Positions 1 to 64,000 of a DNA stretch of 64,000 bases are shown piece by piece (the first letter of the stretch is position 1; each line of letters begins with the position of its first letter). The notes under the pieces were generated by a model. It made no database searches and was not told where the DNA came from. It saw nothing but the letters and a program-made list of their open reading frames with translations. Location of the stretch: the NCBI RefSeq assembly GCF_016827605.1, contig NZ_JAEPJQ010000001.1:310001-374000 (forward strand), given 5' to 3'. The DNA is from Hyunsoonleella ulvae (GTDB taxonomy: Bacteria > Bacteroidota > Bacteroidia > Flavobacteriales > Flavobacteriaceae). Position numbers and translations under genes: made by a program.

Positions 1-170
1 AAATAAACCACAAATGCCAACTAGAAGATGGTATTAAAAACGGCTACTGTTTGATGTATACCAATGAGGAATTAATAGCTGCTAGAAAATATCATTTAGG
101 TAAGAAAATTAAAGAATGGACTGATTTAGAATCTTTTAAAAAGGAGAATAAATTAAGTGATTTAAGGTAA
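1..170 (+). CDS. C-terminal fragment of a hypothetical protein with MORN-like repeat texture
   Basis: The reading frame enters from the left edge (first full codon at base 3) and ends at TAA 168-170, leaving about 55 residues. The visible part contains G-x-K-N-G-x-C-x-x-Y followed by a second K-K-x-x-x-W element. This resembles the MORN-variant repeats of YwqK-type proteins, but only one and a half units are visible. No catalytic motif can be seen. The family call is inference; that it is a real gene end is likely because the frame is open and is followed by a 170-bp intergenic gap and a promoter. Confidence 0.45.
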   Translation, partial: INHKCQLEDGIKNGYCLMYTNEELIAARKYHLGKKIKEWTDLESFKKENKLSDLR

Positions 171-293
171 GAAACCTTATGGCTTATTTTGCTTTTAATC
201 TCATTTTTTTTGTATAATCACTTATAACCAAGGAGTGTTTTTGGTGCTCTGTTTTTTTATTAAAATTCTTTAATAAATCTTGTTAGCAAAGAA

Positions 294-325
294 TTTGATG
301 AACGACAGAGCTTATTGTATTTTTA
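294..325 (+). promoter_or_regulatory. Bacteroidetes-type promoter for the glycosyltransferase pair
   Basis: TTTG at 294-297 and TATTTTTA at 318-325 are separated by exactly 20 nt. This is close to the Bacteroidetes sigma-ABfr consensus TTTG-N~20-TAnnTTTG; the last base of the -7 box is A instead of G. Transcription would begin around 332, just before the ATG at 343. Assignment is by sequence only. Confidence 0.5.
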
Positions 326-342
326 CAACCTAACACCAAACA

Positions 343-1032
343 ATGACCAAAATAAACGTTATAATTCCTGCGTATAACGAAGCAGACTCTATAGCAAACG
401 TTATAAAGGATATCCCTTCAATTGTTGATGAAGTTATAGTAGTTAGTAATAATTCTACCGATGCAACAGAAACAAATGCTAAAAAAGCAGGAGCTACGGT
501 TTTAACAGAAAGTAGAAAGGGTTATGGCTATGCCTGCTTAAAGGGCATGGATTATATTTCCAAAAAAACCAGCACACCAGATATCATAGTTTTTTTAGAC
601 GGCGATTATAGTGATTACCCTGAAGAATTAACTAAAATAGTAGCACCGATTATCGAGAATGATATAGATTTTGTAATTGGCGCAAGGGTAAAACGACTTA
701 GGGAAGAGGGGTCTATGACGTTTCCTCAAATTTTTGGAAATTGGTTAGCTACCACTTTAATGAAACTCTTTTTTGGAGCAAAATTCTCAGACTTAGGCCC
801 TTTTAGAGCCATAAAATATGATAAGTTATTGTCACTAAATATGGAAGACAAAACCTATGGTTGGACGGTAGAAATGCAGCTAAAAGCAATTAAACAAAAT
901 CTAAGTTACACAGAAATACCAGTAAACTATAGAAACAGAATTGGGGTATCAAAAGTTTCAGGTACGGTAAAAGGTGCTATATTTGCAGGCATAAAAATAC
1001 TGGGTTGGATTTTTAAATACAGTATCAAATAA
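343..1032 (+). CDS. Family 2 glycosyltransferase (polyprenyl-phosphate glycosyltransferase type)
   Basis: A 229-residue single-domain GT-A enzyme. The N-terminus VIIPAYNEADSI and the metal-binding DGD at residues 86-88 are typical of the DPM1/polyprenol-phosphate mannosyl- or glucosyltransferase branch of GT2. It lacks the two C-terminal membrane helices of the GtrB subgroup, although the last 20 residues (GAIFAGIKILGWIFKYSIK) are hydrophobic and may touch the membrane. Its stop codon overlaps the start of the next gene (TAATG), so the two are translationally coupled and probably act in one glycan or glycolipid pathway. The substrate cannot be read from the sequence. Confidence 0.85.
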   Translation: MTKINVIIPAYNEADSIANVIKDIPSIVDEVIVVSNNSTDATETNAKKAGATVLTESRKGYGYACLKGMDYISKKTSTPDIIVFLDGDYSDYPEELTKIVAPIIENDIDFVIGARVKRLREEGSMTFPQIFGNWLATTLMKLFFGAKFSDLGPFRAIKYDKLLSLNMEDKTYGWTVEMQLKAIKQNLSYTEIPVNYRNRIGVSKVSGTVKGAIFAGIKILGWIFKYSIK

Positions 1033-2522
1033 TGATTTTAGAAACCGTTATTATTGTAATTTATACCATCGCGCTATTGCTTATATTAATGTATGCACTA
1101 GCTCAACTCAATCTACTCTTCAACTATATTTCAGCACAAAAAAGAGATAGTGTTTCTGAGACATTTGATTTAAACGACCCAAATGAGGTTCCTTATGTTA
1201 CCATACAGCTTCCTGTATATAATGAAATGTATGTTATGGAACGCTTGTTGGACAATATTGCTCAAATAGACTACCCAAAAGACAAATTAGAAATTCAGGT
1301 ATTAGACGATTCTACTGATGAAACTGTTGAAACCACCCGTGAGCATATTAAAAGATTACAACAAACAGGTTTAGATATTCAACACATTACTAGGGAAATT
1401 AGAACTGGGTTTAAAGCAGGTGCTTTAAAAGAAGGGTTAAAAACTGCAAAAGGAGAATTCATTGCTATTTTTGATTCTGACTTTTTACCCAAAAAAGATT
1501 GGTTAAAACGTACTGTACCTTATTTTAAAAATAAAGATATTGGAGTTGTACAAACGCGCTGGGGGCATATTAACAGAAACTATTCTTTACTTACTAAAGT
1601 ACAAGCGTTTGCCTTAGATGCGCATTTTACATTAGAACAAGTTGGGAGGAATAGCAAGGGCCACTTTATCAACTTTAATGGTACAGCTGGTGTTTGGAGA
1701 AAAGAATGTATTATAGACGCTGGAAATTGGGAGGGAGATACTTTAACCGAAGATTTAGACTTAAGCTATCGCGCACAATTAAAAAATTGGAAGTTTAAAT
1801 ATCTAGAAGATGTTGAAACACCTGCGGAGTTACCAATAGTTATAAGTGCAGCACGCTCCCAACAATTTAGATGGAACAAAGGTGGTGCTGAGAATTTCAG
1901 AAAAATGCTATGGCGTGTTTTAAAAAATGGAAACATTTCTGCAAAAACCAAAGTACATGGTTTGTTACATTTGCTAAATAGCACCATGTTTTTAAGCATT
2001 CTCGTTGTAGCTATATTGAGCATACCAATGCTATATATTAAAAATGAGTATGCACATTTAAAGGTCTATTTTTTTGTCATGAGTTTCTTCGTGATAAGCA
2101 CATTAATTTTCTTTATATGCTATTGGATGATGTACCGCAGAATTTATGGTGGTGGCATAAAAAACTTTGTGGGTTACATAGGTATGTTTTTTGTGTTTTT
2201 CTCCATTGCCATGGGGTTCTCACTACATAATTCTATTGCTGTTCTAGAAGGGCATTTAGGTAAAAAGAGTGAGTTTGTTAGAACACCAAAATTCAACTTA
2301 AGCAAATTTAAGGACAATTGGAAAAACAACAAATACATAAAAAAAAGTATTTCTGCCAACGTTATATTAGAAGGTATACTTATGGTATATTTTGGTTTTG
2401 GAATGTACAGCGCATTTATTGTTGGCGATCAAGGAGGCGATTTTGGGCTCTTTCCTTTTCACCTGATGCTATTTGCAGGTTTTGGTTACGTGTTTTTTAA
2501 ATCTTTAGCTTCTAAAGTTTAA
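1032..2522 (+). CDS. Membrane-bound processive-type family 2 glycosyltransferase (cellulose synthase-like)
   Basis: This 496-residue protein has an N-terminal membrane helix (about 4-30), a cytosolic GT2 domain, and four or five C-terminal helices (about 312-495). The catalytic set of processive or CesA-like enzymes is complete: DD at 92-93, DSD at 148-150, TED at 239-241 and QQFRW at 277-281 (QxxRW). Bacteroidetes homologs of this length are usually annotated as cellulose-synthase-family or beta-glucan/glucomannan synthases. No BcsB, BcsC or PilZ partner is present, so cellulose production is not implied. It is coupled to the upstream glycosyltransferase by a 1-bp overlap. Confidence 0.85.
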   Translation: MILETVIIVIYTIALLLILMYALAQLNLLFNYISAQKRDSVSETFDLNDPNEVPYVTIQLPVYNEMYVMERLLDNIAQIDYPKDKLEIQVLDDSTDETVETTREHIKRLQQTGLDIQHITREIRTGFKAGALKEGLKTAKGEFIAIFDSDFLPKKDWLKRTVPYFKNKDIGVVQTRWGHINRNYSLLTKVQAFALDAHFTLEQVGRNSKGHFINFNGTAGVWRKECIIDAGNWEGDTLTEDLDLSYRAQLKNWKFKYLEDVETPAELPIVISAARSQQFRWNKGGAENFRKMLWRVLKNGNISAKTKVHGLLHLLNSTMFLSILVVAILSIPMLYIKNEYAHLKVYFFVMSFFVISTLIFFICYWMMYRRIYGGGIKNFVGYIGMFFVFFSIAMGFSLHNSIAVLEGHLGKKSEFVRTPKFNLSKFKDNWKNNKYIKKSISANVILEGILMVYFGFGMYSAFIVGDQGGDFGLFPFHLMLFAGFGYVFFKSLASKV

Positions 2523-2655
2523 CTTATCAAAATTGTTAGTTGACTCACCCTTATATCGCAACTAATAATTTCACACAGGTTTAGATTAAATATTTCCGAA
2601 ACTAAATGTATCGTTTTAATAACTAGCACATACAAAGCAGTACATAACAGAATTG

Positions 2656-3120
2656 CTACTTATTTTTTATAAGTTTCTTAATCTTTTTTGAAGGCTTCAT
2701 TTTATTATCCGAATTGGCACAATAGCTCACAAGTAAAGATTCTGTTTTGTCATGAATCTGAGAACTATCCAATGCTTCTCCTTTATTTTCTAAAACCACT
2801 TTAGTCATTCCAGCAAGATAAAGACCCAGCAAATCAGAATTACCTTTTGTTAGCTCCATAGCTTTATCTCCAATTTCAAAAGTGTAAGCTGGCGTACCCT
2901 CCATCCATTTCATTATATATTGTATAGCAGTTAATCTGTTTAACTCATCTTTATTACTAGGATTATTAAACAAATAATTTGCACATTCCAATACCTTATC
3001 TTGTTCTGTTTTATAGCTTTCAACCTCATTAAACTCATATTTAGAAAGTGCTTCAAAATTCTGACTAAAGGCACTTATACTTAAAAGAAATGCTAAACCA
3101 TAAATAAAACATGTTTTCAT
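2656..3120 (-). CDS. Hypothetical exported protein
   Basis: The start is set at the ATG at 3118-3120. From there the protein begins with a clean signal peptide (MKTCFIYGLAFLLSISAFSQ) with likely cleavage after SFSQ or SAFS; an upstream in-frame ATG at 3180 would bury the signal. The mature part is about 135 residues, rich in helix-forming Glu/Lys/Leu, and ends in a basic tail (KPSKKIKKLIKNK). No known domain is recognised. It stands alone, oriented against both flanking genes. Confidence 0.6.
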   Translation of the reverse strand: MKTCFIYGLAFLLSISAFSQNFEALSKYEFNEVESYKTEQDKVLECANYLFNNPSNKDELNRLTAIQYIMKWMEGTPAYTFEIGDKAMELTKGNSDLLGLYLAGMTKVVLENKGEALDSSQIHDKTESLLVSYCANSDNKMKPSKKIKKLIKNK

Positions 3121-3307
3121 AATGAAGAGTATTTTGTTTAAAAATACGAAAATAAAACATCTGTAGAGGTAAAAACTCAAATCTAACTTTAGTTTTTATT
3201 AAACCTTATATAAATATTTAAAACTCATAGAGATTAAAAGACTCCAATTTTCAAGTAAGCAATACCAATTCCAAGTCGACTAACAATTAATATTATATTT
3301 TTACTCC

Positions 3308-4786
3308 ATGCTTTTAAATTCAACCTTTTTTAAACTCCGTAAAATTCCCTTAATAATTACCCTTATAAGTGTTGTACTATATTGGTTTTTCGCTTACAAC
3401 TTAGTTAGGACAGATTATATAAAACTTGTGTCTCTTTACGCTGTCTTGTTCTTTATGTTTTATAAACTCGTTCAAGCTTTTAAAACTGATATAGAATTTT
3501 TAAGCTATTTAGCATTTTGTTTTAGAGCAATATTTATTCTGGCTATTCCCAACTTATCCCAAGATTTTTACCGTTTTATTTGGGACGGACGTATGATATT
3601 GGAAGGGTTTAATCCGTATCTACATACCGTAGAGTCCTTTATTAGTCAAGGCACATTGCCTGTGACTCAGGCACAAGACCTTAGAGAAGGCATGGGTGCT
3701 CTAAACGCAGGCCATTATACTAATTACCCACCTGTAAATCAATTGTGTTTTGTAATCGCTGGGATATTTGCTGGAAAAAGTATTTTAGGTTCGGCAATTG
3801 TAATGAGGTTACTAATTATAGCTGCAGACTTTGGCACTTTGTACTTTGGTAAAAAACTGTTGGAAAAACTCAATATCCCCCTCCATAATATCTTTTGGTA
3901 TATTTTAAACCCATTTATCATTATCGAGCTAACTGGAAATTTACATTTTGAAGGCGTAATGATTTTCTTTTTGATTTGGAGTTTATATCTACTCTATAGC
4001 GGTAAATGGATATGGAGCGCTGTGGTTTTAGGGCTTTCCATATCAGTAAAATTAATACCTTTGATATTTCTACCTCTATTTTTTCAGTGGTTTGTTAATA
4101 ATAAATCGAAAACTTCTACAGAAGCACCTCTAAAGTCTCCTCAAGTGGATACTCCTAATATCAACCAGAATAACACATTACATAAAAAAGCTTCAAAATG
4201 GATGCCTGCCTTCGTAGGAACGACAAGGTTAATTGGGTTTTACGGCATCGTTTTAATAACAACCATTTTATTATTTCTTCCATTTTACTCATCACAGTTT
4301 ATAAGTAACTATTCGCAAACCGTAGCACTTTGGTTTCAAAACTTTGAATTTAATGCCAGCATCTATTATATCGCTAGAGCTATAGGATACTCCTTTAGAG
4401 GGTATAATGAAATTGCTATTATCGGGAAAGTTATTCCAATAGTAGTAATAGTTGTTACATTGATTATTACATTCTTTAGAAAAAACAAAACCATTGTAGA
4501 ACTTATCACAGCAATGTTATTTGTACTCTCTTTCTACTACTTTACCAGTACAACGGTACATCCGTGGTATATTGCCACACTGTTAATACTTTCGGTATTT
4601 ACAAAATATAAATTCCCATTAATATGGAGCTTTGTAATAATACTAAGCTATCTTGCTTATATAAACCTTAACAAAGCTGACAAATCTGAAAACCTATGGA
4701 TAATAACTATTGAATACTTAATTGTGTATGGTGTTTTTCTCTATGAGATTTTTATAAAAAAAGCTCCCAAATCCTTGGAAGCTTGA
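3308..4786 (+). CDS. GT-C type membrane mannosyl/glycosyltransferase with an in-frame repeat insertion
   Basis: A 492-residue protein with roughly 11-12 hydrophobic segments. The DGRMILEGFNPYLH motif near residue 93 in the first large periplasmic loop is typical of the polyprenyl-phosphate-dependent GT-C (GT87/DUF2029-like) enzymes of Bacteroidetes. Residues about 262-310 form a hydrophilic loop that is unusual for the family. It contains W-MPAFVGTT-R (298-307), the translation of a dispersed palindromic repeat (separate entry). The enzyme probably adds a sugar to a lipid-linked or surface glycan; the sugar is unknown. Confidence 0.75.
   Translation: MLLNSTFFKLRKIPLIITLISVVLYWFFAYNLVRTDYIKLVSLYAVLFFMFYKLVQAFKTDIEFLSYLAFCFRAIFILAIPNLSQDFYRFIWDGRMILEGFNPYLHTVESFISQGTLPVTQAQDLREGMGALNAGHYTNYPPVNQLCFVIAGIFAGKSILGSAIVMRLLIIAADFGTLYFGKKLLEKLNIPLHNIFWYILNPFIIIELTGNLHFEGVMIFFLIWSLYLLYSGKWIWSAVVLGLSISVKLIPLIFLPLFFQWFVNNKSKTSTEAPLKSPQVDTPNINQNNTLHKKASKWMPAFVGTTRLIGFYGIVLITTILLFLPFYSSQFISNYSQTVALWFQNFEFNASIYYIARAIGYSFRGYNEIAIIGKVIPIVVIVVTLIITFFRKNKTIVELITAMLFVLSFYYFTSTTVHPWYIATLLILSVFTKYKFPLIWSFVIILSYLAYINLNKADKSENLWIITIEYLIVYGVFLYEIFIKKAPKSLEA
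4200..4228 (+). repeat. Dispersed palindromic repeat inside a coding region
   Basis: The stretch around gcctgccttcgtaggaacga carries an imperfect hairpin (CCTGC-CTTC-GTAGG). It matches the CCTGCCTTCGCAGGAATGAC-type element that I know as abundant in intergenic DNA of Flavobacteriia and other bacteria. Here it is translated in frame as MPAFVGTTR within a glycosyltransferase loop. The match is from memory; genome-wide copy number was not counted. Confidence 0.55.
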
Positions 4787-4791
4787 TTTTT
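4761..4791 (+). terminator. Intrinsic terminator overlapping the stop codon
   Basis: AAGCTCCCAA-atcc-TTGGAAGCTT (4761-4784) forms a 10-bp stem with one mismatch, followed by a T-rich run. The stem includes the last codons of the GT-C gene, so transcription probably ends right at the coding end. Confidence 0.6.
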
Positions 4792-4809
4792 ATCGATAAA
4801 AATTTACAA

Positions 4810-5184
4810 TTACAATTTTTCTAACTTGGTAATAGTATTTATTTCGTCCTCATCGTCCATACCATTTTCATCTTTGTATTTTTTTATGTGTTTATTAAAA
4901 GTTACCTTAAACTTTGTACCTATTAATGTATCAGAATTCAAATCAAATACGCTTAAAACCGGTTCTTCAATATCATGAAACGTTATGGTGTACTCTTCCC
5001 CATCTTTTCCTTTGGTTAAAAAATTATAACCATAATCTTCATGTCCATCAAAAGTGGCATACACAATAAAACCTTCTTGATATACCCCAAACTCATGAGC
5101 AAAAGTTCTTATAGACTTAAAACTAGAGAGCACTACAACCATGAACATTACACTTGTTACAATCAACACATTTTTTGTTTTCAT
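4810..5184 (-). CDS. Small exported protein, paralog of two neighbours
   Basis: A 124-residue protein with a hydrophobic N-terminus (VLIVTSVMFMVVVLSSF), probably a signal peptide or anchor. The rest looks like a small beta domain: FxGHEDYGYNF, EEYTITFHDIEEPVLSVFDLNSD, then F-K-V-T-F and a C-terminal INTITKLEKL. The same order of blocks recurs in the proteins at 5321-5542 and 6191-6538, so the three are tandem paralogs. No function is known to me. A stretch of Asp/Glu near the C-terminus is conserved in position. Confidence 0.6.
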   Translation of the reverse strand: MKTKNVLIVTSVMFMVVVLSSFKSIRTFAHEFGVYQEGFIVYATFDGHEDYGYNFLTKGKDGEEYTITFHDIEEPVLSVFDLNSDTLIGTKFKVTFNKHIKKYKDENGMDDEDEINTITKLEKL

Positions 5185-5315
5185 TTTTATGTTTTCTAAT
5201 TTTCGTTAAGTATCATAAAACATTAATTGCCACGACAATTCTTGCTTAGCTGTTTTTAAAATTAAAAACACAAGCCAATTTGGTAAGCTACCATCTAAAT
5301 TGTGCAGGATAAAAA

Positions 5316-5329
5316 CCTCTCTAAAGAGG
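5316..5329 (-). terminator. Intrinsic terminator, minus strand
   Basis: CCTCT-CTAA-AGAGG (5316-5329) with an A-run on its left (5311-5315) reads on the minus strand as a short hairpin followed by T residues. It overlaps the stop codon of the 5321-5542 gene. Confidence 0.5.
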
Positions 5330-5542
5330 CTTTAAACTTTCCACTCTATAAATAGGATCTTCATCATCTCCATCTTCAACAAATGTGATTTTAAAATCCT
5401 TATCAATTAGATCTTTATCGTTCTTTAAATCAAATTGCTTTAAAACACGCGGGTGTACTTCCTCAAAGGCCAATTCTTCACCATTCTCAAACCAAAAGGT
5501 AAAGTAACCGTTTTTATAAGACTTAAAAACAGCTGTTCTCAT
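5321..5542 (-). CDS. Small conserved hypothetical protein, cytoplasmic member of the paralog trio
   Basis: A 73-residue protein without a signal peptide. The blocks FKSYKNGYFTFWFENGEELAFEEVH, then FDLKND-DLIDKDFKITF, then VESLKPL align with the mature parts of the proteins at 4810-5184 and 6191-6538. It therefore looks like the bare domain without export. It is 20 bp downstream of 5563-5889, and the two probably form one transcript. The function is unknown. Confidence 0.6.
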   Translation of the reverse strand: MRTAVFKSYKNGYFTFWFENGEELAFEEVHPRVLKQFDLKNDKDLIDKDFKITFVEDGDDEDPIYRVESLKPL

Positions 5543-5562
5543 AGATTAAATATAAAAATAGT

Positions 5563-5889
5563 TTAGTCATTGTTGTCATCCTCGGGGTCTTGTTCCATTT
5601 TTGGCGGTTGTACTGCTTCTGGATCATCATTATCAAAATCTTCATAATCGTCCTCATCATAATTCTCCATGGTTACAGCTAATTTAGAACTTACTTTTAC
5701 CAGATATTTAGTATCTACGGTAGTAACCTCAACGGCTTCAATAATTTCATTATGCTGATTTCTAAAGGATATGATATGGTCATCATCGTATCCATCAGGA
5801 TACTTTTCAACTAACAGTGAGAGAATCTCTGGGGTTAATTTTTTAAAATCAACAATAACCCGCTTTAAGTTATCATTTTTTTGTTTCAT
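5563..5889 (-). CDS. Conserved acidic hypothetical protein
   Basis: A 108-residue soluble protein. The first 75 residues look like a small alpha/beta domain (VIVDFKKLTPEILSLLVEKYP, then VEVTTVDTKYLVKVSS). The last 30 are extremely acidic (DEDDYEDFDNDDPEAV and so on), ending DPEDDNND. I recall proteins of this shape as widespread in Flavobacteriaceae, sometimes mislabelled DNA primase; nothing here supports a primase. It lies just upstream of the 5321-5542 gene on the same strand. Confidence 0.55.
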   Translation of the reverse strand: MKQKNDNLKRVIVDFKKLTPEILSLLVEKYPDGYDDDHIISFRNQHNEIIEAVEVTTVDTKYLVKVSSKLAVTMENYDEDDYEDFDNDDPEAVQPPKMEQDPEDDNND

Positions 5890-6138
5890 GGTTGGTTAAA
5901 TTTTGATTTGGTCAAAAGTTTCTTAGCAAAAAGATACGGAAAAAATAAAATGTAGCAAAAGCTAGGCTATTATACAGTAATCTTTTTTCTAATTTAAATA
6001 TTTTTTTAAATATAAAACTATATGCCTAAGGTTAATTTTGCGTTATGTCAACAAAAAATTAATACTATTAAATAGAAATTGGTAATAGACTTATATGCTT
6101 TTAAAACTTCTTTAAGATCCATATAAGTAAACTAAAAA

Positions 6139-6162
6139 AAGCCACCTAAAAAAGATGGCTTT
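6139..6162 (-). terminator. Intrinsic terminator, minus strand
   Basis: AAGCCACC-taaaaaa-GATGGCTT forms a hairpin whose minus-strand reading is followed by seven T residues (the A-run at 6134-6140). It lies 29 bp after the stop of the 6191-6538 gene. The rest of the 5,890-6,190 gap is AT-rich, with nothing else I can identify. Confidence 0.7.
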
Positions 6163-6190
6163 ACGCTTAATACTTAAGAATAAGTGCTGT

Positions 6191-6538
6191 CTACAATTTT
6201 TCTAAATTGGTAATGGTTTTAACAGCGTCACCATTGTCATCAATACCTGTAGTGAATGTTACCTTAAAATTAACATCGATAAAAGTTTCAGAGTGTAAAT
6301 CATAAACACTCAACACCGGTTCTTCTATTTGCTGAAAAACCACGGTAATAGTTTCACCTTCCTCTTCAACTTCAAAATTAAAACCATCACTACTACTGCC
6401 TTTATATATGGCATTTATTTCTTCTGATTCCTGAGTTACACAAGACAATTCATTAGAGGGCACTTCGGTTGTAAAACTTGATAATGTGACAAACATCATC
6501 AAGAAACTACATAACATAAACAAAAATTTTGCTTTCAT
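6191..6538 (-). CDS. Small exported protein, third member of the paralog trio
   Basis: A 115-residue protein with an N-terminal signal (KAKFLFMLCSFLMMFVTLSSFTT). The mature part repeats the neighbour at 4810-5184 closely: DGFNFEVEEEGETITVVFQQIEEPVLSVYDLHSETFIDVNFKVTF, ending TITNLEKL. The identical IEEPVLSV-DL-S-T core shows recent shared ancestry. It has its own terminator and sits alone between two gaps. The function is not recognised. Confidence 0.6.
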   Translation of the reverse strand: MKAKFLFMLCSFLMMFVTLSSFTTEVPSNELSCVTQESEEINAIYKGSSSDGFNFEVEEEGETITVVFQQIEEPVLSVYDLHSETFIDVNFKVTFTTGIDDNGDAVKTITNLEKL

Positions 6539-6719
6539 TTTGATAAAATTTATAGATTAAATAAAAAATCGCAGGAATTTCCTGCTAGGTTAAGTTCATA
6601 ATTGTAAGTCATTCGACGTCAAAAACAACATACAATTATCATAAATACGCATGAAGACAAACTTTAGATTTAAGAGTACCTTCCTTTATCAAAAATTTAA
6701 CACTAATCCATAAAATATC

Positions 6720-7553
6720 TTAAAGCATCCTCAAGGTATTTAACTCTTGTTCTGTTAAATGCTTCCAGTGTCCACGGGGAATATCTTTTTTGGTGAGGTG
6801 CCCTATAGCTACACAATCTAAATTTAGAATATCGTAGTTAAAATGCTCAAAAATAGTTCTTATTATGGTGTTTCCTGTATTTTTAATTTTTAAGCCTATT
6901 TCTTTTTTACTAGCTCCGTCTATATAACTTATTTCCTCAACTTCAATTAACTTACCATCAGACTTAAATCCATGTTGTATTCTTTTTAAATCCTCTAACT
7001 TCAGATTTTTATCTAATTCTATGTGAAATAAACGTGCTACACCATTTTTAGAATTCGTGAATTTTTTGTGAATAGTATCGTCGTTAGTAAATAATAATAA
7101 TCCTTTTGAGTTTCTTCCTAGACGACCAATGGGCTTAATTTTAGCATTAGTAGCGTTAGCCACCAAATCCATTACGGTTCTACCTTTACCTTCACTAGTT
7201 GTAGTAGCAAAACCTTTGGGTTTATTTAATAGCACATAGGCTTTTTGCTCTGGACTTATACGAGAGCCATCATAACGCACCTCATCGCTAGGTTTAACTT
7301 TAAAGCCCATTTCGGTAATTACCTTACCATTTACAGAAACCAACCCTGTTGCTATATGCACATCTGCTTCGCGACGCGAACAAACACCTGCATTGGCAAC
7401 ATATTTATTCAGTCTTATTTCGTTAGAATTATTTTGATTTTTGAGCTGTTTTTTTGAAGACGTATTCCCTTTGGCGTGTGTAGAAAAACTCTTTTTCCCA
7501 CTACCTTTTCTATTAGATTTCCCCTTACTTCTATCGCCTTGTTGCCTATTCAT
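6720..7553 (-). CDS. RsuA/RluB-family pseudouridine synthase homolog lacking the catalytic Asp
   Basis: A 277-residue protein. Residues 1-44 are a basic, low-complexity tail. An S4 RNA-binding domain follows (IRLNKYVANAGVCSRREAD, about 46-95), then the RsuA-type catalytic fold. Family members carry GRLDxxTxGLLL with the nucleophilic Asp; here the motif reads IGRLGRNSKGLLLFTND, with Gly146 (codon GGA) in place of Asp. The later GRNRIVRR-type segment is degraded to TGNTIIRT (226-233). The C-terminal LTKKDIPRGHWKHLT block is intact. I infer a diverged, probably non-catalytic RNA-binding paralog; a true enzyme should exist elsewhere in the genome. Confidence 0.8.
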   Translation of the reverse strand: MNRQQGDRSKGKSNRKGSGKKSFSTHAKGNTSSKKQLKNQNNSNEIRLNKYVANAGVCSRREADVHIATGLVSVNGKVITEMGFKVKPSDEVRYDGSRISPEQKAYVLLNKPKGFATTTSEGKGRTVMDLVANATNAKIKPIGRLGRNSKGLLLFTNDDTIHKKFTNSKNGVARLFHIELDKNLKLEDLKRIQHGFKSDGKLIEVEEISYIDGASKKEIGLKIKNTGNTIIRTIFEHFNYDILNLDCVAIGHLTKKDIPRGHWKHLTEQELNTLRML

Positions 7554-7620
7554 TATAAATAATTTTTCGCAAAGATATACCTAATAATTTACGATTAAAG
7601 GTTTTGGATTGACGATTTAT

Positions 7621-8571
7621 CTATTTGTTGAATTTTACAGTAGATTGACGCTCTGTATTTACCCTCAATTGCGTAACATCTGGTCTGGAGTAATGTCCTA
7701 CTGCATCAAAATTCTGACGCTCCTCGTACACCTTATTAAAATCGATAGTTTCTATAATTAATCCAGATGTATGCAATACAGGCTCAACAATCCACTCACC
7801 ATCGGGTCCAGCAATACAGCTTCCTCCATTGGCCAATACTTCTGGAGCATTATTTAATATTTCCTCTAGATAAGGCGTATCTTTTGGGAAATCCTGTTTG
7901 GTCATTAAACTACTTACCGAAATCACATAAGAACGGGATTCCCTAGCAATAAATCGTGTAATATCCTTGGTATTATGATCGCTCACTGGCCAAACTGCAA
8001 TATGTAGATTTTCTCCCAATCCATATAAAGCTGCTCTGGGTAGGGGCATCCAGTTTTCCCAACAGTTTAAGCCTCCAACGGTAAAGTTTTTTAGCGGATG
8101 TACCTGCAAACCATTACCATCTCCTGGCGCCCAAGTTAAACGCTCATCGTAAGTGGGTTGCAATTTTCGGTGTACAGATTTAATTTCTCCTTTTTCATTA
8201 ATATACACTAAGGATGCGTAAATACTATGACCACCTCTATCAAGTGGTCGCTCTATAATCCCTAAATACGCAGCAATTTTATTGGCTTTGGCTAGTTTAC
8301 AAATAGTCTCTAAATCATCATCTTCAATAGTTATAGCATTTCTAACGTAATGTGCATGAAGCGCCTTATTTACTGCTTTGTTCCATTCCGCACCTCCTGT
8401 TAAGGCTAACCAAAAGGGATACCCTGGTACCAATCCTTCCCCAAAAACTATGAGTTCACAATCCTCTTTAGCAGCATCAATGATTGATTGTTCTACTTTT
8501 TTTAAGGTCTCTGCTTTATTTAACCATACTGGCGAAATTTGTGCTAAGGCCACTTTTAGTAAATTTTGCAT
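7621..8571 (-). CDS. Nitrilase / carbon-nitrogen hydrolase family enzyme
   Basis: A 316-residue protein with the full Glu-Lys-Cys triad of the nitrilase superfamily: E45 in VFGEGLVPGYP, K136 in HRKLQPTYDE and C170 in GLNCWENWMP. The CWENWMPL context and the length fit branch 1 nitrilases (nitrile to carboxylate plus ammonia) rather than amidases; the substrate is unknown. Its start codon directly abuts the stop of the ubiA-type gene upstream, so it is likely co-transcribed with the isoprenoid genes. The metabolic reason for that linkage is not evident. Confidence 0.85.
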   Translation of the reverse strand: MQNLLKVALAQISPVWLNKAETLKKVEQSIIDAAKEDCELIVFGEGLVPGYPFWLALTGGAEWNKAVNKALHAHYVRNAITIEDDDLETICKLAKANKIAAYLGIIERPLDRGGHSIYASLVYINEKGEIKSVHRKLQPTYDERLTWAPGDGNGLQVHPLKNFTVGGLNCWENWMPLPRAALYGLGENLHIAVWPVSDHNTKDITRFIARESRSYVISVSSLMTKQDFPKDTPYLEEILNNAPEVLANGGSCIAGPDGEWIVEPVLHTSGLIIETIDFNKVYEERQNFDAVGHYSRPDVTQLRVNTERQSTVKFNK

Positions 8572-9474
8572 TTAAATCCTATTTAAAATAACGCTTACAT
8601 CTATCAGTAAAATACTGAATACACCTGCAAGAATTATAAATTTTAAAATGTTATGTAATATTAAGTATTGCACCTTAGTCGAAGATATCCATAACAATAA
8701 CAAAAATATTACCAACAAAAACAGGCTTAAATAAAAAAACAAGTACATGTGACCCACTTCAAAACGATATAAAAGCAGGTATATTGGTATCAATGTCATG
8801 CTTGCTAAAACTGTAAGCATGACTTTAGACATTTTTTCTCCATATGCTACTGGAATGGTAATATAATTTTGTGCAATGTCGCCTTTGATATTTTCCAAAT
8901 CCTTGGTTAGCTCCCTCATAGAAATCATGATAAACAAGAAAATCGCATGTACAAAAATTACGGTTTCAAAATTCTTGTAGTACATAAAAATCGCGAAGAA
9001 TGGGGTTATGGTTAATATGGCCGAAGTAAGATTACCTATAAATGGCAATCTCTTTAATTTATGTGAATAAAACCAAATACCAAAAATGTAAATTGAAAAG
9101 AATAATACCGCTTTAAAGGACACATAACTCGCCATGATTACAGCAACAAAATTTAATACAAAGTAAAAAGATAGTTTTGTGTTTTGACTAACCAACCTAT
9201 CTAGTCTTGACTTTATGGGACGATTTATCAAATCTTTTTCAGAATCGTAAAAACTATTAATAATATAGCCTCCTGCAATAGTTGCTGCTGATGCTAATAC
9301 CAGCATTAATAGATTTAAATCAAACACAACTTCTTTTAAGGGTTTGTTGTATGCTAAAATATAGACTGATGTAAGGTATTGCGCTATTACAATTATTAGA
9401 ATATTGTACCCACGAACAACAGAAAACATGCTGAAAAATTTGAGTAAAATATGTTTCTGTCTTCTGGAAAGCAT
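8572..9474 (-). CDS. UbiA-family prenyltransferase
   Basis: A 300-residue protein with 8-9 membrane helices. Both Asp-rich motifs that bind Mg-prenyl diphosphate are present: NSFYDSEKD at 73-81 and D192-LENIKGD199. The DxxNIKGD form and the flanking NRPIKSR resemble the (geranyl)geranylglyceryl-phosphate prenyltransferase-like branch found in Bacteroidetes. The acceptor is not certain. Its place beside mevalonate kinase and diphosphomevalonate decarboxylase supports an isoprenoid role in the membrane. Confidence 0.85.
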   Translation of the reverse strand: MLSRRQKHILLKFFSMFSVVRGYNILIIVIAQYLTSVYILAYNKPLKEVVFDLNLLMLVLASAATIAGGYIINSFYDSEKDLINRPIKSRLDRLVSQNTKLSFYFVLNFVAVIMASYVSFKAVLFFSIYIFGIWFYSHKLKRLPFIGNLTSAILTITPFFAIFMYYKNFETVIFVHAIFLFIMISMRELTKDLENIKGDIAQNYITIPVAYGEKMSKVMLTVLASMTLIPIYLLLYRFEVGHMYLFFYLSLFLLVIFLLLLWISSTKVQYLILHNILKFIILAGVFSILLIDVSVILNRI

Positions 9475-9541
9475 GCTATAGACTTATAACCCTTCAACTA
9501 GGCTCTGGGTAATAATTAACAGGAATAAAGATAGTTGAAAT

Positions 9542-10471
9542 TTAGAAGTTATAGACTACTTCTAATTTATAATCTGAAAGGGATTGTTTTGCTCTCTCTA
9601 TGTCTTCAGTAAAACCAAGAATGTAGCCTCCACCTCCAGAACCACATAATTTTAAATAGTAGTCGTTTGTTTCAATACCTTTTTTCCAAAGTTCATGAAA
9701 CTGTTGAGGAATCATAGGTTTAAAATGGTTTAAAACAATCTTAGAAAGTTGCTTTGTATTTCTAAATAACGACTTTAGGTCTCCTTTTAGGAAATCATCA
9801 ACACAAGCATCAGTATGTTTGATGAACTGATTTTTTAGCATACTACGGAAACCTTCTTGCTTCATTTTTTCCATGAACAAACCTACCATTGGGGCAGTTT
9901 CTCCTATGATGCCACTGTCTAACAAAAACACGCCACCCTTACCTTCACTTTGCTGTGCCGGAATACCTGTAGCCTCTATATTATCTTTTGAATTGATAAG
10001 GATTGGAATACTTAAATAGCTATTCAAAGGGTCTAAACCCGAAGAACTCCCATGAAAAAAAGATTCCATAGCTGAGAAAATAGATTTTAGCTTCAGAAGT
10101 TTTTCTCTGGTTAAATTCTCTAGAACCGTAATTTTATCAAAAGCATATTTATCATAAATAGCTGCAACTAATGCACCACTACTTCCTACACCATACCCTT
10201 GTGGAATAGACGAGTCGAAATACATACCAGAGTTTACATCTTGCAATAGCTTATCGATGTCAAACCTTACTACAGCATCATCAATACTTTGGATGTATTC
10301 TGTAAACTTTCTTAAACTTTCATTTGATATTATAGCTTCCTCCGAAACGTTATCGTCCTTTTTTAAGGCTCCATTATAAAAACTGTAGGGTATAGATAAT
10401 CCTTTAGAGTCTTTTATGATACCATATTCTCCAAAGAGTAAAATTTTCGAGTAAAAGAGAGGTCCTTTCAT
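9542..10471 (-). CDS. Mevalonate kinase-like GHMP kinase
   Basis: A 309-residue GHMP-fold protein. The ATP-binding motif 2 is P90-QGYGVGSSGAL, the likely catalytic residues are E135 in SAMESFFHG and D147 in SSGLDPL, and the C-terminal GSGGGGYILGF is GHMP motif 3. It follows the diphosphomevalonate decarboxylase gene on the same strand after a 70-bp gap, so it most likely phosphorylates mevalonate in the same pathway. The N-terminal motif SKILLFGEYGII is typical. A phosphomevalonate kinase role cannot be fully excluded, but the GLDP and motif spacing favour mevalonate kinase. Confidence 0.85.
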   Translation of the reverse strand: MKGPLFYSKILLFGEYGIIKDSKGLSIPYSFYNGALKKDDNVSEEAIISNESLRKFTEYIQSIDDAVVRFDIDKLLQDVNSGMYFDSSIPQGYGVGSSGALVAAIYDKYAFDKITVLENLTREKLLKLKSIFSAMESFFHGSSSGLDPLNSYLSIPILINSKDNIEATGIPAQQSEGKGGVFLLDSGIIGETAPMVGLFMEKMKQEGFRSMLKNQFIKHTDACVDDFLKGDLKSLFRNTKQLSKIVLNHFKPMIPQQFHELWKKGIETNDYYLKLCGSGGGGYILGFTEDIERAKQSLSDYKLEVVYNF

Positions 10472-10541
10472 AGTGGCTATTTTGTTTGAGAAAATATGTT
10501 TAACAAATATACTATTTTTTTAAACAAAAAAATTTATATCC

Positions 10542-11651
10542 TTATACTTTATTAGCCCCCAAACCAATAACGTCGCAAATATACTGTCCATTTTGGCAAT
10601 ATGCAACTAATTCATTTTGAATGAATTCTAAAACTTGAGTCGTTTCGTGTTCTGGGTACAGCACATGTACGTTGGCACCTGCATCTAAGGTAAAACAAAT
10701 CTTAGAGTCAGTTTCTTTTCTAAATCTCCAAATTTTATTGATAATTTCGAGTGTATTTGGTTTCATTAAAATAAAATACGGCATACTGGTCATCATCATG
10801 GCATGCAATGTTAAAGCCTCACTTTCTACCAAAGCTATGAACTTATCTAAATCGCCCTCCTTAAGGATAGAAACCATATCTGTAAGATTAACATGGGCTT
10901 GCTTAAAACGCTCTTGAGCAAAAGGATGACCGTGCATTAAATTATGGCCAACTGTGCTACTTACCTGTTTTTCTCCTTTATCAACTAAAAGAATGGTATC
11001 TTGATAATTTTTGAAGTTTTGGTGCACATCATAAGGATATTTTACACCAAAGAGATCAGAACTCCCTTCTATGCCGGCATGCTTACCCCAAACTACTAAA
11101 TCGCCCTCTATACTTCTACAGGCACTACCTGAACCCAATCGTGCTATAAAGGATGCTTTTTTGATAAAGTATTCTTCATTTAGCGATTCCTCGACTGCGC
11201 TCGGAATGACATCAGGCTTTAAAAGTTCTTTTTCAATACTCATTAAACACAATGCCAAAGCGCTCATGCCTGATGCAGAAGAGGCGATTCCAGAGCTGTG
11301 CGGGAATGTGTTTGAGGTTTCTATTTTAAAATGATAGTCTTTTAAAAATGGTAAATAGACTTCTACCCTTTTAAAAAATGTTTCAATTTTAGGTTTGAAA
11401 TCGTTTTTCTGTTCTCCATCTAAAAAGATATCAAAAGAAAAATCATTAGTATCTTGTTTTCTTATAAAGCTTAAAGATGTTATGGTTTTGCAATTACTAA
11501 GGGTAAAACTAATGGAAGGGTTTTCGGGTATTTGATGTTTCTTTTTACCCCAGTATTTAATTAAAGCAATATTACTAGGAGAAGACCAGCTAAAGCATCC
11601 CTTATCAACAGTATTTGAGTAGGATTTTGGTATAAATTCTTTTTCTATCAT
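10542..11651 (-). CDS. mvaD: Diphosphomevalonate decarboxylase with a repeat-encoded insertion
   Basis: A 369-residue protein carrying the family signatures SNIALIKYWGKK (26-37), SFTLS, HSSGIASSASGMSALAL (118-134) and ARLGSGSACRS (170-180). It makes isopentenyl diphosphate from mevalonate diphosphate with ATP use and loss of CO2. Residues about 146-160 (PDVIPSAVEESLNEEYF) are an extra segment between two helices and correspond to a dispersed DNA repeat (11185-11213). The catalytic residues lie outside it, so activity is probably kept. It is the first gene of a minus-strand run continuing to mevalonate kinase and ubiA. Confidence 0.92.
   Translation of the reverse strand: MIEKEFIPKSYSNTVDKGCFSWSSPSNIALIKYWGKKKHQIPENPSISFTLSNCKTITSLSFIRKQDTNDFSFDIFLDGEQKNDFKPKIETFFKRVEVYLPFLKDYHFKIETSNTFPHSSGIASSASGMSALALCLMSIEKELLKPDVIPSAVEESLNEEYFIKKASFIARLGSGSACRSIEGDLVVWGKHAGIEGSSDLFGVKYPYDVHQNFKNYQDTILLVDKGEKQVSSTVGHNLMHGHPFAQERFKQAHVNLTDMVSILKEGDLDKFIALVESEALTLHAMMMTSMPYFILMKPNTLEIINKIWRFRKETDSKICFTLDAGANVHVLYPEHETTQVLEFIQNELVAYCQNGQYICDVIGLGANKV
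11185..11213 (-). repeat. Dispersed palindromic repeat inside mvaD
   Basis: The stretch around attcctcgactgcgctcgga is a near-palindrome (ATTCC..CGA / TCG.GAAT). On the minus strand it translates as VIPSAVEES. I know this sequence as a common intergenic repeat of Bacteroidetes. Here it is inserted in frame in a conserved enzyme. Copy number was not counted. Confidence 0.6.
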
Positions 11652-11737
11652 CTATCTTTTTTAACTGCACAAAGATAAGGTTTCAATTGATTAGAGCCTT
11701 TAAGAAACTACATAAAACAAATTCTATGCTTTTTTTA

Positions 11738-11758
11738 GATCCCGCAAAAGAGCGGGAT
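11738..11758. repeat. Perfect hairpin between mvaD and the DUF1697 gene
   Basis: ATCCCGC-aaaaga-GCGGGAT forms a 7-bp GC-rich stem in AT-rich DNA. Neither strand shows a T-run immediately after the stem, so a plain intrinsic terminator is not well supported. It may be another copy of a small palindromic repeat or a weak terminator for the DUF1697 gene, which ends 39 bp to its right. Confidence 0.4.
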
Positions 11759-11796
11759 TAGTTCAGCTTATAGTTTATAATGCGTCTTACAGACTT

Positions 11797-12327
11797 TTAT
11801 AAACTAAGCTTCATTAATTTTACCATTGTTTTATAATTTCTGGCTGTTGCTGTAATTTTTAATTTCCGTTCAAAGAAATTGTTACTAAATTTTGCAGTCC
11901 CATACCCTGTGGAGCAATAAAAATATACCGCCCTATCTGTTATTTTAAACTCTTCATTGGGATAGGATAACTGAGACACACTATCAACTAATATTTTATC
12001 TGCTTTAGAATATAGCATCATAAAATAACTGTTCTCTTTCTTTTCTTGAGGAAACGGACAATCATCAAAAATTTGTTTTAGCGTTTCTGGTGTTAATACC
12101 AAAACAGGCACTTCAAAGCCAAAATAAGATGTAATAGCTTCATGAATTATATGCTCTAATTCTACTTTATCTTTTTCTAAAGATTTAAAAATTACATTCC
12201 CACTTTGTATATATGTTTGTACGTCTTCCAAACCAGATTTAGTAAGCAATTCACGCAAGTCTACCATGGGAATCTTTTTCTGCCCACTTACGTTTATACC
12301 TCTTAAAAGTGCAATATATTTAGTCAT
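11797..12327 (-). CDS. DUF1697 family protein
   Basis: A 176-residue protein beginning MTKYIALLRGINVSGQKKIPM, followed by L-TYIQSGNVIF. These are the hallmark blocks of DUF1697 (YAAALLRGINVGG-K-M and Y-QSGNVVF). The fold is known but no reaction is established. Its start overlaps the end of the DUF4174 gene by 8 bp, so the two are coupled. Confidence 0.85.
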   Translation of the reverse strand: MTKYIALLRGINVSGQKKIPMVDLRELLTKSGLEDVQTYIQSGNVIFKSLEKDKVELEHIIHEAITSYFGFEVPVLVLTPETLKQIFDDCPFPQEKKENSYFMMLYSKADKILVDSVSQLSYPNEEFKITDRAVYFYCSTGYGTAKFSNNFFERKLKITATARNYKTMVKLMKLSL

Positions 12328-12727
12328 TCTTTTTGTTTCTGAGTTCTTGTCGTCTCATCGGCATTTTGTCAATAAGATTAAAAAACGTATTTGCGTTTTC
12401 TACGTTATTCGAATTAAACTTTTTGCCACCATCTAACCCTAGCAACATATTATTAAATCCCGTTAGTTTTTTGTCCACTAAAACTACTTTTGCATCATTG
12501 TTAAAATCATAGTATTTACATGTATCGCCTATACATTTGTAAACCACCAACCTTCTATCTATAAGTTTATCTTTTTCTGTTTTTAGAATATTAAATTGTT
12601 CTATGGCACGTGTCTCATTGTTTTTATCCGCTGAAATTACAATCACACGATTTTCCCATAGATGTTTATCTAGATCTTGAGACCACACTGTATGTGATAA
12701 GAAAAACACCAAAACCAGATACTTCAT
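12320..12727 (-). CDS. DUF4174-like exported protein
   Basis: A 135-residue protein with a signal peptide (MKYLVLVFFLSHTVWSQ). The mature part carries WENRVIVISADKNN near its start and FNILKTEKDKLIDRRLVVYKC, as in DUF4174 (thioredoxin-like fold without an active-site CxxC), and ends LIDKMPMRRQELRNKK. The family often has GLDGGKK--R near the C-terminus; GLDGGKKF is visible here. It lies 4 bp from the flavoprotein gene upstream in a tight operon. The role is unknown. Confidence 0.7.
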   Translation of the reverse strand: MKYLVLVFFLSHTVWSQDLDKHLWENRVIVISADKNNETRAIEQFNILKTEKDKLIDRRLVVYKCIGDTCKYYDFNNDAKVVLVDKKLTGFNNMLLGLDGGKKFNSNNVENANTFFNLIDKMPMRRQELRNKKND

Positions 12728-12731
12728 AACA

Positions 12732-13943
12732 TTATGAATTTATTATAGCTTTTGCTGCAATATAAGCTCCAGTCCATGCATTTTGAAAATTAAAACCTCC
12801 TGTTACTGCATCAATATTTAGTACTTCGCCTGCAAAATAAAGTCCTTTAACATGCTTACTTTCAAAGGTTTTAAAATTGACTTCTTTAAGATTTACACCT
12901 CCAGCGGTAACAAACTCTTCTTTAAAAGTACTTTTGCCATCCACATTAAAAACAGCTTGGGTTAATTGACTCGCCAAGTTTTCTAAGTGTGTTTTATTTA
13001 AATCTGCCCAACGGGTCTCTTCCATAATTTTTGAAGCTAAGACTAATTTATGCCATAATCGCTTTGGGATATCAAATTGCGTAGATTTAAAAACTGTTTT
13101 TTTAGCTAAATCTTGTTTTAATTCTTTTAAGACATCTAGACACCCATCAAAAGATTGTTTAATAAAATTTACTTCTATTTGAAATTTGTAATCTCGTTTT
13201 GCTAATTCCAACGCTCCAAAAGCCGACAATTTTAAAACGGATGGCGCACTCATTCCCCAATGTGTTATTAAAAGCGGCCCTTCACTCCATAAATCTGTTC
13301 CCAAAACCTTTATTTCTACATCTTTGGCTACCACTCCTGGAATACCAATAATGCGATCATCCTTTATATTGAAAGTAAATAAAGAGGGGACAGGCTGAAT
13401 AATGGTATGCCCTAAATGTTCAAGCATATTCCAAACTTTAACATTACTTCCCGTTGCTACAAGGATTTTTTCTGCTAAAAACAAATCTTGCGTTGTTTCT
13501 ATTTTAAAATGATTGTTTGCTTTAGTAATGGCTCTAACCGATTGGTTATACTTAACCTCAACACCAAATTTTTTAGCTTCATCCAAAAAACAATCGATAA
13601 TGGTTTGTGATGAGTTGGATACAGGAAACATTCTACCATCTTCTTCAATTTTTAATGGTACACCTCTTTTTTCAAACCATGCAATCGTATCTCCCGTCAT
13701 AAATTGATGAAAGGGACCTAGTAGTTCTTTTTCTCCTCTAGGATAGTTTAAGGTTAAGTCTTTGGGAATAAATTCAGCATGTGTTACGTTACAGCGCCCC
13801 CCTCCTGAAACCTTTACCTTGGTTAAGCCTTCTTTTCCCCGTTCTAGAATGGTTACTTTTAGGTTTGGATGTAATTCTGCAATGTTTATTGCCGCAAAAA
13901 AGCCTGCTGCCCCACCTCCTACAATAATTACATCGCTTTTCAT
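12732..13943 (-). CDS. HI0933/YhiN-like flavoprotein (NAD(P)/FAD-dependent oxidoreductase)
   Basis: A 403-residue protein. The N-terminal dinucleotide-binding motif IIVGGGAAGFFAAI (6-19) and the GGGRCNVTH block near residue 46 define the HI0933-like flavoprotein family. The C-terminal FAGEVLNIDAVTGGFNFQNAWTGAYIA is the second FAD contact. These are putative oxidoreductases (aminoacetone oxidase or BaiN-like); the physiological substrate is not known. The start overlaps the stop of the glycerophosphodiesterase gene by one base (TAATG). Confidence 0.88.
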   Translation of the reverse strand: MKSDVIIVGGGAAGFFAAINIAELHPNLKVTILERGKEGLTKVKVSGGGRCNVTHAEFIPKDLTLNYPRGEKELLGPFHQFMTGDTIAWFEKRGVPLKIEEDGRMFPVSNSSQTIIDCFLDEAKKFGVEVKYNQSVRAITKANNHFKIETTQDLFLAEKILVATGSNVKVWNMLEHLGHTIIQPVPSLFTFNIKDDRIIGIPGVVAKDVEIKVLGTDLWSEGPLLITHWGMSAPSVLKLSAFGALELAKRDYKFQIEVNFIKQSFDGCLDVLKELKQDLAKKTVFKSTQFDIPKRLWHKLVLASKIMEETRWADLNKTHLENLASQLTQAVFNVDGKSTFKEEFVTAGGVNLKEVNFKTFESKHVKGLYFAGEVLNIDAVTGGFNFQNAWTGAYIAAKAIINS

Positions 13944-14629
13944 TATATCCTATCTGGGTAGTCTGAAATAATACCGTCTACACCGTAAGATTGAATTCTA
14001 GCCAGTGGTTTTAAATTGTTTACCGTAAAGGCTAATACCTTATAGTTTTCTCTAAGTGTTTCTACAATTTCGGCAGTTAGCATCGTATAATCCACGTGTA
14101 TTGAAACCGCATTAACGGTTTTTGCATAAGCTACTGCAGCATCTATATTATTATCAGTAAGCACACCTAAAGGAATCTCTTTATTGATGTTATATACCGT
14201 TTCTAAAAGCTCGTATTGGAAACTTGACACTATAAAGTTTTTGTATTCCCAGCCTTTTTTATCTACATAAAACGTAATGATTCTTGCCGCCTCTTTGGCA
14301 GTATCGCGACCTTTTAGCTCCACATTCAACAAACATTTATTATCGACAAAAGCTAAAACTTGGGATAGCGTTGGAATTTCAAAATTTCCTTTGGTTTTCA
14401 GCCGCTTCAATTCTCGATATTTGAATTTAGAAATTTCGCCTGAGCCGTCAGTCATTCTGTCCAAAGTAAAGTCATGAAATACCACCAACTCTCCAGACGC
14501 ACATCTATGCACATCAATTTCAATACCATCAACACCCAAAGCTAATGCTTTCTTTATAGATGGTAAGGTATTTTCTGCCACATGCCCTTTTGCTCCTCTA
14601 TGTCCAATTTTTAACACAGGTAAATCCAT
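13943..14629 (-). CDS. Glycerophosphodiester phosphodiesterase
   Basis: A 228-residue TIM-barrel enzyme of the GDPD family. It shows IGHRGAKGHVAENT (catalytic His/Arg at the N-terminus), the metal-binding EIDVHRC, then FHDFTLDRMTDGSG, and the C-terminal GVDGIISDYPD. It hydrolyses glycerophosphodiesters to glycerol-3-phosphate and an alcohol. No signal peptide is seen, so it should act in the cytoplasm. It is the first gene of the operon running down to DUF1697. Confidence 0.9.
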   Translation of the reverse strand: MDLPVLKIGHRGAKGHVAENTLPSIKKALALGVDGIEIDVHRCASGELVVFHDFTLDRMTDGSGEISKFKYRELKRLKTKGNFEIPTLSQVLAFVDNKCLLNVELKGRDTAKEAARIITFYVDKKGWEYKNFIVSSFQYELLETVYNINKEIPLGVLTDNNIDAAVAYAKTVNAVSIHVDYTMLTAEIVETLRENYKVLAFTVNNLKPLARIQSYGVDGIISDYPDRI

Positions 14630-14694
14630 TTATGCGTTTTTACGAACTAATAAAATCTGCGTAAATTTAACCCTATAAATTTTGATTACCTAAA

Positions 14695-15489
14695 ATGAAT
14701 AAACTTCTCATTATATTTTTTTTGATTTTTTTAGGATGCCATACTGGCAAACTCAAGGTTATTGCTGATTTACCCAAAAATTTAAAAGAAGCATCTGCCA
14801 TTGAAAAGGTAACGCATTCTGATATATTATGGACCATTGAAGACTCTGGAAATAAGAACAATATTTACGGGGTTAATTTAAAAGGAACAATTGTAAGAGA
14901 TATCGACATAAAAAATGCCAGTAACATAGATTGGGAAGATTTAACATCTGATAAAGACGGTAATTTATATATTGGCGACTTTGGCAATAATAGTAAAAAT
15001 AGGGACGATTTTACTATTTACAAAGTATCCAATTTAAATAAAGATAAAACCAAGGCCGGTCGCATTAATTTCATGCTACCAAAACATGTTAAACCTAAAG
15101 ATTTTGAAGCGTTTTTTATCTGGAAAGATTACTTCTACATCTTCAGCAAAGAGCATAAAACCAGTATGCTCTTTAAGGTCCCCAATAAAATTGGACTACA
15201 TACCGCCACACTTGTTAAAAGTTTTAATCTAGACGGAAAAAACCATAGAATAACTTCTGCCGACATTAGTAATGATGGTAAAACCATTGTATTACTGAAT
15301 CATGATAAACTATGGAAAATAACCAATTTTAATGATGATTATTTTTTTGAAGGTCGCATAGAGGAACTAAAATTCGATCATAATTCCCAAAAAGAAGGTA
15401 TTTGTTTTAAAGACCCCAATACTGTTTATATCACTGATGAAAAAACCAAAGGGGAGGGCGGTAATCTTTACGAATTTAAAATTAACTAA
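14695..15489 (+). CDS. Lipoprotein of beta-propeller type
   Basis: A 264-residue protein with a lipobox (LIFLGC at 14-19). The mature part repeats blades such as IDWEDLTSDKDGNLYIGDFGNN and ISNDGKTIVLLN, as in SdiA-regulated or esterase-like phytase-like propellers, and ends KGEGGNLYEFKIN. It probably sits on a membrane facing the periplasm or the surface. It is convergent with the thioredoxin gene and the two stop codons overlap. The function is not known. Confidence 0.65.
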   Translation: MNKLLIIFFLIFLGCHTGKLKVIADLPKNLKEASAIEKVTHSDILWTIEDSGNKNNIYGVNLKGTIVRDIDIKNASNIDWEDLTSDKDGNLYIGDFGNNSKNRDDFTIYKVSNLNKDKTKAGRINFMLPKHVKPKDFEAFFIWKDYFYIFSKEHKTSMLFKVPNKIGLHTATLVKSFNLDGKNHRITSADISNDGKTIVLLNHDKLWKITNFNDDYFFEGRIEELKFDHNSQKEGICFKDPNTVYITDEKTKGEGGNLYEFKIN

Positions 15490-15797
15490 ACGGTTATGCC
15501 TGAATGTGTTTGTATAACATTTAGGACATCTTTCTTTTGAAGTACGCCAGACTGTCTCCATTTAGGTTCGCCATCCACAAATAATAGCATTGTAGGTACA
15601 CTTCTTACCTGATATTTCATGGCTAATGGGTTGTTTTTATCAATATCTATTTTTACGATTTTAACCGCATCGCCAACTTCATCTTTTACATCTTTAAGAA
15701 TAGGCATTAAAGCTTGACATGGGCCACACCAAGTTGCAAAAAAATCTACTAATACTACTTTTTCTGAATTGATGATATCGTTAAAACTACTTTTCAT
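15486..15797 (-). CDS. Thioredoxin
   Basis: A 103-residue single-domain thioredoxin with WCGPC at residues 23-27 and the cis-Pro motif RSVPTMLLF. No signal peptide is present, so it is cytosolic. It stands downstream of the large phosphoesterase region on the opposite side of a palindromic repeat. It could reduce the Msr enzymes encoded further on, but no direct linkage is visible. Confidence 0.9.
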   Translation of the reverse strand: MKSSFNDIINSEKVVLVDFFATWCGPCQALMPILKDVKDEVGDAVKIVKIDIDKNNPLAMKYQVRSVPTMLLFVDGEPKWRQSGVLQKKDVLNVIQTHSGITV

Positions 15798-15862
15798 TTT
15801 TATTCATTTTTTATGTCTTTTTAGACGTAAAAATCATGATAACATTACAGTATAAAAATGAG

Positions 15863-15883
15863 ACCCTGAAACAAGTTCAGGGT
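15863..15883. repeat. Palindromic intergenic repeat
   Basis: ACCCTGAA-acaag-TTCAGGGT is a perfect 8-bp inverted repeat. It matches the CCCTGAA-CTTGTTTCAGGG element that I recall as frequent between genes of Flavobacteriia. It lies between the thioredoxin start and the end of the phosphoesterase gene and may serve as a transcription barrier. Confidence 0.55.
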
Positions 15884-15894
15884 GGCACTTTGTG

Positions 15895-18800
15895 TCAAAA
15901 CCCAAAACCTAACTTAAAAGCCAAGAGCAAACCATCATCGCTATTAAAAACTGAAAGGTTTAAGGTCATCATATCTGCAGCATTGGCAAAAACACCACCT
16001 CCAAAAGAGTTATTCCATGTATTTGAATCTTCGCCATCCAACCATACTCTACCATAGTCTACACCTCCATAAAAACCGATATTTAAAGGCAGTAATCCTG
16101 TTTTTACTTTTCTAAGGTTTACACGTACATCTGTAGTTTGCACAAAAGCAGAGTTACCAATAAAACGCTCATCCCTATACCCTCTTAAACCATTATTTCT
16201 ACCTAAACTCGCTGCTTGATAAAACTCAAAATCGTTACCTAAATTTACATGCCCCCTTAGTTTTGTAGCTAAAACTAGTTGTCCGCTGGGCACCAACTTA
16301 TAATCAAAACCTAATTCTGGAATAATATACCCAAAGCCTTTTGAGGTACTCACATTATTTCTATATCCTGCTTGAATTGCGAATAACATCCCCAGTGTTG
16401 GAAACGCCGCATTATCCGTATTAGCATATTCATATTTGGCATCAGCCCCATAAAAATCTTGTTGATCAAAAACAGAATTGTTTATTTCATTTGGCTCTGC
16501 AATAAATCTCCCTGCTGTCCTATCCACCTCGTTAGATTCATAGGATACCCCAACCTTTAAACTTGCACCTAACCTACCTCTCCATATTAATGCTGGGGCC
16601 ACTTTAAAGGTTCGTAGTTTTACCCGATTATAATCTAAATCGAACATATCATCATCTTCAGCATTTGGATTTACTGTTGCATTACCAAAGCCAAAAAAGT
16701 TGATGGCATAATTTGGACTAGTAAATTTAGTATCCACAGCAAGATTCCAATGACCAACTACATTTGCAAATTCTGCATGATATCCTAAATCAAATCCATT
16801 TGTTGCAAAATAATACGCTGCCGAAATGGTATGTTGCGCGCTAAACGGATTACGCTCAAAACCATAATTGGTTAAGGTGTTTACAAATCCTATATTTAGA
16901 CCATCGTCTGGATTGGCTCCTATAGAAGGCACAAATTGATTTGAACTATTTTTTAGCTTCTTATAATCGTATACATTGGTTTCGTAATCATCTGTTAACT
17001 TTATTGCACCTTCTTGTGTTAGAAAGGTATTCTTTTTCGATTTATGGTCGTATATCTTTAATCGTCTTCCATTTTTAATGTTGTACACATCATTATTTTG
17101 CCCTCCGATAATACGAACTTTAATGAGATTATCGCCCGATCCAAACACTTCAAATTGATCGTCATCATCTAAACCATAAATCCAAATTTCTTTGGTTTCT
17201 GTAGCATTATAAGTGCGCTCATGAAATTTATCTGCTTTTTTACCTTTTTTTATTCTGTAGGCAACAACCTTGGTTTCTCCGTAAGGCAAACGTTCTATAT
17301 CAAACCAATCATCTTTATGGGTTCCTTTAATCACACCGTATTTATTCATGTGTTGATAATAGGCATCAGATATTTTTTGAAGATTTGCTTTTCTACCAAG
17401 TAACTTCTGTTTTATGTCTTGAATAGTATTTTGATCTACTTCTGATGGAAAGCTTTTAAAAGCACTATCAATAACATCTTCTGTTAAATTCTCTACGATA
17501 CGTTTTACTTGGGCATCCCAAACTGACTTTCCTGATTGATTGATTAAAGCCATATCTAAGGGATAAGGCTCCAAATTAAACCACTTAGGGCTTTTTAACT
17601 CTTTATCATAACTCTGCATTAAGCGAAGCGTAGGCACTATTTTTGTTGCCAAGTTAAGTAGTGCCCCATCTGCCATTATAGAAAATGCCTGATCGCGGTC
17701 TCTAGGCACTGGCCTATATACTTTTTTACCATCTATTTTAAACTCTGCCCAACGCCATTGGTCTTCGTGCCTATCCCAGTCCCCAATTAACATATCAAAT
17801 AGTCTTGCTCTGATGTAGGCTTCTTCATCTAAAACAAAATCTTCGTCTTTATTTAATTTTTTGAGTACATCATCTGTACTAATTAATTTGTTAGAAAATC
17901 CGAAACTCGCCTTATCGCCATGTCCTGAATCGGTACGCTCTTCAATCATATACAATTCGTTACCGAACTCACTAGCAAAATGCCCAAGTGCGTTTTGTTT
18001 TGGCACATAATACAGTACTGGATTGGTATGGTAAATCCCAACAGCATCAGACAATGTTCCTATGGTAAATGGCGCATAGGGATGGGATCCCGTAAATACA
18101 TCTAGTAACAAACCCTCGGTATAGGTATCGTTAAATTGCCCTTCGATGTACTGATCTTTAAACGCCACCGCTTGAAGGTATTGCACTGCATTTTTTCTGA
18201 GTGCCCGCATCACATACTGCCTTCCCTTTTTATCTTCTAATCGTAAGGATTTAGATTGATGTCCCCCTCCTTTCCTAATCACTTTTAAACCTCCTAATAA
18301 GGTATCTAAATCTACTGTTGGCGCTTTTACTTTGGTGCTAAAATCTTTACGATAACGATCGCCCCAAAAGAATTGATACAAACCGCCCTTAGTAGTTTCT
18401 TCCTCTGTGTAAACTGATGCTGTTTTATCTACTGGATAAGATTTTGGGTACGTGTTAAATACTTTTCTATCATTTGGCTTAAGTACTTGTGTTTGAAATA
18501 CCACCTTATCATTTACATAAAAACGGACATGGGACGATCCATCTTTAAACACATCTAAACGTGCATATCCCATAGCTCCGTAAGAGAACTGTCCGCCACC
18601 AACATTACGGGTCGCCATTTTTTTAGAGCCTGAACCACTTACTATTTGAGGCAGGTTATCCTCAATAATATATTGCAAATTATGGTCATGTCCAGATACA
18701 AAAATGGTTTTATCGTTTTCTTGAGCTAATGTAATCATGCGTTTTCTTAGCTCGTTATATTTGCTGTTCTGATTATCTACAGTAACAACACCTCCTGTTT

Positions 18801-19566
18801 TTCTAATCAAATTTTTTAATGTTCCTAAAATAGGAAGCGGGGACATGTGGCTCTTGAAAGAATACTGCCCTCCATGAGATCCGTTGGTAAACATAGGGTG
18901 GTGTACCGCGATAATGGTAGTTTTACCGCGTGCTTTTTTAATTTCCCCCTCTAACTCATCAAAAAACTTGGTTCGTGTTTTTATAGCGCAATCATCGTTT
19001 ATCGTGGGGTGTTTATCCCAATTCGTTACATACCACTCAGAATCCACAATAATGAGCACAATATCTTCTCCTATTTTCACGCGTTCTATTGGGCAGCCAT
19101 TTTCGGGTAAAAACGTATGCTTCCCCAACGCATCTTCTATATATTTCTCTTGCCGTTTCAATCCTTTTAAACCATCACTATACCAATCATGATTCCCAGG
19201 AATAAAAACCGTTTCTCCTTTAAAATCCTCTACCGCACTAATTTGAGCGTTTAATTGATTTTCTGCTGAAACCCTACCTTCCTGACCCTTTTTGGGTAAG
19301 CCTTTCGGATAAATATTATCGCCTAAAAATATTACTGTACTTTGTTTTGGAGCTCTCGATAGTTCAGCTTTAAAGCTAGCTACAGCTTGTGATGATTCTG
19401 CCTCTGCAGAAACACCAGCATCGCCAATTAAGTAAAACGAGTGTGCAATGGCTTTATCAGGAAAACTGGGTTGCTTAGCTGCTTTATTGTACTGAGGGCT
19501 GTAGGTTGCACAAGCATGCAGCATCATTATGAGGGCTACTGAAAATAGTAATTTTTGAAATTTCAT
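15895..19566 (-). CDS. Metallophosphoesterase fused to an outer-membrane beta-barrel
   Basis: A 1,223-residue lipoprotein with lipobox LMMLHAC near residue 18. Residues about 45-340 are a calcineurin-like phosphoesterase with all five blocks: IGDAG, FLGDNIYP, PGNHDWYSDG, VHHPMF and VSGHDHNLQ. A middle region of about 450 residues (including LIGDWDRHEDQWRWAE, D-E-rich) follows. The last 350 residues are strand-rich, with GLRGYRDERFIGNS and a terminal GLLLAFKLGFGF, as in Omp85/surface-antigen-like barrels. The design suggests a surface enzyme held on its own barrel. The substrate is unknown. Confidence 0.8.
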   Translation of the reverse strand: MKFQKLLFSVALIMMLHACATYSPQYNKAAKQPSFPDKAIAHSFYLIGDAGVSAEAESSQAVASFKAELSRAPKQSTVIFLGDNIYPKGLPKKGQEGRVSAENQLNAQISAVEDFKGETVFIPGNHDWYSDGLKGLKRQEKYIEDALGKHTFLPENGCPIERVKIGEDIVLIIVDSEWYVTNWDKHPTINDDCAIKTRTKFFDELEGEIKKARGKTTIIAVHHPMFTNGSHGGQYSFKSHMSPLPILGTLKNLIRKTGGVVTVDNQNSKYNELRKRMITLAQENDKTIFVSGHDHNLQYIIEDNLPQIVSGSGSKKMATRNVGGGQFSYGAMGYARLDVFKDGSSHVRFYVNDKVVFQTQVLKPNDRKVFNTYPKSYPVDKTASVYTEEETTKGGLYQFFWGDRYRKDFSTKVKAPTVDLDTLLGGLKVIRKGGGHQSKSLRLEDKKGRQYVMRALRKNAVQYLQAVAFKDQYIEGQFNDTYTEGLLLDVFTGSHPYAPFTIGTLSDAVGIYHTNPVLYYVPKQNALGHFASEFGNELYMIEERTDSGHGDKASFGFSNKLISTDDVLKKLNKDEDFVLDEEAYIRARLFDMLIGDWDRHEDQWRWAEFKIDGKKVYRPVPRDRDQAFSIMADGALLNLATKIVPTLRLMQSYDKELKSPKWFNLEPYPLDMALINQSGKSVWDAQVKRIVENLTEDVIDSAFKSFPSEVDQNTIQDIKQKLLGRKANLQKISDAYYQHMNKYGVIKGTHKDDWFDIERLPYGETKVVAYRIKKGKKADKFHERTYNATETKEIWIYGLDDDDQFEVFGSGDNLIKVRIIGGQNNDVYNIKNGRRLKIYDHKSKKNTFLTQEGAIKLTDDYETNVYDYKKLKNSSNQFVPSIGANPDDGLNIGFVNTLTNYGFERNPFSAQHTISAAYYFATNGFDLGYHAEFANVVGHWNLAVDTKFTSPNYAINFFGFGNATVNPNAEDDDMFDLDYNRVKLRTFKVAPALIWRGRLGASLKVGVSYESNEVDRTAGRFIAEPNEINNSVFDQQDFYGADAKYEYANTDNAAFPTLGMLFAIQAGYRNNVSTSKGFGYIIPELGFDYKLVPSGQLVLATKLRGHVNLGNDFEFYQAASLGRNNGLRGYRDERFIGNSAFVQTTDVRVNLRKVKTGLLPLNIGFYGGVDYGRVWLDGEDSNTWNNSFGGGVFANAADMMTLNLSVFNSDDGLLLAFKLGFGF

Positions 19567-19609
19567 GGATTAGTGGATTACTCCTTAAAGATAATAATAA
19601 GGATTGAAT

Positions 19610-20572
19610 TTAGTTCCAAGTTAACTGACTACGCTCTTCCCAATAGGTGTTAGACGAAATACTTAAAGTTTGTAATACATAAAGCTCTTTTTCAGTAAGA
19701 CTAAAATTTAAAACTTTCATATTCTGCTCAAGTTGCTGCACATTAGAGGCTCCACTAAGTACATAGGTTGGCTGTAAAGTATCCACTATAAAACGCAATG
19801 CAATAGCATCTACACCTACATTATACTTTTCTGATAATTTTGTTAGAACCTGATATGCTTTCGTGTACCTATTAAATTTTATACTTGGAAAAACCCTGCC
19901 ATTGGCCAAACCTTCTTTAATTATTGCATCTTTTCCTTGCAATAATACTTCTTTTAGGATTTGTAAGGTATCTTGTTCAAACACATTATATGTTACTTGA
20001 AAACTATCAAATATGGCTTTGTTTTCAATTTGAATTTTTAATGCTGAAGTAATAACTTCCTTTTGATGTACACCGCTTGTTGTAATACCAATCTTTAATC
20101 CTGTTTCTTGTTTGATTTTATGTAGTTGATGTAATACTGGCTCATTCTCAAGAATACCACTATCTATAGTCGCAGAATGTACTTGGTAATATTTTAAATT
20201 TGGCAGTAGATGCTTTGATACTTGCCATTGTTCTAGCAGTTTCTCTAAAGAGTGTTCTTTTATTTCATGTTTTCCATTATAACCCAACTCCCAATTAGCC
20301 ACGTAGGTATAACCCCATTTTGTACCTAAAAATATATCTTTAAACTGCTTAGCATCATTCCAATCCTGTAGAAAAGCTTCCCCTTTGCCATAAGATGGTG
20401 CTGTATCAAAATAACGTACACCAAGTTTATAAGCTTCGTCTAAAACAGAAAAGGTATTTTGTTTAAAAGCGTTTTCAGACTTATCAATTGATGCATTATC
20501 TCTAATATTTATGTATTCTGGCCGCCCAAGAGCTGCAAGTCCCAAACCTATTTTTGTTTTGCTTTTATGCAT
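19610..20572 (-). CDS. Aldo/keto reductase
   Basis: A 320-residue TIM-barrel oxidoreductase. Visible are LGLAALGRPEYIN at the NADP end, the catalytic region YFDTAPSYGKGEAFL (Asp-Tyr), K in GTKWGYT, and YYQVHSATID. It is coupled to the hydrolase/OsmC gene by a one-base TAATG overlap and is the last gene of the redox-repair run, so it may reduce reactive carbonyls made under oxidative stress (inference). Confidence 0.85.
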   Translation of the reverse strand: MHKSKTKIGLGLAALGRPEYINIRDNASIDKSENAFKQNTFSVLDEAYKLGVRYFDTAPSYGKGEAFLQDWNDAKQFKDIFLGTKWGYTYVANWELGYNGKHEIKEHSLEKLLEQWQVSKHLLPNLKYYQVHSATIDSGILENEPVLHQLHKIKQETGLKIGITTSGVHQKEVITSALKIQIENKAIFDSFQVTYNVFEQDTLQILKEVLLQGKDAIIKEGLANGRVFPSIKFNRYTKAYQVLTKLSEKYNVGVDAIALRFIVDTLQPTYVLSGASNVQQLEQNMKVLNFSLTEKELYVLQTLSISSNTYWEERSQLTWN

Positions 20573-21792
20573 TATTGTATAACTTCAGTTTCAATAATAG
20601 TTTCAGATAGCAAGGTACGATGCACAGGACATTTTGAGGCTATTTCTTTAAGTTTTTCTTTTTGCACATTGTCTAAATTTCCAATAAACTTCAATCGTTT
20701 TTGTAAATGGTCTATACGCTTAGGCGTTTCTTCATCTAACATTAAATCATCACTGTGCTTTTTAGAATAGGTAATATAAGCATACACTTCTTGTAAATCC
20801 CACTTTTTACGCTCTGCATACATTTTTAATGTCATTACGGTACAAGACGCCAAAGCCGCACTTAAAAAATCGTAAGGCGAAGGTCCAAAATCGTCGCCAC
20901 CAATGCTCTCTGGCTCATCTGCTATAAAATGATGTTTTTTAGTTTGAATGGATGTGGTAAAATTATCTTCAACTATATTCAAATGTGCTACTAGTTGCTC
21001 TCCTTGTGTGCTAAGTATCTTATTGTCTTGAGGCTCAAAATAACGGTCTACCCATGTACCAATAACATTGCCCACATAATTACTATCCCTTGAATTTGAC
21101 AACAGGTGGTCTGCATCATCTAAACTCACAAAACTTTTTGGATGGTGCGCATTATAATATAACTCTTGTGCATTGTTAATACCAACAATACTATCAAAAG
21201 GCGCGTGCATAATGAGTAATGGTTTTCTTAAGTTTTTAGTAATTTTTGGAAGATCTATAGTATCAAAATCTTCTACAAAGTGGTTGTCAATTTTAAAGGG
21301 TCTTCCTCCAATATTAATTTCAACTTCACCTTTTTGTTTTATCGCTTCGATACCATGAGAAAATAAATGTTTTACATGAGATACGGTAGAGGGCGCGCCA
21401 ACCGTAGCTACAGCCTTAATATTATCTAATTTTGAAGCCGCAACAATCACAGCTGCACCGCCCAAAGAGTGCCCTACCAATAAACCTGGTGCTTTATAAT
21501 GCTTAGCAATGTAATCGTTAACAGCAATTAAATCATCTACATTGGCAGAAAAATAGCTATCTGCAAATTTACCCTCGCTCCTACCCAAACCAGTAAAGTC
21601 AAACCTTACCACGCCAAAACCATGGGCAGTTAAAGACCTGCTTATATTTTTTACTGCGGATAAGTTACTATTGCAAGTAAAACAGTGGGCAAAAATGGCA
21701 AAATAATGTGGCTTTTGGTCTGCCGGTAATTCCAAATAAGCCTGTAAATTATGACCCTTGGTGTTGGTTATGGTTAGTCTCTCGCGATTCAT
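20572..21792 (-). CDS. Bifunctional alpha/beta hydrolase-OsmC family protein
   Basis: A 406-residue fusion. Residues 1-250 are an alpha/beta hydrolase with nucleophile elbow [10 protein letters not shown] near 108 and an acid/His pair near DSIVG and DADHLL. Residues 265-406 are an OsmC/Ohr-like domain with the two expected cysteines in [18 protein letters not shown] and [10 protein letters not shown], which reduce organic peroxides. This known fusion fits the neighbouring Msr and SelO genes. Its start lies 44 bp inside the end of the second MsrA gene. Confidence 0.88.
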
Positions 21793-22303
21793 CTTTTAAG
21801 TGCTTTAATTTATTGTGATCAGTATGCTTAGAAAACTTCATCAGTAGTATTTGTAGCTTTGGATTGATAAAACTTTCACAGAATGGCTTTTCTGGGTTGC
21901 TGTAATAGTAATTTTGAATTTGTACTCGCGAAGCTTTAAATCTATTGAAAGGCAAAACTTGAGTAACGAGAGTATTTTGAAATTGAAACTGTAACAATTC
22001 TAATTGGGATTTTGCCTCATGCTTTTGTGTTTCAGAAAAAGTATAAACGGCGGAACGATATTTAGACCTCATAGAGTGGTTTGATGTACTTTTGTGGGTA
22101 TGCAAATGAATTTCAATAAGTACTCCCAATGAAATTTTAGCAGCATCAAAATACACAACAACAGCCTCTGAAAATTCACTATTACCATCTGTAGATGCCA
22201 CAAAACCCTGCTCTACTTTTAAGACTCCAAGCAATGATTGGAATACAGCTTCGGTACACCAATGGCAACTACCGCCAAATGCTATTTTTGTTAATGTTTT
22301 CAG
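21749..22303 (-). CDS. MsrA-like peptide methionine sulfoxide reductase with a probable CTG start
   Basis: The frame encodes an MsrA homolog: [12 protein letters not shown] at the N-terminus, then YRSAVYTF and [12 protein letters not shown] at the C-terminus. There is no ATG, GTG or TTG upstream of the active-site Cys. A CTG at 22301-22303 gives (M)[12 protein letters not shown], which puts the catalytic Cys at residue 13, exactly as in the ordinary MsrA next door (22358-22861). The nearest TTG (22234) would remove the active site. I therefore choose CTG, 184 residues. A substitution of an original ATG is the alternative reading. Confidence 0.7.
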
Positions 22304-22357
22304 TTTAAAACATGTTTAATGAACTCGCATTATCGTTTACCCAAAACTATTCCTAAA

Positions 22358-22861
22358 TTAAACTTCATTCACAAAAGGCACTTCAAACCTTAAAAAATGA
22401 CAGGTATACCCATTAGGGTTTTTAACTAAATAGTCCTGATGATAGTCTTCTGCTTTCCAGAACGTACTCCACGGCTCTAATGTAGTTACTACTTTATTTT
22501 CCCATCTACCTGAGGCATCTACTATAACAATCATTTCTTCTGCAATTTGTTTTTCCTCATCATTTTGATAAAAAATGGCCGAACGGTAGCTAGACCCTCT
22601 ATCATTACCCTGTCTATCTACTGTTGTTGGATTATGCATCCTGAAAAAATAATCAAGTAGCACTTTAAAAGAAGTTTTATTGGGATCGTAGGTAATCTCG
22701 ATGCCCTCGGCATGCCCTGGATGATTTTTGTATGTGGGGTTGTCGTTTTCCCCGCCTTGATAACCTACCTCTGTATCTATAACCCCCGTTTGTTTTCTAA
22801 AAAGGTCTTCCATTCCCCAAAAACAGCCGCCTGCTAAATATGCTTTTTTATATGTTGTCAT
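22358..22861 (-). CDS. msrA: Peptide methionine-S-sulfoxide reductase
   Basis: A 167-residue protein with AGGCFWGME (active-site Cys13), then [14 protein letters not shown], the [23 protein letters not shown] block and AEDYHQDY. It reduces methionine-S-sulfoxide in proteins using thioredoxin. It sits between a small partner gene and the second MsrA in a one-strand run with selO and msrB. No signal peptide is seen, so it is cytosolic. Confidence 0.95.
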
Positions 22862-22892
22862 TCTAATATATATTATATCTCTTTTATATTCT

Positions 22893-23144
22893 CTATTGCA
22901 AATTTACATGTTGTAAAAAATGAATCACTTTTTGTTCTGGCATTTCACATGGTTTTAAAAATTCATCGTGAGATGTAATGTAATAATTCAAACTTATAAC
23001 ATCTACACCTTTAAGTGACTTTGCAAATACCTTAAATGATTTGTTATTATTAAACACTGATTTGGTAATCCCATATTTTACTCCTTTGTATACCCCTTCT
23101 GAGTAGCCTTCTGGTAATGCATCAATATATTTAAGTACACTCAT
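22893..23144 (-). CDS. Small conserved protein linked to SelO/MsrA
   Basis: An 83-residue protein without known motifs: [21 protein letters not shown] at the N-terminus and a C-terminal half ending [13 protein letters not shown]. It overlaps the selO stop by one base (TAATG) and lies 31 bp before msrA, so it is clearly part of the operon. I recall similar short proteins beside Msr genes in Flavobacteriaceae, without a described role. Confidence 0.65.
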
Positions 23145-24700
23145 TAAGAACTACACGATAACATAGAACATCCTACTTTATGTCTCGCCCATTCTGGTCG
23201 TTTAGCAAACCATTTCTCATATTCTGGTTGTTCATCATAAGGTTTTTTTAGCATCTGAAATAATTCATCTATTAACTCATAATTACCTTTATCTGCGTCA
23301 TCAATAGCCAATTGCGCCATGTAATTGCGTAAAACATATTTAGGATTTACGTAGTTCATTTTTTTCTTTCTTTCTACGTGAACTTCAGATTCGTGTTGCA
23401 ATCTAACCTCATATTGCAAAAACCACATTTTCCACTTCTCTTTAACATCATTTGGCATGTTTTCAAAATCATAAAATGCATCTTTTAGTACTTGAAAACT
23501 TGTTTCTTCATCTTTAAAATCACTCAACTTCCTGAAGAAAATGGTCATATCAGTTTCTACTAATTGTAAATTTTCCTCTAAATCTTTAATTAAATATTTA
23601 TCATTATCAACATCTTGACAAAGCCCAAGTTTAGCCTTCATCATCTCAAAAGATTTACGTTCAAAATCTGTTTTATACTGGTTTAAAATAGCTTCCAAAG
23701 GTTCTGCTTCTTCAATTAACGGATAAATCGCATTGGCTAATTGTAACAGATTCCATAGCCCAATATTGGGTTGGTTGCCATAGCGATAGCGTTTATGTTG
23801 TCTGTCAGTGGTATTTGGCGTCCATCCAAAATCGAAACCTTCGAGCCAACCATAAGGCCCATAATCTATGGTTAATCCTAGAATAGACATGTTATCGGTA
23901 TTCATCACGCCGTGCACAAAACCCACACGTTGCCAATGTATAATCATATTTAAAGTACGATTACTAACCTCTTTAAAAAATGCGATGTAGGTGTCTTTTG
24001 AAGGTGTTCCTAAATGGGAAAAGTGATGCTTTATCGTATAATCCACTAATACTTTTAAGTTTTTATCATCATGTCTAGCAGCAAAAATTTGATAGTTCCC
24101 AAAACGCAAAAACGATTCTGCTGTTCTGCAAACTATCGCCCCCTTTTCATAAGCAGAGTTTCCATCATACATCACATCTCGTAATACCTGATCGCCAGAT
24201 AATGCTAAAGACAGTGCTCGGGTTGTTGGTACTCCTAAATGAAACATGGCCTCGCTACACAAATACTCCCGAATTGAGGATCGCAACACTGCTAAACCAT
24301 CAGCATTTCTGGAATATGGCGTTTCTCCCGCACCTTTTAGCTGTAATGCCCAATTTTTATTTTGATGCTCAACTTCACATAAATTTATGGCGCGTCCGTC
24401 CCCCAATTGTCCAGCCCAATTCCCAAACTGATGCCCGCCATAGCACATGGCATAGGGCTTTGTATCTGGCAACACTTGATTACCCGTAAACACATTTAAA
24501 AAATCTTGACTATGGGCATCTCCTTTTAACAGTCCTAAGTTTTCAAGCATTTCTGGGGAGGCATGTAACAACCTAGGGCTTGCTGTTTGTTTTGGTGTTA
24601 CGTACGAAAAACAAGCTTCAGATACTTGTCGTCTAGAATTTTCAAGAACGGGATCAGCAGGTAATTCTTTATTGAACTTATCTTTTATATTTAACTTCAT
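23144..24700 (-). CDS. selO: Protein adenylyltransferase SelO (YdiU/UPF0061)
   Basis: A 518-residue pseudokinase-fold protein. The SelO signatures YGGHQFGNWAGQLGDGRA (88-105) and LKGAGETPYSR (121-131) are complete; the latter holds the ATP-binding Lys. MNTDNMSILGLTIDYGPYGWLEGFD carries the metal-binding Asn/Asp. The C-terminus ends CSMLSCSS with Cys near the position where some homologs have selenocysteine. SelO transfers AMP to redox proteins. Placement between msrB and msrA fits that role. Confidence 0.95.
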   Translation of the reverse strand: MKLNIKDKFNKELPADPVLENSRRQVSEACFSYVTPKQTASPRLLHASPEMLENLGLLKGDAHSQDFLNVFTGNQVLPDTKPYAMCYGGHQFGNWAGQLGDGRAINLCEVEHQNKNWALQLKGAGETPYSRNADGLAVLRSSIREYLCSEAMFHLGVPTTRALSLALSGDQVLRDVMYDGNSAYEKGAIVCRTAESFLRFGNYQIFAARHDDKNLKVLVDYTIKHHFSHLGTPSKDTYIAFFKEVSNRTLNMIIHWQRVGFVHGVMNTDNMSILGLTIDYGPYGWLEGFDFGWTPNTTDRQHKRYRYGNQPNIGLWNLLQLANAIYPLIEEAEPLEAILNQYKTDFERKSFEMMKAKLGLCQDVDNDKYLIKDLEENLQLVETDMTIFFRKLSDFKDEETSFQVLKDAFYDFENMPNDVKEKWKMWFLQYEVRLQHESEVHVERKKKMNYVNPKYVLRNYMAQLAIDDADKGNYELIDELFQMLKKPYDEQPEYEKWFAKRPEWARHKVGCSMLSCSS

Positions 24701-24704
24701 GATT

Positions 24705-25154
24705 TTACTCCTTGGCCTCTAACTGTAGGGATTCCGAATTGATACAATAACGTAAACCACTTGGTTCAGACCCGTCTGGAAATACATGCCCCAAATGCGC
24801 ATCACAAGTATTACACATAACCTCAACACGTACCATTCCAAAAGAGGTATCGCGTTCGTATTTAATAGCATTTTCTTTTATGGGTTGCGTAAAACTAGGC
24901 CACCCAGTGCCAGATTCAAACTTTATGGTAGAATCAAACAACGGGGCATTACAACATATACAATTGTATTTTCCAGCCTCATGAATACTACACAAAGCAC
25001 CACTATGTGGACGTTCTGTACCTTTTAATCTAGTAATTCTAAATTGCTCTGGAGATAATAGCGTTTGCCATTCTGTTTCCGTCTTTTCTACACGTTTGTC
25101 TGGAGTTGGATTTCCGTTTACAGAAAAACCGATGACTTCTTTCCAAGTTAGCAT
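24705..25154 (-). CDS. msrB: Peptide methionine-R-sulfoxide reductase
   Basis: A 149-residue protein with zinc pairs C65/C68 (CICC) and C114/C117 (CNTC), the GTGWPSF block at 82-88, [11 protein letters not shown] and catalytic C137 in RYCINSESL. It reduces methionine-R-sulfoxide. It is the first gene of the redox-repair run, four bases before selO. Together with the two MsrA proteins it covers both sulfoxide stereoisomers. Confidence 0.95.
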
Positions 25155-25358
25155 ATTTCTTTTCCTTTCTTCTTTAAATTCGTAAGTACTTTCGAGTTAA
25201 ATTTTAGTCGAAAACAACTTTAAAATATTACTTTTTTAAACTTTTAAAAAGTACTTGAAAGCATCAGATAAATTTACGACAAATTGATATGTTTTCATAC
25301 TTAATTTTATGTTACTAAAGTTTAGTATTTTTACTCATAATCATTTACTATTATCTCT

Positions 25359-26552
25359 ATGTTGATTACCGAAGTTGAAAAATTTACACTTGATCTCCTA
25401 AATGAAAAATTAGACACTTCATTTACGTATCATAATATCCCGCACACACAACGTGTGGTAGAGAGCGCAACAGAATTAGCCAATATGTCTGGTATTAGTG
25501 AAGCTGATAAAAATTTACTTTTAATCGCTGCGTGGTTACACGACACAGGATATACAAAAGCCATAGAGAATCATGAAGAAGAAAGTGTTAAGATCGCAAA
25601 GACATTTTTAGCACAACAGAATTGCCCAGAAGCTGACATCAATAAAATATGCGACTTAATTCTTGTCACCAAAATGGAAGCTATTCCTGATAATCAATTG
25701 GAAAAAATAATCAGGGATGCAGATGCTTCGCATATAGGGAGTAAAAACTATTTAGAAATTTCTGAATTGCTTCGAAAAGAATGGGAAATACAGTGTAACA
25801 AAACCTATTCTGAAATTGAATGGTTAGAGGAAAACATCAATTTTCTCTCTACGAAACACCGGTTTTATACCACAGAGGCTTCGGGCGTTTGGGATAAACG
25901 CAAAGGCAAAAATCTTTCGGAATTAATAAAAATGAAGAAGAAGATTGATGCTGCCTCTAAAAAATTAAAACAGAAGAAAGAAGAATTAAACTTTAAGAAA
26001 AGCAAAATAGAATTACCCGACAGAGGTATTGAAACCATGTTTAGGGTAGCATTAAGAAACCATATAACGTTAAGTGATATTGCTGATACCAAGGCTAATA
26101 TTTTACTATCGGTAAATGCCATTATAATCTCAGTAGCACTATCCAATTTGTTACCAAAACTGGACAACCCTTCCAACAGCTATTTAATATATCCAACATT
26201 AATTTTCTTAGCCTTTACTGTTGCTTCGATTGTTTTGTCTGTATTAGCTACTAGACCCAATGTTACCAAAGGCCAGTTTACAAAAGAAGATGTAGCTAAT
26301 AAAAAGGTAAACCTTTTATTCTTTGGTAACTTTCATCAAATGAAACTCAATGATTTTGAATGGGCCATGGGGGAAATGATGAAAGACAAAGATTATTTAT
26401 ATGGCTCATTAACCAAAGACCTATACTTTTTAGGACTTGTTTTAAACAGAAAATACAACTTACTAAGAACTACCTATACTGTTTTTATGATAGGTATAGT
26501 TATTAGTGTTATTGCTTTTGGAATTGCTTTTGCAACTAGTGGGGTAGTTTAA
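25359..26552 (+). CDS. HD-domain phosphohydrolase fused to a Pycsar-type (PycTM/DUF5706) membrane effector domain
   Basis: A 397-residue protein. Residues 1-140 are an HD domain with H29, H61-D62 and D120 in RDAD, a full metal set. A coiled-coil linker (about 185-215) follows. Residues 221-395 match the PycTM effector domain (DRGIETMFRVALRNHITLSDIADTKANILLSVN, then two helices, then a second block and a C-terminal helix). In Pycsar defence, PycTM is activated by cCMP or cUMP from a PycC cyclase. No cyclase is present here. The HD domain might degrade a signal or be a sensor (inference). Confidence 0.75.
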   Translation: MLITEVEKFTLDLLNEKLDTSFTYHNIPHTQRVVESATELANMSGISEADKNLLLIAAWLHDTGYTKAIENHEEESVKIAKTFLAQQNCPEADINKICDLILVTKMEAIPDNQLEKIIRDADASHIGSKNYLEISELLRKEWEIQCNKTYSEIEWLEENINFLSTKHRFYTTEASGVWDKRKGKNLSELIKMKKKIDAASKKLKQKKEELNFKKSKIELPDRGIETMFRVALRNHITLSDIADTKANILLSVNAIIISVALSNLLPKLDNPSNSYLIYPTLIFLAFTVASIVLSVLATRPNVTKGQFTKEDVANKKVNLLFFGNFHQMKLNDFEWAMGEMMKDKDYLYGSLTKDLYFLGLVLNRKYNLLRTTYTVFMIGIVISVIAFGIAFATSGVV

Positions 26553-26652
26553 AATCACGTAAGCATTATTTATGTTTCTTCTCAGGTTTTTTATCCACAA
26601 TCCACACAGTATCAGTCTCGTGTAAAATACTATTTAGAATCACTTTAAATAA

Positions 26653-26684
26653 TTTGGATATATCCTTAACGGAGTATATTTTTG
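26653..26684 (+). promoter_or_regulatory. Bacteroidetes promoter for the TonB receptor
   Basis: TTTG at 26653-26656 and TATTTTTG at 26677-26684 are spaced by 20 nt, an exact match to TTTG-N20-TAnnTTTG. Transcription would start near 26690, placing the 13-bp palindrome at 26705-26717 in the early transcribed region. Confidence 0.7.
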
Positions 26685-26704
26685 CGGCTCAATTTATTAT
26701 TTAA

Positions 26705-26717
26705 ATTTAGTCTAAAT
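26705..26717. promoter_or_regulatory. Candidate repressor operator (13-bp palindrome)
   Basis: ATTTAG-T-CTAAAT is a perfect palindrome between the predicted transcription start and the ATG at 26726. Its place suits an iron- or metal-responsive repressor of Fur or DtxR type, given the TonB receptor that follows. The regulator is inferred; no experimental site is known to me for this exact sequence. Confidence 0.5.
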
Positions 26718-26725
26718 AAAAACAA

Positions 26726-29146
26726 ATGAAACTAAAACTAGCTTATTTTACCTTTTTTGCCCTGAATATGATGTGCTTTTCCCAATCTGGAACTATAACA
26801 GGTACTATCTCTGATAATAATGAAACACCAATATTGGGAGTAAATGTTATTATTAAAAACACGCAAAAGGGAACGCAGACCGATGAAAATGGTTCATTTC
26901 AAATCTCAAATATTAAAAATGGAGATTATATTTTATCTATTTCATATATGGGTTTTAAAACCAAGGAAATTGCCTTTTCTATTAAAGACAACACGGTAGA
27001 TTTAGGTAAAGTAGTCCTTTTTGAAGGAAATGAATTGTTACAAGAAGTGGTTATTGATACTAAACGTAAAAACAAGTTTTCTAGAAAGAAAAGTGCATAT
27101 GTCTCAAAAATGCCCTTAAAAAACATTGAAAATTCTCAAGTGTATAGTACGGTAACCAACCAACTATTAGTTTCTCAATCTGTTTACAGTTTCGAAGATG
27201 CTTTAAAAAACGCAGTTGGTGTTGATAAACTTTGGCCTTCCACAGGACGAAGTGGCGATGGTGCCGGTTATTATTCAATTCGTGGATTTTCCGTTCAACC
27301 TCAACTCGTAAATGGTGTTGCAGGAATTACAAATGGATTTATAAATCCTTCTAATGTAGAACGTGTAGAAGTCATCAAAGGGCCTTCTGCCACATTATTT
27401 GGTAGTACAATTACATCTTATGGAGGTTTAATTAATATTGTTACTAAAAAGCCGTATAGCGGCACTGGTGGTAGTATTTCTGTTTCTGCTGGTTCATTTA
27501 ATTTTAGAAAACTAAATGTAGATGTCGACGTTAGTCCTAACGACAAGTTTTCTTTAAGAATGAATGCTGGTTATCAAAAAGAAAATAGTTTTCAAGATGC
27601 TGGATTTAGAAAATCTGTATTTATGGCTCCTTCTGCTTCTTATAAAGTAAATAATAAACTAACATTAAACTTTGCTTATGAAGCGTCTTCAAACGAACAA
27701 ACCAACCAAACATTTCTATTTTTTAACAGAACTGTTCCTTTAGTTTTTAATACTGTTGAAGCATTAAATTATAATAGAGATTTATCATTGACAAATAATG
27801 ATGTTGTTATCACTAACCCAACACAAAACTACCGTGGAGAAATTGCTTATAAAATTTCAGACAACTGGTCTTCTCAAACCATAATTGCAGGAGGATTAGC
27901 AAAATCTAAAGGGTTTTACACCTATTTATGGAATGCTGCAGATTGGACAGATGTTAGCAACCCGCAACCAACACCAAATTTCCAATTATTTGTTCAAGAT
28001 ACAGATGCTAGAACCAAAACGGTAAACTTACAACAGAATTTTACTGGAAACTTTAAAATTGGAAACTTAGAAAACAAACTCTTAGTAGGTGTAGATTACT
28101 TAGATTCTCAAATTATTGATAAAAGTTCTAATTGGGGATATTTACACACTGTAAATGCTCAAGGCGATCTTGTTTTTGGAGAACCTCCAGTAAACGCTAA
28201 TAATTTAAGAACCGTAATTTCTGGCTTAGGAAATGTTGATACTGATGTTAATCAAAATGTATTTGGTGCTTACATTTCTAATGTTATTAATATTCTACCT
28301 AATTTATCTGCAATGGCAAGTGTACGCTATGACAGATTTGAATATAAAGGAGATGCTAATAATCCTGATGATGATTTTCAAGCTTATGAAGAATCTACTT
28401 TTTCGCCAAAATTTGGCATTGTATTTCAGCCTATTTTAAATGAACTATCTATTTTCGGGAATTACCAAAATAGTTTTTCTTATGTAAATCCTGAATTAGT
28501 TCCTATTGACATTAATGACCCAACGTTAGGAACTGAAATACAGTCTTTTGATTTAGAACAAGCCAATCAATTTGAATTTGGTTTAAAAACGAATCTATTC
28601 AATGATAAATTAGTTGCAACTGTTAACTATTACAATATAAAAGTTGACGATAAAGTTATGGGATTTGGCGCTGGAAAACAGCAAGATGGCACCGTACAAA
28701 GTAATGGAGTTGAACTAGAAATAAGTGCAAACCCTATTGATGGTTTAAACCTAACTGGTGGTTTTAGTTATAATGATAGTGAAGTAACCGCTTCAAGATC
28801 AAGACCAGATTTAGTAGGTGTACGTCCAGCAGAATCTGGATCAGACATCCTTTACAATTTTTGGAGTGACTACAAAATACAAGAAGGTTTTGCTAAAAAC
28901 TTAGGTTTTGGTTTAGGGTTTAACGGTGCAAGCGATTATAACACTATGAGCGACTATACAAATTCTGGTGGCTTTACATTACCTGTTTATACTATTTTTA
29001 ATGCTTCTATTTATTATGAAACCGACGCTTACAGATTGAGTGTTAAAGCGAATAATATTACTGATGAAGTGTATTACTCTGGTTGGAGCACATTAACCCC
29101 TCAACTACCAAGATTTATATTAGCAACTCTAGATTACAAATTTTAA
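26726..29146 (+). CDS. TonB-dependent receptor, siderophore type
   Basis: An 806-residue outer-membrane protein. The signal peptide ends at CFSQ. A carboxypeptidase-D-like domain follows (GTITGTISDNNETPILGVNVII, about 22-95), then the plug (DALKNAVGVDKLWPSTGRSGDGAGYYSIRGF, NPSNVERVEVIKGPSATLFG), then a 22-strand-type barrel ending in aromatic F (ATLDYKF). The RG-F-VQP-LVNG plug form is typical of FhuA/FhuE-like siderophore receptors. The adjacent PepSY gene, the promoter and the palindrome support iron uptake. The ligand is unknown. Confidence 0.88.
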   Translation: MKLKLAYFTFFALNMMCFSQSGTITGTISDNNETPILGVNVIIKNTQKGTQTDENGSFQISNIKNGDYILSISYMGFKTKEIAFSIKDNTVDLGKVVLFEGNELLQEVVIDTKRKNKFSRKKSAYVSKMPLKNIENSQVYSTVTNQLLVSQSVYSFEDALKNAVGVDKLWPSTGRSGDGAGYYSIRGFSVQPQLVNGVAGITNGFINPSNVERVEVIKGPSATLFGSTITSYGGLINIVTKKPYSGTGGSISVSAGSFNFRKLNVDVDVSPNDKFSLRMNAGYQKENSFQDAGFRKSVFMAPSASYKVNNKLTLNFAYEASSNEQTNQTFLFFNRTVPLVFNTVEALNYNRDLSLTNNDVVITNPTQNYRGEIAYKISDNWSSQTIIAGGLAKSKGFYTYLWNAADWTDVSNPQPTPNFQLFVQDTDARTKTVNLQQNFTGNFKIGNLENKLLVGVDYLDSQIIDKSSNWGYLHTVNAQGDLVFGEPPVNANNLRTVISGLGNVDTDVNQNVFGAYISNVINILPNLSAMASVRYDRFEYKGDANNPDDDFQAYEESTFSPKFGIVFQPILNELSIFGNYQNSFSYVNPELVPIDINDPTLGTEIQSFDLEQANQFEFGLKTNLFNDKLVATVNYYNIKVDDKVMGFGAGKQQDGTVQSNGVELEISANPIDGLNLTGGFSYNDSEVTASRSRPDLVGVRPAESGSDILYNFWSDYKIQEGFAKNLGFGLGFNGASDYNTMSDYTNSGGFTLPVYTIFNASIYYETDAYRLSVKANNITDEVYYSGWSTLTPQLPRFILATLDYKF

Positions 29147-29198
29147 AAAAGTATTTATAATTTCAATTTAGTTTGAGTTTAGTTTTTTTCACTGAAAA

Positions 29199-29225
29199 GA
29201 ATCTCCATTCGTGGAGGTTCTTTTT
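29199..29225 (+). terminator. Intrinsic terminator after the TonB receptor gene
   Basis: GAATCTCCA-ttcg-TGGAGGTTC forms a stable hairpin with one mismatch, followed by five T residues. It lies between the receptor and the PepSY gene, so read-through would be partial. Confidence 0.7.
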
Positions 29226-29239
29226 AATCATTTAAAAAT

Positions 29240-30367
29240 ATGAGTTTTAAAAAAAAGATACTTACACTTCATAAAATTTTAGGTCTAGCCACTGGTATTG
29301 TGGTTTTTATAGTATCCATTACTGGTTGTTGTTGGGCTTTTAAAGATGAAATAGAAAGTTTGTATAATGATTATAAAACAGTTACACCTCAAAACACACC
29401 AATCTTAACTCCTACAAAAGCTAAAACTATAGCAGAAAATATATTCCCAAATAATTCGGTTCATGGTACTGTATTTGGGAAACCTAATGAGGCTATTGAA
29501 GTTATTTTTTACGATGCAGAACCTGAGTTTTATCAAAGTGTATTTCTCAATCCATATTCAGGTAAAATCATCCAAGTAGACAACCACCTATCAGGATTTT
29601 TTGCTTTTATATTAAAAGGACACCTGCGTTTATGGTTACCTAAAGCCATTGGCGAGCAAGTTGTAGGTATTTCAGTATTATTATTTATCATAATTATCAT
29701 TTCAGGTTTCATATTATGGCTACCTAAAAAGCGTAAAAACTTAAAACAACGTTTAAAATTCGAATGGAAATCTACTACGCGATGGAAACGTAAAAACTTC
29801 GACTTACACACTATTATTGGGTTTTACATCTGCTCTTTAGCGCTTATACTTGCTTTTACTGGCTCTATAATGTCTTACACTTGGTTTTATTACATAACGT
29901 ACAAGTCTTTTGGTGGAGACATGGCTCCTCAATTTATTATCCCAGAAAACGCAAGCAGTTCTCATCTATCACAAGAGAACGATGTACTTCCTATTGACCA
30001 CCTCATCTTAAAACTTCAAAAAGAAGATCCTCATGCTGAAAGTTTTGAGCTGCATTATCCGGAATCTGATTCTTCAAGTATCTATGTAGAAGTTTCAAAT
30101 AGTAAAGACCTATACTATGATTCTGATTATCGCTTTTTTGATCAAAATACGTTAGAAGAATTAGAAACCACCAGCATTTATGGAAAATACAAAAACGCTA
30201 AACTTCCAGAAAAAATAATTAGAATGAACTATGACATACATATTGGAGCTATTGGGGGCATTGCTGGAAAAATAATCGCATTTTTGGTAAGTTTACTAAC
30301 AGCTAGTTTACCTGTAACGGGAACCTTATTATGGTATGGTAGACATTATAAAAAGAAAAAAGCTTAG
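29240..30367 (+). CDS. PepSY-associated transmembrane protein (putative ferric-siderophore reductase)
   Basis: A 375-residue inner-membrane protein with four helices: about 14-38, 136-160, 189-215 and 335-360. The start KILTLHKILGLATGIVVFIVSITGC, the second block NFDLHTIIGFYICSLALILAFTGSIMSYTWF and a third near YDIHIGAIGGIAGKIIAF match the PepSY_TM family. His in LHK, DLH and DIH could bind heme. Such proteins beside TonB receptors are proposed to reduce ferric siderophores. It ends in a perfect bidirectional terminator. Confidence 0.82.
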   Translation: MSFKKKILTLHKILGLATGIVVFIVSITGCCWAFKDEIESLYNDYKTVTPQNTPILTPTKAKTIAENIFPNNSVHGTVFGKPNEAIEVIFYDAEPEFYQSVFLNPYSGKIIQVDNHLSGFFAFILKGHLRLWLPKAIGEQVVGISVLLFIIIIISGFILWLPKKRKNLKQRLKFEWKSTTRWKRKNFDLHTIIGFYICSLALILAFTGSIMSYTWFYYITYKSFGGDMAPQFIIPENASSSHLSQENDVLPIDHLILKLQKEDPHAESFELHYPESDSSSIYVEVSNSKDLYYDSDYRFFDQNTLEELETTSIYGKYKNAKLPEKIIRMNYDIHIGAIGGIAGKIIAFLVSLLTASLPVTGTLLWYGRHYKKKKA

Positions 30368-30385
30368 TAAAAACACTAAGCTTTT
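30358..30385. terminator. Bidirectional terminator overlapping two stop codons
   Basis: AAAAGCTTAGT-aaaaac-ACTAAGCTTTT is a perfect 11-bp stem with A/T tracts on both sides. It contains the stop codons of both convergent genes (PepSY gene ending 30367 and GAF gene ending 30376). Confidence 0.85.
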
Positions 30386-32751
30386 AATTCTTTCATTAAA
30401 TCATCATAGGTGTAAAATGCTTTATCATTTTCATCTTTATGATATAATACACTTACCCTGATAGCTTTTAATCCTGTCACAGCTTGCAAGTCTTGCAATT
30501 CTACAATTTCAACATCAGTGTCTAAATAGTGTTTGGATTGTAAAAACTTAATATAACTTAAATATTCAAGCTCATCTTGTTTTTGGGAGTATACAATGGT
30601 AATTTTTCCTTTTTGGGTAATACGTTCTGTAGTTCCTTTTATGTATGCCTTATCAACCCGCTTTTTTACAATTTCGTAACGCGCATTATAAGTACCATCC
30701 ACATCAAATTGCTTTTCATCCATTCTAAAACTGATAGACAATGGTTGATTGAACACTAATATCATCGAGGCCACATCTAATGCCACAGGAAACTCAGACT
30801 GCATTTGGTAATAGGCATTTTCCATTTCGCACATTACCTGCAATTGCCATAAACGCAAGTTGTACAGATATATTTTGTTAAAACTATCCTCTTTTGTAAT
30901 GGATTCTCCAACATACATATTATGTTCTACACCATCCGTTTTAAAACGCTCAAAATAGTGCGGATACATTTGCTGCGCCCCCATCTGTTTTTTATCTAAT
31001 AATGAAGCCATTTCAATATTAATTTTAGCGATGGTTTCATCATAGTGTTTTCTATGCCTATAAAGCACATTTACTTTATCATCTATATCTTCATAATAAG
31101 CTTCTACAGCTTCACTTAAAAGATGATTATTTTTTAAATGATCTAAAAGCGGCTCAACATCTTGTTTAAAAAATGCTGAAATCTGTTGTTCGCTATCCAC
31201 TTGAAAATTATCATCTAATCCTCTCTGAAACTCATTTATCTGATAAATAAACTGCTCGTATATTGGTAACTTCTCTAGCTCTAAGGATTTCTCCAAAATA
31301 TCCTTTGCTGCTTTAAGTTGGAGTGTTAAATCTTGTTTTGTTGCACTATTTCTTGCCTCGGATGAGCCTTTTATGTCTATTTGTCCATATAGTGGATACA
31401 CATTATCGAACGCTATTTTTTTGAATGAGGCTTCCCCGCCTTCAAACTCAGCTTTAATATAGTTTTTTGCTTCTTTAGCAAAACGCCAGTGTACACTGGG
31501 ATGAATAGATGTACATTCTTTTTGGATAATGGCCTCAATTAAATTTTCTTCTTCCTTTTTAGAACGCTCTACTGCCGAAACTATAAACGGCATTATATCT
31601 ATAAGCTTGTTTGCATTAATACTGTTTAATGCATGAGGTGTATTAGACACTATTTCCATCACGCCCATTAAGCCTTCATCATTGGCTATAGGCGCAAATA
31701 TCGCACTCTTAAACCCTTGTTTATGAAGCACTTCTATATGAGGCGCACAATTATCTTTTACTTTATTATATATCCCTTCAACATCAGAAACAGAAAAATA
31801 TTTATTCTCTTTAATCAACCGATTATAAGACCACTTACATAATGAATCATTACATTCCAAACGCTCTTTATCTCCAAGTAAATAACTATTAATTCCTACA
31901 CCGTAAACGCGTTCAAACACATTTTCCTCATCGTTATATATAGAAAACCCTACTTGCAAATCGTTGATGCCTAATAAAGACCTAAAGACATCATGAAATT
32001 CATGCATAAAGTTTTCGTCTCTCCGCTTATCCTCTCCAATTAAATTTGATTTGATATTGGATATAGATTGGTCTTCTGTAACATCAAAAATATTAGAGAT
32101 CACAAAACCTTTAAAAATATAACTATCTGGCGGAAACTTTTCTTTCCACAAATCTAAATTTTCAAAATTATCTAGAAGTTGTTTATAGTCTTCTTCGGTA
32201 ATTTTTTTAGCCTTTTCAGTAGGTACTATTTCACAGAAGTCTGCATTATATAATATTTTGTAAAACCTTAAAATACCATTAGCATCTGGAATCTCGTAAT
32301 AAAACGGACGCTTAAAATTTAAACTATACCCATAACAAAAGTTAAGAATAACGGTACATGCAATAATGTATCTATGATCATCTGGCATGTTTTTGATGTT
32401 TAATTCAAAGCCTTCTCCTGCAGTTTTAATAATATTTTTAAACCGTTCTGAAGAATTAAAAATTAAATCATGAAAAGGTACCGAAGCCGTTTTTATTTCA
32501 TTTTTTGTTAAAACTGGCGCAAAAGAATCTTGAAGTATCACACCTATTTCCTGTTCCCTATCTTGCAATATTTGCATATTGCTGAATCCTTCACGAAGCT
32601 CTGGATAAGGTGCAGCTGTTTTTAACACACGCTTCGCCTTAGCAGAAAGAAACTCATCTTTACTTTCAGCCAGCTCTTCATAATGCTCCAGTAGCTTGTT
32701 AAAGCTAACATTTAGCAGCATTGGCGATTCGATATTATCGTTAATATCCAT
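30376..32751 (-). CDS. GAF-domain containing regulatory protein of unknown output
   Basis: A 791-residue soluble protein counting from the ATG at 32751 (the first in-frame ATG is at 32778, nine codons earlier). Residues about 245-420 look like a GAF domain (FRSLLGINDLQVGFSIYNDEE, ... FKSAIFAPIANDEGLMGVMEIVS). The flanks are helical, with no kinase, cyclase or HTH motif seen. It could be a ligand-sensing scaffold. It is alone on its strand, next to the att site. The domain call is from sequence pattern only. Confidence 0.7.
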   Translation of the reverse strand: MDINDNIESPMLLNVSFNKLLEHYEELAESKDEFLSAKAKRVLKTAAPYPELREGFSNMQILQDREQEIGVILQDSFAPVLTKNEIKTASVPFHDLIFNSSERFKNIIKTAGEGFELNIKNMPDDHRYIIACTVILNFCYGYSLNFKRPFYYEIPDANGILRFYKILYNADFCEIVPTEKAKKITEEDYKQLLDNFENLDLWKEKFPPDSYIFKGFVISNIFDVTEDQSISNIKSNLIGEDKRRDENFMHEFHDVFRSLLGINDLQVGFSIYNDEENVFERVYGVGINSYLLGDKERLECNDSLCKWSYNRLIKENKYFSVSDVEGIYNKVKDNCAPHIEVLHKQGFKSAIFAPIANDEGLMGVMEIVSNTPHALNSINANKLIDIMPFIVSAVERSKKEEENLIEAIIQKECTSIHPSVHWRFAKEAKNYIKAEFEGGEASFKKIAFDNVYPLYGQIDIKGSSEARNSATKQDLTLQLKAAKDILEKSLELEKLPIYEQFIYQINEFQRGLDDNFQVDSEQQISAFFKQDVEPLLDHLKNNHLLSEAVEAYYEDIDDKVNVLYRHRKHYDETIAKINIEMASLLDKKQMGAQQMYPHYFERFKTDGVEHNMYVGESITKEDSFNKIYLYNLRLWQLQVMCEMENAYYQMQSEFPVALDVASMILVFNQPLSISFRMDEKQFDVDGTYNARYEIVKKRVDKAYIKGTTERITQKGKITIVYSQKQDELEYLSYIKFLQSKHYLDTDVEIVELQDLQAVTGLKAIRVSVLYHKDENDKAFYTYDDLMKELKA

Positions 32752-32875
32752 AATCCTATGTAGTTCGGTAAGTAACAAATTTACGAATTATTGTGTTAGT
32801 CGTTATATGCAAGACTTACTAACACAAGAAATGTTACAAGAATTTGTGTTAAATTTTTATAGAATTGAAACTAAA

Positions 32876-32907
32876 AAAAGCTCCTTGATAATTTCAAGAA
32901 GCTTTTT
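32876..32907. terminator. Terminator downstream of the tRNA-Leu remnant
   Basis: AAAAAAAGCTcCTTGA-taatt-TCAAGaAGCTTTTTT is a hairpin with A/T tracts on both sides. On the minus strand it lies 7 bp after the tRNA 3' end, so it was the tRNA transcript terminator before integration. Confidence 0.7.
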
Positions 32908-32913
32908 TATTTG

Positions 32914-32971
32914 TGCGGGCGGAGAGACTCGAACTCTCACACCTCGCGGCACTAGATCCTAAGTCTAGCGT
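32914..32971 (-). other. attL: 3' portion of tRNA-Leu(TAG) left by ICE integration
   Basis: Read on the minus strand, this holds the anticodon arm with loop around TAG (GACTTAGGATC), the variable arm, the T-arm (gagag-TTCGAGT-ctctc) and the 3' acceptor strand CGCCCGC plus discriminator A. The D-arm and the matching 5' acceptor strand GCGGGCG are absent; past 32971 the sequence diverges. It is not a functional tRNA gene. With the integrase 200 bp away it marks the element end, and an intact tRNA-Leu is expected at the other end beyond the window. Confidence 0.85.
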
Positions 32972-33047
32972 ATATTGCACCAAAGAAACACAAATACACT
33001 CATTTTCAATGATTTAAGTGTTTGTCAATTTTCTTTAAAGTCATATA

Positions 33048-33061
33048 ATATCATATGATAT
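33048..33061. repeat. 14-bp palindrome between att and integrase
   Basis: ATATCATATGATAT is perfectly self-complementary. It lies between the tRNA remnant and two direct copies of GTTGTACC (33070-33077 and 33081-33088, 11 bp apart). These are candidate integrase or accessory-factor binding sites, judged by position only. Confidence 0.4.
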
Positions 33062-33140
33062 CGATATTTGTTGTACCTATGTTGTACCCAAACGCAGATA
33101 ATAATTTGTATCTTTACATAAGTACTTAATCAAATGATAT

Positions 33141-33169
33141 CCTGATTTGACTTTCGCAAAACAGGTCAA
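33141..33169 (+). promoter_or_regulatory. Shared regulatory or arm-type site upstream of the integrase gene
   Basis: CCTGATTTGACTTTC (33141-33155) recurs exactly, in inverted orientation, at 37600-37614 ahead of the excisionase-like gene. CAGGTCAA (33162-33169), three bases before the integrase ATG, recurs at 37611-37618. The pairing suggests a common DNA-binding protein at both promoters. Confidence 0.5.
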
Positions 33170-33171
33170 CG

Positions 33172-34386
33172 ATGTCAGCAAGTGCAAAAATAGTTCTACG
33201 TAAAAAGCCCAACACCAAAGGGCTTTATCCACTTGCAATTCGAATAACTAAAAATCGACGCTCTACGTATAAGCTTTTAGGTCATTATATAGATTTAGAG
33301 GATTGGGATTCAAAAAATAATGAAATAAAAAAATCCCATCCAAATTCTGAAGGTTTAAATAACCTCATAACATCAAAATTATCTGAAGCTAGGAAAGGTC
33401 TTATTACTCTACAAACCAACAATAAAGATGCATCTGCAAATCAAATTAAAAAAGAGATTTACAAACCCACTTCAAACCTAACATTTTTTGATTTTGTTGA
33501 TGAACACCTTGAAGCTCTAGAAGTCGAAGGCAAAATGAATCGTCTTTCTACTGACTCAGCTTGGGTTAGTTATATAGAAAAATATTGTAAAGTAAGACAT
33601 CTAACTTTTCAAGAAATCGATGAACGGTTTCTCAAAAAATTTAAAATATATTTAAAAGGCAACTGTTCTCTTACCGAAACTACCGCAATGAATGTCATGG
33701 TTTTTATTCGTCTGTTATTCAATAGAGCGATTAAGGATAAGGTTGTAAGTAAAGAGCTTTATTGTTTTGGGCCAGGAAAATTCAAAATAAAATTTCCAGA
33801 AACTGTCAAAGTTGGACTCTCAGAGAAAGAGTTAAAAGTCATCGAGAGCTTAGATAACCTATCTGATGTAGAACGTCATTCATTGAATGTATGGCTTTTT
33901 AGTTTTTACTTTGCTGGAATGAGGGTTTCAGATGTTCTGAAAACAAGATGGTCTCAAATTTATGATGGTAGATTACATTACAGAATGGGTAAAAATTCCA
34001 AATTGCTTTCTCTCAAAATACCATTAAAAATCGATATAATTTTAGAGGAATATGTTTGCAATAAGAATTATGATGATGACTTTATATTTCCAGAATTAAA
34101 AAAAGCTAATCTTGACGATGCTAAAGACTTATACAATAAAATTAAAACTGCTAATAAAAAATTCAACAAGAACTTAAAGTCTATTGCTCTGAAAGCTGGA
34201 ATAAATAAGAAAGTAACAATGCACATTGCTCGCCACTCATTCGGAAATATTGCTAGAGACACCATCCACCCATTGATGCTTCAAAAGCTGTATCGTCATA
34301 GTGATTTAAAAACTACAATTAATTATCAAGCTAACTTCATTCATACAGAAGCTGATGATGCTTTGGAAAGTGTAATCAACTTTTAA
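33172..34386 (+). CDS. Tyrosine recombinase, ICE integrase
   Basis: A 404-residue integrase of the Bacteroidetes conjugative-transposon type. An N-terminal arm-binding region (KIVLRKKPNTKGLYPLAIRIT) and SAM-like core-binding domain (about 100-215) precede the catalytic domain. Catalytic residues seen: R251 in FAGMRVSD, H351-IA-R354-H355, H377-region HSDLK and nucleophile Y385 in TINYQ. It inserts and excises the ICE at tRNA-Leu. It points into the element, away from the att site. Confidence 0.92.
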   Translation: MSASAKIVLRKKPNTKGLYPLAIRITKNRRSTYKLLGHYIDLEDWDSKNNEIKKSHPNSEGLNNLITSKLSEARKGLITLQTNNKDASANQIKKEIYKPTSNLTFFDFVDEHLEALEVEGKMNRLSTDSAWVSYIEKYCKVRHLTFQEIDERFLKKFKIYLKGNCSLTETTAMNVMVFIRLLFNRAIKDKVVSKELYCFGPGKFKIKFPETVKVGLSEKELKVIESLDNLSDVERHSLNVWLFSFYFAGMRVSDVLKTRWSQIYDGRLHYRMGKNSKLLSLKIPLKIDIILEEYVCNKNYDDDFIFPELKKANLDDAKDLYNKIKTANKKFNKNLKSIALKAGINKKVTMHIARHSFGNIARDTIHPLMLQKLYRHSDLKTTINYQANFIHTEADDALESVINF

Positions 34387-34387
34387 G

Positions 34388-35368
34388 TTACTTTAAAAGC
34401 TCTTCGGAATAATAAAAATTTGCCGGTAAACCACCTGTATGCCAAAAGAGCACATTAGAGTTTTTCTCAATTTTGTTATTTTGAAGATGGTCTATCATTC
34501 CGTAAAACGCTCTACCAGAATAAACAGGGTCTAACAATATACCTTCACTTTGAGCCAATTGCTTTATGGCCATCTTTTCGTTTTCAGTAATTACTCCATA
34601 ACCAGGTTTATCATAATCTCTAATAAGTGTTGCATCTTTAATTGAGTACGTTTTTTGAATACTCAATTCTTTTTGACCTTGATGCAGTATCTCTAAAACA
34701 GCATCGTCTAGTGTTTTATCTCCTAAACCAATTTTATCTATACTAATTGGCATTAGTTTTATATCAAGATCGTATAAATCTATACCAAGTTTAAGCCCAG
34801 CTTGTGTTCCGCCAGAACTTGATGCAAAGAAAATGTAATCGATTTTCAAGTTATTTTCTAAAAGTTGTTCCTTCAATTCTTTAACAGCATCTACAAAGCC
34901 GTAAGCTCCAAGTAAATTAGATCCACCATAAGGAATTTCGTAAACATTTCTTTTCTGTACTTCTAAATCTTGCTTTAATTTAATTATATCTTCCCCTTTT
35001 CTATTATCTCCAGTAAAATGAATTTTAGCTCCTAATAAATGAGAAAGTAATAAATTACCATTGTAATTTTTAGGCTTCTTACCACCTAACAGTAGATGGC
35101 ATTCTAGTCCTGCTTTAGCACAAGCTGCTGCTGTTTGTCGGCAATGATTAGATTGTTGGGCTCCAGCAGTAATAATCGTATCACATCCTTTACTTAAAGC
35201 TTCATAAATAAAAAACTGAAGCTTTCTTACTTTGTTTCCGCCAGATGCTAAACCTGAGTTATCATCTCTTTTGATATACAAATTATAGTTTGGATAGACT
35301 TTGGATAAGTTATCCATTCTCTCCAAAGCCGTAGGGAAAAAACCTAGTTTATACTTGTTATTCAGCAT
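34388..35368 (-). CDS. PLP-dependent D-cysteine desulfhydrase / ACC deaminase family enzyme (cargo)
   Basis: A 326-residue fold-type II PLP enzyme. The PLP Lys is in SGGNKVRKLQF, the substrate-anion loop is GAQQSNHCRQTAAACA, the PLP phosphate loop is SSGGTQAGLKLG, and the C-terminal FWHTGGLPA is typical. The family holds D-cysteine desulfhydrase, ACC deaminase and L-cysteate lyase; residues deciding between them cannot be judged safely by eye, though desulfhydrase is the commonest outcome. It is convergent with the integrase (stops one base apart) and divergent from the LuxR gene. Confidence 0.85.
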   Translation of the reverse strand: MLNNKYKLGFFPTALERMDNLSKVYPNYNLYIKRDDNSGLASGGNKVRKLQFFIYEALSKGCDTIITAGAQQSNHCRQTAAACAKAGLECHLLLGGKKPKNYNGNLLLSHLLGAKIHFTGDNRKGEDIIKLKQDLEVQKRNVYEIPYGGSNLLGAYGFVDAVKELKEQLLENNLKIDYIFFASSSGGTQAGLKLGIDLYDLDIKLMPISIDKIGLGDKTLDDAVLEILHQGQKELSIQKTYSIKDATLIRDYDKPGYGVITENEKMAIKQLAQSEGILLDPVYSGRAFYGMIDHLQNNKIEKNSNVLFWHTGGLPANFYYSEELLK

Positions 35369-35460
35369 TTTACGCTTTATAATTTTTGATTCACACTAAG
35401 ATAAGTTATATTTAGTACTCTCGGAATTTTAAGTTAAAATATTGTTGTGCATGTGGTTAT

Positions 35461-36375
35461 ATGTTTTACTTAATTCAAAAATATCGGTTTGTCCCAGAAT
35501 ACACCTACGCTTCTTCTATGCATTGGGTGGTGCTTTTCTTGTGCATAGTTATTGGTATAATTATTATTTTTCAACTTTTTAATATTGGATTAGGTAAGCA
35601 TCAAAACATTAAATCTAAGTATCGCTATCTAATTTTAGCTATTATTTTTCTACTATATAATGTTTTGAATGGTTTATTACCAGATGATAACTTTCCTGGT
35701 CCTAGAATCCTTCAATACGTTATAACTTATACGATTTCAATTGTAATGTGCATCTATCTAGTTTGGTATTTATATAAAGAATTCAATATTAAAACACCAA
35801 ATACATTTTTCAAAATAAAGAACTTGATTATCATTCTTTCCCTTTGTTTTGCATTACTTTTTATAATCCCCTATTACTATACAGGCTCTCTAGATTTCGC
35901 TAGAAGTCTATTTCTAATTTTCCCTACTATACTTTCCATAGTTTTTATTGTATATTTCTTTCTAGTGATTAAAAAGAAAACTAAAAGAGATCGCTATTTT
36001 AAAATTCAAACGAATCTAGGTTTAAGTTCAATTTTCTCTTTAGTTATGCTTCCCGCATTAACTTATTTTGGCGATTTTCAGCCCATAACGCATTCCATAA
36101 TGACGTCATCATTTTTTTTCGTTACTATAATGGAAGTAAATAGCTATTTATATCGATTAAAGAACACCTACAAATTAGATCAAGATATTGCAGACCTATA
36201 CGGTCTTACAAATAGAGAAAATGAAATTGTACTTCAGATAATAGAAGGCTACAGTTATAAAAAAATAGCTGAAAATATGTTTATATCCTATGGTACAGTT
36301 AGAAAGCACGCTTCTAACATCTTTAACAAATCAAACTGTTCGAGCAGACAAGAACTTATTGATAAAGTGAATTAA
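35461..36375 (+). CDS. Membrane-anchored LuxR-type transcription regulator (cargo)
   Basis: A 304-residue protein. Seven hydrophobic segments lie in residues about 20-235. The C-terminal 65 residues form a LuxR/GerE HTH: LTNRENEIVLQIIEGYSYKKIAENMFISYGTVRKHASNIFNK. This 7TM-LuxR layout is frequent in Bacteroidetes and suggests signal sensing at the membrane with direct DNA binding. It is divergent from the PLP enzyme with a 92-bp shared promoter gap, so it may control that gene (inference). Confidence 0.8.
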   Translation: MFYLIQKYRFVPEYTYASSMHWVVLFLCIVIGIIIIFQLFNIGLGKHQNIKSKYRYLILAIIFLLYNVLNGLLPDDNFPGPRILQYVITYTISIVMCIYLVWYLYKEFNIKTPNTFFKIKNLIIILSLCFALLFIIPYYYTGSLDFARSLFLIFPTILSIVFIVYFFLVIKKKTKRDRYFKIQTNLGLSSIFSLVMLPALTYFGDFQPITHSIMTSSFFFVTIMEVNSYLYRLKNTYKLDQDIADLYGLTNRENEIVLQIIEGYSYKKIAENMFISYGTVRKHASNIFNKSNCSSRQELIDKVN

Positions 36376-36564
36376 TAAACTAATCTCAATAGCATTTATG
36401 AATTGTGTATAAAATTCACATAGCAAATACGCAAAATTTACACAGTTTATTATCCTACATTTATGTATTTCTAACCATCTTTATTAAACTAACCTAAAAT
36501 CTACCAAATACTATTAAAAGTCAATAGATAATCTATTGGATACCGCGTGTATAACTAAACTTTT

Positions 36565-37395
36565 GTGATGGATTTTACTTTACGCAATACTATATACACT
36601 AATGAACTTGAAAAAATCGAACAAAGTTCTTTATCCATTCTTGACACGTCCAGACAAATCATAATTCTATCTCGCAACACTTTAAATGATTTTAAAAAAG
36701 CTATTATTAAAACGGATTTTGTTTCAGTTCCAAAGGAAGTAGAATTCTTTAAACACCAAAAGCAAATCTCTTTAATTCAACTTATCTATTATACCGAAAT
36801 ACGTTCTTTTGAACTTCAGTTTCCAAAATCAAATGTTCAAGACCAAGAAAAAGCTTTAAAGAAAAAACTTCGAAAGCTTAATCGGTTCTATTTATACAAT
36901 ATTGATTTCAACCAATATGTTGAAGCTAAACTCCATCACTTTGATAAGCAATATTACACAAGAGGCCATTTAGACCGTTTTTCAATCTCATCATCAAAAT
37001 TCTATTTTCAAGATCCTGATTTTAGTACGCCACGTGATATGCTTTTAGGTAAGATTAAAGCCTACAAGCTTTTTATGAATTACCTAAAATTAAGGCTTGA
37101 TAAAATCAAAAACAGAAAATCAACCAATGACATAAATAATACAAATCTAAAATGGACATCTTCTAAATCTGCACTAACAGAATTAATCTATGCACTTTAT
37201 TTTAATCGTGTAATAAATAATGGAAACGTCGATATAAAAGAAATAGCAATTGCATTACAAAAAGTATTACAATTTGACCTTGGGGATTTCTACAAAATAT
37301 TCTCTGAAATTAAATCTCGAAAAATAAGCAGAACTAAATTTTTGGATGATTTATCCAATGGTTTGCTTCTACAAATGGATAGCGCAGAAGAATAA
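36565..37395 (+). CDS. RteC-family regulator of ICE excision/transfer
   Basis: A 276-residue soluble protein with the layout of the RteC domain: long helical N-half, LIYYTEIRSFELQFP, YLYNIDFNQYVEAKLHHFDKQYYTRG, a C-terminal TSSKSALTELIYALYFNRVINNGNVDIKEIA block and FYKIFSEIKSRK. In CTnDOT, RteC activates the excision operon. The place next to an excisionase-like gene supports the same role. It is preceded by a 189-bp AT-rich gap. Confidence 0.85.
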   Translation: MMDFTLRNTIYTNELEKIEQSSLSILDTSRQIIILSRNTLNDFKKAIIKTDFVSVPKEVEFFKHQKQISLIQLIYYTEIRSFELQFPKSNVQDQEKALKKKLRKLNRFYLYNIDFNQYVEAKLHHFDKQYYTRGHLDRFSISSSKFYFQDPDFSTPRDMLLGKIKAYKLFMNYLKLRLDKIKNRKSTNDINNTNLKWTSSKSALTELIYALYFNRVINNGNVDIKEIAIALQKVLQFDLGDFYKIFSEIKSRKISRTKFLDDLSNGLLLQMDSAEE

Positions 37396-37538
37396 AATAT
37401 CTTCTTTTTTTAAACCACATACGGTTGACCTCCTGCTTTTATAACTTTGTTACAATTATCTTCTTTTTTAAATCTAAAATTCACTTATCACAACCTCAAA
37501 ACGCACCAAATAGCATCAAATTTAATAATGTTAAAATT

Positions 37539-37618
37539 TGACCGTACTCTGGTCATACTTGTGATTAAAATCCATCAATACTATTCAAATTTGTAGAATG
37601 AAAGTCAAATCAGGTCAA
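37539..37618. promoter_or_regulatory. Repeated GGTCAA sites upstream of the excisionase-like gene
   Basis: TGACC-gtactct-GGTCA (37539-37555) is an inverted repeat. GAAAGTCAAATCAGG (37600-37614) is the exact inverted copy of a site before the integrase, and CAGGTCAA (37611-37618) repeats the motif at 33162. A further copy, GTTGACCT, lies at 37424-37431. These are candidate operators or recombinase arm sites. Confidence 0.45.
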
Positions 37619-37675
37619 GGGCTATCATTTTAGTCGAAAGCAAAATGGTAGTTCTTTTCTAAAAATAGTTCTACT

Positions 37676-37957
37676 ATGCCAGCAACAATTATTACTACAG
37701 ATGATCTTAGGGATTTTAAACTTGAATTGCTCGATGACATCAAAAAACTTTTAAGCAAACAAGCGCAAGGTAAACTAAAGAAATATCTAAAATCTTCAGA
37801 ACTCATGGACTTACTTCAAATTAGTCCTGGTACTCTACAAAATCTCCGAATTAAAGGCACACTACCCTATACAAAAGTTGGTGGCATCATTTTTTATGAT
37901 TCCGAAGAAATTCAGAAGGTTATGGACAATAATCGCGTGCACCACAAAATCGATTAA
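37676..37957 (+). CDS. Helix-turn-helix excisionase-like protein
   Basis: A 93-residue protein. A helical N-part is followed by a MerR/AlpA-like winged helix: KYLKSSELMDLLQISPGTLQNLRIKGTLPYTKVGGIIFYDSEEI. It matches the HTH_17 type proteins that act as excisionase or regulator in Bacteroidetes ICEs. It is two genes before the ATPase and six bases before the next gene. Confidence 0.8.
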   Translation: MPATIITTDDLRDFKLELLDDIKKLLSKQAQGKLKKYLKSSELMDLLQISPGTLQNLRIKGTLPYTKVGGIIFYDSEEIQKVMDNNRVHHKID

Positions 37958-37963
37958 GGATGT

Positions 37964-38611
37964 ATGAATTATATAAAACATCTCAATGCTGTATTTCAAA
38001 AATTCTATGCAGACAAAAGGCTAAACACAACTCATGTCAGCTTGTATATGGCTTTGTTTCAGTTTTGGAATTTAAACCGATTTCGAGAAGAATTTTACAT
38101 AGACAGGCAAGAAGTTATGGAACTCTCAAAAATTGGTTCGACAGCAACTTATCATCGCTGTTTAAAACAAATGGATTCATGGAATTATCTAAAATATATG
38201 CCTTCACATAATCCATACAAAGGCAGTAAGATCAAGTTGTTCAATTTCGGTACAACCTCTGAACAAGCTGTGAATGAGTTGGAAACAAGTACTGAACAAG
38301 CATTGATACGTAATACAAACATTAATAAACAAATAGAAAACATAAATAAAACTAAGCTACCAAAAAATGAAATTGAAGTGATTGATTTTTTTAAAAAGAA
38401 AAAATGGCCTGATAATGAAGCCAAGAAATTCTACAACCACTACCAAGGCATCGGATGGAAAATTGGTGGTAAAATAAAAATTGAAGATTGGCATGCTACA
38501 GCAAGTAATTGGATGTTAAAAGCCAATGAATATGAAAATGCAGATGCAGTTCCTCAAAAAAAGGACAATCTGCGAACCAATAAAAACAAAGATTATGGTC
38601 AACCCTTGTAA
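37964..38611 (+). CDS. Putative replication-initiation or primosome-like protein
   Basis: A 215-residue protein. The first 80 residues look like a winged helix used in replisome organisers (VSLYMALFQFWNLNRFREEFYIDRQEVMELSKIGSTATYHRCLKQM). A Thr/Glu/Asn-rich linker comes next, then a C-terminal block PKNEIEVIDFFKKKKWPDNEAKKFYNHYQG and WHATASNWMLKA as in DnaD-like or phage O-type proteins. It overlaps the ATPase gene by 17 bp. Together they may start ICE replication (inference). Confidence 0.6.
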   Translation: MNYIKHLNAVFQKFYADKRLNTTHVSLYMALFQFWNLNRFREEFYIDRQEVMELSKIGSTATYHRCLKQMDSWNYLKYMPSHNPYKGSKIKLFNFGTTSEQAVNELETSTEQALIRNTNINKQIENINKTKLPKNEIEVIDFFKKKKWPDNEAKKFYNHYQGIGWKIGGKIKIEDWHATASNWMLKANEYENADAVPQKKDNLRTNKNKDYGQPL

Positions 38612-39251
38612 AATAGTCGAAGAACACAAAACGTATGACATTGGTACTTTTGATGGCAAAGAAGTGATGTATGATTTTGAAAAAATTTTAATCTATCTCG
38701 ATGTTAAAGGAAAAATGCTCTTTGGAAATGGTTTTAAAATCTACGAAGAAGACCATCCAATCATTTTAAAACTCTGCCATTATTTTATAAAAGATAAAGA
38801 AAACTGCGAGAAAAATGAGATTGATCCCAATAAAGGCATTTTACTTTCTGGACCTGTTGGTTGTGGCAAAACGAGCCTAATGATTTTATTGAAAAATATC
38901 GTTCCGTTACAAAAGCCATACATCCTAATTCCATCTAGAAATATCGTATTTGGCTTTAATCATATTGGCTATAAAACCATCGAGGATTATGGTTGTAGGC
39001 AGTTTTTCTGTTTCGATGATTTAGGTGTTGAACCTATTGGAAGACATTACGGAAAGGATTGCAACGTCATGGGCGAAATCTTACTCTCACGACACGAACT
39101 TTTTATAAACCATCATATAAAAACACACGGAACTACAAACCTAAATGCTGAAGAATTGGAAGATTTATATGGCAATAGAGTCCGAAGCAGAATGCGAGAA
39201 TTATTTAACCTCGTAGCATTCGATCAAGATACCAGCGATAAACGAAAATAA
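38595..39251 (+). CDS. P-loop ATPase, DnaC/IstB-like
   Basis: The start is set at ATG 38595 (MVNPCKIVEEHK). The frame is open further left to an ATG at 38526, but that would overlap the previous gene by 86 bp. A Walker A GPVGCGKTS lies in the middle, with Walker B FFCFDDLGVE and a sensor-like TTNLNAEEL plus an Arg finger region NRVRSRMRELFN. This is the helicase-loader arrangement (AAA+ DnaC type). About 218 residues. Confidence 0.78.
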   Translation: MVNPCKIVEEHKTYDIGTFDGKEVMYDFEKILIYLDVKGKMLFGNGFKIYEEDHPIILKLCHYFIKDKENCEKNEIDPNKGILLSGPVGCGKTSLMILLKNIVPLQKPYILIPSRNIVFGFNHIGYKTIEDYGCRQFFCFDDLGVEPIGRHYGKDCNVMGEILLSRHELFINHHIKTHGTTNLNAEELEDLYGNRVRSRMRELFNLVAFDQDTSDKRK

Positions 39252-39264
39252 AAATTTAGAAATT

Positions 39265-40386
39265 ATGAAAATAGCAACTTTTAATGTTCAGAACTTATTT
39301 CACAGAGACAGAAACCTTTTAGAAAAACTAATCGAAAATTCAACTTCCGATTGGACAACAGAGCTTGACAAACTCATGGTCGAACCCTCTAAATCTTTGA
39401 TTCAACAGGATCGGATTAGAGAACTATCATTTTTAATTGGTTTTGAAAAATCAAGTCCGCGACCTTATGCAGTTTTGAGACGAAAAGCAGGTTTTCTCTT
39501 TATGAAAGGCCTTAGCCATTCTATTGACTGCAAAGCTAATAATCTCACAGATTGGAATGGATGGATAAAACTTCAAACCGTTCCCATTCATCCTAAAGCA
39601 ACACAACATAAAGCCCAAGTTATCGCCAATGTAAATCCAGATATTTTACTACTACAAGAAATTGAGGACAGAGCTTCATTTGAGGACTTTAACCAACTCA
39701 TTCTACCAGAATTTGACTGTAAACCTTTTGAACACTCTTTTGTGATTCAAGGCAATGATATGGATAGTTTAGAAATGGGAATAGCGCTGCGACATGGCTA
39801 TAATCTCAAAGCTGTTAGAACCCATAATATCAATGCAGCAACTAACGATGATGGCAAAAATTTGATTGTATATGAAATTAGCACACCATCAAAAGAAACC
39901 ATTTGGCTATTAAATGCTTATTTAAAAAAGCCAACAAAGAACAGAAAACAATCGGATAGTATTCGAAAAAAACAAGTTTACAAGATTGCTGAAGTTTATA
40001 AAAAGCTAATAGCTGAAGGCAAAACTAATGTCATCATCGCAGGTACATTTAACGCACCATCTTATTGTAATTCTTTATCGCCTTTAATTCAAGACACAGA
40101 CTTAAAAGATATTACAAAACATCTCTCTTTTGAAGTGGATATTGATAAGGGAAACGATGGTACTTATTTCAGATTAGGCGCTTACAGAATGGGTGTAAAT
40201 ATTAAGCAGAAAGATTACATGTTGTTCTCTCCAGCTTTATTCAATAAAATGGAAGATAGTGGCTTAAATCGCAAAGCGATATGGCCAGAAAAGCATCCGC
40301 AATGGTCTATCTATAAATCTGTTTCTAATAGAAATGTTGCTGCTAGTGAGCATCCTTTGGTTTGGGGAAGAATTAGAAACATGTAA
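39265..40386 (+). CDS. Endonuclease/exonuclease/phosphatase-fold protein with altered catalytic motifs
   Basis: A 373-residue protein with KIATFNVQNLF at the N-terminus and LLLQEIED (metal-binding Glu), as in the EEP superfamily. The usual GDFN motif reads AGTFNAP (Asp to Thr) and the usual SDH near the C-terminus reads SEHPLVWG (Asp to Glu). Activity may be changed or lost. I recall ICE-borne homologs with similar motifs, so it may be a stable subfamily. It lies 13 bp after the ATPase gene. Confidence 0.78.
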   Translation: MKIATFNVQNLFHRDRNLLEKLIENSTSDWTTELDKLMVEPSKSLIQQDRIRELSFLIGFEKSSPRPYAVLRRKAGFLFMKGLSHSIDCKANNLTDWNGWIKLQTVPIHPKATQHKAQVIANVNPDILLLQEIEDRASFEDFNQLILPEFDCKPFEHSFVIQGNDMDSLEMGIALRHGYNLKAVRTHNINAATNDDGKNLIVYEISTPSKETIWLLNAYLKKPTKNRKQSDSIRKKQVYKIAEVYKKLIAEGKTNVIIAGTFNAPSYCNSLSPLIQDTDLKDITKHLSFEVDIDKGNDGTYFRLGAYRMGVNIKQKDYMLFSPALFNKMEDSGLNRKAIWPEKHPQWSIYKSVSNRNVAASEHPLVWGRIRNM

Positions 40387-40497
40387 TCATTCAATTGAAC
40401 TAAAAGCACACATTAATTAGATAATAGAGCAGACCTAATATATTAAATCAATTATTTATTTGAATTGTTAGCGCTTTGGGTGCTGACCTTGTGTCTT

Positions 40498-42225
40498 CTA
40501 TTTTGTTTCGTTATATTTTATCCCCAAAAATCTATTGTCCTTTGTAAATGCTTCACGTTTTAAATCATCTACTTTAAATAATAGTTTCCCATTTCTTAAA
40601 GCCGATTCAATCAAATCACTATTAAGCGTAACTATATATTGAAATTCATTTGGTGTTTTGTTATTGTATTCAAATAAATAATTTAAACTTTTTTCAATAG
40701 AATCATCATCTTCAAATATGTTGTCGTGGATTAAGAATCCTAGGTGATTTGTTCGAGTGTATTCATTCAACATTAATGCAATGTCATAGATAAACACCTT
40801 CATTCTTTCAGTTGAATGACTACCATCATCATCAGTTCTCATTATAAAATCAACCACACTTTGATTTTTTGTTGTTTTAATCTCAAAATGTGCCTCACGA
40901 TTTCCCATAATTCTTTCGTGAATGTTTAGTATTGACTCTTTAAAACTCTTTAATGTTTTTTCGTTTTTATATAACTCTTCTTCGAAGTCGGAAATCAAAA
41001 CAGCCTTATCTGCTTCTATTTTTTTCTTGTCTCTCTCTGATTCATCGTATTTTTGAATTAATGAACGTAAATTATTTAACTCTCGATTCTTTTCATTGAA
41101 AACATTAATCGATGTTTTTAAATCTTTTAAGACTTCTCCATTGTCTAATAATGATATTTTTTCCGAATACTCTTCATCAATTTTTCTAACGATTGAATTA
41201 AGTTCAGAAAGCTCAGTTCTTAAGCTTATCAAGCGATCATTTACAATTGAATTTCTAAAACCATCAATCTTATTTTTAAATTCTTTCAAATCCTCCAAAG
41301 ACCTTTCAACTAAATTTCCTAGACCTTTCTTGAACTGATTAAAAATTATTTGAATTTCGTTTTCATTAATACTTTCAGGTTTAGGGAACGAATCTATTTG
41401 TTTAATCTCGTATTTTATCGCTTGTTGTTTAGTCCTTAATTGTGCTAGTTTCGCTTCTAACTTAACTAAATCTTCCTGAACTAGTTCAAATGATTCATTG
41501 GTTTTCAAGTTTTCAATTGCCTTATTAACTTTGTCAACTTCACTTTCTAATTCATTGAGATGAGCTTTAGCATCTTGAATTTTTATTTCGTTGTTATTTG
41601 TTATGAGTTTTTTAGTTTCAGAGAAAAAAGCTCTTTTCTTTTTTAATGCATCATTAACTTTTTTTATCTCTTTGTATTTTTCAAGACCCACATTCAAAAA
41701 GAAAAGATGAGGACTATAATCAGGTGGAATCGACTTGTTTGTGTCAAAACATTTTATTAAATCCTTAAATTCTGATCGTTCGTCTCTTATAATCGGTTGT
41801 AATAGATTTCTAAAACTCAGACGCGTAGTCTTTGCAGAATAATTCTCAAAATAAAGATTTCCGAGATATTCAGAAGCGTCATCTAGCTTCTCAAAATAAA
41901 TTTGTTTATCATCAATTTCAATTGAAACCTGCTCAGGATTACTAATCGAGCGAGAAATTATAACCCTTTTATTATTGAAATCGAAGTCTAATTTAATTTG
42001 ACTTTCAATAATATCAGCATTTTTTTTAGGTATTAAATTTAGCCGACTATCTGATATCCTTTTTAATAGACAAAAGTTAATAAATTCTATACATATTGAT
42101 TTTCCAACACCAATTTTCTTATTTGTCTTTTCTGATTTCTCTCCCATTATTATATTGACTCCAAAATCAAATGATATTGGTGTGAATATTTCAGGCTCAC
42201 TATATAATTTATTGATTTTAATCAT
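40498..42225 (-). CDS. ABC-3C conflict system ATPase (DUF2326-type, SMC/Rad50-like)
   Basis: A 575-residue protein. The N-terminus MIKINKLYSEPEIFTPISFDFGVNIIMGEK leads to a late Walker A with insertion (GVGKS at 39-43). Residues about 160-430 form a long coiled coil. A C-terminal ABC half includes HLGFLIHDNIFEDDD near 490-505. This matches DUF2326 ATPases of ABC three-component systems. It is last in a tight three-gene run; its start overlaps the middle component by 8 bp. The coiled coil suggests DNA or complex scanning. Confidence 0.82.
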   Translation of the reverse strand: MIKINKLYSEPEIFTPISFDFGVNIIMGEKSEKTNKKIGVGKSICIEFINFCLLKRISDSRLNLIPKKNADIIESQIKLDFDFNNKRVIISRSISNPEQVSIEIDDKQIYFEKLDDASEYLGNLYFENYSAKTTRLSFRNLLQPIIRDERSEFKDLIKCFDTNKSIPPDYSPHLFFLNVGLEKYKEIKKVNDALKKKRAFFSETKKLITNNNEIKIQDAKAHLNELESEVDKVNKAIENLKTNESFELVQEDLVKLEAKLAQLRTKQQAIKYEIKQIDSFPKPESINENEIQIIFNQFKKGLGNLVERSLEDLKEFKNKIDGFRNSIVNDRLISLRTELSELNSIVRKIDEEYSEKISLLDNGEVLKDLKTSINVFNEKNRELNNLRSLIQKYDESERDKKKIEADKAVLISDFEEELYKNEKTLKSFKESILNIHERIMGNREAHFEIKTTKNQSVVDFIMRTDDDGSHSTERMKVFIYDIALMLNEYTRTNHLGFLIHDNIFEDDDSIEKSLNYLFEYNNKTPNEFQYIVTLNSDLIESALRNGKLLFKVDDLKREAFTKDNRFLGIKYNETK

Positions 42226-42457
42226 TTTTATTTTTGATATAAATAAAAGGTTCTTGAAAATCTACTATTCCTGAAGAATACAAAAATGCAAGACCAAAAA
42301 ACAAGTGTCGATAACGAGTTATATTATGTTTTTTCAGTTCTTTAGAAACATCGAAAATAGAAATTTTATCCACCTTCTTTTTCTGAATTTGTTTCAAAAT
42401 AAGAGATGCAACATATATTGATGAAGTCTTTATATTTTCGTCTTTAGATAATAACAT
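42218..42457 (-). CDS. ABC-3C middle component, MC6-like
   Basis: A 79-residue small winged-helix-like protein: SSIYVASLILKQIQKKKVDKISIFDVSKEL, then RHLFFGLAFLYSSGIVDFQEPFIYIKN. Size, place between the SMEK gene and the ATPase, and the pattern of a Y-V-x-LIL start and a short hairpin end fit ABC-3C middle component 6. It overlaps the ATPase gene by 8 bp and lies 3 bp after the SMEK gene. Confidence 0.75.
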   Translation of the reverse strand: MLLSKDENIKTSSIYVASLILKQIQKKKVDKISIFDVSKELKKHNITRYRHLFFGLAFLYSSGIVDFQEPFIYIKNKND

Positions 42458-42460
42458 AAA

Positions 42461-43387
42461 TTATTTGTTTGGAAATACATTGCAATTAATTAATTCATCA
42501 AGTAAATAAAACTTAATAGCTTGTTTGTCAAACTTAACTCCATTAGAAGAAAGTTTTTCATAAAATAATTCAACAAGTGAATGCAAAGCTAGTTTAGGGT
42601 TGTTATTTTCTTTAGTTAAAATAATGTCACTTTCATCTTTTAAAAAATCTGAAATTATTTCAGCTTCCACGCTATCAATCTCTGATGTTGCTTCGATTAA
42701 AGGACCATTATATTTACCATATAAACCTGCGTATTGTTGTTTGAGATATTCTGAATGTTCACTAAACCTGTTTTCAATTTTATTTTTTGGATCAACATTT
42801 ACTGTTTTGTCAATAATTATTCTGTTTTTATTTAAACTAAGGTAATTAATCAGTTCCATTATGGTTTCAACTTCTGAACATTCTGTTTTTTGCCTTTCTG
42901 TCAATATATTATTGTTCAAAAAGTCTGCTAAATCTTTAATCTTATCTATTTCTTGAAGGTCATTGATGATTGCAAGAAGTCTTTTAATGTCCAAAACATC
43001 TTCTCTATGATTAAAGTTTTTTCCGAACTTCGTTCTGTAATTTTTTGCGTCTTTTGAAATGAGCAATATTTGTAATTTATAGTATTGATTTTCTGGTTTT
43101 GCAAAAAAGCCATCTATCGCCTCTTTAATTTTGGTATTATCATTTTGGGAAGTAACCTGAATTGCTTGTTTATTAACATCGTCAATTAAGTCTATATGGG
43201 CAAAATTGTTACTTTCAAAATTTGTGTTGTTAAATTTAAATCCAATTAAATTGAATAGGTCTCTATAAAAGTTTTCAGCAAAAACATTTATATCAGTTAA
43301 ATTTAATGAATTAAAATTTTCTACTTCTTTCTGAAGATATGTTAGTCTTTTTGTAATTATTGATATGTAAGTTTGTCTATTGTCCAT
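42461..43387 (-). CDS. ABC-3C effector-side protein with SMEK domain
   Basis: A 308-residue protein. The N-terminal 160 residues match the SMEK domain: TKRLTYLQKEVE-FNSLNLTDINVFAENFYRDLFNLI, then NFAHIDLIDDVNKQAIQVTSQND (a D-x-n-Q-V restriction-endonuclease-like core). The C-part contains a helical region ending KFYLLDELINCNVF, an ABC-3C-type C-terminal domain. It is the first gene of the set. The nuclease-like core is probably the toxic effector (inference from family). Confidence 0.8.
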   Translation of the reverse strand: MDNRQTYISIITKRLTYLQKEVENFNSLNLTDINVFAENFYRDLFNLIGFKFNNTNFESNNFAHIDLIDDVNKQAIQVTSQNDNTKIKEAIDGFFAKPENQYYKLQILLISKDAKNYRTKFGKNFNHREDVLDIKRLLAIINDLQEIDKIKDLADFLNNNILTERQKTECSEVETIMELINYLSLNKNRIIIDKTVNVDPKNKIENRFSEHSEYLKQQYAGLYGKYNGPLIEATSEIDSVEAEIISDFLKDESDIILTKENNNPKLALHSLVELFYEKLSSNGVKFDKQAIKFYLLDELINCNVFPNK

Positions 43388-43686
43388 TTTCGCTGTAAAG
43401 ATACTTTTTCTAAATTTCGTTCTTCATAAATATTAATTAATTTGTTATTGTAAATTTATTGAACAGGCAACCAATGTTTTAAAAGTACCTCATATCGCTT
43501 CATTTATACTTCATTGAAAATACGGAAATTATGGTATTAACACTATCGCGTAAAGTTAAATTCATTTCTTTTCTTAACTACATTATATATAATTATATAT
43601 TTAGAACAATGATCTTACTTTAAATAATTTAATAATAGATAATAATATTTTTCTGATTACAATAATAACCTCTAAATACAACTGAC
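43388..43686. other. Intergenic region upstream of the ABC-3C operon
   Basis: About 300 bp of AT-rich DNA between the ABC-3C start and the end of the amidase gene. On the minus strand TATCTTTA (43396-43403) could be a weak -7 box for the ABC-3C run; no matching TTTG lies at the right distance. I see no gene, strong hairpin or operator repeat here. Confidence 0.35.
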
Positions 43687-44340
43687 TCATAACCCCAAAA
43701 ATTTAATAATCGATTGAAGTATAACCAAAGCAACAGCACTTTGAGACTCTTCTTTAGATAAATATATCGCCTCATCAGTTTGAGATAAAAATCCAAGTTC
43801 TAAAAGAACCGTTGCATTACTATTGTCGTTATCTCGTAACACCTGAAAATTTCCATATTTTAATCCTCTGTTTTTAATGCCAAGTATATCTGCCAATCCT
43901 TTTTGTATCATAAATCCTAAATAGGCAGATTCTTCGGCTTGCACTTCGCTTTTAGGATGAATGAAAACTTCTGTTCCTGATGCTGTTCTGTTTATGGCTT
44001 GATTACAATGTAACGAAATAAATATATCAGCTTTTAGTTTTTTGGATAGTTCTGTTCTATCGCCTAGAGATATTAATGTGTCTTTATATCTAGTGAGATA
44101 TAACATTAAAAGGTTTTCAAATAAGGTATTATTGAGTACCACTATTTTAGAAGCAACATCCAAAGTAATATCTTTTTCCTTTATACCATTTCTGCTCGTT
44201 GCACCAGCATCTTTTCCACCATGACCAGGATCTATTATTACAATAGGATTCCTTGCTTGGTCTTTAACATTTTGTGCATAAGTAAGATTTAAAAAAACTG
44301 TACAGAATAGTAAGAGTGTAATTTGATTTAATGTGTTCAT
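43687..44340 (-). CDS. N-acetylmuramoyl-L-alanine amidase, exported
   Basis: A 217-residue protein. The signal peptide ends NLTYAQ. An Amidase_3 domain follows with IVIIDPGHGGKDAGA (zinc His), the second zinc ligand Glu in NGIKEKDITLD, ISLHCNQA (zinc His) and catalytic Glu in VLLELGFLSQ. It cuts the peptide from muramic acid in the periplasm. Placed just before the T4SS operon, it may open the wall for the transfer apparatus in place of a VirB1-type lysozyme (inference). Confidence 0.88.
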   Translation of the reverse strand: MNTLNQITLLLFCTVFLNLTYAQNVKDQARNPIVIIDPGHGGKDAGATSRNGIKEKDITLDVASKIVVLNNTLFENLLMLYLTRYKDTLISLGDRTELSKKLKADIFISLHCNQAINRTASGTEVFIHPKSEVQAEESAYLGFMIQKGLADILGIKNRGLKYGNFQVLRDNDNSNATVLLELGFLSQTDEAIYLSKEESQSAVALVILQSIIKFLGL

Positions 44341-44515
44341 AATAATCGTTTTAGATTACACAATATTCAAGAAATCAATCACTTCCTTAATAATCTTCAA
44401 AAGTTTAACACCATCTAGCGTTAAAATTTAGAGATTTTCTTCCTTCATCTTCATTTCATAATAGATTTCACAAAATAAAATTAGAAACTGCCTCTACAGG
44501 CTAAACCAAATAATT

Positions 44516-44803
44516 ATGAAAAAATCAATTTTTATCTTACTCACATTCTTGATGACATCAGCATCAAGCTTTGCACAAATTGGTGGTATTGAAGATTCTG
44601 TAAACGATGTTTCAGATACCATTAGAACCATTTTCCCAATCATTCTAGGTGTCATCTTTCTTGTTGGATTCCTATTTAATGCTGGTCATTTCTTTGGCGA
44701 GAACGCAGACCTTAAAAAAGGTATTACTCGTGTTTTAGTATTTGTTCTCATCGCTGGTGCCGTGGTAGGCATCTTCACTTACTTAATAACTATCGTAGTT
44801 TAA
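44516..44803 (+). CDS. traE: Conjugative transfer protein TraE (DUF4134-type)
   Basis: A 95-residue protein: signal peptide (MKKSIFILLTFLMTSASSFAQ), short mature N-part IGGIEDSVNDVSDTIRTIF and two helices. This is the DUF4134 TraE form and corresponds in place and size to VirB2-like pilin subunits. First gene of the transfer operon; it overlaps traF by one base (TAATG). Confidence 0.82.
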   Translation: MKKSIFILLTFLMTSASSFAQIGGIEDSVNDVSDTIRTIFPIILGVIFLVGFLFNAGHFFGENADLKKGITRVLVFVLIAGAVVGIFTYLITIVV

Positions 44804-45087
44804 TGAAGCGATACGAAGTCTATAAAAATATTAGGAAACGGGCAGTCATTTTTGGATTGCCCATTTCCCTGTTTGCCTTAATGATGGTTTCAATTCTTGC
44901 CTCATTATTAATCATCATTTTCTCTTTCAGTTTTGGGTTGATAATTGGCATTCTGATTTTCAATTCAGCCTTATATGTTGCCTTGACTCGCATAACCAAC
45001 AATCCACAACTTTTTCAGATGGCAAAAGCCTTTCCAAAAATTATAAGCAACAAAAGAAATTCCGGCTTCGATTATGAACAAGATTAA
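44803..45087 (+). CDS. traF: Conjugative transfer protein TraF (DUF4133, VirB3-like)
   Basis: A 94-residue protein with two adjacent membrane helices (about 18-60) and a basic cytosolic start YEVYKNIRKRA. This is the DUF4133 layout, equivalent to VirB3, which docks to the VirB4 ATPase. It overlaps traG by 14 bp. Confidence 0.82.
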   Translation: MKRYEVYKNIRKRAVIFGLPISLFALMMVSILASLLIIIFSFSFGLIIGILIFNSALYVALTRITNNPQLFQMAKAFPKIISNKRNSGFDYEQD

Positions 45088-47476
45088 TATTTCAACATAT
45101 CAACCCATTTTAGATATTCAAGACAATATCGTATTTGCCAACAATGGCAATGTGATTCTATGTTATGAAGGGAATCTACCAGAAATCTATTCCTTGTCCG
45201 AAAAGGATTTTGAGGATATGCATGGTGCATGGTTTCAAGCTTTGAAATCGTTACCTATTGGAACTGTTGTCCATAAACAAGACATCTACCTTAAGAAATC
45301 TTATTCTTCAGAAAAACTTCCAAACACCACCTTTTTAGAAAAAGCAACACACGAGTATTTTAGAGGTCGTGGACACATAGAACATAAATGTTATTTGTTC
45401 TTTATTTTAACTAAGAACAAAGCACTCAACAATCCGAAATACGTCAATCCCTTCAGAAAAATTTCAAAGGGAATTGTACAAGAATTGGATGATAACATTA
45501 AGAGCTTCGCTAATTCTGTAAACGATTCGGTTTCCTTTATAAATAATAGTAGAAAAATAGAATTTCTTCCGCTAAATGCAGAAGATATTCAGCAATTAAC
45601 AAGTAGTTATTTTAATGGTTTCAATGAAGGATTTGATACCGATATTTTATTGGAAAAGAAAAGCGTCAATATTGGCGAAAACCACTTTGATGCGCTCGCC
45701 ATCAACAGCGAATTATGCTTTGGCGAAAATGTTCAAAGTAGCAAAACCAATGAGAAATTCACTTCGGACGATTTTGTATTTCATCAAGGGTTTATTGATG
45801 GCTTAGGACTTACACTTAATGAAAACCATATTGTTAACCAAATTCTTTATTTGGATGACAAACAAAAGTGGCGCAAGCTATTGGATAAGAAAATAGAAGA
45901 ACTTAATAAAAGTTCCAATTTTGGTTCACAGAACAAAGTGGTTCTTACAAAAATTCAACACATTCTAGATCAAATCAATGCAGATGACAATTCACGTATT
46001 ATACGTGGTCATCTCAATATTGTCTATTGGTCGAAAGATGTCAAAAAACTAGACAAAATCACTTCTAAAATAAAAACCGAATTCAAGGAATTAGATATCA
46101 TTCCTTATTATCCAAGAGGCGAAGAACGCAAAAATTATATCCTAAATAGTTACTGTTGCTTCTCTTCCAATTTTTCAAACAATGATTTATACGTAACCGA
46201 TTTAAAACATGCACTTTGTCTCTTCATAAATAACACCAATTACAAATCGGATAAAACAGGCATTATCTTTAATGATAGAGAACATAACATTCCGGTATTA
46301 AAAGATGTTTGGGATGAAAAAAAGAAGCGAATCAAAGCTAGAAATTTTGCCATTTTTGCGCCTACTGGCGAAGGCAAGTCCTTTCTAGCAAACAATATTT
46401 TACGTCAATATTTTGAAAGCGGTGTAAGATTGGTCATTATAGATTTAGGTGGTTCTTACACCAAATTTGCAAAACTCTATCCTGAAAAATACACCGTATT
46501 ACGATACGAAAGCGGAAAGAACTTAGGTATCAATCCCTTTTACATTAGTGATGTAAAAGATTTGACACCTGAACGCTTAGAGGATTTATCAGTATTTCTT
46601 TTTGAATTGTTTGCTTCAGATATGAAAGTGACCAAAGCGCAATCGGTTTCCGTTAAAAAGATACTGCGCCATTATTACAATAACACTTCTGAAAATCATT
46701 CTTTGGAAGGTTATTACAACTTTATAGAAAGGAATCAGGAAGATCTTCTGACTACTCTTAAAATCCATCCCGACTACTTTAATGTTACGAGCTTTTTACA
46801 CGTCATGTCTGAGTATGTTGGCGATGGTCTATATAGTTTTCTATTTGAGGTCAGCGAAGACCAAACCTATAAAATAGAAGACAAACGATTGATTGTTTTT
46901 GAACTGGATGAAGTAAAGGACAACAAGGAAATTTTGTCCGTAATGTTGAAGTTGATTAAATCTGCTATCCAAAGAACTATTTGGAAAAACAGAGCAGAAA
47001 AAGGCATCATTTTATTCGATGAATTTGCCAAACAACTGAAGTTTGAAAACGTACTAGAAAGTGTAGAATTCTATTATCAGGCTATTCGTAAACAGAATGG
47101 CGCTATTGGAATTATACTGCAATCCATTAATCAACTTCCGAATAATTCCACATCAGCGAGCATCTTAGAAAACACGCAAGTTATCTACAGTCTGAATAAT
47201 GAAAAAGGTTATGACGAATTAGTCAGAAGACTCAATCTATCTAGCCATGATCTGAACCAATTAAAATCCATTAAAAACAATCTTTCTGGTCCAAGAAAGT
47301 ACACCGAAATGTTTATCAAAATTGGAAAGGAAAGCAACATTTTTAGACTCGAAGTACCGAAGGAAGTGTATGCAGCCTATTTAACCGATGGACAAGAAAA
47401 CGAAGACATTATGAAGCTCTACGAAGCCCATCACGATATGCAAAAAGCAATAATTCAATTCACATCTAAAACGTAA
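45074..47476 (+). CDS. traG: Conjugative transposon ATPase TraG (VirB4-like)
   Basis: An 800-residue ATPase. Walker A FAPTGEGKSFLANNIL near residue 431; Walker B GIILFDEFAKQL near 655; a further IGIILQSINQL sensor-type block and a YTEMFIKIG end. The N-terminal 420 residues are the VirB4 docking domain. The length fits TraG of Bacteroidetes ICEs. It powers substrate transport and pilus assembly at the inner membrane. Confidence 0.92.
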   Translation: MNKINISTYQPILDIQDNIVFANNGNVILCYEGNLPEIYSLSEKDFEDMHGAWFQALKSLPIGTVVHKQDIYLKKSYSSEKLPNTTFLEKATHEYFRGRGHIEHKCYLFFILTKNKALNNPKYVNPFRKISKGIVQELDDNIKSFANSVNDSVSFINNSRKIEFLPLNAEDIQQLTSSYFNGFNEGFDTDILLEKKSVNIGENHFDALAINSELCFGENVQSSKTNEKFTSDDFVFHQGFIDGLGLTLNENHIVNQILYLDDKQKWRKLLDKKIEELNKSSNFGSQNKVVLTKIQHILDQINADDNSRIIRGHLNIVYWSKDVKKLDKITSKIKTEFKELDIIPYYPRGEERKNYILNSYCCFSSNFSNNDLYVTDLKHALCLFINNTNYKSDKTGIIFNDREHNIPVLKDVWDEKKKRIKARNFAIFAPTGEGKSFLANNILRQYFESGVRLVIIDLGGSYTKFAKLYPEKYTVLRYESGKNLGINPFYISDVKDLTPERLEDLSVFLFELFASDMKVTKAQSVSVKKILRHYYNNTSENHSLEGYYNFIERNQEDLLTTLKIHPDYFNVTSFLHVMSEYVGDGLYSFLFEVSEDQTYKIEDKRLIVFELDEVKDNKEILSVMLKLIKSAIQRTIWKNRAEKGIILFDEFAKQLKFENVLESVEFYYQAIRKQNGAIGIILQSINQLPNNSTSASILENTQVIYSLNNEKGYDELVRRLNLSSHDLNQLKSIKNNLSGPRKYTEMFIKIGKESNIFRLEVPKEVYAAYLTDGQENEDIMKLYEAHHDMQKAIIQFTSKT

Positions 47477-47480
47477 TATT

Positions 47481-48062
47481 ATGAAAAAGAAAATCAGAAT
47501 TTTAGTAATGGCAGTAACATTAATGCTATTAATTCCATCAAAGGCAACTAGCCAAGGAATGCCTACCTATGACAACACCAATTTTATCAGTTTGGTAAAA
47601 CAACTTGTAGAATCTGGTAAACAGACAGCTCAAATGATTAAGTCTGTTAAATTTTTGAAGGATGCAAAAGAAGCCATAGAAAAAGTATCTAGTGTGGTAC
47701 AACAACTTAGAGCGGTTGAGGAAATTGCACAAAATAATCAACGTCTTATTCAGGTTATGCAAAATGATTTACAAGACATTTTGAACTCGCCTTATATAAA
47801 ACCTGAAGAAGTTACACGAATTGCAGAATCATTCGATGCGATAGTCCAAAACTCATTGGACACCGTTGAATTTATGGGCGAAATTTTATCCAGCGATAAT
47901 CTTAAAATGACCGATGCCGAACGTGCAGAAGTTCTTAAAAAGAAGGAACAGGAATCCAAAGAAATGGTATCTAATATAACTACAAAAACAAAACGATACA
48001 GAGACATTATTTCCTTCAGAAAAATGCAGGATAAAGTCAATAATCGCGAAACAAACTATTAG
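47481..48062 (+). CDS. traI: Conjugative transfer protein TraI (DUF4141-like)
   Basis: A 193-residue exported protein: signal peptide ending SKATSQG, then a helical body (FISLVKQLVESGKQTAQMIKSVKFLKDAKEAIEKVSSVVQQLRAVEEI). The place between TraG and TraJ and the helix-rich form fit TraI (DUF4141), a VirB5-like periplasmic component. It lies five bases after traG and three before traJ. Confidence 0.75.
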   Translation: MKKKIRILVMAVTLMLLIPSKATSQGMPTYDNTNFISLVKQLVESGKQTAQMIKSVKFLKDAKEAIEKVSSVVQQLRAVEEIAQNNQRLIQVMQNDLQDILNSPYIKPEEVTRIAESFDAIVQNSLDTVEFMGEILSSDNLKMTDAERAEVLKKKEQESKEMVSNITTKTKRYRDIISFRKMQDKVNNRETNY

Positions 48063-48064
48063 AA

Positions 48065-48907
48065 ATGACCGCAACCATCATTTTAGGAATTGGGCTAGAA
48101 TATATCGACACGGTATTTCAAACCATACAGAACAGCAGTTTTTCGCAATATACCATTGCAGGAATGAAAACGCTTGCTGTATTGTTTTTCTTGGTCAATA
48201 TCCTAAAAAAATACAATGAAGGTATTGCGGATAAAGATGGCTATTCTTGGGGATTGAGTCCAGGCGAACTCGCAAAGAATTTTGCTGTGGTGCTATTGGT
48301 TATTTTTTCAACGCAGGTGTTAGGGTTTTTCGATGGTATTTTAGTTGCTATTGAAGGACAATATCGAGGGACAGCACCTGCGTTATTACCATTGCAATTA
48401 CAGGATTTACCGCTTGAAGAAGAAGTCGGTTTATTAGATGCTGCAAGTATGGCAATGACGTTGCTTTATGAAGCTTTAGTAACACCACTTTATGGATTCA
48501 AGATATTAGCTTTTATGCTGAGTACCATTTTATGGATTCTTGACCTGTTTATCTACCCTCTATTTTTAGCAGAACGCTTCTTTCTTTTAGGCATTATGCA
48601 AGCATTTTTCCCATTGGTTATAAGTTTAGCTGTATTTGAAAAATTCCGCTCTCTTGCCTACACATTTTTCAAACTCTATGCAGCAGTTTATATGTTAGTG
48701 CCAGCATTTTTTCTGGTCAATGTATTTGTCAATGCTATCTATACTGAAATAAACACCAACTTCTGGACCAACTTGTTTGGTACCGATTTTGGCCAGGGCT
48801 TTTTTGCACCTGTTGTTCAATTAGGCTCGGTAGGCTTTATCGTATTCCTGAAGTTCAAGTTATATAAACGCGCTACATCTTTCACTCTTAGATTGTTTAC
48901 CAGCTAA
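48065..48907 (+). CDS. traJ: Conjugative transfer membrane protein TraJ (VirB6-like)
   Basis: A 280-residue polytopic inner-membrane protein with 6-7 hydrophobic segments, including TLAVLFFLVNILKKY, NFAVVLLVIFSTQVLGFFDG and FFPLVISLAVFEKFRSLAYTFFKLYAAVYMLVPAFFLV. This matches TraJ, the VirB6-like channel part of the T4SS. Its neighbours fix the assignment. Confidence 0.85.
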   Translation: MTATIILGIGLEYIDTVFQTIQNSSFSQYTIAGMKTLAVLFFLVNILKKYNEGIADKDGYSWGLSPGELAKNFAVVLLVIFSTQVLGFFDGILVAIEGQYRGTAPALLPLQLQDLPLEEEVGLLDAASMAMTLLYEALVTPLYGFKILAFMLSTILWILDLFIYPLFLAERFFLLGIMQAFFPLVISLAVFEKFRSLAYTFFKLYAAVYMLVPAFFLVNVFVNAIYTEINTNFWTNLFGTDFGQGFFAPVVQLGSVGFIVFLKFKLYKRATSFTLRLFTS

Positions 48908-48918
48908 TTCAACTCACA

Positions 48919-49542
48919 ATGAAAACACCTTACAAAAACATATACAACGTTCTAAAATTGAATCGATTTATCGTTTTGGCAGTAGTCGTTTGCGCATTGC
49001 TATCTAGTACTTTTTCGGTTTGGATGGCATTTAATACAAATAAAAATGCGATGAATAGTGCTTTTGCCATTAATACAGATGGCAGTATCATTCCGCTGAA
49101 ACTCGTCAACCAAAAAGAAAATTTTAAGGTTGAAGCTTTGGCACATTTAGAACTGTTTCACAATTACTTCTATAATATTGATGCAAGCAATTATGAAAAA
49201 AATCTTAAAAAGGCACTTTGGCTTGGTAATAGTTCAGTCGATAACTTATATCGTCAGAAAAAAGCGGATGGTGTCTATAATCGATTATTACAATATTCAT
49301 TAGTCCAAAAAGTACTAAGCATCGAGTCGCAGATAACAGAAAATAATGGTTCATATAGTTTTACTACCACAACCATTTTTGAAATCAATAGAGGTTCTAT
49401 AATCGACACATATGAATTGGTTTCCACCGGAAACTTAATTATGGTTGACCGAAACTTCCCAAACAATCCGCACGGACTTTTAATTACAAATTATTTCGAA
49501 AACACTCTAAAAAAATTAAGCGATGAAAGTAGAAAAGAATAA
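48919..49542 (+). CDS. traK: Conjugative transfer protein TraK (VirB8-like)
   Basis: A 207-residue protein with one N-terminal helix (FIVLAVVVCALLSSTFSVWMAF) and a periplasmic NTF2-like domain, as in VirB8/TraK: VEALAHLELFHNYFYNIDASNYEKNLKKALWLG and ending NNPHGLLITNYFENTLKKL. It overlaps traM by 20 bp. Confidence 0.88.
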   Translation: MKTPYKNIYNVLKLNRFIVLAVVVCALLSSTFSVWMAFNTNKNAMNSAFAINTDGSIIPLKLVNQKENFKVEALAHLELFHNYFYNIDASNYEKNLKKALWLGNSSVDNLYRQKKADGVYNRLLQYSLVQKVLSIESQITENNGSYSFTTTTIFEINRGSIIDTYELVSTGNLIMVDRNFPNNPHGLLITNYFENTLKKLSDESRKE

Positions 49543-50452
49543 AATCGTATTTATAGCAGTATTAGCTATTGTTTTCATATTCCTGATTTCCTATTCCGTA
49601 ATGGTAATGGGCGATGACGAAAGCGAGAATGACAATCTTGAACAAACCTTAATACCAGATTTGGAAGAAAATCAAAAAGAGTATGATTCTAAGTTAGATG
49701 CTCTTAATGATTTAAAAGAAGTGCGTGAAAACAATGCACCCAGCATCTATGATGAAAAATTAATTGATTCTTTAGGCTATTACGATCCAGATCTTCCAGA
49801 ACGTGAAAGAAAACGTATTGTAGATAGTATTTATGATGCAGGTAAAATTCAATACTCAGATAAAAAATATCAAAACTTCGGACAGAAGAAAGTCGAAAAG
49901 AAGCAACCTATAGAAATTGATTCTTCAGAAATACTTAGAGAACTTAAAATTCAAGCTAAAGAATTAGGCTTGGAACATCAACTGTTTTTTGCAGCTGCAC
50001 CAAAACCCAATGAACTTTCTATTATTGGCAATACGGATGCTACCATTTACGTGGTTGTTGATGGCGACCAAATTGTAAAGGCAAACACCAGATTGAGAAT
50101 GCGACTTACCAAAGCTGCAACAATCAACAGTAAACTAATGCCCAAGAACACACTTGTATTTGGTTTCATCAGCTTTCAACCCAATCGTGCTTTAATTGAA
50201 ATTGAGAATATCAATCATCATCCCACAAAACTCAAAGCTTTCGATTTACAAGATGGTAGTGAAGGTATTTATGTGGAAAATAACTTTAGAGCTGAAGCGA
50301 CAGGTGAAGTTCTGGACGATGTTATTGGCGATATCAATATTCCAACTGTTCCGCAAGTAGGCGGCATCACTAAAGTCCTTAGACGTAGTAATCGAAATGT
50401 GAAGGTTACTGTACTGAACAATTATAAACTTATTCTAAAACCAAAATTATGA
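49523..50452 (+). CDS. traM: Conjugative transfer protein TraM (VirB10-like)
   Basis: A 309-residue protein with an N-terminal helix (IVFIAVLAIVFIFLISYSVMVM), a long charged periplasmic linker, and a C-terminal beta domain including DATIYVVVDGDQIVKANTRLRMRL and MPKNTLVFGFISFQPNRALIEI, as in TraM/VirB10, which spans from inner membrane to outer complex. It overlaps traN by 4 bp. Confidence 0.88.
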   Translation: MKVEKNKIVFIAVLAIVFIFLISYSVMVMGDDESENDNLEQTLIPDLEENQKEYDSKLDALNDLKEVRENNAPSIYDEKLIDSLGYYDPDLPERERKRIVDSIYDAGKIQYSDKKYQNFGQKKVEKKQPIEIDSSEILRELKIQAKELGLEHQLFFAAAPKPNELSIIGNTDATIYVVVDGDQIVKANTRLRMRLTKAATINSKLMPKNTLVFGFISFQPNRALIEIENINHHPTKLKAFDLQDGSEGIYVENNFRAEATGEVLDDVIGDINIPTVPQVGGITKVLRRSNRNVKVTVLNNYKLILKPKL

Positions 50453-51276
50453 GACCAATACTATTAATATTAGCTATGATAATTTCAACTTTCGTGGAAG
50501 CACAAACAAGAATACTTGACACCATTTATGCTAATGACACAAAAAATGTGGCACTCTTTTTTCCTGAGCCTATACGTCAAGGTATAACTGGCTCAGAAAA
50601 TTTTGTATTCACTTACAATCGTGAAAAAGAACAATATTTTGGTTTACTACAAGCTAAACAAGGAAAAGAAAGTAATCTACTGGTAATCAATAGAAATGGT
50701 TCGATTTTTTCGTATATTGTAAGGTATAAAGCGCAGCTTTCAAAGCTCAATTATTTCATCCCGATGACAAGTAGTATTGGGAATGAAAAACCAAAAGTCA
50801 AAGATTCAATTCAGACTGAAACTTTTGAAAAAAAGATTGATAACAGTACGTATTATTATCAAAAATTCTGCTCTTATCTTCTCGATAGAAGACAATATCT
50901 AGGAAGATATACAAGGCGAAATAGCGGTGTTATCATGAGGCTTGAAAATATTGTTTTTGATAAAGAAGAGCTCTACTTCGTTATTCAAATTAGGAATAAT
51001 TCTACTTTGGATTATGATTTGAATTTCCTTAACCTTTCCGTTGAAACACGACAAAAAGGAAAAAAGAAATCTTTACAACGTTTGTACATAGAGCCTATTT
51101 TTAAACATCATCTGCCTTCTAAAATTGTGGTAAATGAAACGGTAAGATTTATATATGTCATGCCTAAATTTTCGTTATCTAATGACAGAAGAGTAGTTTT
51201 AGAATTAAATGAGAAAGATGGCGAACGAAATATTGAAATGAAAGTATCACATAAATATATCAATAACCCAAATTAA
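50449..51276 (+). CDS. traN: Conjugative transfer protein TraN (DUF4138, VirB9-like)
   Basis: A 275-residue exported protein (signal MRPILLILAMIISTFVEAQ). It has LDTIYANDTKNVALFFPEPIRQGITGSENFVFTY in its N-domain and a C-domain with ENIVFDKEELYFVIQIRNNSTLDYDLNFL, as in DUF4138/TraN, the outer-complex protein that pairs with TraM. Confidence 0.88.
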   Translation: MRPILLILAMIISTFVEAQTRILDTIYANDTKNVALFFPEPIRQGITGSENFVFTYNREKEQYFGLLQAKQGKESNLLVINRNGSIFSYIVRYKAQLSKLNYFIPMTSSIGNEKPKVKDSIQTETFEKKIDNSTYYYQKFCSYLLDRRQYLGRYTRRNSGVIMRLENIVFDKEELYFVIQIRNNSTLDYDLNFLNLSVETRQKGKKKSLQRLYIEPIFKHHLPSKIVVNETVRFIYVMPKFSLSNDRRVVLELNEKDGERNIEMKVSHKYINNPN

Positions 51277-51283
51277 TAATATC

Positions 51284-51649
51284 ATGAAAAAAATAGCCAT
51301 TTACTCACTTGTTGCCTTATTTATTTCTTGTGCGGGAACTACGAATTCAGATCCTCCATCGGTAGCAGAAATCGTTGCAGAAAGTTTTTATCAAGGCAAA
51401 GAAGCCACGCTTAAAAAGCATACAACACCAGAAGGTTTTGCCACATTTTCCAATCTTCAAAAAATGTTTGCTAAACCTAAAGGTTCAGAATCAAATTTTA
51501 AACTTATAGATGAAGTTACAGAAGGCGATGTTGCTTGGATAAAATACTCGACCTCTTATGACAAAACACCAGGCATTTTTAAATTGGTAAAGCAAGATGG
51601 TGTTTGGAAAGTTACGGTTAGAGATCCTAAGGAAAAAGCGCCGTTGTGA
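51284..51649 (+). CDS. DUF4878-like lipoprotein at the end of the transfer operon
   Basis: A 121-residue lipoprotein (lipobox LFISC at about 12-16). The mature part is one NTF2-like domain: VAEIVAESFYQGKEATLKKHTTPEG, VTEGDVAWIKYSTSYD and GVWKVTVRDPKEK, like DUF4878. It lies seven bases after traN. By position it could stabilise the outer complex (VirB7-like) or act as an entry-exclusion lipoprotein; both are inference. Confidence 0.68.
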   Translation: MKKIAIYSLVALFISCAGTTNSDPPSVAEIVAESFYQGKEATLKKHTTPEGFATFSNLQKMFAKPKGSESNFKLIDEVTEGDVAWIKYSTSYDKTPGIFKLVKQDGVWKVTVRDPKEKAPL

Positions 51650-51703
51650 AAATTAGATACTTTTTTTAAATATAAAATTAACTTATAAGGGATGAAATTA
51701 CTT

Positions 51704-52687
51704 TCATCCCTTTGTGCTTTTGTCTTTCAATTTCATCAATTCTACTGAGCCTGTATCTTTATCAATAAAAATGAAATCTGCTTGATCTTTTGATATTCCA
51801 TAATTTTCTCTTGCGCCAAAAATTGTTGTCTTATCTGTTATAAATTCAATATCCTCATTAATCGAGAAAGAATATCGCTCTACTGTAGAATTAATTAAAG
51901 TATCAGCATAATTTGGGTAATCCTTAAATTTAATTTCATTATAGTTGGTATCAAGAATATTTACAAATGCTTTCTCCGCATCTTTAAAAATTCTTAATCT
52001 ATCTTCTAATTCATTTTTCCCAAGTTCATTAAAATCTGTCGGATGCAAATATTGCTTTATTTCTAATGAATTAATATCGAAAAAAAACAATATCATTTCA
52101 TCTGTAACCCTAGAACCTTTAATATGCGGATGCTCATTTGAAAGTATTCTAAGTCGCTTGTCATGAGGTTTAATCACAAGCCTACTAAAGCTATCATTCT
52201 TCGTAGAAATTCCTATGTAGTGCAAATGGTACTTTGTAAAATCTCTGTAATTTTCAAACCCTGAGAAAAATGGTGGTTGATATGAAAGATTATAAAGAAA
52301 TTTCTCTGTTGTGAACCAATCTATTACTTCAGGATCTTCAGATTTTTTCCATATTCTAATTAACTTATCTCCAAGTTCTATATCTAAATCTCCAAATTCC
52401 ATAAGTGGTAAATCATGAGCTTTAAACAATTCAACTAAATCTATACTTCCGGACATTTCATTGCCTCCAGATTCAAATTTAAAGTTGATTTTACCTGAAA
52501 GACTCAAATTCATCAAAACTAAATTTTCATTTTCAAAAATGAATTTTGATTCTGCCCTTTGTCCTATAAAATAAATTTTACTTCTCTTAAACCAATCTAA
52601 AGACTCCGTATCGTTTTTCAGCCACTCAGATTCTTGATTCGAAATGGGTGGATATACTAATTCTAAATAATGTATTTGTGCCCTCAA
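51704..52687 (-). CDS. Uncharacterised cargo protein
   Basis: A 327-residue soluble protein. I do not recognise the family with confidence. Residues 1-140 are strand-rich (LVLMNLSLSGKINFKFESGG). A middle block YHLHYIGISTKNDSFSRL then HDKRLRILSNEHP, with spaced Tyr, Gly, Arg and His, recalls the start of GIY-YIG nucleases, but the fit is weak. The C-part has FKDYPNYADTLI and ends FIFIDKDTGSVELMKL. It lies 3 bp after the ankyrin gene in a four-gene minus run. Confidence 0.5.
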   Translation of the reverse strand: MRAQIHYLELVYPPISNQESEWLKNDTESLDWFKRSKIYFIGQRAESKFIFENENLVLMNLSLSGKINFKFESGGNEMSGSIDLVELFKAHDLPLMEFGDLDIELGDKLIRIWKKSEDPEVIDWFTTEKFLYNLSYQPPFFSGFENYRDFTKYHLHYIGISTKNDSFSRLVIKPHDKRLRILSNEHPHIKGSRVTDEMILFFFDINSLEIKQYLHPTDFNELGKNELEDRLRIFKDAEKAFVNILDTNYNEIKFKDYPNYADTLINSTVERYSFSINEDIEFITDKTTIFGARENYGISKDQADFIFIDKDTGSVELMKLKDKSTKG

Positions 52688-52690
52688 TAT

Positions 52691-53296
52691 CTATAATTTA
52701 TTCTTTTTCGTTTTCTCTCTCCAATCAATAAGTTTAGCACTATAGTCTGCTCCTAAGTTATCGAGAGTTCCAATATTATTTTCGAGTAGTAATTCAACCG
52801 CATTCCATTTTCCTTTCTCTCCTGCCCAGTAAACAGCTCTTTCTGCTCCACTATCAAGATTATGAAGGTCATTATCTATTAAGAATTGTAACAACGTTAC
52901 TTGACCTGTACTAGCTGCACTACAAAAAATACCGTTAAACTCGTTAAAGTAACCAAGTAGCAATTCCATAATTGGTAGATTACCTTTAGCTGCTGTCCAT
53001 TGCAATGCAGAAGTCTCATTTTTATATTCTGCTGATTTCCCAATGAGATACTTTACAAGTTCCAAGTCCTGAGCATCACAAGTATATGCAAGTACCATTT
53101 TTTTAGCAGCAGATTCATGAGAAATTCCATTCTCTAGAAAATAGGTGACAATTTTAGAATATCCTTTTCTAGCAGCAATATCTATACACCAATCATTAGC
53201 AACATGAATATCTACTCCGTGTTTTACACATGTCTTGATAAATCTTAAATTGCCTTCAAAACAGGATTCTATGAAGCTTTTTTCTTGGTCTGTCAT
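52691..53296 (-). CDS. Ankyrin-repeat protein
   Basis: A 201-residue protein made of about five ankyrin-like repeats: FIKTCVKHGVDIHVANDWCIDIAARKGYSKIVTYFLENG, ALQWTAAKGNLPIMELLLGY, SAASTGQVTLLQFLIDN and AVYWAGEKGKWNAVELLLENN. No enzyme domain. It may act as a protein-binding partner or immunity-type factor for neighbours (inference). Confidence 0.75.
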   Translation of the reverse strand: MTDQEKSFIESCFEGNLRFIKTCVKHGVDIHVANDWCIDIAARKGYSKIVTYFLENGISHESAAKKMVLAYTCDAQDLELVKYLIGKSAEYKNETSALQWTAAKGNLPIMELLLGYFNEFNGIFCSAASTGQVTLLQFLIDNDLHNLDSGAERAVYWAGEKGKWNAVELLLENNIGTLDNLGADYSAKLIDWREKTKKNKL

Positions 53297-53310
53297 ATAT
53301 TAAACAGGTC

Positions 53311-53844
53311 TTATATTTCCATTAAATTTTCTCTATCTTTCAAATAGTAATATTTTTCCTTTCCTGAACTAAAATAAGCATTTCGAGTGGCTTTAAATTC
53401 CATTTTCTTCAAGTCTATATTCATTGTTAAAGCTCTTATTTCCCCACCATCTTTGTGTTGAATAATAAATGTTGAAATTGTAAATCCGTGTTCGGACAAT
53501 CCTGTAAAATATTTAATATCAATTATTTTTGAGCCAGGTTCAAAACCTTTCTTTATCATTTCTCTTGTGATATGGTCTTTACCATAATCAAATATGACTT
53601 GAATATCGTTTAAACGTTCTTTCCTTTCAGCCTCAGATAGTTTTGTCCACATTCGATAATCGTCCATAAACATAAACTTCGTTTTCCTAATTAAATCTGA
53701 AGCTTCAAATTTAGATTCATCTTTCGATAAGTTTTGAACATTAGTTTTATTTCCTTTTTTCTTTTTTGAAATCAGTTTATAAATCCAATAGAATGGAAGT
53801 CCGAGAAAGAATAATATTAATAAAATAAGTAGAATTCCTGTCAT
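53311..53844 (-). CDS. Single-pass membrane protein of unknown function
   Basis: A 177-residue protein with an N-terminal helix (GILLILLILFFLGLPFYWIYKLI) followed by Lys-rich KKKKGNK, then a soluble domain with RMWTKLSEAERKERLNDIQVIFDYGKDHI and ALTMNIDLKKMEFKATRNAYFSS. The shape hints at a Tim44/NTF2-like domain, uncertain. It is 15 bp from the ankyrin gene and 3 bp from the AlbA_2 gene. Confidence 0.55.
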   Translation of the reverse strand: MTGILLILLILFFLGLPFYWIYKLISKKKKGNKTNVQNLSKDESKFEASDLIRKTKFMFMDDYRMWTKLSEAERKERLNDIQVIFDYGKDHITREMIKKGFEPGSKIIDIKYFTGLSEHGFTISTFIIQHKDGGEIRALTMNIDLKKMEFKATRNAYFSSGKEKYYYLKDRENLMEI

Positions 53845-53847
53845 TGG

Positions 53848-55212
53848 TTATTTACTCATATTAATTTCCCAATACCCTCTAGTACCATCTTTTCGTTCTA
53901 AATAGCCTTTTTCTTTAATAGCATTTATATGTTTACCAACAGCAGATTCATTGATACCTAAAACTTCAGCTATTTCATTATAAGTTATGGTTTTATTTTC
54001 AGCAATTAGTTTAAGTACTTCTTTTTGCCTTTTAGTCAATTTAGAATTATCGTCTATTTCACTACCTATTACACCACCTATTACACCACCTATTGCACCA
54101 CCTTCTCCATTATCTTCTTTATCATCTACTTTAGTAGTAAGTTCTTTAGTAACAAAAGCCATTCTAAGAAAGTTTTCAGAAAAATTAAAACTCTCTTTAC
54201 CATAATGATCTAAAATACGTGGAATACCAGAACCCAATTGTTCTACTAACTCCAAGTCTTTGAATATGCGCATCAGTTCTTTGTTACGAGGGACTGAAAA
54301 CCCTTCAAAAAATTCTTGCTGACTCAATCCTTCAGGTAAACCTCCAGCAGATGTAATTTCAATTCTATCTGAAAAAATCTCAAACTTGGGCGGTACTTCA
54401 TTGGTATAATCATTATGTACAAAAGCATTAATAATGGCTTCACGTAATGCAATAGGATTCCATAGGTGGCTTTGTTCTCTCTCCTTTGAAGTGATTTTTG
54501 TAGCTATTCTATTTTCTACAGCAATTTTATCTATGACTTGTTTAGTTGCCTTTGCTAAACACTCATTGCCATACTCATTACTTTCTATTAAATCTGTTCG
54601 ATTTGTACCAGAATATTTAGCAACTTTAATAGACGTATTATTCTTATCTGCCAAAAGATAAGCTGCATAATTATATGCGCCATCTTCAGTAAGTAGTTCT
54701 AAATTTTTAGCAAATGCGTTGCCTAGTTTATAGCCTGATTCTTCATAATATATTTTCAGTTGGCTAAAAGTCAAGTCTTGTGTCGTTGCTTTGATTTTAC
54801 TTATGGAATTTCGAGTACGTTTAGAAAAAAGCGTATCAATCATTTTTTGAGGCATTGGTTCTGCAGCAGTTCCAATTCGTATAAAGCACCCCTTTTCACT
54901 CATACCATATTTTCTTAAATGATATGGTTTTTCTGGTCCACTTGCTACAATAATTTTTATGATATCCTTACCCTCACGTTCTTCACTAACAATATCAAAT
55001 AAGCCTAATGCAGATGGTTTAATATTGTGTTTCAACCGATCCTTTATCTTTAATTGGTCACTATCTGAATCTGCCAAACCATAAGTTTTTCCTGTTTTAT
55101 CAATACCTATATAGATAATGCCACCTTCGCGATAGTTCAGAAAAGCAATGACTTCTTTTTCTAATCCTTCAGTAAGCTCTTGTTTGTATTCTATACGATT
55201 GGTCTCGGTCAT
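53848..55212 (-). CDS. AlbA_2/Schlafen-like DNA-binding protein with winged-helix C-terminus
   Basis: A 454-residue protein. Residues 1-125 are the AlbA_2 domain (IEYKQELTEGLEKEVIAFLNYREGGIIYIGID). The middle holds a RecG-like HATPase-type block (LREAIINAFVHNDY, FEIFSDRIEITSAGGLPEGL, LGSGIPRILDHYG). A Gly/Ile/Val linker encoded by three 12-bp DNA repeats leads to a winged helix (LTKRQKEVLKLIAENKTITYNEIAEVLGINESAVGKHI). Such proteins are putative regulators; some sit in defence islands. Confidence 0.85.
   Translation of the reverse strand: MTETNRIEYKQELTEGLEKEVIAFLNYREGGIIYIGIDKTGKTYGLADSDSDQLKIKDRLKHNIKPSALGLFDIVSEEREGKDIIKIIVASGPEKPYHLRKYGMSEKGCFIRIGTAAEPMPQKMIDTLFSKRTRNSISKIKATTQDLTFSQLKIYYEESGYKLGNAFAKNLELLTEDGAYNYAAYLLADKNNTSIKVAKYSGTNRTDLIESNEYGNECLAKATKQVIDKIAVENRIATKITSKEREQSHLWNPIALREAIINAFVHNDYTNEVPPKFEIFSDRIEITSAGGLPEGLSQQEFFEGFSVPRNKELMRIFKDLELVEQLGSGIPRILDHYGKESFNFSENFLRMAFVTKELTTKVDDKEDNGEGGAIGGVIGGVIGSEIDDNSKLTKRQKEVLKLIAENKTITYNEIAEVLGINESAVGKHINAIKEKGYLERKDGTRGYWEINMSK
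54065..54100 (-). repeat. Three 12-bp tandem repeats in the AlbA_2 gene
   Basis: The unit CCTATTACACCA occurs three times (third with G for A). It encodes the GVIG-type linker between the central domain and the winged helix. The unit length keeps frame, so slippage would alter linker length without breaking the protein. Confidence 0.75.
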
Positions 55213-55257
55213 GAAAATTGAAATGGTCTAACTAATTACGCTATAAAGATACTGATA

Positions 55258-56853
55258 TTAATTTTTGAAAATCGATCTAACTTCTTTATAAACTCTATCA
55301 AAATTAGCTTGTAAATCAGCATCAGAATAGTTCTGCTGCTTTGTTGGTAGTCGCTTTTCAATTTTAGGCAATTTAAATTGTACTTTTCTGTCCTTTCCAT
55401 CTGCGAACGTAATAAATTCGCCTTCTTTCAGTCTGAAAAACACATCAGCTCTAATTTTTGCAACCTCACGCTCTCCTGTTGTAATTCGTGTGTCAAAATT
55501 AAGATTATGACCTCTGTTTACGCTTGTGGTTTCTTTCTTTACAATTTCAAAAAAGCGTTCGTAATATTTAGCTGTGTCTGGATCGTTTACCTTTCCGAAG
55601 AATTGATATGATAAATTACTTAAAATTGCTTTACTCGCCTTATCTCCATACATCATATCATTCTGTATTTTGTCTTGCATTACATAAATCGTGGCAATAT
55701 CATAACTACGCAATGTCGCTGGAATTCTGTGCATATTTAATAATCTGATTGTTGGTGCTTCTTCCATCAACAAAAATGAAGCATTTGAATTTCGCACGCT
55801 CATTTGCTTTGTAATGGTGTGAATAATAGTCGCAATGATTGGCGAATAAGCTGTTTCGTATTTTGGATTATTGACTACTGAAATCGCTAAAGGTTTGTCC
55901 TGGCTATTTATGTCGAGCGGAACATCATCTGCGGATAAAGCCATAAAAATACGTTGCGTACTTATTTTTTTGAGCGCATTGGCCAAAGTGCTTTTTACAC
56001 CAGCCGTTTGTCTGTCTGAATCCTTACCACTAATAAAAGCGTCAGCCATCGCTCTCGATGTTGTATTCTTACTTAAAAATGCAATTAGACTTGAAGTGTT
56101 GAGATATTGGTAAACAGCTATTAAGTGAGGTAATGTACAATATTGTGGATGCGAGGTTCTTAACTTCCAAATCAATCCACTAATTAAGCCTTCAGCTGCA
56201 TCATTAAAAAATTTTGTTGTTCCTATACTTCCGGATTCTCTTTGTTCTAATAGGTTTTCTATAAGCACTCTAGCGACCTCATTTACGCTTTCTTCATTGG
56301 TCATATATCTTGGTGCTATTGGATTCACTCGGTCATGAATGTTATCGAATGAAATTACTTTAAAATCAATCTCATTTTTTTCAAATAAAGGAAATGCCAT
56401 TTCTGTGATTTCAAAGTTTTTATAATCGTGAATTACACCAGAAAATTTATGTTTGCTGAAATGCTGAAGGAAATTAAAAACCACGCTTTCAGTTTTTCCA
56501 CTTCCTGCAGAACCAATAATTGAAGCGCCTCGTTTGATGTTATTAATTTTGAAACTCCCTCGTTTTACTTTGAAATGAACTTGGTGCTTATCATTAGAAT
56601 CCAAAATGTCATTCTCCTTGTGAAGAAACACATATAATACTGTATTGATAAGCAAAAGCGGACAACCGATATAAAGAATCTGGATAACCCAATGCATTAA
56701 ATACGGACTCAATTTAAAAAGCAACCCTAAACAAATAACAATCAAAATCAGGTTTACAAAAAAGGCGTATCTCGTCATTTTGAAAAGACTTGAAAACACC
56801 AAGCTCATTCCAAACAGTAATGCAATAGTAAACGTGATTCCTTGTATTTCCAT
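55258..56853 (-). CDS. Type IV coupling protein (VirD4/TraG-like, MobC)
   Basis: A 531-residue ATPase. Three N-terminal helices (about 7-25, 29-48, 55-78) are followed by Walker A GSAGSGKTES at 114-123 and Walker B SFLLMEEAPTIR near 345, then YVMQDKIQNDM. It brings the relaxase-DNA complex to the T4SS. The stop-start gap to the DUF5712 gene is one base. Confidence 0.88.
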   Translation of the reverse strand: MEIQGITFTIALLFGMSLVFSSLFKMTRYAFFVNLILIVICLGLLFKLSPYLMHWVIQILYIGCPLLLINTVLYVFLHKENDILDSNDKHQVHFKVKRGSFKINNIKRGASIIGSAGSGKTESVVFNFLQHFSKHKFSGVIHDYKNFEITEMAFPLFEKNEIDFKVISFDNIHDRVNPIAPRYMTNEESVNEVARVLIENLLEQRESGSIGTTKFFNDAAEGLISGLIWKLRTSHPQYCTLPHLIAVYQYLNTSSLIAFLSKNTTSRAMADAFISGKDSDRQTAGVKSTLANALKKISTQRIFMALSADDVPLDINSQDKPLAISVVNNPKYETAYSPIIATIIHTITKQMSVRNSNASFLLMEEAPTIRLLNMHRIPATLRSYDIATIYVMQDKIQNDMMYGDKASKAILSNLSYQFFGKVNDPDTAKYYERFFEIVKKETTSVNRGHNLNFDTRITTGEREVAKIRADVFFRLKEGEFITFADGKDRKVQFKLPKIEKRLPTKQQNYSDADLQANFDRVYKEVRSIFKN

Positions 56854-56854
56854 A

Positions 56855-57883
56855 TTATATACCTATTGAACCCGATTTAATTGCTATGTCCACACCACGT
56901 TTTAAATACTTTATGGTTTTAAGTGCTAACTGCACTTGATTGGTTGGAATACTCGCCATAGGGACTCCAGATTTTGCAAGCATTTTAAATGCTACTGCTT
57001 TCTCACTTGCTGGCAATCCTAATAATGTTGTGAAGTACAGTTTTGGATTTTTAATGAACTCTTTTTTCGATTTATAGGATTCTGCATAGTTGCGTTTGTA
57101 ACCAAAAGTTTTATCAAAAGTGCTTTCGGCTTTTGTGAAAAACGCATCTCTATCAAAACCACGTTTTACAATTTTACCATGCATCTCAACTTCCGAACCT
57201 TTGTATTTAGATCCTGGTGATAGACTAACAGAATTTGAGGCATCTTTTCGACTCACGATAATATGAATATGACTTTGATTACCTGCTTTTTTCATGCCTT
57301 GAACAATCCGTTTACCATTTTGTCGATGTGGTGCCTCGGCTTCGAGTTTGCTAATTTGGGATTTCATTTTCTTTATATTCCCATCTAATTGACCTTGTTC
57401 AATTTTCCGAATATCAGTTTTTAGCTGAAGTATTTTAGTGGCAAAAGGTTGGTTTTCTTTAACCTGTTTATCTGTGCCTTTGAATGTTCTTTGATGCTCA
57501 ATTTTTGCAAAATATTTTATGTCGTCAACAGTTATTGGTTTACCATTAATTTCTCGATTAAAGGACGTTGCATAATCGTTCATTATGACTCTAGTATATT
57601 TCTTTAAATCTTCAGAATTATTCTGTAATTTTCTTAATTCATATTTACTTGGACTAACTGTAATGGAATAAAATTTTGGTTCTTTCTTTTTGAGTTTTGC
57701 AGCATTGCCATCAATTTCTTTTACCACATCTTTGGCTTCAATTTCATCGCCATATTGATTGAAAAAATGTTCCACATCTTCTTGCTCCAAACCTTGATTT
57801 TCTTTCTCCAGATACTCAGCAAAATCCGCAGAACTTTGTGAATAATCTCCTCCTAATTTTTGAGCTGTGATTGTGATATACAT
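56855..57883 (-). CDS. DUF5712 mobilization protein, relaxase-like (MobB)
   Basis: Start set at ATG 57881-57883 (MYITITAQKLGGDYSQ); an upstream ATG nine codons earlier would overlap the previous gene more. About 342 residues. Y in KFYSITVSPSKYELRKL and the HxH-like metal block QSHIHIIVSRKDASN are visible, as in relaxase folds of DUF5712/MobB proteins. It should nick or bind oriT with the BfmA/BtgA protein upstream. Confidence 0.82.
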   Translation of the reverse strand: MYITITAQKLGGDYSQSSADFAEYLEKENQGLEQEDVEHFFNQYGDEIEAKDVVKEIDGNAAKLKKKEPKFYSITVSPSKYELRKLQNNSEDLKKYTRVIMNDYATSFNREINGKPITVDDIKYFAKIEHQRTFKGTDKQVKENQPFATKILQLKTDIRKIEQGQLDGNIKKMKSQISKLEAEAPHRQNGKRIVQGMKKAGNQSHIHIIVSRKDASNSVSLSPGSKYKGSEVEMHGKIVKRGFDRDAFFTKAESTFDKTFGYKRNYAESYKSKKEFIKNPKLYFTTLLGLPASEKAVAFKMLAKSGVPMASIPTNQVQLALKTIKYLKRGVDIAIKSGSIGI

Positions 57884-57887
57884 AATA

Positions 57888-58280
57888 TTATAATTGATTA
57901 CTTGAATCATTTTTTTCTACAATTAACACTTCCTTCTCTTTGACCTCTTTTTCTAAAATCAACTTTTCTTGCTTTGGTTCAAACTCCATAAATAAAGATC
58001 GCAACATTGCAGTTGTGGGTTTATCATGGTTCTTTTCTATGTCCTTTATAATGGCAATTACAGCATTGATTCGCTTCTTAATTTTACTCTCCAATGTTTG
58101 CATATTTGGCCCTAAAGTTTCATTTGGTGAAATGCCATTGTCCTCAAAAAAGTCCAGCATCAGAAGCAAAGTCATCGATTGTGATTTAGATAATTTTTTA
58201 CAAAACACTCGAAAACGCTCTGCTACTGAAGTTTTAATCCCGAGCTTCTCAAATCGCTCTTTTTCATATCCTTTATCCAT
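57888..58280 (-). CDS. BfmA/BtgA family mobilization protein
   Basis: A 130-residue protein with a ribbon-helix-helix-like start ERFEKLGIKTSVAERFRVFCKKLSKSQSMTLLLMLDFFEDNG and a Lys/Glu-rich helical C-part. It matches BfmA/BtgA proteins that bind oriT. Its ATG touches the first of two 14-bp direct repeats, which suggests DNA binding at its own promoter. Confidence 0.82.
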   Translation of the reverse strand: MDKGYEKERFEKLGIKTSVAERFRVFCKKLSKSQSMTLLLMLDFFEDNGISPNETLGPNMQTLESKIKKRINAVIAIIKDIEKNHDKPTTAMLRSLFMEFEPKQEKLILEKEVKEKEVLIVEKNDSSNQL

Positions 58281-58483
58281 TTTTCTGAAAAAATTTGTTG
58301 TTTTGATTGGGCTGCGAGGATTTTTTCTGAAAAAACCATGTTACACATTCAAATATCAAAACAATCAATCGCCGAAAGGTGTTGATTTTACTAGGGTTTT
58401 GAAAAACTGAAAATCGAAACATCGCGCTAGCGTGTTACCCTCTTGCTATTCCTTTTCGTCCAGCTCGCTGGACAAAAAAAATA

Positions 58484-58513
58484 CCATTACATCCAAAAAT
58501 GTAATGGCTTTTT
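58484..58513. terminator. Bidirectional hairpin terminator
   Basis: CCATTACAT-ccaaaa-ATGTAATGG is a perfect 9-bp stem with CTTTTT on the plus side and an eight-base A-run (T on the minus strand) on the left. It could isolate the mobilization operon from the upstream genes. Confidence 0.7.
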
Positions 58514-58623
58514 CTGTAATACAAATTGAAATTAGATTTTTTAAGAGTGTTATTATTGAAGTTTAAAAGTATCTTTAACAAACCGCTCTTTTTGTTGCAG
58601 AATATAAAATATGGGCATAAAAA

Positions 58624-58650
58624 AAGACCTCTGAAATTTTCAAAGGTCTT
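58624..58650 (-). terminator. Terminator after the ssb-JAB operon tail
   Basis: AAGACCTCTGAA-attt-TTCAAAGGTCTT has an 8-bp outer stem and, on the minus strand, a following T-run. It lies 18 bp past the stop of the 58668-58865 gene. Confidence 0.75.
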
Positions 58651-58667
58651 ACAATTTTAAAGAACGT

Positions 58668-58865
58668 TTATATATTAAACACGTATGTGTAACTATACAA
58701 ATTTCTTATTGCTTCTTCGTCTAGCATCTTGTCCAAATTTTGATTATTAGCAGATGCATATTCGATAATGTCCTTTCCATATTTATGCTTAACATCTTCT
58801 TTAGAATTGTTAAGCAAACGCTCTTGCGCTTCTTCACTCAAATCGGTAAAATTTATATAAATCAT
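58668..58865 (-). CDS. Small ICE-associated protein
   Basis: A 65-residue protein (MIYINFTDLSEEAQERLLNNS, then HKYGKDIIEYASANNQNLDKML). It is helical and acidic-basic mixed. It follows the JAB gene by 11 bp and precedes a terminator, so it is a true operon member. No function is known to me. Confidence 0.65.
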   Translation of the reverse strand: MIYINFTDLSEEAQERLLNNSKEDVKHKYGKDIIEYASANNQNLDKMLDEEAIRNLYSYTYVFNI

Positions 58866-58876
58866 AGCTTTTCGTT

Positions 58877-59326
58877 TTATAAAATTCCGTTATCTGAAAA
58901 ACTATAATAATCTCCATCAGGTGCAAAAATCAAATGGTCGAGAAGCTTAATATCAAATAATTTTGCAGCATTCTTAATCTTCTTCGTTAGGCTTTTATCA
59001 GCTTCACTAGGCATCAATTTTCCACTTGGATGATTGTGCGTTAAAATGATTGCTACCGATAGCGATTTTAAAATGACCGCAAATAAAATTCTTAAATCTA
59101 CCAACGTTCCGACAATTCCACCTTGTGAAATTTGATATACGCCTTTTACCTTATTACTATTATTTAGAAGTACAATTTTAAATACTTCGTGTAGTGCAAT
59201 AGTATCTTTATCCCAATCCTCAAACAACAATTCGGCTGCATCTTGAGAACTGTTTATTTTTTGCCACATAGATGATTTTAAACCGCCTTTGTAGCTAATT
59301 TTTATTTCATTAACTTTGTTCTTCAT
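58877..59326 (-). CDS. RadC-like JAB (MPN+) domain protein
   Basis: A 149-residue protein with the JAMM zinc motif ILTHNHPSGKLMPSEAD (H-x-H-x-n-D) and a C-terminal LLDHLIFAPDGDYYSFSDNGIL. It lacks the N-terminal HhH of chromosomal RadC, as is usual for mobile-element versions. The reaction is unknown; an anti-restriction or DNA-processing role has been proposed for the family. Confidence 0.88.
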   Translation of the reverse strand: MKNKVNEIKISYKGGLKSSMWQKINSSQDAAELLFEDWDKDTIALHEVFKIVLLNNSNKVKGVYQISQGGIVGTLVDLRILFAVILKSLSVAIILTHNHPSGKLMPSEADKSLTKKIKNAAKLFDIKLLDHLIFAPDGDYYSFSDNGIL

Positions 59327-59356
59327 TGTTTCTATTATTAGTTATAGTGAGAATGA

Positions 59357-59394
59357 AAAAGAGGGCGCATCTTTCCACAGGAACGCCCTCTTTT
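59357..59394 (-). terminator. Terminator after ssb
   Basis: AAAAGAGGGCG and CGCCCTCTTTT form a perfect 11-bp stem with a 16-nt loop; the minus-strand side has a T-run. It lies 9 bp past the ssb stop. Confidence 0.85.
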
Positions 59395-59402
59395 AATTTC
59401 AA

Positions 59403-59759
59403 TTATTCAGTAGCGTTATCCTCGCCTTTAATTCCCAAAAGCAGAATTTCATCAATTACCACTTCGGTAACATATCTTTTTTCTCCCTCTTTGGTTTCAT
59501 AAGAGCGTGAGGTCAATTTTCCCTCTAATGCTACTTCTTTTCCTTTGCCTACATATTTCTCAACGATTTCGGCAATCTTTCCCCATGCTACAATATTGTG
59601 CCATTGGGTGTTTGTCACTTTTTCTCCCTTAGAATCTTTATAAGATTCATTGGTTGCAATTGAAAATTTTGCAACTTTCTTTCCGCTTTCAAGATTTGTG
59701 ATTTCTGGCTCGTTTCCTACGTTGCCAATTAACTGTACTTTGTTTCTTAGAGTACTCAT
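59403..59759 (-). CDS. ssb: Single-stranded DNA-binding protein
   Basis: A 118-residue OB-fold protein: LRNKVQLIGNVGNEPEITNLESGKKVAKFSIAT, then TQWHNIVAWGKIAEIVEKYVGKGKEVALEGKL and YVTEVVIDEILLLG. It lacks the acidic C-terminal tip (D-D-I-P-F) of chromosomal SSB, as in many plasmid and ICE copies. It would protect single-stranded DNA during transfer. Confidence 0.93.
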   Translation of the reverse strand: MSTLRNKVQLIGNVGNEPEITNLESGKKVAKFSIATNESYKDSKGEKVTNTQWHNIVAWGKIAEIVEKYVGKGKEVALEGKLTSRSYETKEGEKRYVTEVVIDEILLLGIKGEDNATE

Positions 59760-60415
59760 AATAAAAAATTTAAAGATTAATATTGACCTATCTAAACTAT
59801 TCAGAAAGGCTTTGTTATTGATTTACTTATTATATCCAGAGCGTTTTCCTTTTTTTGTTTTTTTAACTTTTGTTCTACTTCCTTTTTATTGATTTTGTAA
59901 GATTTCATAAGATTCATTTTAGATTTACTTCCCATAGAGCCGACGCTGTTACCTTCTTTTTGTTGCTTAGTGCTGTCCAATATTCAGCTTTGTATAGACA
60001 TATAAAAAGTGCGAGGTACGAGCCTGGTTATGCTGTCGTTCAAAGCTGAATGTTGTTATTTTGCTGTCAAAAAAAGGTATGACGGTGTTGGATTACGGAA
60101 GTGAACCTAAATTCTTTGTGAAATACAAAATCATAGGAATTGGAACAAAATGCAAATAATTTTTTCCTATTTAGCGGACTTAATTCGCACTTTTTACTTG
60201 AAAATGAAGTGTGCCTTTCCAGAGCAACGGAAAGGGTTAACGGAATGAAAAGTCAAAAGTGTGGATTATGTCCAAGACTTATTATAATGAAGCTCTTTTT
60301 CTGGAATGAAGTTTTTACGGAATGAAAGGAAATGTGCTGAATGACTTAGGTAAATAAAATGTTGTCAAATATTACTGTACTTTCTAGGTAAGAGTAATCT
60401 TTATTTTTAAATTAG
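59760..60415. other. Long noncoding region with interlocking repeats
   Basis: No convincing gene is seen in this 656-bp stretch. It holds two exact 11-bp inverted repeat pairs, ATTCAGCTTTG 59982-59992 with 60041-60051, and AAAAAGTGCGA 60004-60014 with 60185-60195, plus three direct copies of TGCTGTC at 59971, 60031 and 60062. The region could be a replication origin, a structured RNA or control DNA for ssb and the SMC operon. A 61-codon frame at 60140-60325 has no recognisable features. Confidence 0.5.
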
Positions 60416-61819
60416 GTGATTCACTTAAATTCAATTAAAATCGAGTCCGAAATATTAGACATAAATCAATTGTATGACCATCTTGTTCTTACTAAAGAAG
60501 AAGGTATGGTAATCTATATCTTAGATTCAAGGATTAAAGCAGGTAAAGTTTCTAAATACTTTACTTATCGTGATATTGAGAAGTGCATTAATGAAAGTGC
60601 TAAAATAGAAGTTGGCTCTATACCACAAACAGAAAAAATTGTTAGAAACTTACTTCATTTTTATATTGAAAGACCACCAAATGAAGAGTTGAAATTTGCG
60701 CTTACCAACTATGCGAAAAAATTTATCGATTTAATCCATAAAAAACTTCATAGTCCACTTAAACATTTTCCACTTAAGAAAACGTTTCAGAAATATGCAG
60801 ATTTTAAATCTTCGGAAATTGAAACTATAGCTGATTTTGAATTATGGTACGATTTACAATTTCACAATAACAGTAAACAAACCATTATTGACCACCTTGA
60901 AGCTTTAAAGGATGTTGTCAATTCATCCATAAGCCGACTTAATGATTTATTGAAAAATGAATCAGAAGACCTTTTGACCATTACAAAAGAATTTACATTA
61001 ATCTTTGATGAAATTGGGCTAAAGTCCGAGGAAATAAAATATACTCTTCGTTTAGGAAACACTCTAAATATTGAAATTGAAAAAGTCGTTGATTTTTTCT
61101 ATAAAGAAATAGATGAGTTTAAGCATCCTGAAAATAGTACTGAACGAGAAAAATTTGAAAAACTAAACGATGACTACAAAAAGGCTTTGCATATAAAAAC
61201 AGAAGTAACTGATTTTTTCTATGATGTAGATTATCGATTAAAGCAATTGATGGATAAGTCATTATATGCTAATAACCAATTAACAAATCTTCAAAATAGC
61301 TTTAGAAACCAATCAAGGATAAGAATAAATTTAAAGAAATTATTGAAATTCACATTAGAGCAAGCTTCGTATTCCAATAAACACATTATCACTTTACCTA
61401 AATCCTTTCCAATAAAATCAATACCTATTGAGAGATTTAAATTTATAGAAGTACCTTATTACCACACATATGGAATTCAGAGAAACGAAATACTACCAGC
61501 TCATTACGACAATGAATATGCAAGGTCTGAAAGAGAAAAGGTAGAAAAAGACCTTTTTAGGCAAGAGAGTGCTGCAAAATTACTTAGAGAGTATAAAAGT
61601 ATTCTCGAAGAGAAAAAAGAACTGAATTTCACAGAGCATTTCTATAAAATTCTAGAACGTGAAAATGATAGTGAAATAGCTTTAAGCGTTGGTTTTGACC
61701 TTTTCCAATTTGCAAACAGCAATCCCAGATATCAAATAGAAATTACAAAGGATTTGCCAGAGGCATATTCCGAACAAAAAATATTAGTATGGAACATGAA
61801 AATAAACCAAATTCTTTAG
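60416..61819 (+). CDS. Kleisin-like subunit of an SMC complex (MksF/JetA-like)
   Basis: A 467-residue soluble protein. The start is GTG 60416, directly preceded by an in-frame TAG, so no longer form is possible. The N-terminus holds a winged-helix-like region (LVLTKEEGMVIYILDSRIKAGKVSKYFTYRDIEKCI). Long helices follow (LEALKDVVNSSISRLNDLL and so on) and a C-part ends RYQIEITKDLPEAYSEQKILVWNM. Length, helicity and the next two genes fit a MukF/MksF/JetA kleisin. Similarity is from architecture, not a clear motif. It overlaps the mksE-like gene by 31 bp. Confidence 0.65.
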   Translation: MIHLNSIKIESEILDINQLYDHLVLTKEEGMVIYILDSRIKAGKVSKYFTYRDIEKCINESAKIEVGSIPQTEKIVRNLLHFYIERPPNEELKFALTNYAKKFIDLIHKKLHSPLKHFPLKKTFQKYADFKSSEIETIADFELWYDLQFHNNSKQTIIDHLEALKDVVNSSISRLNDLLKNESEDLLTITKEFTLIFDEIGLKSEEIKYTLRLGNTLNIEIEKVVDFFYKEIDEFKHPENSTEREKFEKLNDDYKKALHIKTEVTDFFYDVDYRLKQLMDKSLYANNQLTNLQNSFRNQSRIRINLKKLLKFTLEQASYSNKHIITLPKSFPIKSIPIERFKFIEVPYYHTYGIQRNEILPAHYDNEYARSEREKVEKDLFRQESAAKLLREYKSILEEKKELNFTEHFYKILERENDSEIALSVGFDLFQFANSNPRYQIEITKDLPEAYSEQKILVWNMKINQIL

Positions 61820-62478
61820 AACATCCTTTTAAGTTTTTAGAAAATAATGATGTTAAAGAAAAATTTGCAAACCTTAACATAGAACTTTTAAGTGGCAGAC
61901 ACATTCAAAAGGACTCAAATTATTACCTCTACCAGTTACTAAAAAAATATTTTGAAGAACTAAAGTTCTACTATGCCAACTTCTATGGTTTAGAGTTAGA
62001 AAGAGACTATAAAGATGACATCACATTTTATTTTCTTGATTTTACAGAAGATTCAAAGGGTGCTTTAAGCTCAACGAGAAGACATAAAGAATTATCCAGC
62101 TTACAGACCGTAATGGGCATAATGCTATTAAATATGTATTATGACAGGTACTTTGAAAATATTAAGGAAATAACATTTCCAGATATTAAAAAGGAAATTT
62201 TATCTGGTGAAAACAGTAAGCATTTCAAAAAATTATGGTTTAAAGAAATAAGAGATGAATATTCGCCCAACGAATGGAAGCGTGTGATTACCAATATTAA
62301 AAATACTATACGAGATTTTGAAAAATTAGGATGGGTAGAATCTATGGCTAAAGACGAGGGTGAAGACATCCACTTTAAGCTAAAAGAACCTATTTATCGT
62401 TTTCAAAAATTATATGAAAAAGAAATAACCCACATTGATGAATTTATAGAGAACTACTTATTACAGACAAATGATTAA
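61789..62478 (+). CDS. MksE/JetB-like subunit of an SMC complex
   Basis: A 229-residue protein: SGRHIQKDSNYYLYQLLKKYFEELKFYYANFYGLELERDYKDDITFYFLDF, SSLQTVMGIMLLNMYYDRYF and VITNIKNTIRDFEKLGWVES, then FKLKEPIYRFQKLYEKEI. This order of blocks is that of the condensin MksE family (tandem winged helices). It overlaps the kleisin gene by 31 bp and the SMC gene by 8 bp. Confidence 0.78.
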   Translation: MEHENKPNSLEHPFKFLENNDVKEKFANLNIELLSGRHIQKDSNYYLYQLLKKYFEELKFYYANFYGLELERDYKDDITFYFLDFTEDSKGALSSTRRHKELSSLQTVMGIMLLNMYYDRYFENIKEITFPDIKKEILSGENSKHFKKLWFKEIRDEYSPNEWKRVITNIKNTIRDFEKLGWVESMAKDEGEDIHFKLKEPIYRFQKLYEKEITHIDEFIENYLLQTND

Positions 62479-64000
62479 ATACCCACGAATATATTCTTTT
62501 TCTACAGTTGGAATCATAATGCATTTTAACCAAGATTATTTATTACACCCTATTAGGACAGATTTCACAGGAAAGAACGGAATAGGGAAATCACTTATTG
62601 CCGACCTTTTTCAAATTCTTTTTATCTCAGATAAGCAAAAAATAGCGTTTGGTACTGAAAGCTTCAAGAACAATACGCGATTACTTCACACACTTCCTTA
62701 TAAAACTTCAGACGCTTATATTTTTATTAATATTGAAGTAGAAAAAGATAGCTTTATCACTTTAGGCGTTAACATACCCAATAAAAAAAGCAGACCACTC
62801 AAATCATTTTGGATTCTTAATAAAGCTCATGGTATAAATGATAATAATGAATTAAGTGATTTAAGCATTGCTAAAAACAACATACCATTTTTTAAGGATT
62901 TTATTCATGATAATAGTATCCCACCAATAGAGAAACTTGCCATTAAACTAAGGGATGAAAAACAAATATATCTTAGAAGCTTTTCAGATAAGAATCAAAA
63001 AAATGAACTTTACACTTTCCTATTTGAAAATAGAGTATTACCAATCGACCTTTCTATAGAATCTAATCTTGACGCTTTTGCGAAAGTCATACAGTCGTTC
63101 TCAAAAGCAAAAACGTTAGACACAGATAGTGACGATAGCTTAAAGAGCTTTCTTTTTGAAGATAAAACAGACAACCTTAAATCTGAATATGAAAAACATA
63201 AAGCAGACTTAGAAAAACTCATTAATGATTACAAAGACCTTGAAGAATTAATTGCAGATATAGAAAATAAACAAGAACGTCTTACCAATTTAAGTTCTTT
63301 AAACAGCCTCTACCTCAATTCATTTAAGGAACACCTTTTAGTAGAATTCACGCATACTGAAAATGAAATTTTAAAAAAGAATCAATCATTAAAAGATATA
63401 AACACACAACTATTAGAAGAAAATAAACTAATTAAATCATTACAAACTGATAACCCAAAAGTTAAAAAAGCAGCTCTAAAAGCTAAAAAAGAACATGATA
63501 ATCTTGATAAAACCATAAAGCACTTAAAAGAATACAGCGACATTTTCGCTAAAATAGAAGCATTAGAATCTAAGGTGAATGAATTAGAATGTATTAAGTT
63601 ACCTGCAATTGAAAATGAAGCAAAAATCTCTATTAAGAATATCGAAACTTTTGAAATTTCGGAAATAAAACGTAGAATATCTCATTTTACAACTGTTTTT
63701 GAAGATTATGGTTCTCTTGAAAGCATCGAGCAAACCATTGAATCCCAAAAAGAGACACTTGATAATCGAAAGAGTTCACTCAAATCAAATAAAGCGGACA
63801 TTCGCGAATTACTTAACCTTCTCTCTAAAAATAAGAAAAACTCTCTGTTTGCTCAACTTTTATCGCAACAGAAAACATTAACTAAAAGTCAAGAAGCAAT
63901 TCTATTTGCAATCTTAAAAGGTGTTCATTGGAAGAAACCAAATGAAATAATCGCTGGCATTAGGTATGTTGAAAGTTTAGCATTTATGGATGAAAAATTT
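62471..64000 (+). CDS. SMC-like ATPase (MksB/MukB/JetC-like), cut by the window end
   Basis: An open frame begins at ATG 62471 inside the previous gene's end (ATGATTAA overlap) and runs without a stop for 510 codons to the window edge. Walker A GKNGIGKS lies at residues 34-41 in the context RTDFTGKNGIGKSLIADLFQ. From about residue 240 the protein turns into a long Lys/Glu/Leu coiled coil (KSEYEKHKADLEKLIND, IKSLQTDNPKVKKAALKAKKEHDN). The family size of about 900-1,100 residues predicts 1.3-1.8 kb more to the right, with the Walker B half and possibly a JetD/MksG nuclease gene after it. Confidence 0.82.
   Translation, partial: MIKYPRIYSFSTVGIIMHFNQDYLLHPIRTDFTGKNGIGKSLIADLFQILFISDKQKIAFGTESFKNNTRLLHTLPYKTSDAYIFINIEVEKDSFITLGVNIPNKKSRPLKSFWILNKAHGINDNNELSDLSIAKNNIPFFKDFIHDNSIPPIEKLAIKLRDEKQIYLRSFSDKNQKNELYTFLFENRVLPIDLSIESNLDAFAKVIQSFSKAKTLDTDSDDSLKSFLFEDKTDNLKSEYEKHKADLEKLINDYKDLEELIADIENKQERLTNLSSLNSLYLNSFKEHLLVEFTHTENEILKKNQSLKDINTQLLEENKLIKSLQTDNPKVKKAALKAKKEHDNLDKTIKHLKEYSDIFAKIEALESKVNELECIKLPAIENEAKISIKNIETFEISEIKRRISHFTTVFEDYGSLESIEQTIESQKETLDNRKSSLKSNKADIRELLNLLSKNKKNSLFAQLLSQQKTLTKSQEAILFAILKGVHWKKPNEIIAGIRYVESLAFMDEKF

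Follow-up and report, generated by a model that had tools for sequence, protein, structure and literature searches.

The window analysed here comprises 64,000 nucleotides of the Hyunsoonleella ulvae genome. At 6720–7553, on the reverse strand, it carries a gene with an ATG start and a product of 277 amino acids, which was classified as a putative pseudoenzyme among the S4-domain pseudouridine synthases of the RsuA/RluB/RluF group and as a probable RluB ortholog. All features of this gene lie on the same strand. A basic extension at the N-terminus (residues 1–42, 7428–7553) was predicted to be disordered (pLDDT under 50), and its net charge was positive in the clade defined below (median +10.5, n = 76). 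The S4 RNA-binding domain follows (residues 47–92, 7278–7415; Pfam PF01479, 42.8 bits, cut-off 22.8), and after it the PseudoU_synth_2 fold, for which the Pfam match (49.4 bits, cut-off 26.8) spanned only profile positions 2–98 of 152; by ending at position 98, it left the motif III end unmatched. The predicted structure had a mean pLDDT of 82 and matched RluF bound to RNA (3dh3, Z = 24.2), RluB bound to RNA (Z = 22.7), crystal structures of RsuA and an entry that is, by its title, RluB on an assembly particle (9cl9, Z = 16.6). Both S4 domain and synthase fold were therefore present by Pfam, model and PDB matches, as a sequence-only reading of this gene had proposed; its companion claim of a preserved C-terminal block held only in part, given the replacement of Arg212 described next.

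Residue equivalences were taken from an alignment to E. coli RluB, whose numbering is used for the functional positions. Residues 143–146 of the window protein read GRLG, against the family motif GRLD, and the catalytic Asp is absent; the substitution, first noticed as a GGA codon at residue 146, was confirmed at 7116–7118 and corresponds to Asp110. Phe176 (7026–7028) occupies the place of Tyr140 and Cys247 (6813–6815) that of Arg212. The motif III segment (residues 225–233, 6855–6881) reads NTGNTIIRT, against SGRNRIVRR or SGKNRIVRR in typical intact family relatives, which bears out the erosion of the later Arg-rich segment already described; here Arg192, Arg194 and Arg198 are replaced by Gly, Thr (Thr229) and Thr respectively. 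The damage had thus been understated as a double loss, since Asp110, Tyr140, Arg194 and Arg212 are all replaced, in addition to Arg192 and Arg198. Two arginines with roles in RNA contact were retained, Arg60 (7374–7376), equivalent to Arg17, and Arg144 (7122–7124), equivalent to Arg108. In E. coli RluB, the former holds the RNA loop on the S4 domain and the latter displaces the target base, according to the available portions of PMC3919597.

Assignment to a subfamily was less clear. NCBIfam models gave the window protein 123.8 bits for RluF, 81.5 for RsuA and 71.5 for RluB, all far below cut-off; the RluB equivalog requires 290 bits, and an intact family ortholog (L110) also fell short of it at 123.5. 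For the general pseudouridine synthase model, TIGR00093, the window protein scored 87 bits, below the cut-off of 109.3, while L110 scored 144.4. Since these models separate RluB, RluF and RsuA neither for the window protein nor for intact L110, the assignment to RluB, and hence the rRNA target, is tentative. The same genome encodes a separate RluF paralog (L002) with Asp, Tyr and Arg intact, which reached 296.3 bits with the RluF model, short of that model's cut-off of 318. No intact second copy of the window gene came to light in the genus: in H. ulvae and the 11 other genomes, searches with the window protein listed only the ortholog itself and RluF. A PF00849 search of the H. ulvae genome returned six proteins: the window protein, RluF and four others, which we take to be RluA/RluD- and RluE-like from their length and score. 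The catalytic residues were intact in all 20 RluF paralogs checked, and inspection of 20 RluFs by eye for loop changes hinting at altered specificity found nothing decisive.

The gene adjoins a putative operon on the reverse strand. Upstream of it lie a nitrilase-like carbon-nitrogen hydrolase (7621–8571), a UbiA prenyltransferase (8572–9474), a GHMP kinase of the mevalonate-pathway type, so named from its context (9542–10471), and a diphosphomevalonate decarboxylase (10542–11651). Among 80 named relatives, a UbiA match lay within 3 kb in 76 and a nitrilase match in 38, so the nitrilase between UbiA and the window gene seems to be a variable member of the cluster. A homolog of UbiA, nitrilase or mevalonate kinase was found nearby for 67 of the 76 clade orthologs, 77 of the 80 named relatives and 21 of the 29 intact family orthologs; that altered and intact genes share a neighbourhood supports their orthology. 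Outside the family such a neighbourhood was rare, with UbiA nearby in 5 of 25 cases from the order. On the other side of the gene, three small reverse-strand ORFs (4810–5184, 5321–5542 and 6191–6538) share by eye a similar stretch of the VLSVYDL...FKVTF type, gave no Pfam match and look like duplicated small proteins next to the operon. An Rfam scan of 4500–12500 returned no match.

The loss of the catalytic residue was common to the genus as sampled, GRLG being present in all 11 other orthologs; the Gly is therefore not an isolated change. Within Flavobacteriaceae, 149 genomes were sampled and 141 yielded an ortholog, of which 140 were readable at position 110, a fragment (L248) lacking it. 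These comprised 85 with Gly, 41 with Asp, 7 with Glu and 7 with Ser, Asn, Lys, Gln or His. The window protein's clade was defined as 76 full orthologs among the 85 with Gly110. In every one of the 76, Gly110 was accompanied by Phe140, Cys212 and loss of Arg194, with Arg17 and Arg108 both retained; the sequence-only reading had asked whether the Gly is fixed, and no close relative with Asp was encountered. Fragment L248 was assigned to the clade by its Phe140 and Cys212 and has kept Arg194, such that this arginine is lost in 76 of 77 with L248 counted. Ten of ten further congeners and all 80 named relatives agreed with the clade pattern. The latter were chosen as nearest to the query, some belonging to the same species as sampled genomes, and so show breadth rather than frequency; they include Hyunsoonleella, Tamlana, Algibacter, Winogradskyella, Lacinutrix, Bizionia, Gelidibacter, Psychroserpens and others, with Hyunsoonleella pacifica nearest at 90% identity. 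The new cysteine at position 212 (Cys247) also marks the clade, being invariant in the 76, the 90 further members and L248, while Arg212 was invariant in all 51 intact orthologs compared.

Trees were built without the active-site columns 110, 140, 192, 194, 197 and 198. The 27 clade rows included in a 107-row tree were monophyletic. For a careful tree, 15 of its rows were removed, all of them on long branches except one from the outgroup, along with 13 clade rows; the 14 clade members left were again monophyletic (support 100/99), on a stem branch of 0.37. No stop was counted inside any listed match from the clade. Judged from these alignments, the window protein is an old pseudoenzyme and not the product of a recent mutation.

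Beyond the clade, the active site was altered in 111 of 140 readable family orthologs, against none of 25 orthologs from other families of the order, all of which had Asp, Tyr and Arg. All three residues were also present in 6 of 8 orthologs from the class and in 12 of 15 from the rest of the phylum, where Asp was present in 15 of 15; these outside-family orthologs were best-scoring matches from 60 and 61 genomes and are biased toward well-conserved proteins. On this distribution, the intact enzyme looks ancestral. The changes required between Asp and other residues numbered at least 10 on the careful tree and 14 on a fuller one, and the active site is, by the topology of these trees, independently lost in other branches of the family, a pattern that went beyond what had been noticed in the window alone. 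An ortholog was called intact if it had Asp110, Tyr140, Arg or Lys at 194, and Arg108, as was the case for 29 of 140; these 29 include three with Lys194 (L106, L233 and L234) that were placed near or among changed rows.

Two other well-supported clades were altered differently from that of the window protein. In the first of these, with 13–14 rows, Arg108 has given way to Lys in 13 of 14, and D, E, G, H, N and S all occur at the drifting position 110; in the second, with 7–8 rows, Lys108 is combined mostly with His194. Lys at the position equivalent to Arg108 inactivates RluA, as the available text of PMC3919597 reports, so the clades with Lys108 may be dead as well. The larger decayed group (L098, L105–L109, L209, L213, L218, L220–L222 and L225–L227) was also observed to have Arg17 fixed, alongside the Lys that nearly always stands at 108. 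Two orthologs from other families of the class had altered residues at positions 110, 140 and 194, reading E/Y/Q in L290 (genome G252) and D/F/N in L292 (genome G256), and both genomes had a second, RluF-like match; decay is therefore not confined to Flavobacteriaceae.

Substitution rates indicated that the altered gene is held by selection. When each of the 11 congeneric genomes was compared with H. ulvae, dN of the dead protein against its window ortholog was 0.051–0.119 and that of the RluF paralog 0.064–0.160, the dead protein having the lower value in 11 of 11 same-genome pairs; dN was compared because dS was saturated in many pairs. Median dN/dS was 0.10 for the clade (530 pairs drawn from 92 rows, of which 90 were distinct, with some species represented twice) against 0.22 for 42 intact pairs, which were few and diverse. 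Taken together, the lower dN and low dN/dS place the dead protein under at least as much constraint as its living paralog. The usual marks of a pseudoenzyme were thus found, namely lost catalytic residues, a kept fold and purifying selection, with RNA contacts kept at Arg17 and Arg108 only. The earlier proposal of a retained non-catalytic role is well supported as far as catalytic loss under selection is concerned; its ribosome-assembly component is taken up below as an inference.

The presence of RluF was associated with the state of RluB. RluF was called by a search with the H. ulvae RluF, true matches having at least 55% identity and listed cross-matches at most 37%, and it was absent from 18 of 149 family genomes. 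It was missing from 14 of 29 genomes with an intact RluB, against 2 of 111 with a changed RluB (Fisher p = 1.1e-9, ignoring relatedness); one of these two was 80% complete, while the other was 1.9 Mb in size and had a strongly diverged copy. On the tree, 11 of 11 inferred RluF losses fell on RluB-intact branches, whose share of the branch length is 25.8% (p about 3e-7); many forks of this gene tree are weak, and the figure treats losses as independent. This placement used 91 family rows, comprising 27 of the 76 clade members and all others, with genome G015 left out and G077 not among the rows. A strict test on independent pairs was not significant, there being only 3–4 strongly supported pairs. 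The association, which the sequence-only reading did not address, suggests that RluF backs up the chemistry lost by RluB. Several genomes outside the family had an RluF-like match together with an intact RluB, so RluF alone does not bring on decay. Conversely, 7 of 149 family genomes keep RluF with no RluB gene, and three of these reach a completeness of 90% or more; the dead gene is therefore dispensable in some lineages, as in G134, a genome that is 99% complete and in a single contig. In the sections of PMC3919597 consulted, E. coli RluF modifies U2604, a neighbouring uridine of the same hairpin, and slightly modifies U2605 as well.

The hairpin in question is H93 of 23S rRNA. Its exact target sequence, with both uridines, was present in the 23S rRNA of H. 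ulvae, which rules out loss of the RNA target in this genome. Exact matches were found in 59 of 149 family genomes. Twelve picked genomes were searched allowing up to three mismatches: two matched exactly, one only with three mismatches and nine lacked a match, single-contig genomes among them. The failed matches were read as missing or variant rRNA.

The explanation that we favour, and hold to be moderately probable, is that the window protein is a dead descendant of an RluB-type enzyme, kept by selection, which docks on its ancestral rRNA hairpin as a 50S assembly factor, its catalytic loss being tolerated through RluF. From its residues, the protein presumably makes pseudouridine no longer; in E. 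coli RluB, Y140F leaves about 3% activity and R108A 0.6% (PMC3919597, available portions). If it is an RluB, it would still dock on H93, which lies at the peptidyl transferase centre; the S4 domain would sit on the hairpin loop and Arg108 in the stem. Gly110 would remove the nucleophile and still offer its main-chain amide to uracil O4, to judge from the RluB interactions set out in the accessible text of PMC3919597. RNA binding may be weaker now that arginines have gone from motif III. The protein would then act transiently in rRNA folding or in assembly of the 50S subunit, and the paralog RluF would have made the loss of catalysis tolerable. As far as the accessible part of PMC11194073 shows, RluB is found on precursor particles, RluB re-expressed in an E. 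coli strain without ten modification enzymes gave no benefit to growth or 50S assembly, and RluC in the same study needed its catalytic Asp.

A related scenario, which we put forward only tentatively, divides the work at H93: RluF would be the sole active enzyme, while the dead RluB, equipped with the base-flipping Arg108 and a Gly whose backbone can still hold uracil, would serve as a dedicated clamp or placeholder on H93 and open the stem to RluF or to later steps of 50S assembly. RluF could then no longer be lost, and the arrangement would have arisen several times. Recruitment of the dead enzyme to another RNA or to a protein instead of its original hairpin, for instance as a regulator binding mRNA or tRNA, with Cys247 as part of the new function, is likewise rather unlikely. 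The absolute replacement of Arg212 by Cys (76/76 and 90/90 further members) and the stem branch of 0.37 leading to the clade are compatible with a gain of function, and several arginines have gone from motif III, which in RluB binds the RNA major groove; yet Arg17 and Arg108 would have no need to stay invariant if the target were entirely new, and the neighbourhood of the gene is unchanged. Slow neutral decay, in which RluB became dispensable once RluF was present and persists merely because it has yet to be lost, would fit the drift at position 110 in the group of 14 and the loss of the gene, with RluF kept, in 7 of 149 genomes. For the window's clade we consider it improbable, however, given that Gly, Phe and Cys are fixed, that median dN/dS is about 0.1, that RluF has the higher dN in 11 of 11 pairs, and that no stop was counted inside the listed clade matches.

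An enzyme that remains active through a rebuilt site and another nucleophile appears very improbable. Its fold is kept in the predicted model and the invariant Cys247 could in principle take part, but Tyr140 and Arg194 were lost along with Asp, a residue that the portions of PMC3919597 available describe as universal among known pseudouridine synthase sequences and whose mutation abolishes activity in TruA, TruB, RluA and RsuA. Sequencing error or a recent point mutation has a negligible chance of being correct and was ruled out, the same residue occurring in 11/11 of the genus and 76/76 of the clade together with three further matched changes.

The case bears on whether rRNA modification enzymes are important through the modification itself or through binding during assembly: nature appears to have run the catalytically dead experiment in most sampled Flavobacteriaceae. 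The dead form seems to have become fixed in one large clade and to be held there under tighter constraint than the living paralog. Many RluB-like genes of the family may be wrongly annotated as rRNA pseudouridine synthases, and the active-site pattern predicts which species would lack the corresponding pseudouridine. Two bacterial pseudouridine-mapping papers do not mention Bacteroides in their main texts, so far as these were available. Pseudoenzymes derived from RNA enzymes are already known. Among the papers listed by a literature search, judged by titles and the starts of abstracts, none reported such a loss in a bacterial rRNA pseudouridine synthase; to that extent, the present case appears new.

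Among known systems, the closest likeness is to E. coli RluB, the 23S pseudouridine-2605 synthase, with which the window protein shares the S4 domain, the synthase fold, Arg17 and Arg108, and from which it differs in lacking Asp110, Tyr140, Arg194 and Arg212, at 26–28% identity over the structural alignment. RluF, the 23S pseudouridine-2604 synthase, is the best fold match (3dh3, Z = 24.2), although the genome has a separate, intact RluF paralog. The same fold occurs in pseudouridine-synthase-like proteins of trypanosomatid mitoribosome large-subunit assembly intermediates, according to the titles of 7am2, 7aoi and 6yxx; those proteins, which we take to be RluA/RluD-like, are distant from the window protein (Z about 10, 11–13% identity). 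The E. coli rRNA methyltransferases RlmB and RlmKL promote growth or 50S assembly even as catalytically inactive variants (PMC11194073, in its available part); unlike the present case, these are laboratory mutations in another enzyme family, and RluB had no such effect in that study. Ssd1 and other fungal RNase II pseudonucleases have lost their active site in at least four lineages and kept other functions, as the available text of PMC8097288 describes; they differ in being fungal nucleases rather than rRNA modification enzymes.
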